From the NCBI GenBank assembly GCA_038087015.1, contig JASBNA010000043.1:1-64000 (forward strand): DNA of 64,000 bases, given 5' to 3'. The notes under the pieces are model-generated. The model made no database searches, had not been told where the DNA came from, and worked only from the letters and a program-made list of their open reading frames with translations. Origin of the DNA: Cerrena zonata (lineage: Eukaryota > Basidiomycota > Agaricomycetes > Polyporales > Cerrenaceae). Positions 1-64,000 of the stretch are shown here, piece after piece; positions within the stretch are counted from its first letter, which is position 1, and each line of letters opens with the position of its first letter. The translations under genes and the position numbers were made by a program.

Positions 1-752
1 ATAGCAGTCCAAACTGATAAAAATTTACCGGTGTCCCCACCTACCAAGTATTCCTTGAAAGCTTTTCCATTTTTCCAGTACCTGAAACCTAAACGATCGT
101 GATTTGGGGCTCCACCAAAAAAAATCACTATACCTAAAATTATTAAGCCGACAATTGTGACCAATTTAATGGAACCAAACCAGAACTCCAGCTCTCCATA
201 CCATTTTACGGGAGACAAATTCAATACAAGAATCAAAACCAAGAATACACTAATCCAAACAGCTGCGTTCACATTACAGAAATAATCAAAAAGTGCTGGG
301 ATAACACTGATTTCAGCAGCGACATAGATAACACCAATATAAAGATAATTATAACCTAGAGTGAAACCCAAATCATGAGATAAGTAATCATTTATAAATA
401 TGGCTGCACCCGAACCGTTTTTACTGAATGACAAGAAACTTGCCATTTCCGCTAAAATATTCATAATGAAGAAAACCACTATTGAAAAAACTAAATAACC
501 TATCAACATTGGTGCTGGTCCAGTGAGTGATAAAGTAGCACCGCTGTTAACGAAGAGTCCAGTACCAATAGCTCCACTTAGAGATATCACTGCCAAATGA
601 CGGGATTTCATACCCCGATGCAAACCCAGTAATTCATTTTTTTCATTAATAACTTTAGAATCTGCAGCAGATACTAAGTCATCAACTTCTTGAAAACTCA
701 AATCATAGTTTTTTGAATCTTTCATTGTCATAGTTAGATCACTAAGCGTCAT
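1..752 (-). CDS. Amino-acid permease, APC/YAT family (3' part cut by window edge)
   Basis: The reverse strand from ATG at 752 encodes about 250 residues that run off the left edge. After a hydrophilic N-tail comes GLHRGMKSRHLAVISLSGAIGTGLF, followed by alternating hydrophobic segments, including GPAPMLIGYLVFSIVVFFIM and a LGFTLGYNYLYI stretch. This is the fungal amino-acid permease signature: proton-coupled uptake across the plasma membrane, normally 12 helices. About five helices are visible, so substrate class cannot be assigned. In-frame ATGs also occur at 731 and 725; the first is used because the hydrophilic tail is typical of the family. The family is certain, the substrate unknown. Confidence 0.85.
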   Translation of the reverse strand, partial: MTLSDLTMTMKDSKNYDLSFQEVDDLVSAADSKVINEKNELLGLHRGMKSRHLAVISLSGAIGTGLFVNSGATLSLTGPAPMLIGYLVFSIVVFFIMNILAEMASFLSFSKNGSGAAIFINDYLSHDLGFTLGYNYLYIGVIYVAAEISVIPALFDYFCNVNAAVWISVFLVLILVLNLSPVKWYGELEFWFGSIKLVTIVGLIILGIVIFFGGAPNHDRLGFRYWKNGKAFKEYLVGGDTGKFLSVWTA

Positions 753-1118
753 TACAGCTGGCTAAGGTGTAGCTTTTATAAATCTACAAAGTAATTATTA
801 ACCGCAAAAATCCTTATCTTAGTTGTGCACAGGGCGAGGATCGAAACAAAGCTGCTTTCCTATTTGGGTGATGCGCTTAAAAGCTTTGTTAGTCTCCCTC
901 CTTAAGCCTGAGTTTATCTTATCAGAAAGTACTTACTGGCATATAGAATGGCTGGAATGGTTGTTTGTCGGTCAAAGGTGAAAGGATATACAATTCGTAT
1001 GATTTGTATGGACATACATACTTTACAATTATTTTAATGGATCTTTGTACAAGTTTATATTTCTATAGACTGAAAGAAGTTCAGTTTTTTGAGCGATACA
1101 TGAAACTACTAACTAGCT
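753..1118. other. Intergenic region between permease start and HSX11 stop
   Basis: This stretch holds the permease promoter (reading leftwards) and the HSX11 3' flank. A GC-richer patch at about 825-900 looked tRNA-like at first but does not fold as one. No other element is visible. Confidence 0.5.
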
Positions 1119-2534
1119 TCAAATATCTTCAGCAGTTAAGTCTTTTTTAATTCTAAAAGGACGACCTCTCCAGTCGATTTCATGACCAATCATTGCAATG
1201 ATCCAGATGGGTAAAGCCAAAATTTCTCGCATAATCCAAATGAAGAGCCAACTCCACCAATTTTTCGAAGGTAATTTTCTAACCCAAGGTAAATTAGAAG
1301 ATTTAATATTATTAATCCAATTATTATATTGAACATAATCCGTTATAACCCAAATTAACATGTGAATTGAGAAAATTCTCCAATTAAACCATTGATTAAA
1401 GAAAAAAGTAGATAAACTATAAGTACCGAATATACCACAGACGATTGATTCCGTAGAAGGCTCGATTAAAGTCGCCATTAAAACCATATATTTACGAACT
1501 CTTAACCAACGAACACGACGAGTGACATAATCGTTAATTGAGTTATCAACACCACTTAAAGGTTGAATAACACAATCACCAGTTAAACCAGTTTTACCGA
1601 ACAAGTATTCCCATAAGGCTATACCAATCATATTATCCTCACCAATATAGCGAGCAAATAATTTGATTGAATTACCAGGACCTAAAGAAGAATAATGATG
1701 AGCATCAGAAATCACCGATTTATTATGGAAAAATGGAGAAAAATTATCTGGAATTGAAGCAACGGCTTTATCAAGATCAGAGCGACGATATAAATTTGAT
1801 TTACCATTGACACAAGGAGCTATACTTAAATTATTTAGGGAAACATAAAATTTAGAATGAGAAGTTAATAGGAACATTTCATCTAATTTAGACCCCCAAT
1901 TTTTATGATTTAAGTCCGTGGTTAAAGCTAAGGGAACGTGATGAACTAATTTAACTTTTCTATTATTTGAACCATTTGGTAAATGGCGACCATTATTGGT
2001 ATTTTCAATCAAGGATTTAACAGAATTCTTCAAAATATTTGGAGAAGCCCAAACATTTGAATCCATAATCCATAAAATATCGTAATTAGCATATTTAAAA
2101 CCTTTTGATAAATTATTTACTTTTGGATTAGGACCAAAATGATCAATTGATTTATTTGTAACTGGATCAAAATATTTTGAAATCAAAATTTTTGAATCGA
2201 TTTCAGGATATTTATTAATAAGATTTTCAATTATTGGGATTGAAGCATCTCTAGGATCATCAATACAGAATAAAATTTGCAATTTATCCGAAGGATAATG
2301 TTGTAAGAAACTTGATTCTAAACAATGAGTTAATTCTGGATCAATACCTTTAATTGGTCTTATTATAGTAACTGGTTCCAAATTACTTAGATGGTGATTT
2401 GGCGCATGATTAAATTTTTTAAGTATTTCAATGAATCCAAGATATGCAACAAGTATAATGATTATATACCAAATTAAAAAGAACCAAGCCGATATTATGC
2501 GAAAATAACTTAGATCTTCTATATAAGTTAGCAT
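1119..2534 (-). CDS. HSX11: Ceramide glucosyltransferase (glucosylceramide synthase, GT21)
   Basis: It transfers glucose from UDP-glucose to ceramide, making the glucosylceramide found in Candida and filamentous fungi but not in Saccharomyces, on the Golgi/ER membrane. From ATG at 2534 the protein has 471 residues. It shows an N-terminal membrane anchor (about 11-34), the D1 motif CIDDP (about 90-94), D2 IMDSNVWA (about D158), D3 GED (about D300) and the RRVRW block (about 339-343), the D1-D2-D3-(Q/R)xxRW set of GT21. Hydrophobic segments follow to the C-terminus. The open frame extends 50 codons further to 2684, but that extension is unlike the family and reads through repeat-like intergenic sequence, so I start at the methionine just before the anchor. 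It is divergent from CAT2, as I recall for C. albicans. Confidence 0.93.
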   Translation of the reverse strand: MLTYIEDLSYFRIISAWFFLIWYIIIILVAYLGFIEILKKFNHAPNHHLSNLEPVTIIRPIKGIDPELTHCLESSFLQHYPSDKLQILFCIDDPRDASIPIIENLINKYPEIDSKILISKYFDPVTNKSIDHFGPNPKVNNLSKGFKYANYDILWIMDSNVWASPNILKNSVKSLIENTNNGRHLPNGSNNRKVKLVHHVPLALTTDLNHKNWGSKLDEMFLLTSHSKFYVSLNNLSIAPCVNGKSNLYRRSDLDKAVASIPDNFSPFFHNKSVISDAHHYSSLGPGNSIKLFARYIGEDNMIGIALWEYLFGKTGLTGDCVIQPLSGVDNSINDYVTRRVRWLRVRKYMVLMATLIEPSTESIVCGIFGTYSLSTFFFNQWFNWRIFSIHMLIWVITDYVQYNNWINNIKSSNLPWVRKLPSKNWWSWLFIWIMREILALPIWIIAMIGHEIDWRGRPFRIKKDLTAEDI

Positions 2535-3127
2535 AGTTGCTTGATTAAGAAGACCATCTAACGCGTTAGGCAGTTTTTTTTTCACTTGATGTCTGCAAAC
2601 CGAAGTCGTCGGAATATATGGGTTCCACAGGTAAACTGTAACATGCAAAACTGTAACATGCAATACCACCAGGGCAATCTGCAAACATACAACTTGCAGT
2701 TTCCCACAATTAACATGTAAAACAAGGAAATCAAACTGCAGAATAAATTTTACAGATTGCTGTCAAGGCAATATGCAAAATAATCTCAGTAACATGTAAA
2801 CAATTATTACAGGTTACATTACAATAACCTGTAATAGTTGTGGCTCCTTTCCCGGATGTACGGGCGCGTTAACTGTTTTGAACCGAAGTCAACCTCGGCA
2901 GAATGGAAAAGCCCAGCGAACATGGGCTTAAAAAGGGCGCAACAAATAGTATGAAAGTTTGTGGGGTTGAACCACTGTGAAAAAAAAAATGAAGAGTCAA
3001 ATTTTATATAAGTAGTTCCATTTATCAGAATATTCGGATAAGATAATCGGATACTTAACTCCTTGGACATATAAATACCTTGAGTTAAGTCTTTCAATTG
3101 GGATAGGATTATCTATAATAGTAAAGA
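2535..3127. promoter_or_regulatory. Divergent HSX11/CAT2 intergenic region with a 12-bp palindrome
   Basis: The bidirectional promoter contains a perfect 12-bp inverted repeat with an 8-base loop at 2805-2836 and repeated words of the type ACTGTAACATGCA (about 2635-2665). TGTACGGGCG at 2857-2866 resembles the Rap1-like motif found elsewhere in the window. The 92-codon open frame at 2819-3097 has no recognisable homology and is not annotated. Confidence 0.5.
2805..2836. repeat. Perfect inverted repeat, 12-bp arms, 8-base loop
   Basis: The left arm TATTACAGGTTA (2805-2816) is the exact reverse complement of the right arm TAACCTGTAATA (2825-2836). It lies in the divergent HSX11/CAT2 promoter. 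It may be a dimeric regulator site or a hairpin; the sequence does not decide. Confidence 0.7.
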
Positions 3128-4975
3128 ATGATCAAAACATTAAGATTCAATAAAATGAGTATTAATAAACAATTTTCAACTAGTGCTTTAAAAGGAGATT
3201 TATATAAATATCAAAGTAAATTACCTAAATTACCAGTACCAACTTTACAGGAAACTAGTGAAAAGTATTTGAAAACAATTGAACCATATCTTTCTCAAGA
3301 ACAATTGAAAAAATCAAAGTCATTAGTTGCCGATTTTGTTAAAAGCGGAGGAGTTGGAGAAGTATTACAAAATCGATTAATTGAATTTGCTAAAGATAAG
3401 GATAATTGGTTAGCTGAATGGTGGGATGATTATGCTTATTTATCTTATCGTGATCCTGTAGTACCATATGTATCATATTTTTTCAATCATAAAGATATTA
3501 ATACTAAAATTGGTAAGGATCAATTATTAAAATCTTCATTAATTGCTTATTACACTACTAAGTTTTTAATTGAAGTTGAAAATGAAACTTTAGAACCAGA
3601 AATTATTAAAGGTAATCCATATTGTCTGAATGCTTTTAGATATATGTTTAATAATTCTAGAGTTCCTCATGAGGGAAGTGATTTGACTAAAATGTATAAT
3701 GGTAAAGACCATAGATATTTTATTGTTATTTTCAAAAATAATTTTTATAAAGTTTATCATCATGATTCAAACGATGAATTATTATCCAAGACTGATATTT
3801 ATAATCAATTATTAGCCATTACTCTTGATAATCAACCAAAGGGTGAAGGATTAGGAGCATTAACCTCATTAAACCGTGACGAATGGTTAAAATCATATAA
3901 TTCCTTGGTTAAATCTCCAATTAATGAAGCATCTTTGGAAAGTATTTTTGCTTCTTCATTTGTTATTTGTCTTGATGATAACACTCCAATCACCATTGAA
4001 GAAAAATCCAAGAACAATTGGCATGGAGATGGACAAAATCGTTTCTTTGATAAACCATTAGAATATTTTGTTAGTGCCAATGGTAATTCTGGATTCTTGG
4101 GTGAACATTCTAAAATGGATGCTACCCCAACTGTTCAATTGAATAATTATGTTTTACAAGAAATCAGTAAAGAAGATTCCAACCAGTTTATCAATGACGT
4201 TAATTCAAATTTGAAGAAATTGACTCCAGAATCATTAAAATTCGATATTAATCCAGTGGTTAGACAAGATATTAAAGATGCAATTGAGAAATTTGACCAA
4301 ACCATTGCATCTCACGATGAAGAAGTATTCCAATATTATGGATACGGTAAGAATTTGATCAAGCAATTTAAAGTTAGTCCCGATGCCTACGTTCAAATGT
4401 TGATTCAATTGGCGTACTATAAAATGACCGGTAAGGTTAGACCAACTTACGAATCTGCTGCCACCCGTAAATATTTAAAGGGACGTACTGAAACCGGAAG
4501 ATCGGTTTCCAACGAATCGAAAAAATTTGTTGAAACTTGGACCTCATTTGAATCTAGTAACGAAGACAAGATTGCCACTTTCCAAAATGCATGTAAACAA
4601 CACGTCAAGTATTTAGTGGAGGCTGCCGATGGTAAAGGTGTTGATCGTCATTTCTTCGGTTTACAACAAATGTTACAACCCGGGGAAGACATTCCTGCCG
4701 TTTTCAAGGATCCTGTTCACAAGTATAGTTCTACTTGGTATATTTCATCTTCGCAAGTTCCTTCAGAGTACTTCCAAAGTTGGGGATGGTCTCAAGTCAT
4801 TGATGACGGGTTTGGTTTAGCTTATTTGGTTAATAATGACTGGTTACATGTTCATATCAGTTGTAAGAAGGGTAATGGGTTAAGATCAGACTACTTGAAG
4901 TACTACTTGACCGAGGCCGCCAACGAGTTAAGAGATGTTTTGAAGACTACCTTGCCATCCAAGGCCAAATTGTAA
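3128..4975 (+). CDS. CAT2: Carnitine O-acetyltransferase, mitochondrial/peroxisomal
   Basis: It exchanges acetyl groups between CoA and carnitine, moving acetyl units out of peroxisomes and into mitochondria during growth on fatty acids, acetate or ethanol. The 615-residue frame fits the choline/carnitine acyltransferase family. It has LPKLPVPTLQET near the N-terminus and the catalytic region GFLGEHSKMDATPT with His327. The C-terminus is SKAKL, whose AKL is a peroxisomal PTS1. The first ATG (3128) adds a basic, hydroxylated leader of the mitochondrial type. A second in-frame ATG at 3155 (Met10) would remove much of it. Dual targeting from two starts is known for yeast CAT2, and the same arrangement is visible here. 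Confidence 0.95.
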   Translation: MIKTLRFNKMSINKQFSTSALKGDLYKYQSKLPKLPVPTLQETSEKYLKTIEPYLSQEQLKKSKSLVADFVKSGGVGEVLQNRLIEFAKDKDNWLAEWWDDYAYLSYRDPVVPYVSYFFNHKDINTKIGKDQLLKSSLIAYYTTKFLIEVENETLEPEIIKGNPYCLNAFRYMFNNSRVPHEGSDLTKMYNGKDHRYFIVIFKNNFYKVYHHDSNDELLSKTDIYNQLLAITLDNQPKGEGLGALTSLNRDEWLKSYNSLVKSPINEASLESIFASSFVICLDDNTPITIEEKSKNNWHGDGQNRFFDKPLEYFVSANGNSGFLGEHSKMDATPTVQLNNYVLQEISKEDSNQFINDVNSNLKKLTPESLKFDINPVVRQDIKDAIEKFDQTIASHDEEVFQYYGYGKNLIKQFKVSPDAYVQMLIQLAYYKMTGKVRPTYESAATRKYLKGRTETGRSVSNESKKFVETWTSFESSNEDKIATFQNACKQHVKYLVEAADGKGVDRHFFGLQQMLQPGEDIPAVFKDPVHKYSSTWYISSSQVPSEYFQSWGWSQVIDDGFGLAYLVNNDWLHVHISCKKGNGLRSDYLKYYLTEAANELRDVLKTTLPSKAKL

Positions 4976-5369
4976 GAAAAAAAAATATATATTAAATAAT
5001 AAGAAATAAGAAATAAGATTTATCAATTAACGTAATAAGTAATGTAATAAGTAATGTATAAGTAATGACAGGTGCGTCTGCCAGGTACAGGGGCAGGAGA
5101 TGTACGGAGGCTCCCCGGAAGTTTAAATTAGCAGCATTTTTTGTTGTAACCGTTGCAAGTCCAACTTGACAAGGGATGCTACTGGATAGCACCCACCACC
5201 TCTACTTCGGTGAAGATCATTAGCACAAGCAGAGTAAGCGAGTGTTTATGTTTACCCAGCTAGACGAGTAAATTGACGAAAACGCGATCCTCGTCAACAT
5301 ATATGTATGTCTGTATGTATGTATGGATGGATATTGTATAATGTATATTGTATGGGATAAGGTATTGTA

Positions 5370-5530
5370 TGGTTTAGTATAGTACAGGATATGGTACAGG
5401 ACATAGTACAGGATATGGTACAGGACATAGTACAGGACATAGTACAGGCTCTAGCATAGTATATAGGATATAGGATACAGGATATAGTATTTGATATAGT
5501 ATATAGGATATAGTAAATAATACAAGACAC
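5370..5530. repeat. Minisatellite of (GGTACAGGACATAGTACAGGATAT)-like units
   Basis: Imperfect tandem copies of TAGTACAGGATATGG and TACAGGACATAG words run through this AT-rich stretch, then degrade into TATAGGATATAG repeats. The frame stays open on the minus strand only because the unit length is a multiple of three in places. Non-coding. Confidence 0.75.
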
Positions 5531-5579
5531 AATGCACATACTCTACTTACTCGACTCACTCTATTGTACTTACTCTACT

Positions 5580-5690
5580 CTACATATAACTTATATACAT
5601 TTACATTACTTATATACATATACATTACTTATATACATATACATTACTTATATACATATACATTACTTATACATATACATATATAAATAC
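5580..5690. repeat. 19-bp minisatellite (ACTTATATACATATACATT), about 5 copies
   Basis: Near-perfect 19-bp direct repeats lie about 1.4 kb upstream of RFX2, losing register at the right end into TACATATA simple repeats. No coding potential. Confidence 0.8.
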
Positions 5691-7096
5691 ATATAAATAA
5701 ATTAAGTATACAAAACGCCAAATCAACTTTGTTTGTGTGCAGGTCCCTGATTTATAAAAAGATCTCACACTTCATTTTTTTACTACTTCGTTACAAAAAG
5801 TTTAATAAAGAAAAAGTGGGTCAGCGGCTACTTCGTCAATTTGTTGTGGTTCTTGTTCTTCCTGTTCTTCTCTGGCCATCAGAGGGTGTATCAAGGTTAC
5901 TTTGGTGCTGCTTTTGCTGTTCGCTCTTATTCTGGTGCTATTCTGTTACCTGTTGTGTCACTGTTGTTATTCCAGTTATATATTTTCGGTTTGATTTCAT
6001 CTTGACAACACTTTTGATCAACTTTATTTCATCATTTGCGTGCTTTTTCTTTTGACTTTAAGATTGTCTTTTCTCCCAAAACCACTCCAATTGATCAACG
6101 GGATTACCATTCCTTCTTTGCATCTTTTCATTCGGTTGTAATCCCATTTAAAAACTTCATTTAAAGTCTCCTTTTAATTACGTGACTAATCTTTGCCATT
6201 GCCATTGCAATTTGCTCCGTACAACCAACGAATCTCTGCATCATCTAATTATTTGAGCTTCCCAACCTTTTTTGTCCTTGTTTCTGATTTTATTTTTGGT
6301 TTTCTTTTGGATAATCTTTGGGTTGTCTTTACATCTTTTCATACTACTTTTATTTCGTCTATTCATTCTCTGCTTTCTTTTCTGACCCTGTTCTTCATCT
6401 TTTTTCATTCAAAATTGTCCCACCACTTTCATCATTACCCCTTGAACCGCGTTTCCCCTGCCAAATTCCTTCATCAATTCCTTTAATTCAATCATTTTCT
6501 TTTGTTTTCTTTTTTTTTTTGGGAATTGTCTTTTGATTTGTCCTTTGGTTTGTCCTTTGATTTTGTCCTTAGGTTTTTGTCCTTTGAATTTGTCCTTTGA
6601 TTTTGTTTATTTTTTTTGTCCAGATCAAACTAACAACAAGCGGGTCAAAGTTGTATCATACCCTCAACCCATCAATTTTTTGATTCATCTGTGAAAAACT
6701 TCAATAAAGTAAATGCTTTCATATTAATCGTTCTCACCCGCCCTTCCCCCTTTCTTTCTAAATTTTCCTACCCTTTCTTATTTCATTTCGTCGGATTATC
6801 TTTTTGGTTTGATTTTTGGTCTATCTTATATCTTTTTATTTTTTACCTTTTTGCTTCATTCATCCATTTTTTGTCAGTTTTTGTTTTTTTTTTTTCCTAA
6901 TTGTCTTTTTGTTTTAATTACTTCATTTTCAATCTTGTTCTTTCATTGATTTTCATCAATTGAGTAGATCAATCATAAGTGGAAAATTAATTCAAAAAAT
7001 AACTTCTTTTTTCTTTTCTTTTTCTTTTGCAAAAGACAGTTAAAAACTTTATTCTTCATCATTACTTTGATTCAACAACAAAAAATATATTTCGAC

Positions 7097-10000
7097 ATGT
7101 CAAATAAACCTCCTGCTACAGCTTATCCTCATAAACGACAGAAATCTTCTTTACTGAATGCTGGTTATTATTTTTCTGATTCAACAACTTCAACCACTCC
7201 CCAACAATCAAATAATCAAAATCCTCCTCCTCATACTGTTCCAAATACTCATACCCAACATTCAAACGCTTCTCCAACCATTGATGAATCAATTTATGAT
7301 AACGAAGACCCATATAACCCTTTAAATTATAGTTTCCCACCTAACCAAAACTCTTCTCAACAACAACTGCAACATGAACAACAAACTCTGCAACCACAAT
7401 CAAATCAACAAGCCCCTTCATCACAACAACATACAACTATTCATCATTCTCATTCTTTGTCGGCTCCACAACAATTATCAGCTCCTTCTTCAGTTGGTCC
7501 ATCTCTTTCTCAAAGTGCTCGTGCTTCTCCAGTAAGACAACCTTTATCAACTTCAACTGCTGCTCCAACAACTGCTCTCAATACCACTCATACTTCTGCT
7601 GAATTAGCCGTACCTTCTTCTTCAAATAATAATTCTTCTTCTGCCACTGGTCATATGTCAGCTTCTTCCACCCTTGCTTCACTCCCTCATCCTCTTTCTT
7701 CTTCAACTACTGCAAGTGGTATTGGTAATTCTTCCTCAAATAATAATCCTGGTATTGGAAGTAGTCTTCTTCATAGTAATCATCATCCAACTATTGCTAC
7801 TGCAGCTAATAGTTTTATTGAACCTTCCCATAATCATCATAACAGTATTCCATCAAATCCAGCTTCTGCATCAACTTCATTTTTTTATCCAAGTCATTAT
7901 CAAAATTCTGTTTATGGATCTTCATCTTCAGATCCTCCTTATGCATTCACATCATCTTTTAATAATAATAATAACAATAATAATTCTGGTGGGAATTCAA
8001 TGTTAGAATCAAATCTTTATCAATCATTCACTTATCCAAGAATTTCATCTCATTCAACTTCAAATACTACTCATCCTAATTATTATGAACCAAATAAATA
8101 TAAACATTCAAAAAATAATTTATCAATCTCATCTCATTTTAACTTTATTAATCTTAATGATAATCAAGGACCAACGTCAAATTTAGGTACTTCATCTTTA
8201 GGTAATACCAATAGTTTTGCATCTCCCTCGGTGATAACTGATCCTAAAAGATATGGATCAGCATTACCACCAACCTTACCACCAGCACCTCCACCACAAT
8301 CAACTGCTAATATTATTAATGAATTAATTATGAATCTAGCATCAGTTGATGGATCAAATATCAATAATTATTTATTGACCATTTTATACAAATTAAATTT
8401 CCCATTACCAATTGATGATTTTTATAATTTATTATACAATAATGATAAATTAGCATCATTAATGCAAATCACCCTTCCTCAAAAAATTGATAAAACTTTA
8501 ATTAATTCCACAATTCCAAATTCATCAGTTGATGTAATTAATCAATTATTAAATGTTTTCAAAAAACCAGATTCATTAGGAAATTTTTATCCAAATTTGA
8601 TTAATAAAGAAAATAAATTAATGAATATTAATTATCATGAATTATTAAGAACTTTTTTGGCCATTAAAATTTTATTTGATATTTTAATTCAAATCCCAAT
8701 GAATTCTCCAGATGAACCCCAAAATTATACAATTCCAAGATTATCGATTTATAAAACATATTATATTATATGTCAAAAATTAATTTTGCAATATCCAAGT
8801 TCTTCAAATACAACTAATGAACAACAAAAATTAATTTTAGGTCAATCAAAATTAGGAAAACTTATTAAATTAGTTTATCCTAATTTAATGATTAAGAGAT
8901 TAGGAAGTAGGGGGGAATCTAAATATAATTATTTGGGAGTCATATGGAATGATAACATTGTTAATGAAGAAGTTAAGGATTTATGTAATAACAATGAATT
9001 ACTTGATTTAAATGATATCTTTAATGGACAACGTAAACAACAACAACAACAGCAACAACAACAAAATCCTCATCTTCATCATCATAGCCACCATAGAAGA
9101 AAATCATCAAGAATTTCTGTTTCAAGTTCAAGAAGAAAAAGAAGTTTTGATGATACTAATCAACTGGAATCAATTGTCAGTCCTGAATTATCATTTATTC
9201 AATCAACTAATAAATTCCCAAGTAATATTGAATTTACCGTTTTATCAACTATAAATGATCATAATAAATCTGGAGATCCAAATTCAAATTGGTTTGATCT
9301 TGCCAAATTTAAAATTTATTCCAAATTAAGTCAATATAATATAACTTTTGTTACTATTGAAGATGTTTTTTTAAATAATGTGAATATGTTGGAAAAGGAC
9401 AGTTTACTCAAAAATTTATTTAGTAGAATAATTCATCCATTAGTTGAATCAGTTGCAATTAGCAGTGAGAATAATGATGGAGAAATTTCTGAAGAACATC
9501 AAAATGTTGATCTTAATTTATATTTAATTATAATAATTGAACTTTTACCATATTTATTATTAATTAAATCATCAACAGAAATCAATTTTTTGAAAAATTT
9601 AAGATATAATTTATTATATCTAATTAGTAATTTAGAAGGTGAATTATCAAGAATTGATGAAAATGAAGTCTTTAGTCATAAAAATTCATCAATTTTTTTA
9701 CTTATTTTGAAGAAATTAATTAATTTAAATGATTTATTAATTACTTTTATAAAATTAATTATAAAAGATAATTCAGTTAATAAATCTGCAATGGCGGTTG
9801 ATATTGAAAATTTTTTCGTTGATACAAATATGAGTAAAAAACCTTATGATAATTCAAGAAACTCATCCGTGTCTGATGATCTTCTGGGAAGATCTTCAGT
9901 TTCATCGAGTTCAGCCACATTAACTTCAAATAGAATTGAAGATCACTATCAAGATCCATTCAACATGAATTTTAAAAACATTTTATCAAGTGATTTAATC

Positions 10001-10498
10001 TATACTTTAATTGGATATAATTTTGATCCAACTTTGAACAATGAATTAAAATCATCAATTTCTCTGTATTTTATTAATCAAGAAATTAATTTAATTGATA
10101 ATTTTTTCAAAAAAGATTTATTAAACTTTTTAACAAATGATAATGAAACTATAGGTAATGAAATTGAATCGGACATTGCTGATGAAATTCATAAAGATTC
10201 AATGATTCTTTCAGCAAAAGAATTGAAAAAATTAAATTCTTTAATTTATTTAATTGATACCAAATTATTATCAGAAAATTTTAAATCAAAATATCCAATT
10301 TTAGTCTATAATAATTATATCAATTTCATCTTGAATGACTTACTAAAGTACATTTTCATCAAACAACAACAACAAATTAGTTCCCAATCTTCTCAAGATA
10401 ATAAAAATAGTTTTGGTAATTGGTGGGTTTTCAATTCGTTCATACAAGAATATCTTAGTCTTCTAGGTGAAATAGTCGGCTTAAGTGATTTATTGTGA
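7097..10498 (+). CDS. RFX2: RFX-family winged-helix transcription factor
   Basis: The N-terminal third is low complexity, rich in Gln, Ser, Asn, His and Pro. The RFX DNA-binding domain lies at about residues 575-620, ending in NLMIKRLGSRGESKYNYLGV, the diagnostic RFX recognition-helix/wing segment. A poly-Gln/His tract (about 647-665) and a basic RRKSSR...SSRRKR patch, a possible nuclear signal, follow; the rest is the long helical RFX C-terminal region. In C. albicans Rfx2 represses DNA-damage genes (the Crt1/Rfx1 role) and affects filamentation. I choose the RFX2 paralogue because CAT2 and HSX11 adjoin, as recalled for C. albicans; the domain alone cannot separate RFX1 from RFX2. The start is ATG 7097, since the frame upstream begins only at TTG 7067. 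Length 1133 residues. Confidence 0.88.
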   Translation: MSNKPPATAYPHKRQKSSLLNAGYYFSDSTTSTTPQQSNNQNPPPHTVPNTHTQHSNASPTIDESIYDNEDPYNPLNYSFPPNQNSSQQQLQHEQQTLQPQSNQQAPSSQQHTTIHHSHSLSAPQQLSAPSSVGPSLSQSARASPVRQPLSTSTAAPTTALNTTHTSAELAVPSSSNNNSSSATGHMSASSTLASLPHPLSSSTTASGIGNSSSNNNPGIGSSLLHSNHHPTIATAANSFIEPSHNHHNSIPSNPASASTSFFYPSHYQNSVYGSSSSDPPYAFTSSFNNNNNNNNSGGNSMLESNLYQSFTYPRISSHSTSNTTHPNYYEPNKYKHSKNNLSISSHFNFINLNDNQGPTSNLGTSSLGNTNSFASPSVITDPKRYGSALPPTLPPAPPPQSTANIINELIMNLASVDGSNINNYLLTILYKLNFPLPIDDFYNLLYNNDKLASLMQITLPQKIDKTLINSTIPNSSVDVINQLLNVFKKPDSLGNFYPNLINKENKLMNINYHELLRTFLAIKILFDILIQIPMNSPDEPQNYTIPRLSIYKTYYIICQKLILQYPSSSNTTNEQQKLILGQSKLGKLIKLVYPNLMIKRLGSRGESKYNYLGVIWNDNIVNEEVKDLCNNNELLDLNDIFNGQRKQQQQQQQQQNPHLHHHSHHRRKSSRISVSSSRRKRSFDDTNQLESIVSPELSFIQSTNKFPSNIEFTVLSTINDHNKSGDPNSNWFDLAKFKIYSKLSQYNITFVTIEDVFLNNVNMLEKDSLLKNLFSRIIHPLVESVAISSENNDGEISEEHQNVDLNLYLIIIIELLPYLLLIKSSTEINFLKNLRYNLLYLISNLEGELSRIDENEVFSHKNSSIFLLILKKLINLNDLLITFIKLIIKDNSVNKSAMAVDIENFFVDTNMSKKPYDNSRNSSVSDDLLGRSSVSSSSATLTSNRIEDHYQDPFNMNFKNILSSDLIYTLIGYNFDPTLNNELKSSISLYFINQEINLIDNFFKKDLLNFLTNDNETIGNEIESDIADEIHKDSMILSAKELKKLNSLIYLIDTKLLSENFKSKYPILVYNNYINFILNDLLKYIFIKQQQQISSQSSQDNKNSFGNWWVFNSFIQEYLSLLGEIVGLSDLL

Positions 10499-11669
10499 TT
10501 ATTTTTAATCGCAATCCAACCAGATATTTTGATTTATATCTGACCTCTTTCATACCTTTCATACCTTTCCCATACCCTTTTTCACAGCCTTTTTTTTTTT
10601 ATTAAACCCTTTTATTTTTTATCTATCATGTCTTGTTTTTATCCCTTTCCATTTTTTTTTGTTTCTCTTCGTTCGTCCTTGATTTTTGTTTTCTTCAAGT
10701 TTCTTAACTGTCTGCAATTCGAATTATAATTTTTTTGCATCTCCCCATCTAGCCTTTTATTTTATCTGTCATTGGTCATAGTCTATTTCATCAAAACTTT
10801 CTCTCTCTCTCTCTCTTTTTTTTTGATCTGCTTATGCTTTTTTATCTTGTTCTTTTATTCAGTAAATTACATCTATATATTAGTTTCCTTGCTAGATGCT
10901 TTATATAATTAATTTTTTTTTTTTAATTATAATTGACATTATTTTTTTCCTTATTTCATGTTTTTAAAAGCTTGTTTTCTGTAGATTATGCTAATTTTGC
11001 TACACCATTGTATGGGTTTAGTACAGAAGAAATTGCCTTTAGACGGTTTTACCACTGTTCCTTTTAGGTAATGAGAAATCTCTTTATGGCCATTGACTGG
11101 GACAATGTCGACATATTTTTGCAGGGTTTTAAAAAATGTTCGCTATATGCAAGTGCTGTGCATTTTGTCGTTTTCTTTGTCTTTTTGACTTATTGAAATG
11201 TACGGGTGTACCATCGCGCTCACCTGTGCCTGGTGTTAACACACCTAGTTTCTTTCTATTCGGTTAATACACTACACTAGAATTAGTAGTATTATTATTA
11301 TTAGTATACTGTTTTATTGGAACCTTTTATATCTTTCCTATAGACATATCGAAACTTATAATCAATTTAATTATTATCTTATTAGAATATATTTGCTTAT
11401 ATTTAAGTATTTGTATTATCCTTACTTATCGTTGTTAACATCGAAAGTAAACTATTTATCTTACCTACTAGATTATTAAGTAGTGAAAGTATACCTTATA
11501 CAAAAAAGGTTACTAGTGATAATTCTACGCGTACTTACCAATAATACATCTGACTCATGAAATGTACGGAGGTGTTTTTTTTAAATTTGGTCGCAACGAA
11601 TTACTTTAAACGGCAGGTTGCGATAAAGAAGAGTACTGCTAAGTATAAGTAGGTTGAAAGATGTAGAAG
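10499..11669. other. Intergenic region between RFX2 and the FMS1-like gene
   Basis: The region starts with a T-rich 3' flank (10540-10960), including a CT-dinucleotide run near 10801. Around 11200-11250 lie ACGGGTGT and a GGTGT/ACACC inverted word. The promoter-proximal end has TGACTCA (11551-11557) followed by TGTACGGAGG (11563-11572). No RNA gene is recognised. Confidence 0.55.
11551..11572. promoter_or_regulatory. Gcn4-type TGACTCA plus Rap1-like TGTACGGAGG
   Basis: TGACTCA (11551-11557) is the canonical bZIP/Gcn4 half-site palindrome. It is followed four bases later by the recurrent TGTACGGAGG word (11563-11572), about 100 bp upstream of the FMS1-like start. Function is inferred from motif and position only. 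Confidence 0.5.
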
Positions 11670-13097
11670 ATGGAAAGAGTTTGTAACGGCAAGATGACCG
11701 GCAAATACGAAGTGATTATCATTGGAGCTGGAATCTCTGGGATCAAGACTGCCATTGATCTCTACCGTGGAGGTGTCAACAATATTTTAATCCTTGAAGC
11801 AAGAGATTGTATTGGAGGAAGATTGAAATCGGTGAAATCAGAAAACTTTCCTCATGTAACGTATGATTTGGGAGCTTCATGGTTTCACGATGCTTTAGCG
11901 AACCCATTGTTTGACAAGGCCCGGGAGTTGGGGAATATCGATTACTATTTTGATGATGGGGAACTGGTGTACTTTGATAAAGATGATAAAACTGTTCCAA
12001 GTTGGAAATTTGAGCACATTGCTGAAGAAATAATCTGCTATATTAATCTTAGTTATCTGAAAGATCCAAATAAGCCAGACATTTCTTTGAAACAAATTTG
12101 TCAAGAGTATTATGAAAAGAAACATGACTTGATTGACCCAGACCGATGGGGAAAGGCAATTGCAACAATAAGAATTTTTGGAGAACTTTGGCACGGAGAG
12201 TCTTGGGACAATCTTTCTGCAAAATTTGTATTTGATGAAGACGGTCATTTGGGAAGAAATGTTTTGGTTAAGTCTGGTTATTCAAAAGTAATTCAAAATG
12301 AAATGAATGAGTTACCGGACAAATTTGAAACCACTAATATCAAATTGAACACTTCGGTTAAGTGCATTGATTATTCGAATGACATTATTAATATCCATAC
12401 TGGAAATGATTCGTTCAGTTGTGATTACGTTGTTCTGACGCTACCACGGAGTCTTTATTCGATTGATGATCCAAACGATCCCTCTTATATAAAATGGGTT
12501 CCTGAATTGCCTGGTGATTTCAAAAAATTGAGTCACTATTTCGAATCAGGGTCTCTTGGGAAAGTAGTTTTTGAATTCAGTGAATGCTTTTGGTCAGAAA
12601 CTGTGGACCGTTTTTATGCGTTATCAAAACAAGAACCGAAAAATCCAAATGATCCTCAACCTTGGGATTATCCAACTATACTTATCAACTACCAAGCAAA
12701 TTCCGGAGTGCCTGCTCTTGTTGCCCTAACCCAAAACCCATTATCTTCCACTATTGAAAATTTTGACCCTAAAACGAAAAATGAAAGAATTTGGCAACTT
12801 TTCCAACCAGTAATTGCTCAAATTTCAAATGCCAAAGTCCCTCCACAACCAATTAATATCTTACACACCTCTTGGAATAATGATATTTGGGCTCGTGGTG
12901 CTTACTCTACTTCTAAAGTTGGGTGTCCTGACTCCAAAACGCTCACCAATCTTTTTGCCAAAGGCTTGAGCAACAAAATCAGGTTCGCTGGCTCCGAAAC
13001 AGTAGACGGTTCCGCCAACGGGTGTGCCCATGGTGGTTGGTTCAGTGGTCAAAGAGAAGCTAAATACATTTTAGAAGATATTGCAAAAAAACTTTAG
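11670..13097 (+). CDS. FAD-dependent polyamine oxidase, FMS1/CBP1-like
   Basis: The protein is a 475-residue flavin amine oxidase. The N-terminal dinucleotide-binding motif VIIIGAGISGIKTAIDL is followed by EARDCIGGRLKS, the Rossmann/GG doublet of the family. YDLGASWFHD and the C-terminal block IRFAGSETVDGSANGCAHGGWFSGQ complete the FAD site. Relatives are S. cerevisiae Fms1 (spermine oxidase feeding pantothenate and hypusine pathways) and the Candida corticosteroid-binding protein CBP1, so substrate is not certain. A second ATG at 11694 (Met9), just before the Rossmann motif, is an equally plausible start. A TGACTCA site and TGTACGGAGG precede it. Confidence 0.85.
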   Translation: MERVCNGKMTGKYEVIIIGAGISGIKTAIDLYRGGVNNILILEARDCIGGRLKSVKSENFPHVTYDLGASWFHDALANPLFDKARELGNIDYYFDDGELVYFDKDDKTVPSWKFEHIAEEIICYINLSYLKDPNKPDISLKQICQEYYEKKHDLIDPDRWGKAIATIRIFGELWHGESWDNLSAKFVFDEDGHLGRNVLVKSGYSKVIQNEMNELPDKFETTNIKLNTSVKCIDYSNDIINIHTGNDSFSCDYVVLTLPRSLYSIDDPNDPSYIKWVPELPGDFKKLSHYFESGSLGKVVFEFSECFWSETVDRFYALSKQEPKNPNDPQPWDYPTILINYQANSGVPALVALTQNPLSSTIENFDPKTKNERIWQLFQPVIAQISNAKVPPQPINILHTSWNNDIWARGAYSTSKVGCPDSKTLTNLFAKGLSNKIRFAGSETVDGSANGCAHGGWFSGQREAKYILEDIAKKL

Positions 13098-13242
13098 TTA
13101 GTAGATTTATATACAGGTCATCAATTTTTTTAAATTTTTTTTTTCGCTTCTTCTTTAAATCTTCATGAACGTGGATTTGATACTCTTCTGTTGTAGATAA
13201 GAAGATTATCATAGCTAGGTATACTTGATTGTAACGACAAGA

Positions 13243-14214
13243 ATGCATGCAACGCAAAATTCTATCAAACTAATAACAGGGAATTCCCATCCTGAGTTGT
13301 CCAACTTGATCGCAGAAAGACTTGGGATGCCATTGGCTAAAGTTGGGGCATTTCAATATACTAATAGCGAAACAGCAGTTGCTATTGGTGAATCTGTAAG
13401 AGATGAAGATGTATACGTGATCCAAACCGGGTGTGGGGAACAAGGGATCAATGATTTTTTAATGGAACTTATGATTATAATAAATGCTTGCAAAATAGCC
13501 AGTGCTAGACGAATTACTGCGGTTATTCCAACATTCCCATACGCTAGACAAGATAAGAAGGATAAATCAAGAGCTCCTATAACCGCAAAGTTGGTTGCAA
13601 ACTTATTACAAACAGCTGGCTGTAATCATGTCATAACTATGGATTTACATGCTTCACAAATTCAAGGGTTTTTCAGAGCACCGGTTGATAACTTATATGC
13701 TGAACCTTCCGTTTTAAGATATGTTAAAGATAATTATTCAGATAGTGAATTAACAATTGTTTCGCCTGATGCTGGTGGTGCCAAAAGAGTTGCTTCAATT
13801 GCTGATAAACTTGACGTTAACTTTGCATTGATTCATAAAGAAAGACAAAAGGCAAATGAAGTTTCTAAAATGGTCCTTGTAGGGGATGTTTCTAATAAGG
13901 TTTGTTTATTAATTGATGATATGGCTGATACTTGTGGAACCTTATGTAAAGCAGCAGATGTATTACTAACTAATGGTGCTCAAAAAGTAGTTGCTATTGT
14001 CACTCATGGTATTTTCTCCTCCAATGCTATTGAAAAACTTAATAATTCTAAATTAGATAAGATCATTTGTACAAACACTATGCCTTTACAAGATAAATTA
14101 AAACGTTGTCCAAAATTAGAAAAATTGGATATAAGTCCAACTTTGGCTGAAGCAATAAGAAGATTACATAACGGTGAAAGTGTTTCTTACTTATTTAATA
14201 ATGCCCCTGCCTAA
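13243..14214 (+). CDS. Ribose-phosphate pyrophosphokinase (PRPP synthetase)
   Basis: It makes PRPP from ribose-5-phosphate and ATP for purine, pyrimidine, His, Trp and NAD synthesis in the cytosol. The 323-residue protein matches the size of the short Prs2/3/4-type subunits, without the inserts of Prs1 and Prs5. It carries the PRPP synthetase signature [11 protein letters not shown] at about 134-144, the flexible-loop [13 protein letters not shown], and the PRPP-binding loop [12 protein letters not shown] at about 222-233. The start is ATG 13243; the open frame upstream starts only at TTG. It lies tail-to-tail with ATG11. The family is certain, but which paralogue is not. Confidence 0.93.
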
Positions 14215-14268
14215 ACTTGTCATTAAATATTATATATCTATTTATTTTATAATTAATTCGTAGTTTCT

Positions 14269-17200
14269 TCAGGCTTCGATTAAAAACCATGTAACACCAA
14301 CACTTAATTGAAATGGATTAGCTTCTTTGTCATTAAGATTCTCATGAGTTACACTAGATTCCTTAATATTGGCTACTTTCCCCACCATCCACTCCCGATG
14401 GCTAATATCTTGATCCATTTTCAAGAAATAATGTGGTGCTCCAATATTAAATGCTGCCCAGGGTTGAATCTCATTCTCTTTTACCTGGGTAAATTCACTT
14501 CCTCTTTCTATACGGGTAGGTAAAAATAAAACTAAATCTCCTTTTTGGAAATTATTAATCGTGATTTTACTATTTGTCTTATTGAGTAACTTGTTCATCT
14601 CCAGAATTTTCGACTTATTTTCTTTGGTAAGCTTTTTAGCAAACCCTTCAACATCACGGAAACGTTTACTTATAGCATTAAGGAAAAATTTATGATTCAC
14701 AGGATCATCTTCGCTGACAGCTTCTTGGGATTTTAAATGAACACTATCTTTGAAAGAAATAATTCTGATAAATTCATCGAATGGATTGGAGGTGGTGGTG
14801 AAAAAAGCATTGAATGTGGATATAAGCTTCTGAGAAATCTCAATGGATCTATTATAATCATCATCCGATTCAGTTTCATTAACACCGCTTCTAGTGGTTG
14901 AGAGGGACTTAACCGCAGCTGATTCATCAACATTCAATAAGTCTTCACTAGTGATACTGTCACACCAAGTCTTAGCTGATGTAATCTCATCTAAAATTTT
15001 AGAATGAATCTTAGTTTCTTGTTGAATAATAGATGAATCCTCCTCATTTTGATTACCTTTCTTTGACTTCAATCCTTTGACACGAATAATTTTGAATTCG
15101 TTTTTGTTCGAAGTTTCATCGATTTGTTTAACCAATAATAAACCCATGCTTTCCAAAACGAAGCAAAATTCTAGGAAAAATTCAAAGTTGTTATCAACTA
15201 AAACCTTAATTTTTTTGAATAAATCGACAATAACATTATCTAATTCATCAATTATATTTTGATTGTGTTTTTCTTTTGCTTGTGTTAACTCCATCAAATT
15301 TTCATAATCATCTTGCAATTCATCATTCTTAGCTTTCAAAGATTTGATTTCATTATCAAAGATATTTCTTTCTTGAACAAATTCGGATTCCTTTGCAGAC
15401 ATGTTGGATAATAAATCAATCTTCATATTATTAGAATCATTAAGTTCGGTCGTAAGGTTATTAACTTTGGACTTCAACTCATCTATTTGCTTATTGTCCT
15501 CATTTAGAGGCTTCAAATTACGTATCGTTTTATCTTTGTCGAGTAGCTGCTCTTTTAAATTAGCAATTTCATCATCTTTATCTCTTGTTAGTTTATCTAG
15601 TGATTCCTTGAGGTGAGAAATTTCTGCATCTTTCTGCAAAAGAGTATTATTGATTTCATTTCTATAGTTTTCATCTTGGGTTTTAATTGAAAATATCTCA
15701 TCTCTTAAATCTTTGATGAGTTCGTCATCTGATTGTTTCTTCTTCATTAATTTGTTATTATGCTCTAAAAGCTCCGAGTTTTCTTTACGAAGCCGTATAT
15801 TATCCAAATGCTTATCAATGGTTGTTGATGCATCCAAGAACTTCGATTCTTGCAGCCCGTTCAGCCTTGGAGAAGAAGAAGAAGTGTGACGTCTTTGCAA
15901 CAACAGAGTTGGGTCATTCTTTGAAGTAGGCTTTTGATTTTTGGGTTTCATATTTGGATCGACAATCAAACTCATCTTAGTATTATCAGCTTTATCATGA
16001 GATTTGATAACTGGCCAGTTACTGATATTTTTATATTGTTGTTGATGCAATAAGTTTTCAAGTTTTTTGATTCGGTTCTTTAGCCCCTTAACGACATCTA
16101 GATCAACATCATCATTAATTCTTACTTTAGAAGATTCTAACTGGTTACTGTTTGGAGAAGTATATGAACTCAATGAAGTTACCAACTTAGTTACTTGCTG
16201 CATATTATCAGTGGACTTGACCAAATCTTTGAAATTTTTCTCCAATATTTCGATAAACTTCGTGCTGCTAGGAGAATTGTAATCTTTAATCAAATTAATA
16301 TAATTTAAAATATCTTCTCGTTCTAATTCGAAGCCTAACAAATTTGATTTTCGATTATTGAGTAATGTCACGTCAATTGTGGGTAGAAGTATTTCTGAAT
16401 TATTTGCAGTAATGAAATTAATGAAGTTATTAAACTTTTTCAACCATAACTTTTGAAATTGTTTTTCATGATCAATTATGATTGATAATTGTTCAGAAAT
16501 TGTATTCACGATACCTTTGGAATAAAAGTCAGACCACTCAAACTGACGTCTATTTTCTATTATGATGAAACCAAAGAGTAAAGGGAGGTCGATGGTGAGT
16601 GAAAGATAGTCTTCTGCAGATTTAATTTTATTAATTGTTTCATAAGACACTTGATTATCGGAGTTGGAAGTAGGTGCAGTTAGTAGTTTTATATCCGATT
16701 TGATATTAACAACTCTCATTTGTAAATTAGCAATAGTTTGAAAAATTGAGAGACATTGATGAACTAGTTTCAATTTGAACTCGTAACTCTTTTGAAGAAA
16801 ATTATAAAGGTAAGATGCATTTTTAAATAATTTTGGGGATTTAAGTTTACCATGATCATTATAAATATCCGTTAAAGAATTTAAGTTGCTTGTCTGTAAG
16901 TTTTCTAAATCTTTGGAAATATCTTTCGACAATTCTATTGTTTCATTAATGATCAGGGCATTGGAAACCTCATAATCTTTGAATATCAGTATTGAGTCAT
17001 TACGCAAATTTTCAATTTTGGAATCTATGTCAATTTTATCATCATTAATATTATTGATGGAACCTGACATTTCATTAAACTTATTGACAACTAAAGGTAA
17101 GGTATTCTTAATGAAATCACTTTTTTCTTGAAGAATCTCATAACCAAGGTATTCATGGAGAGTAATTTGTTCACCAGATTTGAAACTAAATTTGGGAAAT

Positions 17201-17844
17201 GATTTCAAAGTTTTATAATACTCTTGCCATGATTTATGTAGAGTCTTCATGCTTAATAGTTTAATATAAGAGAAATAATGGTTAAAATTTTTTTCAACTC
17301 CACTAACGAAATTAGCTCCAAACTGGAAAATGATATTAAGAGATTTAAAAATGGTATTAATCTGTTTAATAATTGATTTTATTTGTTCGTCAATTGAAAA
17401 ACAATTTTGAAGAATTGCTTTTGACCAACCTTCATTGATTTTCAAATTACTAGTCATTTTTTTTATATTATTATGGGGAGAAACCTGGGAAATCAGAGAA
17501 TCTTTAGGGATTAAGATTTGTAAATCTGATTCATTTTGACCAAGATACGATTTAAGGATGGATTTTTCGAAATCCAATGAAAATAATCGCTTATCAAACA
17601 CATAAACATCACTTAATTCATCGATCATATTGAAATTTAACTTTATACCAAAGGAGGTCAATAAGAATAGGTTTTCAACATCTCCAGCAATGTACTGAGT
17701 GAAAGATTCCAAAAGGTATTCTTTAAAATGAGGTAGAGTATGAAACCGAATTGGTTTTGGGATTCTTATGCTATCACCATTATGAGAATTATGAACAGTC
17801 AAATATGAAAGCAATGCCGGCAGGATAGCATTAGCCGACAGCAT
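14269..17844 (-). CDS. ATG11: Autophagy scaffold protein Atg11
   Basis: A 1191-residue coiled-coil protein of the Atg11/FIP200 family, the scaffold that ties cargo receptors to the Atg1 kinase in selective autophagy (Cvt pathway, pexophagy, mitophagy). The N-terminus has the ubiquitin-like-domain region with YVFDKRLF at about 80-87. Long heptad-rich segments run from about 580 to 900. The C-terminal ATG11 domain ends with the typical LVLFLPTR...PWAAFNIGAPHYFL segment. Length matches S. cerevisiae Atg11 (1178). ATG at 17844 is the first in frame. Recognition rests on the C-terminal block and overall architecture. Confidence 0.88.
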   Translation of the reverse strand: MLSANAILPALLSYLTVHNSHNGDSIRIPKPIRFHTLPHFKEYLLESFTQYIAGDVENLFLLTSFGIKLNFNMIDELSDVYVFDKRLFSLDFEKSILKSYLGQNESDLQILIPKDSLISQVSPHNNIKKMTSNLKINEGWSKAILQNCFSIDEQIKSIIKQINTIFKSLNIIFQFGANFVSGVEKNFNHYFSYIKLLSMKTLHKSWQEYYKTLKSFPKFSFKSGEQITLHEYLGYEILQEKSDFIKNTLPLVVNKFNEMSGSINNINDDKIDIDSKIENLRNDSILIFKDYEVSNALIINETIELSKDISKDLENLQTSNLNSLTDIYNDHGKLKSPKLFKNASYLYNFLQKSYEFKLKLVHQCLSIFQTIANLQMRVVNIKSDIKLLTAPTSNSDNQVSYETINKIKSAEDYLSLTIDLPLLFGFIIIENRRQFEWSDFYSKGIVNTISEQLSIIIDHEKQFQKLWLKKFNNFINFITANNSEILLPTIDVTLLNNRKSNLLGFELEREDILNYINLIKDYNSPSSTKFIEILEKNFKDLVKSTDNMQQVTKLVTSLSSYTSPNSNQLESSKVRINDDVDLDVVKGLKNRIKKLENLLHQQQYKNISNWPVIKSHDKADNTKMSLIVDPNMKPKNQKPTSKNDPTLLLQRRHTSSSSPRLNGLQESKFLDASTTIDKHLDNIRLRKENSELLEHNNKLMKKKQSDDELIKDLRDEIFSIKTQDENYRNEINNTLLQKDAEISHLKESLDKLTRDKDDEIANLKEQLLDKDKTIRNLKPLNEDNKQIDELKSKVNNLTTELNDSNNMKIDLLSNMSAKESEFVQERNIFDNEIKSLKAKNDELQDDYENLMELTQAKEKHNQNIIDELDNVIVDLFKKIKVLVDNNFEFFLEFCFVLESMGLLLVKQIDETSNKNEFKIIRVKGLKSKKGNQNEEDSSIIQQETKIHSKILDEITSAKTWCDSITSEDLLNVDESAAVKSLSTTRSGVNETESDDDYNRSIEISQKLISTFNAFFTTTSNPFDEFIRIISFKDSVHLKSQEAVSEDDPVNHKFFLNAISKRFRDVEGFAKKLTKENKSKILEMNKLLNKTNSKITINNFQKGDLVLFLPTRIERGSEFTQVKENEIQPWAAFNIGAPHYFLKMDQDISHREWMVGKVANIKESSVTHENLNDKEANPFQLSVGVTWFLIEA

Positions 17845-18293
17845 AACTCAATGGTAAGGAATAGATAATAAGCAATCTGGGGAAGTAATCTGAGACAGGA
17901 AAAGGACCCAATGAAATACAAAAAATACAAGCAAAACAAACAAACTTTTAACAACGATCAATGAACCAATGAATCAAGTGCAAGACCATTTAACAGTGCC
18001 TCATACAACCCAGATGATGTATTAAAGAAGTAGTTAAATAGAAGTTAGTTTCAGTTTTGCTATTGATAAAAATTATCTTTATTTCGCACACTAACGTTCC
18101 CCCTGAAAAAACTGCACACAACTACATTACCGGTGAAACCCCAGAGTATATATTATAGGAAAGAAGTGAATATCAGAGATGTTATACACCAAAGAAGTGA
18201 ATATCAGAGATGTTGGACATCAAAGAAGTATAAGTATTAAAAAAGGGAAGTAATACAAAAAAAATGTAACGGATAGAAAAGAAATGAAAAGAC
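17845..18293. other. ATG11 promoter and POL30 3' flank with a short direct repeat
   Basis: A 24-bp word beginning AAAGAAGTGAATATCAGAGA occurs at 18160-18183 and again at 18191-18214, with a truncated third copy at about 18221 (period about 30). Nothing else is visible. Confidence 0.6.
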
Positions 18294-19073
18294 TTAATCT
18301 TCTTCATCGAATTTTGGAGCCAAGTAGAATCTTAAATAACCACCGGCATCTAATTTATATTCAAATAAGGCAGGAGTCTTATCAGCCAATTTGATGGTTA
18401 TGGTTGAAGACAAAGCGGTAGCTTTAATGATATCGGATAAATATTTTAAACCAAAGGTTAAATCAACTGGTTGTTCTAAATTAACTTTAATTGATTCTTC
18501 CGGGTGATCAACATCAGTATAAGGTTTCAAAACCACGGAACCGGTACCAGATTCACCTTCAGAGGTGAATTTAACTGATTCTTTGGTAACCAAGATATTT
18601 AAGGATTCACTCAAATTTTTCAAATCACGAACAATTTTAGCAAATTCACTTGAAGGCATATTTATAACCCCATCATAATCCATATCATCAATTTTCAAGA
18701 ATTCAGAATCGATATCCATTAATTTTAAAGAATATTCACTAACTCTTTCCTTTTTTTTATCTTCAAAAATAGTCATAACACTATCAGGAGAATCTTCAGC
18801 CAATAAAGTTAAATAATCTTCATTATTACCACATTTTATAATCTTGGAGAAACTATCCAAGTCAATACCCAAAGTGATATCTCTATCACATCTATAATCG
18901 GTGAAAGCAGATTGACCAACTAAAAGAGAAACCAATAAAACTCTTGAATCATCAACTGCTTGAACGGTGATACCGTGTTCAGTACAATTGAAATTACATA
19001 ATTTGACACAGTCTTTGACTGAGTCAACGATTTTTTTTAAAAGACTAGCTTCGTCGAATTTACCTTCAAGCAT
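18294..19073 (-). CDS. POL30: Proliferating cell nuclear antigen (sliding clamp)
   Basis: PCNA is the homotrimeric ring that tethers DNA polymerases delta and epsilon and recruits repair factors. The 259-residue length is that of the family. Typical segments are MLEGKFDEASLLKKIVDSVKD at the N-terminus, the RCDRDITLGIDL loop, the interdomain-connecting region LKLMDIDSEFLKI, and the C-terminal LRFYLAPKFDEED. The promoter has an MCB box (ACGCGT, 19155-19160), as expected for a G1/S gene. It is followed upstream by a 13-bp minisatellite that separates POL30 from RXT2. Confidence 0.98.
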   Translation of the reverse strand: MLEGKFDEASLLKKIVDSVKDCVKLCNFNCTEHGITVQAVDDSRVLLVSLLVGQSAFTDYRCDRDITLGIDLDSFSKIIKCGNNEDYLTLLAEDSPDSVMTIFEDKKKERVSEYSLKLMDIDSEFLKIDDMDYDGVINMPSSEFAKIVRDLKNLSESLNILVTKESVKFTSEGESGTGSVVLKPYTDVDHPEESIKVNLEQPVDLTFGLKYLSDIIKATALSSTITIKLADKTPALFEYKLDAGGYLRFYLAPKFDEED

Positions 19074-19154
19074 TTTGGATATGGAAAAGAGATGAAGAAG
19101 AAGAAAAGAAGAAGAGGACGAAACTTAAATAAATTTTGGACGGGAATTTTTCAA

Positions 19155-19160
19155 ACGCGT
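19155..19160. promoter_or_regulatory. MCB box (ACGCGT) upstream of POL30
   Basis: ACGCGT lies 82 bases upstream of the POL30 ATG. MBF binds this element to drive G1/S DNA-replication genes in yeasts. Role here is inferred from motif and gene. Confidence 0.65.
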
Positions 19161-19224
19161 AAGACGTGTCGATTATGTAAGTGTAAGCGCAAGGTGCACG
19201 GGTGCACATCTTTGAGTAATACAG

Positions 19225-19370
19225 AACATTCAGAACAGTAATACAGTACAGAAATACAGTACAGAAATACAGTACAGAAATACAGTACAGAAATACAGTA
19301 CAGCAATACAGTACAGCAATACAGTACAGCAATACAGTACAGCAATACAGTACAGCAATACAGAACATTA
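19225..19370. repeat. 13-bp minisatellite (AAATACAGTACAG/CAATACAGTACAG), about 10 copies
   Basis: About ten tandem 13-bp copies fall in two sub-blocks: AAATACAGTACAG on the left and CAATACAGTACAG on the right. They fill most of the interval between POL30 and the RXT2 3' end. It is the source of the spurious Tyr/Cys/Leu/Val-rich open frames on the minus strand. Confidence 0.85.
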
Positions 19371-19403
19371 TACGTTTATTATAATACAACTAAGAATTGA
19401 ACA

Positions 19404-20261
19404 TTAACTACTTTTTTTATCATGCATTTCTTTACCCCATTTAAACAAATCTTGTCTATAACGATCAACTTTAACAAGACCATTTCTAATTTGAGATAAA
19501 GTTTTGATGTATTCGTGTTGACGTTGGATACCAACTTGTAGGTAATTAATTAAATCTTCTTTGATATTGGATAAATCATCATTTTCGTCATCAATTGATT
19601 GATTTTGGTGAGATTCATAAGTTTTCAAAGTTTTAGGTAAAGCAAAGAAGGGATCTTGACTATTTGAATCGGTGGAAGTATCGTCATTTCTAGTAATTCT
19701 TTTATTTGGATCAATTTCGTCAATTTTTTCATCGGTTAAGCCATGATCGTACTGATTTAAACCTAATTGATCTTCTAAAAGATAAAACCAATCTTCACCA
19801 TTTAAAACTTGTAATAATTTATTAAGCCAATTCAAATTATTTTGTTCGATTTCAATTAAATCGATTAATTCTTTTGATAATTTATTATAAGTGTTTGATT
19901 TAAATATTTTCAGGATTGCTGGATGGCTGATAATCTCCAGAGGATGAGATAACGGAGTAAGAATTTCAGCTAATTTTAAATCTTTTAATGGATTTTCATC
20001 AGTTTCTGATTCTGACTCACTAATTTCTTCTTCGCTTTCTTCTTGGTCGATTTTCTTCCTTTTATTAGTATTATAATAGTCCGACCATTTTCTTTTATTT
20101 TCTCTGGTTGATTTTTCAATTACTTCATTGGTCAATACCAAATGAGTTTCTCCATCGTATTCCACCACTTTTGGATGGAGTCCATCCAGTATACTCTCTT
20201 TATCGGCAAGCGCCTGTTTAAACTTGGATATCACTTCAATAGAGTATGAATCTAGAGTCAT
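19404..20261 (-). CDS. RXT2: Rpd3L histone deacetylase complex subunit Rxt2
   Basis: The 285-residue protein has the Rxt2 N-terminal domain: LHPKVVEYDGETHLVLTNEV followed by TRENKRKWSDYY (about residues 28-65) and a basic KRKK. Next is an acidic Glu/Ser tract (about 75-90). The C-terminal helical region includes YLQVGIQRQHEYIKTLSQIRNGLVKVDRYR. Rxt2 is a structural subunit of the large Rpd3 deacetylase complex, acting in nuclear repression. The minus-strand promoter contains the recurrent TGTACGGAGG word 78 bases upstream. It lies next to POL30, as in C. albicans by recollection. Confidence 0.87.
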   Translation of the reverse strand: MTLDSYSIEVISKFKQALADKESILDGLHPKVVEYDGETHLVLTNEVIEKSTRENKRKWSDYYNTNKRKKIDQEESEEEISESESETDENPLKDLKLAEILTPLSHPLEIISHPAILKIFKSNTYNKLSKELIDLIEIEQNNLNWLNKLLQVLNGEDWFYLLEDQLGLNQYDHGLTDEKIDEIDPNKRITRNDDTSTDSNSQDPFFALPKTLKTYESHQNQSIDDENDDLSNIKEDLINYLQVGIQRQHEYIKTLSQIRNGLVKVDRYRQDLFKWGKEMHDKKSS

Positions 20262-20338
20262 GGTTGAAGGACAAGATAACGCTACAGAATAAAAAATTGT
20301 CTATTATTTTATTACCCTATTTTCTTCTAAACACTAGA

Positions 20339-20348
20339 TGTACGGAGG
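20339..20348. promoter_or_regulatory. Rap1-like TGTACGGAGG, RXT2 promoter
   Basis: The decamer lies between the MAK3 stop and the RXT2 start, 78 bases upstream of the RXT2 ATG. It is one of six exact copies in the window, all intergenic. Confidence 0.5.
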
Positions 20349-20374
20349 TTTTTGCGTATATATCATTTTTTTCC

Positions 20375-20917
20375 TCACACACTCAACGGACTCAAGAAGG
20401 CTAGTCTACAGCCCGATTTATCCAGAATTGGTAAGATTAGCCTAAAGGCATCATGGGTATTAAGATAATAACGGTATAATCGTTTGGTTCTCATGAACCC
20501 TAAGGATTCGTATAGTTTCAAAGCACCAAGATTAATGACTTCAGTTTCCAACATGATTTCGTCGATATCATCATATTCAATCATTTTTTCAATTGACAAA
20601 TTAACTAGATTCGAAGCAATTTTCCGGTTTCTATAAGTTGGATCGATGACTAGCATTCCAATGTATCCTCTTATTCTAACGTTGTTATGGGGTTCGCATT
20701 TCGATATTATCACCCCAATGATTTTATCTTGGTCAACCAATTCATCCTTCACTATAAAACAGTACTGGGGCCACTTATTTAAAAAATACCAGTAGACGTA
20801 TATAGAGTATGGTTCCAGTAAGTGCTGTGCGATGATCTCGGATATCTGGGTGAATTGATCCTTGGACGAGGGATCGAACTTGAGATAGCTCAACCCGTCT
20901 ATTTTGGTAACCAACAT
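20375..20917 (-). CDS. MAK3: NatC N-terminal acetyltransferase catalytic subunit
   Basis: It acetylates the N-terminal Met of proteins starting Met-Leu/Ile/Phe/Trp. The GNAT fold is clear: YIGMLVIDPTYRNRKIASNLV (acetyl-CoA loop, with an RxxxI/A variant), then MLETEVINLGALKLYESLGF and KRLYRYYLNTHDAFRLILP, the characteristic Naa30/Mak3 C-terminal block. From ATG 20917 the protein has 180 residues, close to S. cerevisiae Mak3 (176). An in-frame ATG at 20959 would add 14 residues with no counterpart in the family. Upstream lies the GC-rich FBA1 promoter region. Confidence 0.93.
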   Translation of the reverse strand: MLVTKIDGLSYLKFDPSSKDQFTQISEIIAQHLLEPYSIYVYWYFLNKWPQYCFIVKDELVDQDKIIGVIISKCEPHNNVRIRGYIGMLVIDPTYRNRKIASNLVNLSIEKMIEYDDIDEIMLETEVINLGALKLYESLGFMRTKRLYRYYLNTHDAFRLILPILDKSGCRLAFLSPLSV

Positions 20918-20959
20918 TATCGTAGAATAAAGGGTAGAATGAACTTGGTGATGGTTCAT

Positions 20960-21690
20960 TTGTCAAAATGTACAAACCCGTACCCTTACAAACCCGTACA
21001 CTTACAGCACCCGTGCCCTTCCGGGAGCAGGCCCAGTCCCATCGGACTAGGCCCCGGCACCGGCCGGGGAGTCACGTGCAGCGGCCATCACCTCTTATCT
21101 GGCCTACTGACCAACATCACCCATACGCTGGCCCTCACGTGCGGACACCTCCTACCCATTCCACCAGTCGAACACCAATGGACACCAGATGGACACCTGA
21201 TGTAATTGTGTGATTATCAACTGATGAATTCCAACCGGAAGATTGTGATCCTTCACTAATTGTGTTCGCTCGGACTTCTTTTCTGTGCAGTCCGTCTTCA
21301 CTCAATGATATCATACCCGACCCATGAGCAAAGCAACGTCCACTGGCATGGATCACCAGTGGCAGATGGTGGACGGTGGGTAGAGCAGAGATCATGAGTC
21401 GAGATACTCCCGGTGAGTTGTTGGGGTGCAAAGCAAGTAAATTGGTAAGTCAGGTGACTGAATCAGTCCATTCTCAAACACAAACAAGTTAACAGCACTT
21501 TTGTTTTTTCCAAAGCAAATAACAAAATGCCTAACAAAAGTAAAAAAAAAAAGCCTCCGCTTTGCTCAAAAGGTTGAACGGGATTTTTCACTTTTTGAAA
21601 TTATATTTAAGCATTGACATTTTCCCCTTTATTGACTCAATTGGTTCTTAGTATCAATACTTTTATTTACTACTACTCTATTACATAATC
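20960..21690. promoter_or_regulatory. FBA1 promoter with a GC-rich island and two CACGTG E-boxes
   Basis: In otherwise AT-rich DNA, 20990-21180 is strikingly GC-rich. It includes an inverted repeat CCCCGGC/GCCGGGG (21052-21069) and CACGTG E-boxes at 21073-21078 and 21136-21141. In Candida, the bHLH factors Tye7 and Cbf1 bind such E-boxes, and Tye7 activates glycolytic genes, which fits FBA1. A TATATTTAA-like element is near 21602. Confidence 0.6.
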
Positions 21691-22768
21691 ATGTCTTTAA
21701 ATTTATCTAGAAAATCCGGTGTTATCTACGGGGATGACGTTCGTCAATTGTTCTTATACGCTCAAGCCAAAGGTTTTGCTATTCCAGCCATTAACGTTAC
21801 TTCTTCTTCTACTGTTGTTGCTGCTTTAGAAGCTGCTAGAGACAACAAGTCTCCAATTATCTTACAAACCTCTAACGGGGGTGCTGCTTACTTTGCTGGT
21901 AAAGGTGTTTCTAATGACGGTCAATCTGCTTCTATCCAAGGTTCAATTGCTGCTGCTCATTACATTAGAGCCATTGCTCCAGCCTACGGTATTCCAGTTG
22001 TTTTACACACTGATCACTGTGCTAAGAAATTATTACCATGGTTTGATGGTATGATTAAAGCCGACGAAGAATTCTTTGCTAAAACCGGTGAACCTCTTTT
22101 CTCTTCTCATATGTTGGATTTATCTGAAGAAACCGATGATGAAAACATTGCTACTTGTGTTAAATATTTTGAAAAAATGCATAAAATGGGTCAATTCTTG
22201 GAAATGGAAATTGGTATCACTGGTGGTGAAGAAGATGGGGTCAATAACGAACACGTTCAAAAAGAATCCTTATACACCTTACCTGAAACTGTTTACAAAG
22301 TTTTTGAAGCTTTAAGTCCAATTGGTCCAAACTTCTCCATTGCCGCTGCCTTCGGTAACGTTCACGGGGTTTACAAACCAGGTAACGTTCAATTAAAACC
22401 AGAAATTTTGGCTGAACACCAAAAATACGCCAAAGAACAATCTGGTTCTTCTAACGACAAACCATTATTCCTTGTTTTCCACGGTGGTTCTGGTTCTTCT
22501 CAAAAAGAATTTGATACCGCCATTAAATCTGGTGTTGTTAAAGGTTAACTTGGATACCGATTGTCAATATGCTTACTTGGAAGGTATCCGTGATTACGTT
22601 TTAAACAAGAAAGATTACATCTTAAGTCAAGTTGGTAACCCAGAAGGTGCTGATAAACCAAACAAAAAATTCTTTGATCCAAGAGTTTGGGTTAGAGAAG
22701 GTGAAAAAACCATGTCTAAAAGAATTACTGAAGCTTTAGAAATCTTCCACACTAAAGGTCAATTATAA
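21691..22768 (+). CDS. FBA1: Fructose-bisphosphate aldolase, class II (one-base frameshift)
   Basis: This is the glycolytic/gluconeogenic aldolase that cleaves fructose-1,6-bisphosphate; class II enzymes use zinc. LHTDHCAKK (about residues 105-113) carries metal-binding and catalytic residues. HVQKESLYTLPETVYKVFEALS and VFHGGSGSSQKEFDTAIKSGV are class II landmarks. The frame breaks at 22543-22544, where GG appears in place of G. Dropping one base joins SGVVK to VNLDTDCQYAYLEGIRDYV and on to a normal C-terminus, 358 residues in all. The codons are strongly biased, as for a very highly expressed gene. A broken single-copy aldolase is unlikely, so the shift is probably a sequence error. Confidence 0.95.
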
Positions 22769-22850
22769 GTTAATAATTAAATATGTTTAAATAAATATTT
22801 ATTTCCGTAATTTTATATTCGTAAGTTCATCTTATTGTATATTCTTCTAT

Positions 22851-23168
22851 TTACAGATTAAGTTTTTCTTTTATATACTTGTATTCAGACATACTGGAAA
22901 ATGGATTAAATCCCTTTTGTTGTAAATCAGTTCCCACAAGATAATTAACTCGAACGTATTTCGATACACATCTATCAATACACGATGCCTCTCCGGTATT
23001 TAATTCTCCTTCTCCATACTTATGTCCTAAACATTTTCTTTCACAGGTGTGTAATAATTTAGTAAAAGTTTCGGCCATGGCATTATATTGTACTTCGGCC
23101 ATCTTCATTCGTTCTGGATTAACATCCATCACAGAGTACTGCGAGCTATTCCCCATAAACAATGACAT
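22851..23168 (-). CDS. TIM10: Mitochondrial intermembrane-space chaperone Tim10
   Basis: Small TIM protein with the twin CX3C pattern: CERKC (about 43-47) and CIDRC (about 63-67), with the Tim10-like GEGELNTGEASCIDRCVSKY around the second pair. With Tim9 it forms the hexamer that escorts hydrophobic carrier and beta-barrel precursors across the intermembrane space. Length 105 residues, slightly longer than yeast Tim10 (93), mostly at the tails. It shares a divergent promoter with PBY1 containing a trinucleotide-like repeat. Confidence 0.9.
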   Translation of the reverse strand: MSLFMGNSSQYSVMDVNPERMKMAEVQYNAMAETFTKLLHTCERKCLGHKYGEGELNTGEASCIDRCVSKYVRVNYLVGTDLQQKGFNPFSSMSEYKYIKEKLNL

Positions 23169-23184
23169 GGTGTGTATATATTGT

Positions 23185-23275
23185 AGTGGATGTGGATGTA
23201 CTAGTACTTGTAGTTGTAGTTGTTGTTGTAGTCGTTGTTGTAGTTGTAGTCGTTGTTGTAGTTGTAGTAGATGTG
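23185..23275. repeat. GTT/GTA/GTC-type triplet repeat in the TIM10-PBY1 promoter
   Basis: Repeats of TTGTAGTTGTAG and GTCGTTGTTGTAG words make a purine/pyrimidine-skewed triplet tract of about 90 bases between two divergent genes. It is read as poly-Thr or Cys/Ser in spurious open frames. Non-coding. Confidence 0.8.
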
Positions 23276-23335
23276 TTGAAGTAAAAAAACTCTTCGATTT
23301 TTTCTGAAAAATTATTCTCTATAACACCACCCAAA

Positions 23336-25410
23336 ATGCATATCCTTCTAACCAATGATGATGGCCCTTTAAATGATAAGGCTAGTCCCTATATCAAGTA
23401 CTTAGTTGACGAGATCAACTCTTCTACCGACTGGAAGTTATCTATTGTAGTTCCAAATCAACAAAGATCTTGGATTGGTAAAGCTCATTTCGCTGGTAAA
23501 TCTTTAACTCCTTCCTATATCTATACTAATGATTCTACCGCTACTCCAAATCAACAAGTAAATGCTTTTGATGGTCCTTTCACCAACCCCCAACCCCAAC
23601 TTAAATCTAGTCAAGAATGGTGTCTTGTTGACTCTACTCCAGCTGCTTGCACTGATTTGGGAATTTACCATTTGAATTCTTTTGACCAACCAATTGATTT
23701 AGTAATTAGTGGTCCTAATTTAGGTAAGAATGCAAGTAGATTATATATTTTGTCAAGTGGTACCGTGGGGGCAAGTTTAGAAGCGGCCACTCATGGATAT
23801 AAATCGATTTCCTTATCTTACGAATATTATAATTTAAATCATGATTATTATTTATTAAAAGAAGCAGCTAAAATATCGGTTAAGTTAATTAACAAATTAT
23901 ATAATAATTGGGATTCAAATACTGACATCTATTCAATTAACGTTCCATTGGTTCAAGATCTTCAATTAGGTAAAACCTAAAATAGAATTTGCTCCGATTT
24001 ATAATAATTGTTGGAATTCAATTTATCAACCTCATATTGATGAAGTTACCGGGCAAACTCATTATAATTGGAATCCAGATTTCAAAAAAGTTTATAAAGA
24101 CGGTCTTTTGGATCTTGAGCATTCCGATAATCGAGTTTTAATAAATAAAGGCGTTAGTGTCACTCCTTTAAAAGCTTCATTCCAATCTGCTTTACCTTCA
24201 AATGGTGAAATTATCCTCGATGACAAGGAAGAACTTGATAATATTTTTCTCATCACTATAAATGAAAATGAATACATTTACAAACCTTTGGTGGAGGCCT
24301 TCAAGAACTATTCTAATTTTAAAATCGTCACTGATAAATCGATCTTAGCAAAATTAAATTCTGATAATAATATAAAAATATTCCATTACGGTGATTATGA
24401 AGATATTGATATTGATTTTCTTCAATCAAAACCAAATCAATATTTCATACCTTCATATATTTATCGTAAAGCATTAATTAGAAAACATTTTTTAGCAAAT
24501 ACAATCCATCATTTCACGGTTAAAAATCCAGAATCTGCTTTGAAAAATGCAGTTCCAAATTCTTACCAATTAGAAGTTGATTATGCCGAATTTTTAGATG
24601 ATGCTTTAGACGACGCTTACGAATTACGGGATGAAATTGAAAATACCAATAAAACTTGGATTTTAAAACCAAGTATGTCTGATAAAGGTCAAGGAATAAG
24701 ATTATTTAATACCATTGACCAATTACAATCAATTTTTGACTCTTTTGAAGGAGATGAGGAAGATGAAGAAGAAGAAAATGATGATAAAAATGGAGTTATA
24801 ATAAGTCAATTACGTCATTTTATTGTCCAAGAATATCAGACCAACCCTCTTTTATTATCAGATTATGATTTTAAAAAATTCCATTTAAGAACTTACGTTG
24901 TTTGTGTTGGAAATTTAAAAGTTTACGTTTATAAGAACATTTTAACTTTATTTTCAGATTCTTCATTCGAAAAACCTTCAGCCAATGAAAATGAAATCAA
25001 ATTAGATGGCCATTTAACCAACACTTGTTTACAAGAATCAGTGCATCCATTAGGTTGTACCATTTTGGAAATTAGCTGGGTTTGATAAACAAGATACCGT
25101 CTACGATAAGATCCGAACCATCACTGGAGAGTTATTCCGTGCCGCCACTAGCGTCGACAAGATCAATTTCCAACCATTACCAAATGCCGTTGAAATATAT
25201 GGAGTTGATTTCTTGGTCAATGATGATTTGGAAGTGAAATTACTAGAGGTGAATGCATATCCTGATTTCAAGCAAACCGGGGATGATTTGAAAGATCTTA
25301 TTTTTGAATTGTTTGATCGGGTTGTAAACGAAGCCGTTCTTCCTTTGGTGACTAATGAGGAGAAGCACACAACTGAAAGTAATTTGGACTTGGTATACCT
25401 GTATGAGTAA
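23336..25410 (+). CDS. PBY1: P-body protein Pby1: SurE-like plus tubulin-tyrosine-ligase-like domains (two frameshifts)
   Basis: The N-terminus MHILLTNDDGPLNDKASPYI is a SurE 5'-nucleotidase-type start, with SGPNLGKNASRLYILSSGTVGAS (about 124-146) as the second SurE motif. The C-terminal half is TTL-like: TWILKPSMSDKGQGIRLF, FHLRTYVVCVGNLKVYVYKN and VKLLEVNAYPDF. This fusion is Pby1, a P-body-associated protein in S. cerevisiae. Two one-base insertions break the frame, near 23972-23975 (extra A) and near 25074 (extra A). Removing both gives a continuous 690-residue protein. Because flanking sequence is intact in each alternate frame, I treat it as one gene with sequence errors. Confidence 0.88.
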
Positions 25411-25985
25411 TAAGATGAACGGGAAATAGATAGTAGAGAATATCAAACATAAGTAGTATAGAATACTAGAACATAAGAAGTACAGAATATTAGAACATAA
25501 GTAGAGTAGTATGAGTAGAGTAGTATGAGTAGAGTAGTATAAGAGTATTACTGCAAATACAAAACACCCAGACACCAAATTTCACAACGGCGGGAAAAAA
25601 TCGCCACAATAGAAAAAGTAGTGTACAGGGCCCAACCCTTTCGATTGAATTCCAGTTGTTAGTCACTGGACAACCATTAAACCGTGGGGAAATACTAGCA
25701 ATAAGCAGCACTTAATCCAGCTGAACAGCTGTTGAGAAAATAGCTGTCAAAAATAAGTGCAAATAACGGCAGGGACAACTGCAAAAAGGCAACTGGTTGA
25801 ACGAACAAAAGAGAAAAAAAAGGAACGCTGAACTTTTGTCGAAAAAAGTGAGAGCGAAAGAACGAAAAATTTTCTATATAGTTTGAATTTTCATTTTTCA
25901 TTACAACTTTTTTGATTAATCAATCAATCTATCATTCATAACGTCTTTTATTTATATATATATAAATATCTTTTAATCCTTCGAG
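25411..25985. other. PBY1-DEF1 intergenic region with a short minisatellite
   Basis: Tandem GAACATAAGTAG/AGTAGTATAGAATA and GAGTAGAGTAGTAT words (25450-25550) follow PBY1. The DEF1-proximal half has TATATATATATAAATA near 25950, a candidate TATA element. Nothing else is recognised. Confidence 0.6.
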
Positions 25986-28322
25986 ATGTCCACACAACGA
26001 AAACAATATAAAAATCACCTGAAAAGGTTCAATAGCAGTAATAGTAATAGCACATCAACTTCATCCAATGAATTAAATAATTTATCAGAAATGTTCCCAG
26101 ATTGGGAAAAGGACGATTTATCCGGTTTATTAACTGAAAATAATCATGATTTAGAGATTGTTATTGATTTAATTGTTAATAATAAAGTTTCCAAATGGGA
26201 ACCAATTAAAAAGGAACCAAAAAATAAAAGAAAAGATAAAGAGTTTAGTGATGATTTAATAAACTCAAATATTTCATCTTCTTCAAATAATAATAATTCT
26301 AATGCCATAAATACTTCCAATACTTCCATACATAATAATGGGTCTACTTTTAATCCAATAAAAGATGAACATGGTCATTCTAAATCTAAATTTAATAAAG
26401 ATGCAAATCATAAAAATTCTAGATTTAATAATAATAGACCTAAAAAAGTATCAAATAATGGTAGTACTGCTGGTAGTACTTCCACTACCAGTACATCTTC
26501 TAAAAAACAACCAGATTCATCTTCAACAAGTGCATCTACTAATTCAAATCAACCTCCAATAGCAAATTCTTGGGCTGCTGCATTATCAAAAGATAAACCA
26601 AAACCAAAACCACAACCCCAACCTTCTAATGAATCTAGTAATGTTGAAGAATCCGAACCAGTTGTTATTGAAGAAACTACCACCACTACCACTATTTCTA
26701 CTGAAGAAAGTCCAATTCAATCATCTACTACTGAAACTACTAAACCAGTATTAAAAGAAGCAGCCATTCCTCAACCTAAACAAGGATCCTGGGCTTCAGC
26801 AATCACTCCAAAACCAAAAGTCAATCCAAAACCAGTTAATCAATCTCCTGCTAAAGAATCTGAAATTGTTAAATCTCCAGAATATTCAACTATTCAACAA
26901 TCTCCAATTGTTGAACAAATCACTGAAACCGTAATTGAAGAACCAGTCCAAGAACAAGCTGAACAACAACCAATTGTGGAAGAAGTTACTTCAACCACTG
27001 TTGTTGAAGAATCAAAACCACAAGTTGTTTTACCAGCTTCTTCTCAACAAGTTAATTCAGTTGGTGTTTCATTTGGTTCCTTATCTTTAGGTGAAGAAGA
27101 AAAAGAAGCCGAACCAGTCAAGGAAGCTGAATCCCAACCAGAAGCTACTTCTCAAGCCCCACAACAATCTCAAAACCAAAACCAAAGCCAACGTTATAAC
27201 TTGTATAACAATAATAACAACAACAACAACCGTTATAACAACAACAACAACAACCAAGCTTATCAATACAATAAACAATCTCAACAACCTCAACAACAAT
27301 ATGATTACTATAATCAATACCAACAAAGTCAACAACAATATCCTCAACAAGCTAGTCAAACTTTACCAGGGCAATTTGCAGGATATCCAGGTCTTGATTT
27401 CTCTGCTGCTTATAACCAACAAGCAGCAGCAGCAGCAGCAGCTGCCGCTGCTGCCTCCCCAGCCGCTGCTCACACTAATACTTACGGTCAATATGGTCAA
27501 CCAGCTAGTCAAGGTAGTGCCAGTGGAGTTCCTCAAGATATTACTGCTGCCGCTGCTGTTTCTCCAATTGTTAATCCAAATACTTTAGTTGCACAACAAC
27601 AAGCCGCTGCCGCCTTCCAAACCCAACCACAACCACAACAACCAGGAGCTGCCAGTGCAGTTCCAAGTGCTCCATTTGGCTATCCATACTATAACTATTA
27701 TTATAACACTCCATTTTATGGAAATGGAGCTGGTTTAGGAGCCACTCAAACTGGATACGGTATGCAACACCCACAACAAGTAGCACAACAACAAGCAGCT
27801 GCCCAACAACAACAACAACAACAAGCCGGTCAACAACAAGGACAAGCCGGTCAACAACAAGGACAAGCCGGCCAACTGAGTGGATCATCAGCTAGTGGAT
27901 CCAATCAATCAGGTCAAGGACAACAGCCAGTTCAACAAGGACAAGCCCAACAACAACAACAAGGACAACAAACACCTCAACAACAACAAGCACAAGCCAA
28001 TGGATACAACATGGCTGCTCTGCAATACTACGGGCAACCAGCACAATTTGGTAGCCGTGGAGCATACCCATACAGCGGATACCCACAACTGCAACCAGTC
28101 ATTCCACAACAAGCTGGAAGCCAACCTTTAGGCGCAGAAGAACAACCAGCCAGTGCCGGATCCACCAACACCACTGCCCAAGCTAGTCAAGGTACTCCCC
28201 AATTCCAACAACCAAGTGTACCAGGATATCCTCAACAACCATTCACCCAATACGGAGGATACCAACAGTATCCTCAATACGGAGGATACCAAGATGCCTC
28301 GCAATACCGCGGATGGTATTAG
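25986..28322 (+). CDS. DEF1: RNA polymerase II degradation factor Def1
   Basis: The N-terminal CUE domain (about residues 32-75, MFPDWEKDDLSGLLTENNHDL) binds ubiquitin. A long region rich in Ser, Pro, Glu and Thr follows, then a Gln/Asn/Ala/Tyr-rich C-terminus with poly-Ala and poly-Gln runs and a Tyr-Gly-Gly tail. In S. cerevisiae, proteasomal clipping of the Q-rich tail sends Def1 into the nucleus, where it recruits the elongin-cullin ligase to stalled RNA polymerase II. C. albicans DEF1 also affects filamentous growth. 778 residues, ATG at 25986. The low-complexity half will vary in length between strains. Confidence 0.88.
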   Translation: MSTQRKQYKNHLKRFNSSNSNSTSTSSNELNNLSEMFPDWEKDDLSGLLTENNHDLEIVIDLIVNNKVSKWEPIKKEPKNKRKDKEFSDDLINSNISSSSNNNNSNAINTSNTSIHNNGSTFNPIKDEHGHSKSKFNKDANHKNSRFNNNRPKKVSNNGSTAGSTSTTSTSSKKQPDSSSTSASTNSNQPPIANSWAAALSKDKPKPKPQPQPSNESSNVEESEPVVIEETTTTTTISTEESPIQSSTTETTKPVLKEAAIPQPKQGSWASAITPKPKVNPKPVNQSPAKESEIVKSPEYSTIQQSPIVEQITETVIEEPVQEQAEQQPIVEEVTSTTVVEESKPQVVLPASSQQVNSVGVSFGSLSLGEEEKEAEPVKEAESQPEATSQAPQQSQNQNQSQRYNLYNNNNNNNNRYNNNNNNQAYQYNKQSQQPQQQYDYYNQYQQSQQQYPQQASQTLPGQFAGYPGLDFSAAYNQQAAAAAAAAAAASPAAAHTNTYGQYGQPASQGSASGVPQDITAAAAVSPIVNPNTLVAQQQAAAAFQTQPQPQQPGAASAVPSAPFGYPYYNYYYNTPFYGNGAGLGATQTGYGMQHPQQVAQQQAAAQQQQQQQAGQQQGQAGQQQGQAGQLSGSSASGSNQSGQGQQPVQQGQAQQQQQGQQTPQQQQAQANGYNMAALQYYGQPAQFGSRGAYPYSGYPQLQPVIPQQAGSQPLGAEEQPASAGSTNTTAQASQGTPQFQQPSVPGYPQQPFTQYGGYQQYPQYGGYQDASQYRGWY

Positions 28323-29437
28323 ACCAATGTATATACTGCTATGTGTTTTCTAGTGTATTAAAATGTTACTGATATATATGTATATATAGATGTATTTGCA
28401 ACCAACCCGCGCACGTGACCAAAACAACAACAACAACAGCAAACAAAACACCCGCACACCAAACTATTCACATGGGGTACGCTTAGCAAGGGTGTTCTGC
28501 TAGTACAGCCCCTCACAGTATCAGAAAGGGTGCCCAGGTTTACGCAGCGCGTATGTACATCTGAGCACTAAATGAAAAACCGCACGCACTAATTACCGTT
28601 TTGGGACCCACTCACAATAAAAAGAAGTCTGGTAAATACTAGTACACCTTTGTTAAGGGGACTAAGTAAAATTCCCTCACTTTTCTCATCATAGTAAATC
28701 CCACTATATATATATTACTATTACTACTACTACTAAGAATTGTTAGTAGTCTCTTTTTTCTCTATCACAACACAAATTAATTAGTATGTATACCACACTA
28801 TTAACTAAACCCTCACTAGTTTTGCAATCCACCACCACCCCAAACACCTAGGCACACCATTGCGTATGTGTATGTATATATAGATATAGATATCTATCTA
28901 TCTATCTATCCATCGATATACCTTGAAGCTGCTGTTTCTAGGGAATCCAGGAACTCATTTATATGGGCTTGAGTGACTGCGAAATCGCAGTGACTGCCAA
29001 ATTTCCACCATTCCCCAAGTATCCAATTGATAGAACCCCCCGACGGACCCAATTGATGTATCTCCCAATGAATGGAGCACCGATTAATTGACCTAGGCAA
29101 AAAATGGTGAATTTGGTGGGAATTGGCTAATACCCTATTTTTCCCTTACTAATTTTGCTCGTTAACAAAATTGGCACTGGAACTGCAACTGGAATTGGAA
29201 GGTGCGTGTGGGTGCACGGGTGTATTTTTTGATTGTTTTTTTTTTTTTGTTTTTTCTAGTGAGGAAGTTCTGTTTACAAAGGTGGAAACTCAACGGTTTA
29301 ACGCGTCCATGTTGTTGTTTTTGGCGTTTTACTTTATGGACCGGGATATTTATATCAAGAGTTGTACCCATTGAACAGTCTTTTAGTTTTCTTTTTTTTT
29401 TTTTTTTAAAAACAAGTTACTAACAACAGACTAGAAA
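28323..29437. other. Long NHP6A upstream region with a candidate 5'-UTR intron
   Basis: A CACGTG E-box is at about 28413 and a TATATATATA element at about 28703. GTATGT at 28784-28789 could be a 5' splice site. TACTAAC at 29418-29424 followed by AG at 29428-29429 or 29433-29434 would end an intron of about 650 bases just before the NHP6A ATG. A GATA/TATC palindromic simple repeat lies at about 28875-28920, and a 7-bp hairpin at 28976-28991. No open frame of substance starts with ATG. Confidence 0.45.
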
Positions 29438-29707
29438 ATGTCTTCCGAAAGAAAGAGATCAACCAGAAAGAAGAAGGACCCAAACGCTCCAAAAAGATCA
29501 TTATCTGCTTACATGTTTTTCGCTAACGAAAACAGAGATATCGTTAGAGCTGAAAATCCAGGTATTTCTTTTGGTCAAGTTGGTAAATTATTAGGTGAAA
29601 AATGGAAGGCCTTGGGTGCTGATGAAAAAGTCCCTTATGAAAATAAAGCTGACGCTGATAAAAAAAGATATGAAAAAGAAAAGGCTGAATACGCTAAAAG
29701 ACAATAG
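29438..29707 (+). CDS. NHP6A: HMG-box chromatin architectural protein Nhp6
   Basis: The 89-residue protein has a basic N-tail (RKRSTRKKK) followed by a single HMG box: [20 protein letters not shown] through [20 protein letters not shown]. This is the Nhp6 architecture, a non-sequence-specific minor-groove binder that bends DNA and works with FACT and TBP. Length is close to yeast Nhp6A (93). The TACTAAC-AG element immediately upstream suggests a leader intron. Confidence 0.95.
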
Positions 29708-30045
29708 ATTGTCTTGGTGTAATTTTTTTTTACCCTCTTATCAACTTCTAATTCTTTGATTGTACCATATTTTTGTTATCTTCTTAAAATTGTTATATTA
29801 TAATAACTGTGTATTGTTTTGTTTAAATTTAGTATTGTATAATTGAATACATGTTATTACTTATTAGTGGATTGTTTTGCAACCCCCGGAGGACCTCCGT
29901 ACATACTGGGGGTAGTGCAAGCACCCAATGGCAAATAGTTCATGGGGTGGGCGGGTGCGTTGCGCTCCGTACACCAACAACTATTTAATACCTTTTAAAA
30001 GCTTCACCACTAGCATACCACCCCCGTCCAATTCTGCAATTGACA
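29708..30045. other. NHP6A 3' flank and HRT2 promoter
   Basis: An AT-rich 3' flank is followed by CCTCCGTACA at 29894-29903, the recurrent Rap1-like word, about 145 bases upstream of the next ATG. A second related CTCCGTACA is at about 29966. Confidence 0.5.
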
Positions 30046-31423
30046 ATGACTCTTCCATTACCTTCGTACAACGACGACCCCAAATCGTTTGCCTACCCCA
30101 CAGTGCACAAAAGATGGCCCACCATCATCGAAGGGGCCATTGACGACTTGAACTTGACAATTAAACAAGATCCAAATCTTGCAAAATCAGGTAGCGTCAT
30201 TATTGAAAAATTATCAAAATTATTAAAAGATTTCAAAAATGACTTGGAAATTGAGCCATTTACTCAAGACGATATCAAATTGAATCCTTCGTTGACCCAT
30301 TACAACGATCACTTTAGCCAATTGAATCCAATTAAGAAAATTACCTGGTTAACTGGCCCTTGGTTATACTTAGAATGCTATCTTTATCAATTAATCCATT
30401 TATTTTTCTTACAGAGTGATGAACCTTTTTGGTCCACTTTTGATATTTTCAATAGATTGAAAACTAAAACTTTCCAACAATCTGAATCAGGAGTATTAGA
30501 ATTATGTAAACGTTATCAAGTCTTACATGATCAATTGACCAATGAATCCAATAAGATTGATGAGTCTTTATTGAAAATTCTCTTCACGGAATTCATCGAT
30601 ATCTCGCTTTGGGGGAAACGCCACCGATTTATCGTTACTTGCCGGTAACGTTACTTTAGAAGATATTAAATCAGTACAAGGTGCTGAAGTCCGTAAGAAG
30701 AATGAAGAAAAAATTATCGTTAATGATTTACCCCAAGCTTGGTCTGAATTTATCAGCTCAAAGGGAAATCGTAATGTCGATATCGTTTTAGATAATTCGG
30801 GTTTCGAATTATTTGCTGATTTAATCTTGACCTTATTTCTTTTGGATTCAAAATTATCAAATCAAATCACTATTCATTGCAAAGAAATCCCTTGGTTTGT
30901 TAGTGATACCATGCCCAAAGATTTTGATGCATTATTAAACCAATTGATCGATCCTTCTTTTTATCCAAACATTCATAATTCAAATGAAGATTCAAAGTTA
31001 ATCATTAATCTTCATAATCAATTAAAACATTACTTTGATACCGGTAAATTAAAAGTTTCTCATCATTCTTTTTGGACCTTGTCTTATAATTATTGGGAAA
31101 TCCCTCAATTCTCCGATTTATACAATCAATTGAGTTCAAGCTCTTTAATCATTTTCAAAGGTGACTTAAACTATCGTAAATTAACTGGTGATTTACAATG
31201 GGATAAAACAACTCCTTTCTTAACCGCAATTCAACAATTGGCTTCTTCTAAACTTCCAATCTTGACTCTTAGAACTTGTAAAGCTGATGTCACCGTTGGA
31301 TTACCAAAAGGTTTAAATGAAAAATTAATTGAAACTTATAAAAATGACGGTAATGAAGTTGGTGAATTCTGGACTTCTTCTGGTAAATGGGCAGTCATTA
31401 GTTTCTCTAATGGTAATAATTAA
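30046..31423 (+). CDS. HRT2: DUF89 damage-control phosphatase, Hrt2/YMR027W-like (one-base frameshift)
   Basis: DUF89 proteins are metal-dependent phosphatases that hydrolyse aberrant sugar or cofactor phosphates. Key segments are LWGNATDLSLLAGN across the frameshift, VDIVLDNSGFELFADLILTLFLL with the Asp-Asn metal ligands, GDLNYRKLTGD, and TLRTCKADVTVGLP near the end. The frame breaks at 30611-30618 (GGGGGAAACG). Removing one base restores a 458-residue protein, near S. cerevisiae YMR027W (470). ATG 30046 is used; the upstream TTG is not. A duplicated CTAATGGTAATAATTAAACTTAC word spans the stop codon and repeats just after it. Confidence 0.88.
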
Positions 31424-31521
31424 ACTTACCTACACAATCTCTAATGGTAATAATTAAACTTACATACACAATTTTTCATTTTTGTTTATTTTACATTGAA
31501 TTTTTTATATATAAATATACA

Positions 31522-31884
31522 TTACAATTCTCCTGCCTTTCTAGAATTACAAGCAACAATCTTAAATTTATCAACGTTTATCTCATTATCTTCTCCCGTC
31601 AGTGTGGCATCCGACATCTTAATAAGCACCTTCTTGATTATAAATGTCCATACATCATCACAAAACCTATATGTACTTAAATCTCCTTTGAATGTTAACT
31701 TGGACTTGGCCACATTGGCTTCTGGCTTTAAGGTCTCCGATATAATTCTATCAAAATTATTCAATATTCTCATGGCTAATTGTGGTTGGATCTTTTCATC
31801 CAATATAAGCGTATCTAAGGCATCGGCTAGCGTAAGCCCTAACGTGGATCTTCTATAAAGTTCGTAATATGCTGGTGTACTCAT
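31522..31884 (-). CDS. TOA2: TFIIA small (gamma) subunit
   Basis: General transcription factor subunit that stabilises TBP on DNA with Toa1. STPAYYELYRRSTLGLTLAD at the N-terminus is nearly invariant in eukaryotes, followed by MAILNNFDRIISETL-like and LSTYRFCDDVWTFI segments of the four-helix and beta-barrel domains. From ATG 31884 it has 120 residues, matching yeast Toa2 (122). An open extension to 31989 runs through the promoter and is excluded. It is divergent from TAP42, with a shared CCTCCGTACA in between. Confidence 0.95.
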   Translation of the reverse strand: MSTPAYYELYRRSTLGLTLADALDTLILDEKIQPQLAMRILNNFDRIISETLKPEANVAKSKLTFKGDLSTYRFCDDVWTFIIKKVLIKMSDATLTGEDNEINVDKFKIVACNSRKAGEL

Positions 31885-31978
31885 GGCTTCTGGTTTGCTT
31901 GGTCCGGTGGCTATAATAACTAAATGAAGGCTAATCGAGGGTTTTAACTTGGTTTTCGAATATTTCAAAATATCAACA

Positions 31979-31988
31979 CCTCCGTACA
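31979..31988. promoter_or_regulatory. Rap1-like CCTCCGTACA in the TOA2/TAP42 divergent promoter
   Basis: It is an exact reverse complement of the recurrent TGTACGGAGG word, 95 bases upstream of TOA2 and 85 bases upstream of TAP42. Confidence 0.5.
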
Positions 31989-32072
31989 TCTACACTTTTT
32001 TTTTTTAAAAAAAAAAAACCACCATACAATAAATTTTTCACTACTTGATACCTCTACATCATTCACAACATC

Positions 32073-33248
32073 ATGAGCGAGTCTACCAACCAGACTATTG
32101 GCCAAAAGTTCCGTAATGCCGTGAAGGATTTCCAATCGGTATTCAATGGCTCGGAAACTGCCATTTTAAGGAAAGACTCCAATGCTTATCAATCCAAATT
32201 GTCAAAATTGATCAGTGATTTCGTCTCTATACAAATAGTGGTCGATAGATTAAGCTTATTCAGTGATAATGAAACAATTGATGAAATTAATACGAACTAT
32301 ATACCCTTTGCCAATACTAACTATTACCTCGGTGTGCTTTATATGAATTTTTTACTCGACGAAAAGCATTCAAATATCGATCTTCAAGATGATAAATTAC
32401 TTCATAAAATGAGAAATCTTTCAATTGCTAAAAACAAATTTCTTCATTTTCTAAATCAATTACAAGGTTTTGGTCAAAATGTGTTAAATGCAAATCAAAA
32501 TTCTCGTTTAAACTCTTTTAAAGAAACTTTTAATCCAACTTTTGATGAAATTGTCAGTTTTAATAATAATCCAACTTTGAAAAGAGCTGAAAAAATTTCA
32601 AATTATAAACTAGAAAAAGAGTTAAATGGTAAGCTTGAAATTCTTTTTGAATATTATGACAAATATAATGATAATAACGATGATGATGATGATGTCTTGA
32701 AAAATTTTGATGAAGAAATTGTAAAAAATATCTTCATTGATCAATTACGTCTTAATTCGATTCATTCTTTTAGCAACTTGGAACTTATAGTAATGGAGAT
32801 TCAAGTCTTATCAAATAGACCCGAACAAAAGATACAGCCAGTCAAACCTCAGGATCCTCGTAAAAATGATAATTCCAAAGAAAATGATTATGGCTATACT
32901 CCAAAATTAGAAAGTTTGCCTTTCAAAGATAAAAAACATCGTGATCTTATATCGAAACAGGGAAGAGTTTTGCAACCTTTTACAATTACCTCTAACAAGC
33001 AAGAACTAAGGAATAAAGTTTTTGGTACTGGCCAAGTTTTACCGTCTATGTCAGTTGAAGAATACCTCGATTATGAATTAGCTAATGGTAAAATGATGAA
33101 AGAAGAAGTAAAAGATGCACCAAAGGGTAGTGAAGATGAAGATAGCGACAACATTGATAGTGACGAAGAATTAGAAAAAAGACTTTGGGATGATTGGAAA
33201 GACGAAAACCCAAAAGGTAGTGGTAACATGGGTGCTAATTTAGGTTAG
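32073..33248 (+). CDS. TAP42: PP2A-associated regulator Tap42 (alpha4 family)
   Basis: Essential TOR-pathway protein that binds PP2A and Sit4 catalytic subunits. The N-terminal half is the all-helical TPR-like domain. The conserved C-terminal block LQPFTITSNKQELRNKVFGTGQVLPSMSVEEYLDYE (about 306-341) is diagnostic. An acidic tail follows, ending in ELEKRLWDDWKDENPKGSGNMGAN. 391 residues versus 366 in S. cerevisiae. ATG at 32073. Confidence 0.95.
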   Translation: MSESTNQTIGQKFRNAVKDFQSVFNGSETAILRKDSNAYQSKLSKLISDFVSIQIVVDRLSLFSDNETIDEINTNYIPFANTNYYLGVLYMNFLLDEKHSNIDLQDDKLLHKMRNLSIAKNKFLHFLNQLQGFGQNVLNANQNSRLNSFKETFNPTFDEIVSFNNNPTLKRAEKISNYKLEKELNGKLEILFEYYDKYNDNNDDDDDVLKNFDEEIVKNIFIDQLRLNSIHSFSNLELIVMEIQVLSNRPEQKIQPVKPQDPRKNDNSKENDYGYTPKLESLPFKDKKHRDLISKQGRVLQPFTITSNKQELRNKVFGTGQVLPSMSVEEYLDYELANGKMMKEEVKDAPKGSEDEDSDNIDSDEELEKRLWDDWKDENPKGSGNMGANLG

Positions 33249-33410
33249 AATTTATAGAATGTATACTTTCACTAATGAATAACGATTCAATAAACTTGTC
33301 CGCTTAGTTGTAACATACTAACTACAATATATAATCTTGATGGTCCAAAAAAAAAAAAGAAAATGACGATAAACTTTTATTATAGACTATAGTACAAGCC
33401 AACAGATTCA

Positions 33411-36400
33411 TTAAGAATTCATGTCATGGTCAAGCAATTTTAACCATTCATAATACTCAATATTAATTTGGTCAAGAGTAGTGATTGTTGTTTGATTATT
33501 CTTACTTTGACTAAGTAACCACTTGTCTTCATCTTTGGAAAAACTCTTCAAACAGTTGGCAATTATTATATAGACTTCTAATATCTTCAAGTTATATTGT
33601 TTGATATCCTCACTTGTGCTCAACGTAAGCAAGTTGGATTGCTCAAATCTGAATCTAGTAATAAACATGTATAAGGCTTCAATGGCGCTTCTCTTGTCAG
33701 CCATGTTTTTAGCACCCAAATCATTCGAAGCACCAAATAATCTCCAAGAATAAAGATATTCATAACATTTTAAGGACTTTGACAAAGTGAGTTCGCTATT
33801 AGCAACTTCTAAAATCACAGAATCGATTAGCAAGAAGTTATCTCTGTATAAGTCATTCTTATTAGGAGGGAAGATAACTGATATATTCTTGTTTGTAATT
33901 AAATTATTGATCAATTTAGCAAATATTGAGCGATAAATTTTGGTAGTCAATGTTGGCTTTAAGTTCAACAAAGAGTCATATATCAAATCATAAGACGATA
34001 TTTCCAAGGCCATCTCAAAAATGTTCATATAAAACTCTTCAAGTTTAGCTTTGATCAAATTTTCATCATTACCATCAGATTCAGTCTTCAAAGTGATAAT
34101 GGCTATCCTTTCGAAATTCAAAGCATTTTCAATAAACTGATTCTCGGTTTGTGAATCGTTAAATGATATAGCAGCAATCCCAGAATTATTGAGTTTTTGT
34201 AAATTGGATATACGTTTGGACTGGTATGAGATTTGGTTCTTTGATAATTCGGATAATGCATGGAAATAGTTATATTTTAAGATAAGCGGATTTGTTTCTT
34301 GAATGAAAATAGAATTCAAAAACGATTGAATATTTTTATTCTCAGTTAATGATTTCAACAACTTTTCCTTAATTGCAGGCTTATTGACCTTCTCAAAGAC
34401 AGAATAATCCTGAAAGATCTCGAAAAAATTAATTGGCTTGTTATTAATCAAGTGAATTAAGCCAAACAAAAATTTATCGATTGGCTTTGAAGCATTTAAT
34501 TTGCTGAAAATTTTTTCTTCAATTATAGAACCTTCATTATGATTTATTAATTCTGTAATGATATCAACAATGAAATTGTTGTAGTTATTTGATGTGATAC
34601 TCATATATAACCCATCATAAGCATTATTTAAGCTTTTGTCTTGAATAAAGTTATGGATGATATTATTTTTGTTGGCCACTCCATTCCAAAATAAAGAATA
34701 TTCCAAATTGTTTAAATTTTTTGATTCTATTCTACTCGAAGATTCACTACTTGAAAATGAGGTGTTGAAAACTAAATCAACCAAGGAATAGGTGTTGAGC
34801 TTTTCAACTATTCTGTTGATTAATAACAAAACCTGTTCATTAGCTTCACAAATCAAAAATACTACGAGTAAATTCAACAAAAGAGTTTCATGTTGAAACT
34901 TAATATTTTTGAAAGTTATCATTGTGTTCAACTTAGAAAACAATCCAATTGGCTCTGATGAGTTGGACGATTCTTCAATAATATCGGAACGAATTGGCTC
35001 AATTAGAGAATCAGTGATTTCAAGGATATTAGGAATAGACTCTGATTCAAGCATTATGGCTTGCGCGTCTGAGTCTCCAATTTTGTTGAGAAGATAGGTT
35101 TCATATAGTTCTGTTGCTTCTGCAGATCCCAAAGTATTAACGTTTGATATGTTTTGATAAAGTTTATTGTAAGTTTTAGTGGATAATCTTTGGGTTAAAC
35201 TTATAAGCAAAGACGCAAGACGACCTTCGTTTGAAGATATTTTTTGAAATGGAAAACTTTCATAGTAATGTGATGGTCTAATAACTCCAATCCCATTAAC
35301 TTGTAATGTGAGCATGGATGCTCTGTTAGTTAAGGATAAGGCCAAAACTTCATGACTAGACTTCTTGAATTCTTCACATAACAAATCCAAATTATACCAA
35401 GAGGTTTTGGGATCAGAAAATGATGTCTCACGAATAGTGTCATAGATAGCTTGACGAATAGAATGGCGATCGAAATTTTTAATGGTGTCTAACTTTGCAT
35501 GCTTTCTAAAAATATTGAGGGCAGTAGTGACAGTTAAATTATCGTAAATACCGTGGTTCAAAATCTTGTTTGCATAGTAATCAACGTTGTGTTGAGGTGA
35601 GAATTCACTTAAGGTATTTAATTCAGTATGAGACCAGTTAATAGATCTTTTCGAGCCATCATTGAAGTCCAAAAGATATGAAACAACAATGGAGGATGTA
35701 TTCGACTTCCATAAGATATGATACCTTATGCTATCACCGAAAAACTGTGTTTGATAATCTTGAATCAACCATATAGAAGAGAAATTTTTCTTTTTTTGAC
35801 TTTCAGGGGTTACATCAGGGTCAATTAATAAGTCTGGAAGTTCAGGTCTGAAAGTTAAGTGATCCAATTGAGTCAATTGAGCATTTGATTTATATTGAGA
35901 GATTTTCCAAGCACTAAAAGTGGATCCAGTTTCATTATCCTGATTACGAGAATCAGCAGTATAGTATGCGATTAAATATTTTTCAGCAGTTTGTTCATCT
36001 TCAATTACTTGAAGATATTTATTTGGTACAAAAGTAAGCCAAACAGAAGGAATTGATTTATCTTTTGTGAGTTCAATTGGTGAAGCCACTTGATTTCTGG
36101 TACGTAAATTCCAGATATTTAAAACTTTGGTAACCGATAAAGTGACGATAATGTCATCGCCTATAGCAATCAAGTCAACGATTGAGTTTGAAGAAGTACC
36201 ATTTAAAACCACCTCTTTTCTTGACCTTGAGAAAAGGCCAGTGACAAAATTCAATGGTAAAACGTAATTGGAATTATTGAAATTGTAAACATCAAATGCA
36301 TCTAATGGACTTCTTCTATTAAAATATAAAAGACCCCCATCTTTTAAAGAGACAAAAACATTATTAGGACTGGTACCCTTGACCAAAAATGGAGAAGATC

Positions 36401-36911
36401 TCAATTCGAAAGAGTATGGTACAGATATATGACCCCAAGAATCAAAATTGTCAAAAGTCAATCTCGAAGAATCCTGAATAACAAAGTCCTCTAATTCTAA
36501 TTGGAAAGTAATAAACAAATAGTTCTCATCAATCAAATCAACCAATAAGGTAGGTTCTGGATTAGAAGTGTCCAATTGAATGCTGACCCTGCTACTTGAT
36601 ACAACCGAATGAGGTAAATCAACTTGTAAGCGTTTAAATTTAATATTCAATCTATTTGGTTGAAGTAATACCGGGGTAAATCTGATGGTTTTCAAATCAT
36701 TTAAGACTTCGTAAGAAACATAATCTAAGAAATACGAGCCATTCTTATTCAACTCTATAATATCACCAGAATTAGAAGTTTTAGCAACGAATTGTTCGTT
36801 CAAGTTTGGATTTTCATCGGTCTCTATATATTTCAATGGAAGCCTAACTCGCTCCACAGGTAAATGATCAGAGTATCCTGCGATATTCGAAACAGAATAC
36901 GTCTTTTCCAT
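33411..36911 (-). CDS. NUP120: Nucleoporin Nup120 (Nup160 family)
   Basis: A scaffold of the Y-shaped Nup84 complex of the nuclear pore. The 1166-residue protein begins with a predicted beta-propeller rich in short strands (about 30-480), followed by a long alpha-helical solenoid; length is close to S. cerevisiae Nup120 (1037) and other Nup160 proteins. I recognise the family from the N-terminal propeller, including the NVFVSLKDGGLLYF strand, and the overall architecture, so the symbol is likely rather than certain. The start is ATG 36911; the frame upstream begins at TTG. Confidence 0.75.
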   Translation of the reverse strand: MEKTYSVSNIAGYSDHLPVERVRLPLKYIETDENPNLNEQFVAKTSNSGDIIELNKNGSYFLDYVSYEVLNDLKTIRFTPVLLQPNRLNIKFKRLQVDLPHSVVSSSRVSIQLDTSNPEPTLLVDLIDENYLFITFQLELEDFVIQDSSRLTFDNFDSWGHISVPYSFELRSSPFLVKGTSPNNVFVSLKDGGLLYFNRRSPLDAFDVYNFNNSNYVLPLNFVTGLFSRSRKEVVLNGTSSNSIVDLIAIGDDIIVTLSVTKVLNIWNLRTRNQVASPIELTKDKSIPSVWLTFVPNKYLQVIEDEQTAEKYLIAYYTADSRNQDNETGSTFSAWKISQYKSNAQLTQLDHLTFRPELPDLLIDPDVTPESQKKKNFSSIWLIQDYQTQFFGDSIRYHILWKSNTSSIVVSYLLDFNDGSKRSINWSHTELNTLSEFSPQHNVDYYANKILNHGIYDNLTVTTALNIFRKHAKLDTIKNFDRHSIRQAIYDTIRETSFSDPKTSWYNLDLLCEEFKKSSHEVLALSLTNRASMLTLQVNGIGVIRPSHYYESFPFQKISSNEGRLASLLISLTQRLSTKTYNKLYQNISNVNTLGSAEATELYETYLLNKIGDSDAQAIMLESESIPNILEITDSLIEPIRSDIIEESSNSSEPIGLFSKLNTMITFKNIKFQHETLLLNLLVVFLICEANEQVLLLINRIVEKLNTYSLVDLVFNTSFSSSESSSRIESKNLNNLEYSLFWNGVANKNNIIHNFIQDKSLNNAYDGLYMSITSNNYNNFIVDIITELINHNEGSIIEEKIFSKLNASKPIDKFLFGLIHLINNKPINFFEIFQDYSVFEKVNKPAIKEKLLKSLTENKNIQSFLNSIFIQETNPLILKYNYFHALSELSKNQISYQSKRISNLQKLNNSGIAAISFNDSQTENQFIENALNFERIAIITLKTESDGNDENLIKAKLEEFYMNIFEMALEISSYDLIYDSLLNLKPTLTTKIYRSIFAKLINNLITNKNISVIFPPNKNDLYRDNFLLIDSVILEVANSELTLSKSLKCYEYLYSWRLFGASNDLGAKNMADKRSAIEALYMFITRFRFEQSNLLTLSTSEDIKQYNLKILEVYIIIANCLKSFSKDEDKWLLSQSKNNQTTITTLDQINIEYYEWLKLLDHDMNS

Positions 36912-37137
36912 CTTGACCAACTAGCCAATCTCTTAATCTATACTTAAGCTTAGAGTAATAGGAAATACTATCTGATTTGTAGGATTTGTATGTTTTTTTT
37001 TTTTTTTTTCTATTTAAAAAAAAACTTCGAAGAGACAAATTTTGTTAGGCGCACCGAAAACTTGAAAAAAGATAGAAAATGTATGAGATATGAAGATTGA
37101 ATTTACTTCAATTCATATTCAACATATTCAAAGCACC

Positions 37138-38542
37138 ATGTCATCTACAGTGTTCTACAAGTTTCTTCACCAGAAGAACCAATCGACGATACATTTTGAT
37201 GGAACTGGGATAAATGTGTTTGACTTAAAGCACGAGATTATAATACAGAATCAATTGGGAGAAGGCCAGGATTTTTCATTGAGATTATATCATTCTGAAC
37301 AGCCCGATCTTGAATACGAAAATGATCAAGATGTTATACCCAGATCGTCGTTTGTGCTAGCAAGACGGTCCCCTGTATCGTTCAGGGGAGCCAGGTTTCA
37401 TAGTGCTGCTAGATACGTTACTGGTAAACCTCGTATTAATAAAAGAATGATTAATAATGCAAATGCATCTACTAGTAATCAGACTAATCCCGCACAGACA
37501 ACTGGTGCCACTGCAGTCGATGAGAACATGTCAGAAGAGGATAGAATCAAGATGATGTTTCAAAACCAGTCCAATGTTTGGGCCCAGACTCAAGATGAGT
37601 TATCAACACATAAGATGATTCACTTCAAGCCAACCGCGGGAGTTACCAACGCGGAAGACCTTCCTCCTCCTGGATACATGTGCTACCGATGCGGTGGGAA
37701 GGATCACTGGATTCGAAACTGTCCTACTAATACCGATCCTAATTTCGAAGGTAAGAAAATCAAAAAAACTACTGGTATTCCTAGATCTTATTTAAAGACA
37801 ATTTCCAAAGAGACTTTAGAAGGAGCAGCAGAAACTGGGAAGGACGGTATCACCAGAAATGAAGATGGGGAATTAATCGATGCTAAGGGGAATACCTATA
37901 TGATAACCGAAGACGGTGAATATGTAATAGCCATGGCTGATAACAAGACTTGGCTTAATTATCAACAAAAACAACAAAATGCAGTAATGAAGGCTAAAAT
38001 CGAGTTTGAACAAAAATTATCAGAGAGAATCGAACAAGATAAAAAAACTGAATTTTTAGACCCTCTAAAATCAAATAAAGTTTTAAGAAGCCCAATAGTG
38101 ATGACTCCCTGTTGTCAGGATAAATCCAAATTGAAAAATATGAAGAATTTCAATTACCATCAGCCTGATTTAGAACAATTACTAATCGATAAAGATTTCC
38201 ACTGTCCTAATTGCGATACAGAAGATATCTTTTTGGATTCCTTAATACGAAATACCGATCTAGAACAACAAATTAACGACTACGCCAAAGAAATCGGTTT
38301 GGAAAACCCCGATGAAGAGTCACTCAAGAGAAGCGTGGATGCCGTTCGAAGATGAAAACGACGGCAGTGATCCAAAAAGACAAAAAATCGGATTACCTTC
38401 AAAACCTAACTTACCCCTGGTTCCTCCAGCCATGGCTCCGTTTGGGATGCCTTTCATTCCTCCAGGCATGCCAATGCCTCCTATGTTCATGCCTCCCAAC
38501 TTCCAAACCCCTCCTCCAGGCACCGGCCAACCTGAAAAGTAA
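37138..38542 (+). CDS. MPE1: Cleavage/polyadenylation factor subunit Mpe1 (one-base frameshift)
   Basis: Component of the CPF 3'-end processing complex. The DWNN ubiquitin-like domain spans about residues 1-80 (VFYKFLHQKNQSTIHFDGTG, NVFDLKHEII). A CCHC zinc knuckle CYRCGGKDHWIRNC lies at about 182-195. A RING-like module follows, from TPCCQDK (about 322) to FHCPNCDTEDIFLDSLIRN. The Pro-Met-rich tail lies in the next frame, joined if one base is dropped near 38343-38345, giving about 467 residues. An in-frame ATG at 37090 would add 16 residues before the DWNN domain and is less likely. MPE1 is essential in yeast, so the shift is probably an error. Confidence 0.92.
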
Positions 38543-38844
38543 TCTATGTATATACATATAATCATACAGTCAATACATAGTCAGTATCCAAAGTATTTGC
38601 AGTAACCCTATACAAATTGTAGACCCAGACATTTCTGGGTGGAAGTTACCCGGCAATTCTTCGAGTGCGTGAAAAAGTTCAACTACTTAAAGTTAAAAAT
38701 TTTCACTTTCTTTTACTTTCCTTTTCTTCTTTTTATTTGCCAGAATGTCAGCTTAATGAAGGTGTTGGTGACAACTTTAAGACCTTGAGTTCAAAGTGTA
38801 TGTTTGCAACCTACTAGTATGCTTTTTCATACCTATGCGAATAT

Positions 38845-38939
38845 GAGTTTATCTGATGAACGAAATTAAAAAATTTTCAAACTAGAGTTTGTGACTACGG
38901 AATGATCACAGTTAATGCATGGCTTACTGAACTAAATTC
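38845..38939 (+). ncRNA. snR78: C/D snoRNA snR78 (25S U2421), with a second guide to 18S
   Basis: Intron 1. Box C CTGATGA 38853-38859, box D CTGA 38927-38930, terminal stem GAGTTT/AAATTC (38845-38850/38934-38939, one G-U). D' is GTGA at 38891-38894. The D' guide TCAAACTAGAGT (38877-38888) is complementary to the 25S segment ACUCUAGUUUGA and puts the +5 base on U2421, the snR78 target. The D guide ATGCATGGCTTA (38915-38926) is complementary to 12 bases of 18S near position 45-56 and would place methylation on about C49. rRNA sequences and numbering are S. cerevisiae, from memory. Confidence 0.88.
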
Positions 38940-39084
38940 AAAATACGCATATTGAATTGAAGCTACTTTTATATTTTGAAGATTCAAAATACTAACTTTT
39001 TATTTAGCTTTGAGCTGTTGCTAATTTTCCATTTGAGCTATATAAATCGTATGTTTTATTTTATTTTGACAATTAGAACTTTAT

Positions 39085-39176
39085 ATATTATAATGATGAG
39101 AAATCAAAAAGAAAGCTGGAATTACCTACTGAATCTCTTTGATTGATAAATTTTTGCACCTTCGCTGATATAATAT
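39085..39176 (+). ncRNA. snR77: C/D snoRNA snR77 (18S U578)
   Basis: Intron 2. Box C ATGATGA 39093-39099, D' CTGA 39129-39132, box D CTGA 39165-39168, terminal stem ATATTAT/ATAATAT. The D' guide AGCTGGAATTACC (39114-39126, 13 bases) pairs with the universally conserved 18S segment GGUAAUUCCAGCU, and the +5 rule gives the U of GGU, i.e. U578, the known snR77 site. No second rRNA match was found for the box-D guide. Confidence 0.93.
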
Positions 39177-39277
39177 CTTAAGATCTAAATTTGATTAAAA
39201 AATTTAAAGTACAATAAACTAACTAGTATTTAGGTATGTCAAGTTTTATAATTTAATATGATTGTTGACCTTATACT

Positions 39278-39382
39278 TGAATTTTTTCATGAGGAATGAT
39301 TGCACTGGGCACTGAATAACTTTATGAGTGACAATGCATAAATGGTGGGCCTCAGAAACCCATCGTAACTGATTTGAATTCA
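39278..39382 (+). ncRNA. snR76: C/D snoRNA snR76 (25S C2197)
   Basis: Intron 3. Box C ATGAGGA (39289-39295, one mismatch), D' CTGA 39312-39315, box D CTGA 39369-39372, terminal stem TGAATT/AATTCA. The D' guide GCACTGGGCA (39302-39311) pairs with the 25S segment UGCCCAGUGC; +5 falls on the third C, C2197. The target of the box-D guide is unknown to me. Confidence 0.88.
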
Positions 39383-39510
39383 TTTATTTTGGTTTGCAAT
39401 GATGTTATTATTGTTTAATAAAGGATATATGTTAACTGTTGAATAGACGTTTGGGTTTATTACTTTTCATGCAAAAGTTAAACTGTATGTATACATCTTC
39501 CATATGATTT

Positions 39511-39604
39511 GATAGATGATGATCTCCTAGATGACGAGTCAGAATTTCGGGATTCCCGTTGATGACAACCTTTTTTTAATACCATTCATGCATTTCTGAT
39601 ATCT
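39511..39604 (+). ncRNA. snR75: C/D snoRNA snR75 (25S G2288), possible second target
   Basis: Intron 4. Box C ATGATGA 39516-39522, D' CAGA 39540-39543, C' TTGATGA 39559-39565, box D CTGA 39596-39599, terminal stem GATA/TATC. The D' guide TAGATGACGAG (39528-39538) pairs with the 25S segment CUCGUCAUCUA and puts +5 on G2288, the snR75 site. The box-D guide CCATTCATGC (39582-39591) pairs with GCAUGAAUGG about 20 bases downstream in 25S; +5 would be a G near position 2307. Confidence 0.9.
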
Positions 39605-39750
39605 AAACAATATTTCAAAATTGTGAAAAGCAATTACTAACAATGGTAGCTTTCTCTGAAACTCTTTTCGTTTCCATGGTTGGAAATTCTAGTGTTACAG
39701 TTGGTGGAAGGATTTTCATCTGGTCATATTTCTGATTTGAGTGTTTTATT

Positions 39751-39842
39751 TATGGTTTTTAAAGGATGAATTTGAAAAATAAAAGACAAGCATATGTCTG
39801 AATTCTATAAAGAAGACAATTTTTTCATGTCTGATAGCCATA
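39751..39842 (+). ncRNA. snR74: C/D snoRNA snR74 (18S A28)
   Basis: Box C AGGATGA (39763-39769, one mismatch), D' CTGA 39798-39801, box D CTGA 39831-39834, terminal stem TATGG/CCATA. The D' guide AGACAAGCATATG (39784-39796, 13 bases) pairs with the 18S 5' end CAUAUGCUUGUCU; +5 is A28, the snR74 site. No convincing 5' splice site lies between the previous 3' splice site (39649) and this snoRNA. Confidence 0.9.
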
Positions 39843-39983
39843 TTTATCTACAATACTCGGTCTTTGAATTTTGATCAAAATATTGTTAAATTCTTTTGAT
39901 GGACTCAATAGTTTGATGATTATTTCGTCTTCTAAAAGGTATGTTTCTATTTTTTTATATTTTATTTTGTTCCCCTTCTTGAT

Positions 39984-40100
39984 AATGTTTATGATGATTA
40001 TACCACAATTATCACGACGGTCTACTGCGTATTGGAACTTGTAATTCCTTTACTTTGATGATAAATTTTGGCCTTGACCGGCCGTGGTTCCTGATACATT
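39984..40100 (+). ncRNA. snR73: C/D snoRNA snR73 (25S C2959)
   Basis: In intron 39939-40159. Box C ATGATGA 39991-39997, D' CTGC 40025-40028, C' TTGATGA 40055-40061, box D CTGA 40091-40094, terminal stem AATGT/ACATT. The D' guide TCACGACGGTCTA (40012-40024, 13 bases) pairs with 25S UAGACCGUCGUGA; +5 gives the first C after UAGA, C2959, the snR73 site. D' is degenerate, as is common. Confidence 0.92.
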
Positions 40101-40206
40101 TAATTTAAATCAAGATTGACAATGTTTTCTTCGATTCATGTTCTAACAAATTATTCTAGAATTTATTCAATACCATATTTCTTCACCTTCTCATGTAATT
40201 TACTTA

Positions 40207-40297
40207 GTATTCTATGATGACCTTTAGTTACATTGAAAATATTTTTAATGAAACCTCAATAAAAATAATTCGATTTGCATGTCAGTCTGATCTATAC
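40207..40297 (+). ncRNA. snR72: C/D snoRNA snR72 (25S A876)
   Basis: Box C ATGATGA 40214-40220, box D CTGA 40287-40290, short stem GTAT/ATAC. The guide at 40270-40285 (16 bases, TCGATTTGCATGTCAG) pairs with 25S CUGACGUGCAAAUCGA with one G-U; +5 gives A876, the snR72 site. It lies after the last clear 3' splice site (40159), and no obvious 5' splice site precedes it. Confidence 0.9.
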
Positions 40298-40557
40298 AAT
40301 TGTATATTACATGAGACATTAGTTTATATCCAAGTAATATATATCCAAAACTCATCCATCGTCTGTAGTCTTATACTTTGTAATAGTTGAAAAAAAATTT
40401 AGAGGTGAAAAAAAAAAGAATTAAAAAAAGCGCAAAAACCGCTCCATCGCAGAACATGGTTTTTATCAGTTACTGTTTTATTGAATAAATTGGGTTTTAG
40501 GCTGTTACAGAATCACCGACGAGTTTAGTCAATAGAAGGAAGTCTGTTCAGGTCATT

Positions 40558-43375
40558 ATGCCTTTCCATATTTCAAAATTATCCCATATATCAGATAATA
40601 AAACTGCAAAAAAAGAAGGAAAAGATCTTCAACCCGTTTTATCAAATGATCCTCCATCGTACGATGACTCCATGCATTCATCTTCTTCTCATAGTAATAC
40701 AGTCACCCCAATTACTACACCCTCTAATGGAGGGAGACTGAGTCCTGCTCCAGCAATCACTGGTAATAGCAGTAGCAGCATTTTAAGGTCAGTAAAATCA
40801 AATACCCATCAGAATAAACCATATAGACCCTCAAAAGAGCAGCAAGGACAAATTGATCTTTTAAATGGTATAAACTCATTATCATCGGTTAGCTCAGGAG
40901 CACAGACGGAATACTTTGATGTTCTACCGTCATTTCAAATGTTTCAATCCATTTTGAAAAGAGATGATAGTCAATTTAGTGAAAATTTATTAATTGATCC
41001 TCCTGTTTATGGTGATACAACCCACTCTTCTCCCACCCCGCCAAGGTCTCCTCCAGGAAGGTCAGGGAATGAAAATACCAATAATGTAATGGACAGTGTT
41101 TCACAAAGACTAAGTGATTATGGATTGGGTGAAGATAATTCACGTCCTTATGAAGAAGAAGAAGAGAACTTTCTCTTCTCTGATGAAGACCCTCAGCCCG
41201 ATGGTAGTAATGCAAATAGCCAGACTGGGTCAGCTGAAGGAGTATCGACTCATGAAACCTACGGCCATACTGTTCTTGATAACATTGATCGATTACCTCA
41301 ATTGAATACCTCACCAATTGATATTCAAATTGTCGTAGCTAAAGGTGTTCCTCAAGCAAATGCAGCTACAGAAGCAGAAACCAGACTCAAAGAATATACT
41401 AGTGGCGATTTAGTGAATGGTTATATTATCATCACTAATAAGTCCGATAAACCGGTTGATTTTGGTTTATTTACCGTTAGTTTGGAAGGAACTATTAAGG
41501 CAACAGAACGAGATTTAAATATAAGTGATTTTACTCTTCACAAATTTAAAAAAGTTCTTATAAAAAAATTTTTAAAAATGTATGATTTGAATGCAAGTTA
41601 TGGGTATACCCATATTCCAAATAGTGCTGGTATTGAGTATGAAGCATTTACTAATGATGAATATGACGGTTGTCAGCTTGGTCTTCCAGATGAAAGAATT
41701 CTTCTCCCCCATGTAAAATACAAAAAATTCTTTACTTTTAAATTTCCAACCAAGCTTCTTGATAATAATTGTGTGGATAATTTATTACCACATAATCTTC
41801 CTCCTCCATCTATGGGATTGGATAAAACTTGCTTTTATAATAGAGGTGACACTATTCAACTCAATAAGGCCTTGGGATACGGGTTCTTAAATGTTCGAGG
41901 TACTCCACTTTTAACGAGAGACTATGCGTTTGATGATGTAAGTATAAGCTATACAATCGAGGCAAAGTTCATTGATAAATTAGATGCCGGATAACCAAGA
42001 TCCATTATCACAACATGAAATTAACGATCCTAATAGTGATTCCAATTATGTGATTTCCAAACATAATCAATATTTCTTACGATTTATTCCTGATTTAAGA
42101 GAACAATTAGAATATTTCAATCAAGGGTATCAGTTATTAACTTCCACTTATGAAACGATGGGAATTGATGGTAAACTATTTCAAAATTATATTCAATTAA
42201 GTTCTTGGAGAGCGATTCATGAGCTCAATTCTCAAATAGAGAGAGAAATTGACGTTAGATTAGCTTCAGAGGAGTTGAGCATTGAAGAAATGAAACATAA
42301 AAATTTGCTCATTGAAAACCGAGATTTCACCACGAATACAATAAACCAATTGGACTTAAAAGATCACATAACCCGTCAAATATACTATGATCGAGGAAAT
42401 TCTTGGGAAGTTGATGACATGCTAGAATATCAAGATAAAAGAATGATAAGTAATAAAGTACCAATTAGTGTTTTTGGTAAAAAGAAGAAGAAAATTTTAT
42501 CTTCATTAGTTTACATTGGGAAGCTGAGACTATACGTGAAGGTTCCTAGTAAAATATTTCCTTACTCATCACCTAAGCTTTTAATGAAATACAATACTCC
42601 CCCAGAGGATAATGGAGCTGGTATCCATTCTACCATAACGGGACAGTCTGTTGCATCGAGTGAGTCTCTTAAACCAACCTCATCAATTGCAAGTAATATG
42701 CTAAATATTTACCATAGAAAGGATAATTTAACCGAAGTTGAAATCGAGCTAGTATTTGAACCAAACAACAACTCTAATAAACCGCCATTGATCAGTCAAC
42801 TTGAAACAAATTTGGTGTTCTGGTCATTTAATACCGAATATCCCTTACCAATTGAAATGAACTATGATTTTTTCTATAAAAATGGGGAAAAAATTGAAGT
42901 TAAAAACCCAGAGGCTTCAGAGGAAGATGACGTTGAAATCACGAGAAAAAACTTACAGGCACTTAAAGATCAAGCCAAAAATTATATAAATTTCTTAAAG
43001 GTCAATAAAACTTTCATTTCCAAGTCTTCTTTTCTTTATTTGAAAGCCATCAAAAGTTTGGGAATCAAAAAAGACATTATCAAAGACTATTTCGAAACGT
43101 TGACTCTGACCACACACAACTCTTTGTTAAACGACGAATCCGGCTGGCAGATCAAGCAATTGCCCAATCAGAAATTCAGATACATCAAAAAGTTAACCAT
43201 CCCCTTAACTACAATCAACAAGAATAACATCACGCTTCTCCCCAGTTTCCAAAGCTGCTTGGTTGGTAGAATATACTGCTTGCAAGTTGTTGTCAAATAC
43301 AAAGGCAGTGGAGGTGACCAAAATGAGTTTGCCGATAACATAGTTAGAGTCGATGTCCCTATATTAGTGGGATAA
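40558..43375 (+). CDS. BUL1: Rsp5 ubiquitin-ligase adaptor Bul1/Bul2-like (one-base frameshift)
   Basis: Arrestin-like adaptor that brings the HECT ligase Rsp5 to permeases and other cargo for ubiquitination and endocytosis. PPSYDD (about residue 32) is the PY motif that binds Rsp5 WW domains. The N-terminal half has the Bul N-domain (TSGDLVNGYIIITNKSDKPVDFGLFTVSLEGTI), and the second open frame (41984-43375) is the Bul C-domain ending in IVRVDVPILVG. The two overlap by a one-base shift near 41983. Dropping one base gives a continuous 938-residue protein, close to S. cerevisiae Bul1 (976). BUL1 and BUL2 cannot be separated here. Confidence 0.87.
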
Positions 43376-43691
43376 TAATGCAAAACGTAATCTGTAAACT
43401 CTCAAAACTGTAAACCTTGAACCTGTAAATACCCGTACTTCAACCTGCAAAAATGGCGGGTGATTAAGTCACTGAACGTGCATGATTACTCAGTGACACA
43501 GTGAAAATTTTTCTTATAGGAAAAAAGTCATTAAGCGCGGTTCGTTATCTGGCTCTTTTAGTTTTTGCTGAAATTTTTCACTACTTTACTTTGACTCATA
43601 TAAGGTCTTCGAAAGAGAAAAGTATATATATATATAGGTTTTTCCTCTTGATTCTAGGTTGAGATAGTTGTTTATTGGTATCATCATCAAA
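43376..43691. promoter_or_regulatory. CPA1 promoter/leader with a Gcn4 site
   Basis: TGACTCA at 43592-43598 is a consensus Gcn4 site, about 95 bases upstream of the CPA1 ATG, fitting general amino-acid control of arginine synthesis. Upstream ATGs open only tiny frames (4-11 codons), none resembling the arginine attenuator peptide known from S. cerevisiae and Neurospora. Confidence 0.6.
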
Positions 43692-44993
43692 ATGATTAAT
43701 GCTTTCAAGAATAAAGTGACTGGTACATCTAGTTTACTTAAGTTATCCACTCGTTATTTGGCTAGTGCTGCTAATTCAAGTTTTAGTAAAACCTCACAAT
43801 TGGACAGAGCTACTTTAACTATAAAAGATGGTCCGGTTTTCAATGGTTATTCATTTGGTGCTAATAAGAATATTAGTGGTGAAGCAGTTTTCACTACTTC
43901 GTTAGTTGGATATCCTGAATCAATGACTGATCCATCATATAAGGGACAAATTTTATGTTTTACCCAACCATTAATTGGGAATTATGGTGTTCCATCATCT
44001 ACATTGAAAGATCAATTCAATTTGTTGAAATATATGGAAAGTCCAAGTGTTCAATGTATTGGTATTGTTGTTGCCGATGTTGCATTAGAATATTCTCATT
44101 GGACCGCAGTTGAATCTTTACAACAATGGTGTCAAAGATCAGGAGTTGCTGCTATTAGTGGAGTCGATACCAGACAATTGGTTAGCTACTTGAGAGATAA
44201 AGGATCGTCCTTAGCTAAGATAACTATTGGAGAAGAATATGATGCTGATGAAGATGCAGCATTTGAAGATCCAGGTTCAATTAATTTAGTTCATAAAGTT
44301 ACTACTAAAGCACCATTTCATATAGCATGTCCACCAGAATTGAATAAAGGTATTCATATTGCTGTTTTAGATTGTGGAGCTAAAGAAAATATTTTGAGAT
44401 GTCTTGTTCAAAGAGGTGCCTCATTAACTGTTTTCCCTTATAATTATCCAATTGATAAAATTGCTAATAAATTCGATGGTATTTTCATTTCAAATGGACC
44501 AGGGGATCCAACTCATTGTTCTAGTACTATTGAACATTTACAAAAAACTATGAATAAATATAATGATTTACCAATTTTTGGTATTTGTTTAGGTCATCAA
44601 TTATTAGCTTTGGCAAGTGGTGCCAAAACTATTAAATTAAAGTATGGTAATAGAGCTCATAATATTCCTGCTTTAGATTTAATAACTGGTAAATGTCATA
44701 TCACTTCTCAAAATCATGGTTATGCTGTTGATACCTCAACATTAAGTGAAGAATGGGAACCTTACTTCACCAATTTGAATGATTTATCAAATGAAGGTAT
44801 GCAACATAAAACCAGACCAATTTTTTCGACTCAATTCCATCCAGAAGCTAAAGGTGGTCCATTAGATACTTCATTTTTATTCGATAGATTTTTCAGAAAC
44901 ATCGATGAATACAAATCAACTAATGGTTTAAACTTAGGAAATGTTGATAATTCATTATTAGTTGATATTTTACCAAAACAAAGAGTCATTTAA
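43692..44993 (+). CDS. CPA1: Carbamoyl-phosphate synthase, arginine-specific, small (glutaminase) subunit
   Basis: It hydrolyses glutamine and passes ammonia to Cpa2 for carbamoyl phosphate used in arginine synthesis. Residues 1-32 ([20 protein letters not shown]...) are basic, hydroxylated and acid-free, a mitochondrial presequence, as in filamentous fungi and unlike cytosolic S. cerevisiae Cpa1. The CPSase small-subunit N-domain follows. The class I glutamine amidotransferase domain has [16 protein letters not shown] with the nucleophilic Cys and [13 protein letters not shown] with catalytic His/Glu. 433 residues from ATG 43692. Confidence 0.97.
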
Positions 44994-45606
44994 TGTCTTG
45001 AAAAAAGAAAAAGCTGTTTATATAGATGATGATTTAGACGTATAAGTATAATACATTTTATTAAGAAACTCGTACTTGTAGGAACTTCTTCGGGTTCGTG
45101 CAACATGTTTTGCAACCAAATGAGGTTATTCCAATCATGTTCTCTACATAATTGTTCTATTCATGTTTTATTCATGTTCTATTCATGGTATTTAGTCAGG
45201 AGACTCGTTCAGGAGATATTCAGCAGATATCCAGCTGATTCGTTAGGGTTCGGTTAGCTGTCGTATCGAAAGCTCTTCAAACGATGTATACCTACGTCAG
45301 AACAGCTTACCATTGCTTCTACAACTACAAGCCCCAAGCAAGGTCCGTACATTCGTATACCTTCGTTTACATCGTATAGACCCTATGAAGCACCGAAAGG
45401 ACGGTATTAAAGATCAGGCCATTGTCGCAAAACCAAAAAAAAAATTTTTTTTTTGTTGCTGCTAAAAATCACCAACTAATATCAGATGATATTATACCGT
45501 GTAGCGTGTTTAACGTTATACGAAGGGTCGGAACGAAGTAAATATATAAAAATGGATGGATGGGCCATTGATGGAGTGAAATAATTGTAATAGTCATTAG
45601 AGCAAG
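44994..45606. promoter_or_regulatory. ERG251 promoter with three sterol response elements
   Basis: TCGTATA, the Upc2 core site in Candida, occurs at 45353-45359 and 45372-45378, and in reverse (TATACGA) at 45517-45523, all within 260 bases of the ATG. GTCCGTACATT near 45343 resembles the Rap1-like word. Poly-A/T is at 45437-45454. Confidence 0.65.
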
Positions 45607-46613
45607 ATGGATATATTTAAACAAACCTCATCACTTCAATATATTATAAGCAATTCGTTTGGCAATGTTAATAATGCTACTGGGCAAGCACCAACAAGTT
45701 ATATGGGAGTGTTGAATAATTTGCAAGAGCTTTCAAATACTGATGTGTTTATATCGAAGTTAACCATAATAGAAAAATTATGGGCTTCATGGTACTTATA
45801 TATGAATAATGATGTATTGGCTACCGGGTTATTATTTTTTTTAACTCATGAACTCATGTATTTTGGTCGTTGTTTACCGTGGATGATTATAGATCGAATT
45901 CCATTTTTCAATAGATGGAAGATCCAACCAACTAAGATTCCAAGTAATAAAGAACAATGGGAATGTTTTAAATCGGTGTTGAAACTGCATTTATTGGTGG
46001 AAGCATTACCCATCTGGTTATTTCATCCGCTCTGTTCTACATTAAAAATATCCGTTGATGTTCCATTCCCAAGTCTTTTCACCATGATTTGGCAAATTGC
46101 CATTTTTTTCGTTTGTGAAGATATGTGGCATTATTGGGCCCATAGATTATTCCATGTGGGTTGGTTCTATAGAAAAATCCATAAACAACATCATAAATAC
46201 GCTGCTCCCTTTGGTTTGGCTGCAGAATATGCTCATCCGGTTGAAGTGATGTCTTTGGGTTTTGGTACGGTTGGATTCCCATTATTTATGCTCTTTTAGC
46301 TAAAAACTATCCGGAATGGGACTTACCTGATTTACATTTATTTACAATCACTACTTGGATTGTTTTAAGATTATACCAAGCAGTTGATTCTCATTCTGGT
46401 TACGATTTCCCTTGGTCGTTAAATCATTTCTTACCTTTCTGGGCCGGTGCTGCTCATCATGATGACCATCATCATTATTTCATTGGGAATTATGCTTCTA
46501 GTTTCAGATGGTTTGACTACTGTTTGGACACTGAAAGTGGTCCAATTGCCAAAGCCGGAAGAGAGAGAAGATCAAGACAAAAATCTGAAAACACGGCTAA
46601 AAAATTTATATAG
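45607..46613 (+). CDS. ERG251: C-4 sterol methyl oxidase (one-base deletion)
   Basis: Membrane di-iron hydroxylase that oxidises the C-4 methyl groups of sterol intermediates in the ER during ergosterol synthesis. The histidine boxes are [29 protein letters not shown] and the C-terminal HHDDHHHY. Hydrophobic segments precede the first box. The frame breaks at 46282-46288; inserting one T restores [19 protein letters not shown] and the third histidine box, giving about 335 residues. ERG251 rather than ERG25 is favoured by the neighbouring CPA1 and RPL20B, recalled as adjacent in C. albicans. Its promoter has three Upc2-type elements. Confidence 0.88.
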
Positions 46614-47230
46614 GTCCTCAATATAACTATGTAATGAAAACCCTGTCATAAACTAAATGTATAACCATCCTTAATGTAATATTGATCATCCCTAATGTAA
46701 TCCTGATCATCCCTAATGTAATCCTGATCATCTCTAATGTATTTTGATCATCCCTAATGTAGCTAATGTAATCCTTTATCAATCCTAATGTATTTTGATC
46801 ATCCTTAATGTAATCCTTGATCATCCTTAATGTAATTAATGTAATGTAAAGTGTACAAATTATTGTTGCAAAATTCTAGGGCTGGTGCCCTCTATTCTCA
46901 CGTGCCATTTATGACATCCACGTGACGCAGACCGACGTGTCCCGGCCCAAAATCCCCGGCCCACCAAGCGCTGGTGGACCGGTGTGCACACAAGCTGCTT
47001 TTTCCAGCGGTTGACCGTAGTTAATTTTTGTATGGTGCGAGCTTCTGCTAACAAAACAAAAAAAAAAAAAAAGAAAAAATGTGAAGGCTCTTCGCACAGT
47101 AACAAAACCAACTCTCAGTCGAAAAAGTTTTGTAGAGAGAGAAGGAGGAAAAAAAATTGTATTGAAAAAAAAAATTTACATTTGAGTTGTTGTTAGTCTT
47201 CCATATACATTCGGAATATCACCAGTAAAA
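46614..47230. promoter_or_regulatory. ERG251 3' minisatellite and RPL20B ribosomal-protein promoter
   Basis: The left part (46650-46850) is a minisatellite. The right part has TAGGGCT (46877-46883, near the Tbf1 core) and two CACGTG boxes at 46899-46904 and 46919-46924. Tbf1 plus Cbf1 is the known ribosomal-protein promoter pair in C. albicans. A GC-rich patch and an A-rich tract follow, before the first exon of RPL20B. Confidence 0.6.
46650..46850. repeat. About 21-bp minisatellite (TAATGTAATCCTGATCATCCC)
   Basis: Imperfect tandem copies of CTAATGTAATCCTGATCATCC, with TTTTGATCATCC variants, lie 3' to ERG251. This is the source of a spurious Ile/Met/Arg-rich open frame on the minus strand. 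Confidence 0.8.
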
Positions 47231-47521
47231 GTATGTTCAAGATTTGCATGATCAAGAATGAATGTGTGCTATATATGGGCTGTTTGTATTCAGTGAAGTT
47301 GTCTGATGGATTGAAGATTGAACGTTGGATGAAATTTAGTGATTGGAAAGTGATGATGGGAGATTGAAAAATAGCAGTAACCAACTCCCAGGATAATTTT
47401 TTTGCTTTCTTCAGGATATTGTCAAGTTTGGGGGAGTCCATGAGTTTCCACAAGCCTTTCACCATTTGATAGGCACATTCATTTTAGTTTACTTAACATT
47501 AATACTAACCCGTAATTATAG
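47231..47521 (+). other. RPL20B 5'-UTR intron
   Basis: 5' splice site GTATGT 47231-47236, branch point TACTAAC 47503-47509, 3' splice site ...TTATAG ending at 47521, one base before the ATG. The length of about 291 bases and the position are typical of yeast ribosomal-protein genes. The short reading frame inside it (47466 onward) is not translated if spliced. Confidence 0.8.
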
Positions 47522-47522
47522 A

Positions 47523-48041
47523 ATGTCTAGATTAAACGAATATCAAGTTATCGGTCGTCGTCTTCCAACTGATTCTGTTCCAGAACCAAAATTATACCGT
47601 ATGAGAATTTTTGCTCCAAACGTTGTTGTTGCTAAATCTCGTTACTGGTACTTCTTACAAAAATTACATAAAGTTAAAAAAGCCTCTGGTGAAATTGTTT
47701 CTGTCAATGTTATCCACGAAGCTAGACCAACCAAAGTTAAAACTTTCGGTATCTGGTTAAGATACGATTCCAGATCTGGTATTCACAACATGTACAAAGA
47801 ATACAGAGGTACCACCCGTGTTGAAGCTGTTGAAATCATGTACCAAGATTTAGCTGCTAGACACAGAGCTAGATTTAGAAGTGTCCACATCTTAAAGGTT
47901 GTTGAATTAGAAAAATCTGATGATGTTAAGAGACAATACGTTAAACAATACTTATCTAAAGATTTGAAATTCCCATTACCTCACAGAGTTCAAAAATCCG
48001 ATAAATTATTCCAATCTCGTGCTCCTTCTACTTTCTACTAG
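47523..48041 (+). CDS. RPL20B: 60S ribosomal protein eL20 (yeast L20)
   Basis: Structural protein of the large ribosomal subunit. The 172-residue frame has [62 protein letters not shown] and [12 protein letters not shown]...RAPSTFY, essentially invariant across fungi. Codons are highly biased. The upstream intron and Tbf1/Cbf1-type promoter fit the ribosomal regulon. Confidence 0.97.
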
Positions 48042-48340
48042 ATTATTTAGTTGTAAGTACCTATTGAAATAATTAAATAAATAAAAAAACAACCTCATCA
48101 GGCTATTTTGATATTGAAAATGGTTTCTATATTTTAATCTTTTCTTCATCTCTACTTATATATATTATTAATTTAAAAAAAATATATGTGATTTTCTATT
48201 AACCAAAAACCTCCGTACATTTGATGTTTTTTTGCCTGCGGCTCACTTATCGCGGATCCGGGTTCCCTTATAATTTTAGTATAAATTGATATGAATTCCA
48301 CTTATCATTTCCCACTGGTGTTCAATTGATTAATTAAACA
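48042..48340. other. RPL20B 3' flank and SDR promoter
   Basis: AT-rich terminator region, then CCTCCGTACA (48210-48219), the recurrent Rap1-like word, 122 bases upstream of the SDR start. Confidence 0.5.
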
Positions 48341-49152
48341 ATGTCATATGGTCCAAAAGCTGCCGAAAGATTGGCTCAAAAAGTAGTTCTTATCACTGGT
48401 GCTAGTGCTGGTATTGGTGAAGCCACCGCTAAAGAAATAGCTGATGCTGCTGCTGGAGATGTCAAATTAATTCTTACCGCTAGAAGAAAAGATAAATTAG
48501 ATTCATTATCTGATTCTTTAATCAAACAATATCCAGATATCAAAGTGTTAACTACCGAACTCGATGTTTCCAAAACCGACACCATTCAACCTTTTCTTAA
48601 TGGATTACCCGAAGAATTTGCTGATATTGACGTATTGATTAATAACGCTGGTAAAGCTTTAGGTAGAGATGATATTGGTACCATTTTACAAGACGATATC
48701 GAAGGCATGTTTCAAACAAACGTCTTGGGGTTGATTGCATTAACCCAAGCTGTTTTGCCAATCTTTAAAAAGAAAAACTCTGGTGATATTGTAAACTTAG
48801 GCTCAATTGCCGGTCGTGATAGTTATCCAGGTGGTGGGATTTACTGTCCTACAAAAGCTGCAGTTAAATCTTTCAGTCAAGTCTTAAGAAAAGAATTGAT
48901 CAACACCTAGAATTAGAGTCTTAGAAGTCGATCCCTGGTAATGTTGAAACAGAATTCTCAAACACAAGATTTAAAGGTGATTTAGAAAAAGCTAAAAAAG
49001 TTTATGAAGATACTATTCCTCTCGTTGCTGAAGATATCGCAGAAATCATTGTCTTTGGTATCACTAGAAAACAAAATACAGTTATTGCCGAGACTTTGGT
49101 CTTCAGTTCTAATCAAGCCTCTGCCTCTCATCTCTACCGTGGTAAAATTTAA
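48341..49152 (+). CDS. SDR oxidoreductase, Ydf1/Tma29-like, copy 1 (two frameshifts)
   Basis: NADP-dependent short-chain dehydrogenase, like S. cerevisiae YMR226C, which oxidises serine and 3-hydroxy acids. [17 protein letters not shown] (cofactor loop), INNAGKALG, and YCPTKAAVK with the catalytic Tyr/Lys are intact. Two one-base insertions near 48908 (extra T) and 48933-48935 (CCC for CC) break it close to the C-terminus. Skipping both gives 269 residues ending RGKI, collinear with copy 2. It may be a decaying copy or simply sequence error. It forms a tandem pair with the next gene. Confidence 0.8.
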
Positions 49153-49454
49153 CCTTGCTTATATAAATTTAACCTTTGGCTTATATAAAATTATATAGAC
49201 GGAATAAAATTCGCAATCAAAAAAATGTCATATCGGATCGAAACTCCGGGCCCCCACAAATCGCTTGATTTGATTTGACAGCTTGTTGAATTTCATCCTC
49301 CCTTGTAAACTGAACTCTTCTTTTTCGCTGATATTCGGATTCTGGCGGAAAAGCACGTAATCCTTCAAATTTATTCGGAATACTGGAACTTCTCATTCTT
49401 GAAAAGACTTACGAAAAAAAAAAAGGTTTACTTGATACTCCTTCTTCTTCAATT
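49153..49454. other. Spacer between the tandem SDR genes
   Basis: It contains the promoter of copy 2. A GC-richer patch at about 49230-49255 is not a tRNA. Poly-A precedes the gene. No other element is recognised. Confidence 0.5.
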
Positions 49455-50259
49455 ATGTCATTTGGTTCTAAAGCTGCTCAAAGATTAGCTAATAAAGTTA
49501 TTTTAATCACTGGTGCAAGTTCTGGTATTGGTGAAGCTACCGCTAGAGAAATTACTCAAGCTGCTGCTGGTAATGTTAAATTGATTCTTGCTGCAAGAAG
49601 AGAAGATAGATTAAGTACATTGACTTCAGAATTACTTAAATCATTTCCTTCTGTTAAAATACATAATGCTAAACTAGACGTTTCAGGTTCAAGAGTCAAT
49701 TGAACCGTTTATCAATAGTTTACCAAAAGAATTTGCCGATATCGACGTATTGATAAATAACGCTGGTAAAGCCTTAGGTAAAGATCAAGTTGGAGACTTG
49801 TTACAAGAGGATATTCAAGGGATGTTTCAAACTAATGTCTTGGGATTAATCAATTTAACTCAAGCAGTCTTACCAATATTTAAGAAAAAAAATTCTGGTG
49901 ATATAGTTAATATTGGTTCTGTTGCTGGCCATGAATCTTACCCAGGTGGTTCAGTCTATTGTAGCTCCAAAGCTGCAGTTAAGTTTTTCAGTCAATCTCT
50001 TAGAAAAGAATTGATTAATACTAAAATTAGAGTATTGGAAGTTGATCCCGGTGCAGTTGAAACTGAATTCTCTCTTGTTAGATTTAAACAAGATGCTCAA
50101 GCTGCGAAGAAAGTTTATGAAGGTACAACTCCTTTAGATGCTTCTGATATAGCTGAAATCATTGTTTTTGGGCTTTCTAGAAAACAAAACACCGTTATTG
50201 CAGAAACTTTGGTCTTCCCAAGCCATCAAGCTTCTTCTGTTCATGTCCATAAAGGTTAA
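49455..50259 (+). CDS. SDR oxidoreductase, Ydf1/Tma29-like, copy 2 (one-base frameshift)
   Basis: Paralogue of the preceding gene. It has [29 protein letters not shown] and the catalytic segment [23 protein letters not shown], with Ser, Tyr and Lys present. An extra A near 49691 shifts the frame. Dropping it restores [31 protein letters not shown] and a 267-residue protein ending HVHKG. Predicted cytosolic NADP-dependent 3-hydroxy-acid or serine dehydrogenase. The second gene of a tandem duplication; decayed remnants lie downstream. Confidence 0.88.
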
Positions 50260-50794
50260 GGAACCAAAGGTAGTAACTTCTTTAGAAATCTAATTCAAAA
50301 ATCACAAAGTATAAAGGATAATCAGTTTTGGTCTTTTTGGGTATCCAATTGATCGAGTAGTTTTGACTTGTAGCGTAGTATTAATGAGCAGCTCTTCCCA
50401 ATCGTATTGAGATATGCTGCTACACTTACCTGAAAGTCAACCTTGCTCTGAAGAAACTTCGATTCAAACAATATCTTTATCGAACATTTTGCTAGTTTTC
50501 TTCAAAATCGGTACTAGTTCTCGTCTTCTAGACGTGCTCGCGGCTGCGAAAAAATGCTTTTATCACATATAAGTTCTTTCATTTGTTAAACCTGAAGCCT
50601 ATTTCAAGTATATGCTGAAGTTTTAGCAATGCTGTCCCTCTTTCATATAATCCCTCATCTTTTGGTTTTACTATAGTTTTCATACCAATATATAGTTATT
50701 TGCTTCAATTTACATTATTTATTTGATATAAAATCCTACCAAGATGGCTTGGTAGTCTGATGGTTGCAGTGGTGATTATCTTCGAGCATGAACT

Positions 50795-51024
50795 TTATAA
50801 CTTCATTTCATCGCCAACATTGATGGTAGAAGTGCCATCGTAAGCATCTGCAAGTATAACACTTATTGCCTGACCTGAGATTTCTAAGTCCTCATGAACC
50901 CGTTTGGCGATTTCATCGAGCCAAAAACCTTTCCTTTATGAATATCATCTTGAGTTAGTTCTAAAGCGGTGGTAAAACCAGCAAAAGCAATCGAAATAAA
51001 AAAAGATATGTTGATAAATTACAT
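50795..51024 (-). pseudogene. Decayed small secreted-protein-like frame
   Basis: Read on the minus strand from ATG 51024, codon 2 is TAA. The frame then continues FINISFFISIAFAGFTTAL, which looks like a signal peptide, followed by ELTQDDIHKGK. After a one-base shift (near 50918) it continues FWLDEIAKRVHEDLEISGQ and ends NVGDEMKL, then stop. The length would be about 75 residues. I cannot name the family. Intact coding-like bias on both sides of the shift argues for a recent relic, or a real gene with errors and a different start. Confidence 0.4.
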
Positions 51025-51444
51025 TTATTAAATGAGTTGGCCCAGTGAAATTCATTCAGAGTCACCGAGAAACTTAAGCATGTTTATTCCAACTTCGAAA
51101 CTCAAGATAGCCTTATCCATGCAATCCACGAAACCAGTTTCCTCTGACCTATCTGGAATTATACTGATTGCCCATTACTTTCCGGATCATATTCAACTTG
51201 ATTTGTAGGTTTAACGCATATGACGAAAGTTATTGTCTTATTTACTCAAAAAATTATAATTTTAGATATCTTTTTAAGTAAGCATTTCATGTACTAACTA
51301 GACTCGGGCAATTGATAATTGGCCCTACTGCTGGTAGTCTGATATCCTTGTAACCTAAGGCTGCAGAGTCGTTCTCTTAAGTTGGGCAAGAAAGTCTCCG
51401 AACAATATGCTGAAGCTTTGGCATTGCCTGATTAAAGTCTTACA

Positions 51445-51511
51445 AGATAATAAAATATTGTAACAATTGAAACTTTAGTATTCCCTGTTACTAAGCTTCC
51501 TTAGTTCATGT
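51445..51511 (+). pseudogene. Decayed 3' end of a third SDR copy
   Basis: The interval aligns by eye with the last about 65 bases of the copy-2 SDR. Shared words are GAAACTTT-GT-TTCCC, AAGCTTC and GTTCATGTC in the same order and spacing, with in-frame disruption. The remainder of the copy is too degraded to trace. Confidence 0.5.
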
Positions 51512-51535
51512 CTATTAGTATTAAATAAATAAGTA

Positions 51536-52663
51536 TTAAAAACTCAATTGTTCTAAAGTTTTCGATAATTTTGCTGCCCCATCAATAGATGCATTGTTTT
51601 CAATTGAAACTTTGGCTCTATTCATTTCTAATCCCGCTAATAACATACATGCTTTGCAAATTTTATTAGACGATAAGTAGCCACATTTTTCACATCTATT
51701 ACCATCTTTAAATTCTTTATTTAATGAAACTGAGCCATCAGCATTAACTTCAACTTCATCATTAACTTTCTTTTGATTTTTGTATTTAGGAGTGATCTTC
51801 TTTTTCTTAGGTTTTAATGTTAAATGTTCACCACTGTAAATGATATCCATGATACATGAAGGTCTGATTGCTTCTAAAGACTTCAATAATTCTCTAGTAG
51901 TACCTCTGAATGCTTCAGGAGCATATGTACATTCAGTTGAGAAATAATCTAGTTTCTTGTAATGGGCGTAGAGAACAATTTCCTTTTGGTATGTATATTT
52001 GAATGGCTTTGATCTTCTAATTGGTGATCCAGTTGATTGAGTAACTATAGTAGTTGATTTTTCTAATCTTGCAGTGTCACCTCTGAGGATATTCATCAAC
52101 ACCGTTTCGGCTACATCATCAGCATTATGACCAGTCACAATATGATTAATACCCAATTTAGCAGCTCCTCTATCTAAAGCTTGTCTTCTCAAAACACCAC
52201 AATATGTACATGATGATCTCATCCCAGCACATGCAACGATTTCGTCCATAGACCAGTTATATAAATCTTTATATGAAACAATTTCTAATGGCATCTCATA
52301 TTGAGCTTGGTTTCTTTTAACTGTAGCCAATGAATCATCCCTATAACCTTTAATCCCTTCATCAATAGATAGTAATACTAACTTGAGTTGGTAATTATAT
52401 CTTTCGTTCAATGTCTTCAATACCGATGCCAAAACAGTAGAGTCCTTACCACCAGACGCACCAATAGCAACAACATCGCCTGGTTTAAACAACTCAGCAT
52501 CCGTTATAGTATTATGAATCTCTGTTTCAAAAACATTGTAAAAACATTCCTTACATAATTTTTGTAAGTTTTTGGGTCTCTTCATAACTGCTTTACGGCC
52601 ATGACAGAGCTCACATAACGCAGTCACCTTGACTTTCCTCACTGGTAGTCTTTCTTCAGTCAT
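51536..52663 (-). CDS. NCS6: Cytoplasmic tRNA 2-thiolation protein Ncs6 (Ctu1)
   Basis: It thiolates U34 of tRNA Lys, Glu and Gln with Ncs2 and Urm1. The N-terminal zinc motif [24 protein letters not shown] and the C-terminal [16 protein letters not shown] provide CxxC pairs. The PP-loop ATP motif [12 protein letters not shown] and the catalytic-site segment [21 protein letters not shown] are present, with the additional [12 protein letters not shown]ys pair. The start is ATG 52663 (375 residues); the frame upstream opens only at TTG. Confidence 0.95.
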
Positions 52664-53043
52664 ATTTGAACTATAAGGTAATCCCAAGATTCGTTATTAA
52701 TAAAGTTGAAAAAAAAAAATTATGTAGCTCTTCTCATGAAAAAAAAAAAAAAAAAAAGAAAGGTTCGATATCTCATCTACTAAAAAAACTGAAAGTTGAT
52801 ACGGTAAAATATAATTAATAACTATAAAGAAAGAAATATTTTTGGAACAAAAACTAATTATTATATAAATAACTATTTTAAAGGTTCAAGGTGAAAGGAA
52901 GCGTCTAACACCATACAATCATCATCATCATTAAAGCGAATATGAACTGACTGGTCGCCTCATCTCGATGCAGTTTTAATACCATGCAAAAATAAGGAAA
53001 AACAATAATTTACAGAAAGGTCTATTTTATTTAAATTTTTCAT
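52664..53043. other. NCS6 promoter and NIP1 3' flank
   Basis: Poly-A runs at about 52710-52760, otherwise AT-rich with no recognised element. Confidence 0.5.
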
Positions 53044-55542
53044 TTAAACAGAAGCTTGGAACTCATCATTATTAGTATTGACGTTAGCATATCTGAATCT
53101 GTTATTTTCTTCTTGTAATAATTCCTTTTGTTCTTTTTGTTGTTCTTTTTGTTGCTGTTGTTGTTGTTGTTGTTGTAATGGTTGTTTCTTACCATGACCA
53201 TTGGAAGCAGTCTTTTCATTCTTTTCACTCAAAACACCAACTTTTTCTTTCATGACAATGGCTAATTCTTGCAATTTAGTTCTTTGAGGTTCGTCAGTAG
53301 CGAAATTAATAAAAGATTTATTTTCATCTAAAGTAGCATTAATATCACCAATTTCAATCATTTTTTTTAAGATTGAAATGACATCAGCAGATTCAATTTC
53401 AAAAACTTTTGATAATTTTTCAATTGATAATTTAGAGAAAACTGATTTATAAGTAAAAATATAAGTTCTTAAACCTTCAACCTTTAATTGTTTCTTTAAC
53501 ATATCTAATAAGTCGTCATTATCTGGAAATAATTTCCAAATTTTAATAGATGATAATAAAGAGTAAGCATTAGCCCAATCACCTTTTTGTAAAGCTCTCG
53601 AAGCATGAACAAGATGATCTTTAATACTTTCTGGAGGACCAGTGAAATATTGTCTGTCATGGAATTCCAATTTACTCTTGAAAGATTTGATGGAAGCTTT
53701 ACGTTTAGAATCTTTAGTAGAGGCAGCAGCCAAGGCTGGAATCTCTATTAATAATGAGGAAGTCATGAAAGCACATTCTAATAATTCTAAATTAATATGC
53801 ATATGGAATGGGTACAATTTCAGTTTTTCAGCATTAGTAGCTTGACTTGGATATTTAGAACTGAAACCTTGACCTAATAATTCTTTTAATCTTTGAGAAT
53901 TAGCAATTTCATTTAATGCTTGATGAGATTCTTCAATTTCACCAGCTCTGAAAGCACTTAAACCTAATTGAACTAATGCTCTATTATATTGAACTTGTAA
54001 TGAAGAATCGGCATGATGAATAGTTGCATAAACTTGAGATTCTAAAAATAAATCTCTTGCCTTTTGATATCTATTATTGATAGCATTATAATAGATTGAA
54101 GAAAGTAAAGCTCTTCTTTCATAAACTGGATTAGCTTGTTCACTTAAGAAAACAGATAATTCATTAATAACTTCACCAGCATCAGCATCTGAACCAACAA
54201 GACTTGAAGTACCACTTATATTTTTCCATGCTTGATCTTCATTAATTTTAATTAATTGATCTGGTTTATAATAAATATGATCTAATCTTCTCAGAACAAT
54301 TCTAGCTAATTGTTCACCATCGGTAGTATTTCTAATTTCTTCTGGAGTAGTCAATTCAACATAAACTTGGGCTCTTACAAGTAATTTATAAAGTTTGGTT
54401 TCATCTTTCAATCTTTCAATATATTCGGTTGAGTGAGGATCAGTATTTTGTAAGAATCTAGTGAATTCATCATCCAATCTTTCAGCAAAAGAAGTAATAG
54501 AACCAGAAATAATTTTAATACCTTGTTCATTTGCAGTTGGTTCAATATCAATATCATCAGTGGCCTTACCTAATTCAGAAACTTGATATTGATCAGCTTT
54601 TGGTTCTAATAAATCTAATAAACTATTAAAATCAATTTGATTTTTTTCCCATTGATCAACTGGCATAAAAGATTGGTTAGAGTAAGCATCAAATCTGATT
54701 GATAGTAACATTTGATAAATTGAAATTAATTCAAATGGTTTACCAGATTTGAATTGTTCTAATAAATCTTCTAAAATACCAATTTGTTCATATTTGTCAA
54801 TGTTTTTCTTACCTCTAGTTTCAGAAATTTGTCTTAAAGTAGTAAAGACTGGACTCAAGACTCTTTCACTAACAGTGGCTTCAGCATCTTTAGTTTCTGG
54901 TGCTATATCCAAAGGTTCTTCAGAATCAAATAATTCAGGATTAGCTCTATATAAATCCAAATAAGGTTGATATTCTTTAGTTTGTTTTTTAACTCTTTGT
55001 TTGATGGTGTTAAAAGCTCTTGATTGAGCGGCATTCATTTTTTTATCTGATTCTTTTTCATTAATACTAGTTTCATTAATAAAATCATCCAATTCACCTA
55101 CTAATTTATAGTAAAAATTTGGAGTAGAAAGTTTTTGTTGGCTAGCTCTTATTAAGAAACGACCTAATTTATCGAATTCTGCCAATATACCAATCCATTC
55201 ATTATTTCTTTTATTAGTGTTAATAGTTTCAATGGAAGCTCTCATTTCATCTAACAATTTATCTTTTGCAGATTTGACAACTTTCCTTCCTTCGTCATCA
55301 TCTAAGTCTGAATCCGAATCAGCAGCACCTTTCTTGAAAGAAGACTTTAAGAAATAAGAAGGACCTTTAGGACCATCTGAATCTGAATCATCATCAGAAG
55401 AATCTTCATCGAATTCGGTATCTTCACTTAAATCGTCTTCAGATGAGGAGGAGGAGATGAGTTCTTCTTCTGAAGCACTCAATAAGTCTTCTTCTGAGGA
55501 TGAAGAGTCAGAACTGTAGCCTGAAACAAAAAAACGAGACAT
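53044..55542 (-). CDS. NIP1: Translation initiation factor eIF3 subunit c
   Basis: Core subunit of eIF3, which binds eIF1 and eIF5 and the 40S subunit. The N-terminus MSRFFVSGYSSDSSSSEEDLL is the acidic, Ser-rich eIF1/eIF5-binding tail of the family. The middle is helical, with YNRALVQLGLSAFRAGEI and LYPFHMHINLELLECAFMTSSLLIEIP. A PCI domain covers about 620-770 (LRTYIFTYKSVFSKLSIEKLS). The tail is poly-Gln/Glu/Lys. 832 residues versus 812 in S. cerevisiae. Confidence 0.96.
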   Translation of the reverse strand: MSRFFVSGYSSDSSSSEEDLLSASEEELISSSSSEDDLSEDTEFDEDSSDDDSDSDGPKGPSYFLKSSFKKGAADSDSDLDDDEGRKVVKSAKDKLLDEMRASIETINTNKRNNEWIGILAEFDKLGRFLIRASQQKLSTPNFYYKLVGELDDFINETSINEKESDKKMNAAQSRAFNTIKQRVKKQTKEYQPYLDLYRANPELFDSEEPLDIAPETKDAEATVSERVLSPVFTTLRQISETRGKKNIDKYEQIGILEDLLEQFKSGKPFELISIYQMLLSIRFDAYSNQSFMPVDQWEKNQIDFNSLLDLLEPKADQYQVSELGKATDDIDIEPTANEQGIKIISGSITSFAERLDDEFTRFLQNTDPHSTEYIERLKDETKLYKLLVRAQVYVELTTPEEIRNTTDGEQLARIVLRRLDHIYYKPDQLIKINEDQAWKNISGTSSLVGSDADAGEVINELSVFLSEQANPVYERRALLSSIYYNAINNRYQKARDLFLESQVYATIHHADSSLQVQYNRALVQLGLSAFRAGEIEESHQALNEIANSQRLKELLGQGFSSKYPSQATNAEKLKLYPFHMHINLELLECAFMTSSLLIEIPALAAASTKDSKRKASIKSFKSKLEFHDRQYFTGPPESIKDHLVHASRALQKGDWANAYSLLSSIKIWKLFPDNDDLLDMLKKQLKVEGLRTYIFTYKSVFSKLSIEKLSKVFEIESADVISILKKMIEIGDINATLDENKSFINFATDEPQRTKLQELAIVMKEKVGVLSEKNEKTASNGHGKKQPLQQQQQQQQQKEQQKEQKELLQEENNRFRYANVNTNNDEFQASV

Positions 55543-55784
55543 TCTTTGTATATTCTTTAAGGCCTATAATGTATAACTATACTTCTTACTATACTCTAAA
55601 ATTTTGATAAATCAAATTTTCCAACGAACGATGGTTCCAACACAAAAAAAACTTTTTTTTTCAATTGTTCTTCCGTTTACGCGTTATGTTCTGATAATTA
55701 CCCAGTGATATCGAGTTAAGAGTGGATGTATGGGTCTTTTTGGAATACATTTTAGCAGTAATCTATAAAGCAGTTCTATGTACA

Positions 55785-57062
55785 TTAATTATCAAGGTTA
55801 TAGCTTCTAACTTTCAGGTACTTAAAAGCAGTTTCATTTCTGAGGGTGAAGACAGTCTCCTCACCTATACGGTCGTCATCGTCATCGTCATTAATTTTTT
55901 TACGGATAGCGTAGTATTTGATCCATTTTAACTTATTGTGTTTATAGATTCCAGCCAATGGTTTGATTTCGAAATGGTAATGGAAGGTATAGTACGGGAC
56001 CGAGCCGTTCTCGATCACAACGTGGACTTCGTCTGATAGTGAAAGGGTCCAGCGACCGTGGTATATTCTATGGCCTTCCTTGGGTACCAATGGATGTTCT
56101 TGAAGAATGGTCCCCACGCTTTTTTGGGAATTATATTTCAGTAGTTTCGGTACCACTTTATCCGGTTCCAAGCTGGATAGAACCTTAACACAGGTACCAT
56201 CTGGATAAAATCTTATGTATCTATAATACGTGATTGTTCTGACTGGATTCGACCAACTAAGCGAGTTTTCTGCTTTCCCACCTTCACTATAGTAATTGAC
56301 CACACTTATATAGCATCCATGGAACTTTATGAAAGGTCTGTTATGTAGCATATACTTCCACAGGTGGTTATATTGCGGAAGAATCTGTAATTGATCTAGA
56401 GGCACCGGTAAGTCAATTGTGGGATTTCCTGGAGTTTGATTGCTGTCAATGTAAACTTTATTCTCGTAATAATTCTGATTAGGGTATATCAAATAACAAA
56501 GTTTCCTCCAAACGTTTGATTGTGCTAAACCCAAGTAAGCATTTTTTTTGCAAGTAATTGAAAAATTAAACCAAGATTCGCCGCTAGTAATTAATAAAAT
56601 CTCAAGTATTTGTGACCAAACATCATTGGGAAGATGGATGAGAGGTGAGACCGGCTTGATATCGGCTACCTCTTCATGATTATCAACTCCCAAATTTGAA
56701 AATTTTATAGTTAAATCAACATGCTCAGGATTATTCGGGTCGGGTGCACTAGCTTCAACATGTTCAAACGATTGTAGAAGTTCATCCACATTTATACTCT
56801 TGACCGCTTTCTCATCGACCCTCACTGCAGTGTTTTTACCGGCCTCCTGCTTCAACTTATTTATATTATGGGGGACTTTTTCGTGTCTATAAAGCAAATC
56901 AACCTGATCATTGATCTTGAATGCTTTTCTATAAAATGCGACTGCATCCGACATCAACCCGTGGGTTTCTTTCTCCATGGCCTGCTCAAAGTACCCAATT
57001 GCTTCATGGTCGCTTTCTGAGAGACCCAGTGGTATGTTGGCTTGCGATCCTGGGTCTTCCAT
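55785..57062 (-). CDS. HRT3: F-box protein Hrt3 (FBXO9-like)
   Basis: SCF ubiquitin-ligase substrate receptor. An N-terminal helical TPR-like segment (about 15-50) is followed by an F-box, LIHLPNDVWSQILEILL...SWFNFSITCKKNAYLG...VWRKLC (about 139-190). The Hrt3/FBXO9 domain follows: RPFIKFHGCYISVVNYYSEGG and YYRYIRFYPDGTCVKVLSS. 425 residues, ATG at 57062. The family is firm; the symbol follows S. cerevisiae Hrt3. Confidence 0.85.
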   Translation of the reverse strand: MEDPGSQANIPLGLSESDHEAIGYFEQAMEKETHGLMSDAVAFYRKAFKINDQVDLLYRHEKVPHNINKLKQEAGKNTAVRVDEKAVKSINVDELLQSFEHVEASAPDPNNPEHVDLTIKFSNLGVDNHEEVADIKPVSPLIHLPNDVWSQILEILLITSGESWFNFSITCKKNAYLGLAQSNVWRKLCYLIYPNQNYYENKVYIDSNQTPGNPTIDLPVPLDQLQILPQYNHLWKYMLHNRPFIKFHGCYISVVNYYSEGGKAENSLSWSNPVRTITYYRYIRFYPDGTCVKVLSSLEPDKVVPKLLKYNSQKSVGTILQEHPLVPKEGHRIYHGRWTLSLSDEVHVVIENGSVPYYTFHYHFEIKPLAGIYKHNKLKWIKYYAIRKKINDDDDDDRIGEETVFTLRNETAFKYLKVRSYNLDN

Positions 57063-57192
57063 GGTTTATCGGTGGTGGTTGCTTCTCCAGAATGCCCTTT
57101 ATTTCATTCTGATTTTTTTATTCCTACAAAAAATGAGCTTCTTTTATATACAGGTATTTTTTTTTTTTGCAATTAACTGATCTTTAAGCTAT

Positions 57193-58323
57193 TTATCCAA
57201 GAATGTCATCTAGGAAGTCCTGGTCTGAGTTGTGGGGGTGACTCTTGGGCTGGGGATTGGTGCTGGTGCTTTTGTCTCCATTTTTTAGCTGTAAGTCATT
57301 CATCAAGTCATCTAGAGACACCTCCTGAGGCGTATCTTCGACGTTGTTGGGGTTGGAATTGGAATTGGAATTGGACGGGGTGCCCAAGAGTTGGTCGATA
57401 TCTCTTTCGAAGTCTTCGTCTCCGATCTGGTCGTCGTCGTGGTGCGCAATTATCTTTGCGTTCAAGGCATCGAGTTGCTGAGGGTCATGGACATTGATAT
57501 TATTGATTTCAAGAACTTTGCCCTTGGACTTGGTACTGTTTTCGGGATTGAACGTTCTTCTCATTTGATTGTATAGTTCGTTTTGACGGGCCCTTGCGGT
57601 TCTCTCGGCGTCCAACTTCTTTTCTTCCTCGCTCAACTGTTTGATGTGTTGCTTGTTGTTGGATGGTTTTTCGCCCAAAACAGATTTCCCAATGACAAAA
57701 CCATCCAACTCGTCGGGACGGATCTTGTCAAGGGTTCGTTCCTTTTGTTTCCGGCTGTAGATATCGTTGTAGTCGTCCTTGTTCTTCACGGTATCCTTAT
57801 AGCTCGAAAGACCGTATTCTTCAAGAAGATTATCCGAAATTTTGGCTTTCAAGAGTTTTCTGGGTTTGGCCCTGGTTGGGTCCTTGGTTATAAACTCGTC
57901 CAACTTGGGTTTATCCTCTTCTTCTTTTAGGTCTTCTTTTACATCCATGTCCTTTTGTTTGCTTTCTTCGGATCCAAGGTAAATTCCGCTTGCTTCACCG
58001 TCTTGCTGCTCTTTTGATTCATTTGGCTGTTCTTGTTTCTGAGCCAAGTCCGCCAATATCTGCTGTTTTACTTTTTGCTTCTGTTCTTTCGAAAGCTCGG
58101 TTTCTCCCAATTGCGGATAGAAATCATTGATAAACGCATCATCTTCTTCCGAATCCCATTCCTCATCATCACTGTCTTGCAACACGATCCGCGATTGGGT
58201 TGTCTGTTTCTTGCTGGACCATTTGGGTCTCACCACGGGCTCCTGCACTGGCTGTAGAAGACCATGTTTCTTCAAATACTTTATTTTGGCCTTTTTATCC
58301 CACTTTGACTTGTTCAACACCAT
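57193..58323 (-). CDS. Acidic, lysine-rich conserved protein of unknown function
   Basis: The 376-residue protein starts MVLNKSKWDKKAKIKYLKKHGL, strongly basic and possibly nuclear or nucleolar. An acidic DSDDEEWDSEEDDAF patch follows (about 51-65). The middle is Gln/Glu/Lys helical with coiled-coil character. A motif-like LDKIRPDELDGFVIGKSVLGE sits near 195-215, and the tail is Ser/Asn/Pro-rich. No catalytic motif is visible and I do not recognise the family. Base composition is somewhat more GC-rich than its neighbours. It is divergent from NMT1 across about 180 bases. Confidence 0.75.
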   Translation of the reverse strand: MVLNKSKWDKKAKIKYLKKHGLLQPVQEPVVRPKWSSKKQTTQSRIVLQDSDDEEWDSEEDDAFINDFYPQLGETELSKEQKQKVKQQILADLAQKQEQPNESKEQQDGEASGIYLGSEESKQKDMDVKEDLKEEEDKPKLDEFITKDPTRAKPRKLLKAKISDNLLEEYGLSSYKDTVKNKDDYNDIYSRKQKERTLDKIRPDELDGFVIGKSVLGEKPSNNKQHIKQLSEEEKKLDAERTARARQNELYNQMRRTFNPENSTKSKGKVLEINNINVHDPQQLDALNAKIIAHHDDDQIGDEDFERDIDQLLGTPSNSNSNSNPNNVEDTPQEVSLDDLMNDLQLKNGDKSTSTNPQPKSHPHNSDQDFLDDILG

Positions 58324-58500
58324 TTTATGTGGTACGAGGTATAGTTATAAGAATTATTATAACGCTTTAAAAAGCAAAAAAAAAAAAAAAAAAAATTTTT
58401 GAAAAAGTATGAGGAAGGAACGGCCAGATAATCAATGCGAGGGAAATAAAGATGTCCAACTCATTAATTCAACAGTGTTTGATTAAAGTTATACATAAGC

Positions 58501-59835
58501 ATGTCGGGTGAGCCACCAAAGTCTATTCAAGACTTGTTGAATCTTTTATCAATGGGTGAACAATTAAATGATTCCCAGAAAAAACAAATGAAAGACTATA
58601 AATTCTGGAGTACCCAACCAGTTCCAAGATTAAACGAAGAAATTGATTCCGAAGGACCTATCGAAGTTAAGAAACCCCAAGATGTTCCTGATGATCCTTT
58701 GCCATTGTTGAAGGACTTTGAATGGAGTACTGTTGATGTTGAAGATTCTAATCAATTAGAAGAAGTTTATAATCTTTTATATGAAAATTATGTTGAAGAC
58801 CAAGATGCAACTTTCAGATTCAAATATTCCCACGAATTCTTTAAATGGGCTTTAAAACCTCCGGGATGGCGTAAAGATTGGCACGTTGGTGTTCGTGTGA
58901 AAGAAACTGGTAAATTGGTTGCATTTATTGCCGGGGTTCCAATCACTTTAAAATTAACCAAGTCTAATAAAATCATTCCAAGTGTTGAAATTAATTTTTT
59001 GTGTATTCACAAGAAATTACGTTCCAAAAGATTAACTCCAGTCTTGATTAAAGAAGTTACTAGAAGAGTTAATAAACAAGATATTTGGCAAGCATTATAC
59101 ACTGCAGGTATCGTATTACCTTCACCAGTTTCAACTTGTCGTTATACTCATCGTCCAATAAATTGGTCAAAACTTTACGAAGTTGGATTTTCTCACTTAC
59201 CTAAAAATCAAACTAAATCATCGATGGTGGCTAATTATGCCATACCAGATAAAACCAAACATGAAGGCTTACGTCTTATGAAATCAGAAGATATTGATCA
59301 AGTTTATGATTTATTATCAAGATTTTTAGAAAGATTTGAATTAATTCAAGTTTTCGATAAAAAAGAATTGGCCCATTGGTTGTTGGGCGGTGATAGCACT
59401 AAGGGTGATTCATCGGTAATTAAAACTTATGTTGTTGAACAAAATGGTAAAATTACCGATTTTTTCTCTTATTATTTATTACCTTTCACCGTTTTAGATA
59501 ATCCTTCCTATAACGAATTGGGAATTGCCTACTTATTCTACTATGCTTCTGAATCTGCCTTTGGTGATGACGTTGAAGGTTACAAATCTAGATTAAATTC
59601 CTTGATAAATGATGCCCTCATCACTTCCAAACAATATAACGTGGATGTCTTCAATGCCTTGACTTCTCAAGATAACCCTTACTTCATCAAAAGCTCGAAA
59701 TTCGGTAGTGGGGATGGTTTATTGAACTATTACTTGTTCAACTATAAAACTTGGCCCATCAATGGTGGTATCGACTCTCAAACTAAAGAAGTCATCGATG
59801 ATAAAAGTAGTGGCTTGGGTGTGGTCTTATTGTAA
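58501..59835 (+). CDS. NMT1: Glycylpeptide N-tetradecanoyltransferase (N-myristoyltransferase)
   Basis: It transfers myristate from myristoyl-CoA to the N-terminal Gly of proteins such as Arf1; it is essential and an antifungal target. Diagnostic blocks are [13 protein letters not shown], the [27 protein letters not shown] region (myristoyl-CoA site, about 160-190), [18 protein letters not shown], and [17 protein letters not shown]. The C-terminus ends in Leu, whose carboxylate acts as the catalytic base in the family. 444 residues (C. albicans 451). Confidence 0.98.
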
Positions 59836-59953
59836 TTGAAGTCATCCCCATGTCATTCTCTAGACCCTATAAATATACTTATAATTCTTTCTTGTTGCAA
59901 AATAATTAGTCTGAAGATCAAACCTGTAAAAAAATTGCAAAACTGTAGTCCAT

Positions 59954-59958
<5 letters not shown>

Positions 59959-59984
<26 letters not shown>
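59959..59984. repeat. Poly-T tract, about 26 bases
   Basis: A homopolymer between NMT1 and PWP1. Poly(dA:dT) tracts exclude nucleosomes in yeast promoters, which would suit PWP1. The exact length is unreliable. Confidence 0.7.
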
Positions 59985-60067
59985 GGTAGCCTCATCTCAT
60001 TGAAAAATCAAGCTTTTGATTTAGTTCAATCCGTCAATATACTTTTCCACTTAAAGGTAACAGCATA

Positions 60068-61777
60068 ATGATTTCTTCTAGTAGTTGGGTTCCTAGAGGC
60101 TTTGCTTCTGAATTCCCCGAAAAATATGAATTGGACGATGCCGAAATGGAAAGAATTACCCAAATGGCTAATCTTGAATTGAACGATGCCAGAGAAGATT
60201 TGGCAAATGAACAAGGTGAAGAAGAAGATGACGATGAAGATAAAGATCAAAAATTGAAAGAGCAAATTGAAATTGACGACGATTTAAAGGAATACGATTT
60301 GGAAAATTACGATAACGATGATGATACCCCTGGTGAAGCAGTTTCGATGTTCCCAGGATTATCAAAAGATGCTCAATTTCATCAAAATGGAGAGGAAGAT
60401 GCTTATTTGACTTTACCAAAAGATAATGAATTACAAGAAGAAAAGAAAGAATCTCAAATATATCCAACTGATAATTTGGTGTTAGCAACCAGAACTGAAG
60501 ATGATATTTCTTATTTAGACGTTTATGTTTATGACGATGGTGCTGGTGCCCCACAAGGATCTAATGAAGAAGAAGAAGATAAATTGGATCAGGATGTTGC
60601 CAAAGGTTTAATAAGAGATTCTAATTTATACGTTCATCACGATCTTATGTTACCTTCATTCCCATTATGTGTTGAATGGATTAATTATAAACCAGGTCAA
60701 AATGATTCAGAGGATATTGGTAATTTTGCCGCCATTGGTACTTTTGATCCCCAAATTGAAGTTTGGAATTTAGATTGTATCGATAAAGCTTTCCCTGATT
60801 TAATTTTAGGTGAACCTCAAGATAATTCAATGCCTGCATTAAATAAAAAGAAAAAGAAGAAGTCTAAATCCAAATCTCATGTCACAACTCATCATACTGA
60901 TGCAGTTTTATCTTTAGCTCATAACAGATATCATAGAAATGTTTTAGCATCTACCTCAGCCGATAAAACTGTTAAATTATGGGATTTAAACAGTGGAACT
61001 GCTGTAAGATCATTAAACACAATTCATAATAACAAAACCGTTTCTTCTTCACAATGGCATCCACAAGAAAGTTCTATTCTTTTAACCGGTGGTTATGATG
61101 GTACTTGTGGGGTATCGGATGTTAGAATATCCGATGTTAATCAAATGACTAAAAATTATAAAGTTAGTCCTGGTGAAGAAGTTGAAAATGTTAAATGGGG
61201 TCACAGTTCTACTCCAGAACTTTTCTATGCCGGTACTGATAATGGTAATGTTTATTGTTATGATGTAAGAACTTTAGATAAACCTTTATGGACTTTACAT
61301 GCTCATGATGCTGGTATTTCCTCATTAGAAGTCAATGCACATGTTCCTGGTATGATTGTTACTTCAGCCATGACTGAAAAAGTTGTTAAATTATGGAAAT
61401 GTCCAAATAATAATAAAGGAGGTCCATCCATGGTTTTATCTCGTGATTTTGGTGTTGGTAATGTTTTAACCTCTGCATTCCCTCTGGATATCGAAGTTGC
61501 TGGTAATTTAACTGTTGGTGGTATTACTGGTGCTTTGAAAATGTGGGATATTTTCTCTAATAGATCTGTTCGTAACTCATTCCGTGAAGAATTGAAAACC
61601 TTACAAAAATCAGCTAGAGAATTTGCTAAAGAACAAGGTAGAGCATCAAGAATTGCCAGAAAATATCAAGGTGATAACACTGTTGAAAGTGTTATGTCTG
61701 TTGAAGCTGGTAGTTTGGAAGATGATTCCGATTCTGATGGTGAAGATGCTCATAATGATATGGAAGAAGATGAATAA
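60068..61777 (+). CDS. PWP1: WD40 ribosome-biogenesis protein Pwp1
   Basis: Nucleolar WD-repeat protein needed for 25S/5.8S maturation. The N-terminus SSSWVPRGFASEFPEKYELD is the conserved Pwp1 opening, followed by an acidic region (about 55-85) and MFPGLSKDAQFHQNGEEDAYLTLP. WD repeats run from about 175 to 505, for example HNRYHRNVLASTSADKTVKLWDL and HAHDAGISSLEVNAHVPGMIVTSAMTEK. The tail is acidic. 569 residues (yeast 576). Confidence 0.96.
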   Translation: MISSSSWVPRGFASEFPEKYELDDAEMERITQMANLELNDAREDLANEQGEEEDDDEDKDQKLKEQIEIDDDLKEYDLENYDNDDDTPGEAVSMFPGLSKDAQFHQNGEEDAYLTLPKDNELQEEKKESQIYPTDNLVLATRTEDDISYLDVYVYDDGAGAPQGSNEEEEDKLDQDVAKGLIRDSNLYVHHDLMLPSFPLCVEWINYKPGQNDSEDIGNFAAIGTFDPQIEVWNLDCIDKAFPDLILGEPQDNSMPALNKKKKKKSKSKSHVTTHHTDAVLSLAHNRYHRNVLASTSADKTVKLWDLNSGTAVRSLNTIHNNKTVSSSQWHPQESSILLTGGYDGTCGVSDVRISDVNQMTKNYKVSPGEEVENVKWGHSSTPELFYAGTDNGNVYCYDVRTLDKPLWTLHAHDAGISSLEVNAHVPGMIVTSAMTEKVVKLWKCPNNNKGGPSMVLSRDFGVGNVLTSAFPLDIEVAGNLTVGGITGALKMWDIFSNRSVRNSFREELKTLQKSAREFAKEQGRASRIARKYQGDNTVESVMSVEAGSLEDDSDSDGEDAHNDMEEDE

Positions 61778-62399
61778 TTCACTTGATTATCTAATTCCAA
61801 AAATATCTATCTTTTTTTTGTTCTCTGTATATTATTAAAAGTAGACCTTATTTAGTTTAATTGCATTTTTTGTAATAATAACATTGTATATTGTAGTATT
61901 TTTTGAAAATTTTCAATATTTGTATAGTTTTGACAAAAATTGCAAAAAAATTCGAAAAACAAATTATGAATACAAATCATGAAAAAGCCAGAAGAAGAAA
62001 CAATTCTATTTTCCCAACATTTTAAAAATGCCTACATTATATTAAAGAAGGAATCTGTTAGGGTCTTTGATAGTGTTCTAAGTTGGTTGCAGTTCAAAAC
62101 AGCAGAAATATAAAAAATACCAACATGATTTCTTAGATTTTGTTGAGAAAGTAGATCATTGAGTAAATGCAATATCGAGCAAATAGCTAATTGAGCAATT
62201 GGATCATTGAATCAACTTGTTCGATGCCTTAGTTGGCAGGTAGAAGTTACGGTAGTGATTGTTATTTCAGGAAAGCAGCCAAAGGGTCGCAAAAAACACC
62301 CATGCACCAGTAAAAGGATCAAAACGAACAAGTTTTTCTTTGCTTCAACGAACGATTAACAACTTATCTATGGAGATACAATAATCGAATACATTGATA
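61778..62399. other. PWP1-END3 intergenic region
   Basis: AT-rich 3' flank, then repeated ATTGAGTAAAT/ATTGAGCAATTGGATCATTGA words (62155-62210) of weak periodicity. No gene or RNA recognised. Confidence 0.5.
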
Positions 62400-63533
62400 A
62401 TGCCACGTTTAGAGGATTGGGAAATCAAGAAATATTGGGAAATATTCCAAGGCTTGAATCCGGTAAATAATAAATTGACTGGAGATAGGGTCTCACCAGT
62501 TTTAAAGAATTCAAGATTAAGAGATGATCAATTATCTAAGATATGGGATTTATCAGATATAGATAACGATGGGAAATTAGATTTTGAAGAATTTTGTATT
62601 ACTATGAGATTAATTTTTGATTTAGTAAATGGGAATCAGGAAAGTGTACCCAATCAATTACCTAATTGGTTGATACCATCATCCAAAGCACATTTAATAC
62701 AAGCTAATCAAGCGGTTGCTAGTGGGAATAATACTTATGGGTCCAATAATACTACTGATGATGAAGAAGAGCAATTGTCTGATGATTTTGATTGGTATAT
62801 TTCCCCAACAGATAAGAGAACCTACGAATCGATTTATAATTCGAATAGTGATTCCTACGGAAGAGTTAGATTTGATTCATTAGAAGGATTATATCAAACT
62901 TTAAGTAAAGTACCTAAATCCGATATATCATCCGCTTGGAACTTAGTGAATCCCAAATCATTTGAAACCATTGACAAAGATCAAGTATTAGTTTTTTTAC
63001 ATATATTAAATCAAAGAGAAAATGGGAAAAGAGTACCACGAGGAGTGCCAGCATCATTGAGGGCCACATTTTCCAAAGAGGTACCCACTTATGATTTAAA
63101 CCAACCACAAGCAAAACCAATAAGTGAGACAAGTAGTAAGAAGAATTTTGCAAGTAATTACTTGAGTAGAATTGGACAAGCCAATAATGAAAGAGGTACT
63201 GATTTTTCAGCTACTGAAGGAACTGATTGGGAAGAGGTTAGATTAAGAAGAGAATTAGCCAATTTAGAAGAAGTATTGAAAAAAGTACAAGATAATGATC
63301 AAGGTAAGTCAGGAACTACCGAACTGCAAATGATAAAGTATGAATACGAACAATTACTTAAATTCAAGCAAGAGAAATTGAATAAAGTGAGGGAATCTAG
63401 TGATAAAGATTTGAGTGATGTTAAGAATGATATTGAATTGATTGAAACCCAAGTGACTACATTAGAAGGTTTTTTAAAAGAAAAGGAAGGAGAATTGAAT
63501 CAACTTAATCAAGAAATTCAAGCATTAACTTAG
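62400..63533 (+). CDS. END3: EH-domain endocytosis protein End3
   Basis: Part of the Pan1-Sla1-End3 complex of actin-driven endocytosis. The first EH domain (about 3-95) opens with PRLEDWEIKKYWEIFQGLNP and has a canonical EF-hand, DIDNDGKLDFEEF. A second EH domain (about 130-230) includes KRTYESIYNSNSDSYGRVRFDSL. A C-terminal coiled coil follows (about 275-377). 377 residues (yeast 349). The start is ATG 62400; TTG 62394 is only the open-frame edge. Confidence 0.95.
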   Translation: MPRLEDWEIKKYWEIFQGLNPVNNKLTGDRVSPVLKNSRLRDDQLSKIWDLSDIDNDGKLDFEEFCITMRLIFDLVNGNQESVPNQLPNWLIPSSKAHLIQANQAVASGNNTYGSNNTTDDEEEQLSDDFDWYISPTDKRTYESIYNSNSDSYGRVRFDSLEGLYQTLSKVPKSDISSAWNLVNPKSFETIDKDQVLVFLHILNQRENGKRVPRGVPASLRATFSKEVPTYDLNQPQAKPISETSSKKNFASNYLSRIGQANNERGTDFSATEGTDWEEVRLRRELANLEEVLKKVQDNDQGKSGTTELQMIKYEYEQLLKFKQEKLNKVRESSDKDLSDVKNDIELIETQVTTLEGFLKEKEGELNQLNQEIQALT

Positions 63534-63598
63534 TATATATATATATATATTATAGTGATAGTATTTTAAAAAAATAGAATAAATAAATTATGCAAGGC

Positions 63599-64000
63599 TT
63601 ATTTTTTTTCACCTTCATCAGTTTGAGGTTCTGGTTCAGGAGTAGGTAATTTGAAAGATTCCGGAGTGAAATCTTGACCATCACCCACTGGTTCCCAAGA
63701 GGTTGAACCCACGGTGAAGTTTCTCCAGGCTTGGGTTAATTCCAAAGGTTCGTAAACAATTCTCTTTTTTTCTTCATCGTATCTTACTTCAGTGTAACCG
63801 GTAGTTGGGAAATCTTTTCTGAGCGGATGACCTTCAAAACCATAATCGGTCATGATTCTTCTTAAATCAGGATGGCCTTCGAAGAAAACCCCGAATAAAT
63901 CATAAGTTTCTCTTTCAAACCAATTAGCCCCTTGGAAAATTGGAACAATCGAAGGAACAGGACTTGTTTCACTGGCATAAGTTTTAACTCTAATTCTTGA
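63599..64000 (-). CDS. NADH dehydrogenase (complex I) 30-kDa subunit, NDUFS3/NUGM (5' part cut by window edge)
   Basis: The reverse strand reads into the window from the right with [43 protein letters not shown], the signature of the respiratory-chain 30-kDa subunit in the peripheral arm of complex I. The acidic tail ends TDEGEKK. About 133 C-terminal residues are visible. The presence of complex I excludes the Saccharomycetaceae and fits Candida-type yeasts. Tail-to-tail with END3. Confidence 0.95.

Follow-up and report, generated by a model that had tools for sequence, protein, structure and literature searches.

A yeast snoRNA cluster I host with a predicted mix of intronic and exonic members and candidate RNase III hairpins in its spliced exons

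The snR72-78 polycistron of Saccharomyces cerevisiae, for which Qu et al. 1999 is reportedly the source, carries the snoRNAs of cluster I. They are separated by Rnt1 (PMC4330371), and they direct methylation of 25S Um2421 (snR78), 18S Um578 (snR77), 25S Cm2197 (snR76), 25S Gm2288 (snR75), 18S Am28 (snR74), 25S Cm2959 (snR73) and 25S Am876 (snR72) (PMC8307265). Across fungi the cluster is described as lying in introns, S. cerevisiae and close relatives excepted, and as having lost exons in such a way that introns stand side by side; the same report cites Mitrovich et al. 2010 for the loss of splice signals (PMC3596301). In Candida species five cluster I snoRNAs are reported to be intronic, and exonic and intronic members coexist; the study, on Candida parapsilosis, saw splicing by RNA-seq. 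That species usually has four introns, and its snR72 has moved out of the cluster (PMC5033589). The cluster and the idea of splice-site loss are thus already known from earlier work. A mixed host has also been described in Schizosaccharomyces pombe, where RNase III cuts a hairpin lying across an exon-exon junction of snR107-snoU14 (PMC12508059, whose main text nowhere contains the word Candida). Rnt1 itself is reported to cut its hairpins 14 nt upstream and 16 nt downstream of the loop; UGAU caps a proven Rnt1 substrate, in the BDF2 mRNA, and UGNN loops are bound more weakly (PMC13183374). The DCR1 gene of C. albicans is reported to be essential and to do the work of Rnt1 on rRNA and snoRNA (PMC11047096). 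We found no published report of RNase III-type hairpins in the spliced exons of cluster I, and no paper on RNase III sites at splice junctions of Candida snoRNA hosts was recognised among the matches listed, which lay mostly outside the subscription literature.

Within the window (the whole stretch of 64,000 nucleotides that was analysed), an Rfam search identified, between MPE1 and BUL1, seven box C/D snoRNAs on the + strand in the order snR78-77-76-75-74-73-72 (Table 1), which bears out the order given in a preliminary description of this DNA. The search had been proposed there as a check; it returned a family match for each of the seven, and only four of these (snR77, snR76, snR75 and snR73) reached the gathering score. 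The remaining three, namely snR78, snR74 (found as SNORD27) and snR72 (found as snoZ122, E 0.046), each match the family expected at that place in the series. Boxes C and D are present in all seven snoRNAs as had been claimed, while the terminal stem ascribed to each is clear in five, measures 5 bp in snR73 and is absent from the fold of snR72, where about 4 bp can be drawn by eye. Box C of snR76 reads ATGAGGA, and the D' boxes read GTGA in snR78, CAGA in snR75 and CTGC in snR73. In snR74 (39758-39838) box C is GGATGA and not TGATGA, either a natural variant or a sequencing error. These deviations in box C of snR74 and in box D' of snR78, snR73 and snR75, like the three scores below gathering, would fit a cluster copy that has decayed or fallen silent; against this, the guides and splice signals described below are all retained and the Rfam consensus of snR73 likewise has CUGc at D', and we give such a reading next to no credence. 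The host appears to be non-coding and the interval empty, as proposed: no ORF of at least 80 aa lies within 38566-40557 (one minus-strand ORF beneath the end of MPE1 extends to 38565), and the longest ATG ORF in the spliced exons has 45 aa, so that the gene, like cluster I hosts, is without a long ORF.

The flanking genes were assigned by their domains, DWNN and zinc-knuckle for MPE1, Bul1_N and Bul1_C for BUL1. Among the 120 of 256 MPE1 relatives that were listed, the closest named one is that of Priceomyces carsonii (69%), and the named relatives above 50% identity among those listed presumably all belong to CTG-clade genera. Judged from these MPE1 relatives, the cluster-bearing DNA is that of a CTG-clade yeast. 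CTG is rare in it, accounting for 40 of the 1282 leucine-box codons in 26 ORFs. One of the listed proteins, P0001 from a metagenome set, shows full identity over 99% of the MPE1 query. MPE1 (38340-38360) and BUL1 (41984-41994) are each split by a frame break; P0001 reads through the break in MPE1 and its C-terminus is found in another frame here, which makes an assembly error in MPE1 likely. Elsewhere in the window, a fructose-bisphosphate aldolase-like ORF recognised by eye (21691-22548) ends at 285 aa, and a further frame break seems likely there; yeast FBA1 has about 359 aa. Two similar tandem ORFs resembling short-chain dehydrogenases by eye (48341-48910 and 49822-50259) are both short and are perhaps a duplication or broken copies. 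Relatives of the cluster were sought through exact guide patterns, which picked out 7 (snR74), 28 (snR76) and 4 (snR75) stretches in viral_contigs and 18 (snR74) in genome_contigs; a BLAST of the cluster against those 57 loci found nothing cluster-like and no match above 49 bases.

The guides were compared with seven S. cerevisiae rRNA segments, used in place of the host's own rRNA. For each of the seven snoRNAs the best match is the expected one of these segments, over 10 to 18 bases with at most one G-U, the longest being that of snR72 (18 bases, one G-U). When counted by hand, the base five upstream of box D or D' faces the nucleotide listed for that snoRNA in Table 1 in every case, so the claim that the guides fall on the S. 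cerevisiae methylation sites stands for all seven, on these S. cerevisiae rRNA segments. Match length by itself is not beyond chance for snR76 (10 against a maximum of 11.5 in 100 shuffles) or snR74 (13 against 13.5), and snR78 has a second match on another rRNA segment that is nearly equal (12.0 against 12.5).

Five GTATGT motifs occur in the interval, each followed by a snoRNA, a branch-like motif and YAG, and these define five predicted introns (Table 1). Such intron-like units number 0.10 on average in shuffled sequence, with a maximum of 2, and none of 2000 shuffles reaches five; the minus strand has none. GTATGT alone averages 0.61 in shuffles and reaches five in 1 of 2000; branch-plus-YAG alone is weak, five being reached in 132 of 2000. 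The preliminary description had called the branch signals TACTAAC-like, and a motif does follow each of the five snoRNAs, while three of the five (AACTAAC, TGTTAAC and TTCTAAC) differ from TACTAAC. The TAG of intron 2 directly adjoins the GTATGT of intron 3, which leaves exon 3 with zero length; ordered or recursive splicing would therefore be needed. Upstream of exon 1, at 38600-38740, a AAAAATTTTCA word, a TTACCCG and a T-rich tract were noticed by eye. We take AAAAATTTTCA, TTACCCG and a T-rich tract together to be typical of yeast ribosome-biogenesis promoters. Inside snR78, positions 38887-38892 appear as GTTTGT; the same site reads GTCTGT in C. albicans, and in C. parapsilosis it is GTATGT and serves as a donor (PMC5033589).

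The claim that at least five of the snoRNAs lie between splice signals is therefore upheld for snR78, snR77, snR76, snR75 and snR73, but to call the cluster an intron-nested group of seven overstates the case. No GTATGT-like donor precedes and no YTAAC motif follows either snR74 or snR72, and hidden introns around them were rejected on this ground; the two are exonic in the predicted host. That all seven are intronic, with snR74 and snR72 held in introns of degenerate signals, could draw on the Neurospora counterpart of snR74, which is reported as intronic (PMC2780460). Besides the missing motifs, the report of five intronic members in Candida species (PMC5033589) speaks against such an arrangement, and we regard it as very improbable.

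Table 1. Predicted features of the cluster I locus, in positions of the window.
Feature	Positions	Strand	Remarks
Exon 1	38733..38797	+	Non-coding host, start assumed; ends at GTATGT 38798; 5' arm of exon 1/2 hairpin
AGUU tetraloop, exon 1/2 hairpin	38788..38791	+	Predicted; -18.3 kcal/mol spliced, -6.1 unspliced
Intron 1	38798..39007	+	GTATGT 38798; branch TACTAAC 38990; holds snR78
snR78	38849..38930	+	Intron 1; RF01176, 38.0 bits, below gathering 48; guide to 25S U2421
Exon 2	39008..39048	+	41 nt; 3' arm of exon 1/2 hairpin
Intron 2	39049..39233	+	GTATGT 39049; branch AACTAAC 39217; holds snR77
snR77	39089..39170	+	Intron 2; RF01181, 69.7 bits; guide to 18S U578
Intron 3	39234..39446	+	GTATGT 39234; abuts intron 2; branch-like TGTTAAC 39430; holds snR76
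snR76	39284..39376	+	Intron 3; RF01209, 74.7 bits; guide to 25S C2197
Exon 4	39447..39484	+	38 nt
Intron 4	39485..39649	+	GTATGT 39485; branch TACTAAC 39635; holds snR75
snR75	39514..39601	+	Intron 4; RF01185, 77.3 bits; guide to 25S G2288
Exon 5	39650..39938	+	289 nt, with snR74; no donor or branch motif inside
UGGU tetraloop, hairpin upstream of snR74	39677..39680	+	Predicted; -12.1 kcal/mol
snR74	39758..39838	+	Exonic, exon 5; SNORD27 family RF00086, 47.5 bits, below gathering 52; guide to 18S A28
UGAU tetraloop, exon 5/6 hairpin	39914..39917	+	Predicted; -13.1 kcal/mol spliced, -10.8 unspliced
Intron 5	39939..40159	+	GTATGT 39939; branch-like TTCTAAC 40141; holds snR73
snR73	39987..40096	+	Intron 5; RF01207, 58.4 bits; guide to 25S C2959
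Exon 6	40160..40350	+	Last exon, end assumed, with snR72; neither donor nor branch motif beyond 40159
snR72	40213..40290	+	Exonic, exon 6; snoZ122 family RF00343, 32.7 bits, below gathering 38; guide to 25S A876

Hairpins with (A/U)GNN loops, the signature of Rnt1, the RNase III of budding yeast, were sought in the spliced RNA as predicted (38733-40350; 624 nt, with start and end assumed). Three were found at or below -12 kcal/mol, with the loops AGUU (38788), UGGU (39677) and UGAU (39914). By comparison, 400 dinucleotide shuffles gave a mean of 0.0175 such hairpins and 87 stretches of the same length on the + strand of the window a mean of 0.09, none of either set having three, and the five predicted introns contain none. 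At the looser threshold of -9 kcal/mol the spliced exons hold these three tetraloop hairpins and a UGUU one (39016) that overlaps the AGUU hairpin, and all have A/U-G loops. As background, (A/U)GNN loops cap 23 of the 121 hairpins at or below -12 kcal/mol in 204 blocks on both strands, about 0.11 per block. The sequence itself shows the snoRNAs with their guides, the splice motifs and the predicted hairpins, each set against chance, the hairpin evidence coming from one sequence. The same mixed host could also be processed without these hairpins, which would then be chance structures in AT-rich exons, snR74 and snR72 being freed otherwise, for instance by exonuclease trimming of other cuts. Some of the folds are indeed ordinary when taken singly, the UGGU hairpin being matched by 85 of 1000 shuffles and the hairpin of exon 4 by 193 of 1000, and two of the four junctions tested have no hairpin on joining; set against this is the number of (A/U)GNN hairpins in the 624 nt, compared with shuffles and with other stretches alike. 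We judge processing without these hairpins to be rather unlikely.

Two of the hairpins straddle predicted junctions. In the first, exon 1 supplies the 5' arm and exon 2 the 3' arm, and with 24-nt arms the fold improves to the spliced value in Table 1 from that with intron 1 following. In a set of 380 pseudo-splices that includes it, no other does as well, the next being at -11.5. When the whole of exon 2 is used, equally good joining is seen in 2 of 1000 shuffles of exon 2 and at 2 of 1710 sliding acceptors; with exon 2 cut to 30 nt it is unremarkable, 4.5% of controls being as good. Folding of the unspliced RNA also predicts pairing of exon 1 with exon 2 (26.9 expected pairs, against 28.9 spliced), so that the pairing may have a role before splicing. 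Such pairing might loop out intron 1 and bring its splice sites together, with no RNase III acting there; this would leave unexplained the AGUU cap and the two other (A/U)GNN hairpins near the exonic snoRNAs, and we consider it quite improbable. Much of the UGAU hairpin would form before splicing, and it is lengthened by the start of exon 6 (24-nt arms). Its joining energy is -10.7 with exon 6 compared with -1.5 for the intron; 4 of 1373 YAG acceptors in the window lie at or below this value, the only one of 36 in the cluster being the real one, and of 1897 sliding sites 10 do as well, a count that takes in the real one. The same hairpin failed a stricter spanning test, with fewer than 8 crossing pairs. 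On total energy 421 of 1810 joins are as low, a control that is uninformative because other stretches bring their own folds; 8 of 1000 exon 6 shuffles reach it. At junctions 2/4 (where the left side included 19 nt of intron 1) and 4/5 no joining hairpin was found, and a joining test of exons 2 and 4 together with exon 5 gave no support for one. Of the junctions that precede an exonic snoRNA, 5/6 has a candidate hairpin by joining energy, partly present in the unspliced RNA and short of 8 crossing pairs, and 4/5 has none.

Altogether, we think it probable that this fungal cluster I is a mixed host, in which five intronic guides are spliced out and two exonic ones are freed by RNase III hairpins. 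We infer a single transcript, its actual splicing, and RNase III cutting together with its order. One host transcript would be spliced at five introns, and the excised introns would be debranched and trimmed to yield snR78, snR77, snR76, snR75 and snR73. The other two, snR74 and snR72, would remain in the spliced exons and most likely be freed by an RNase III that cuts the (A/U)GNN hairpins, in the role of Rnt1, which in C. albicans would fall to Dcr1, before exonucleases trim them. By arithmetic, cuts at the Rnt1 distances would leave 61 nt to be trimmed from each flank of snR74 and 58 nt from the upstream flank of snR72. As two hairpins straddle the exon 1/2 and exon 5/6 junctions, cutting there would be favoured after splicing. 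The seven freed snoRNAs would then guide 2'-O-methylation of rRNA.

For the history of the cluster, the locus adds a further species to an intermediate form, already described, that lies between hosts with intronic snoRNAs and the S. cerevisiae polycistron with no introns. The view that this polycistron arose when an intronic host lost its splice signals agrees with earlier work (PMC3596301, PMC5033589); the present window has the intermediate stage known from reports on the Candida clade and is, alone, no test of how the polycistron arose. The hairpins weigh more than the cluster: if real, they mean that one host gene is served by both splicing and RNase III, that the RNase III step partly depends on splicing, and that introns around snoRNAs would have a concrete way to decay while the snoRNAs are kept. 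RNase III hairpins completed by splicing might already have been present in the cluster I exons of the CTG clade, first ordering the processing of host and exonic snoRNAs, and when Saccharomyces lost the splice signals these ready-made sites might have let the host become an Rnt1-cut polycistron with every snoRNA kept; we put this forward as a speculation that is, on balance, unlikely to hold in full.

Compared with cluster I as described in Candida, the locus has the same seven snoRNAs in the same order, a non-coding host and a mix of intronic and exonic members. The number of intronic members, five, is that stated for Candida species, and adjacent introns with no exon between them are known from such clusters; C. 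parapsilosis differs, with four introns and snR72 gone, where five introns are predicted here and snR72 is in place. The S. cerevisiae polycistron shares the snoRNAs, and its separation by Rnt1 finds a parallel in the (A/U)GNN hairpins predicted here; there, however, no introns are present, while here introns enclose five of the seven snoRNAs and the hairpins number only three. In relation to snR107-snoU14 of S. pombe, cleavage was demonstrated there and is predicted from sequence here, the loops are (A/U)GNN in contrast to the varied loops tolerated by S. pombe Pac1, and the strongest junction hairpin, that of exon 1/2, does not lie beside an exonic snoRNA, unlike the S. pombe site. An intronic snoRNA followed by an exonic one in the next exon, as at that site, occurs twice (snR75-snR74 and snR73-snR72). 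Both loci, the present one by prediction, are mixed hosts, and a candidate hairpin across a junction between an intronic snoRNA and the next exonic one is predicted here too, between snR73 and snR72.
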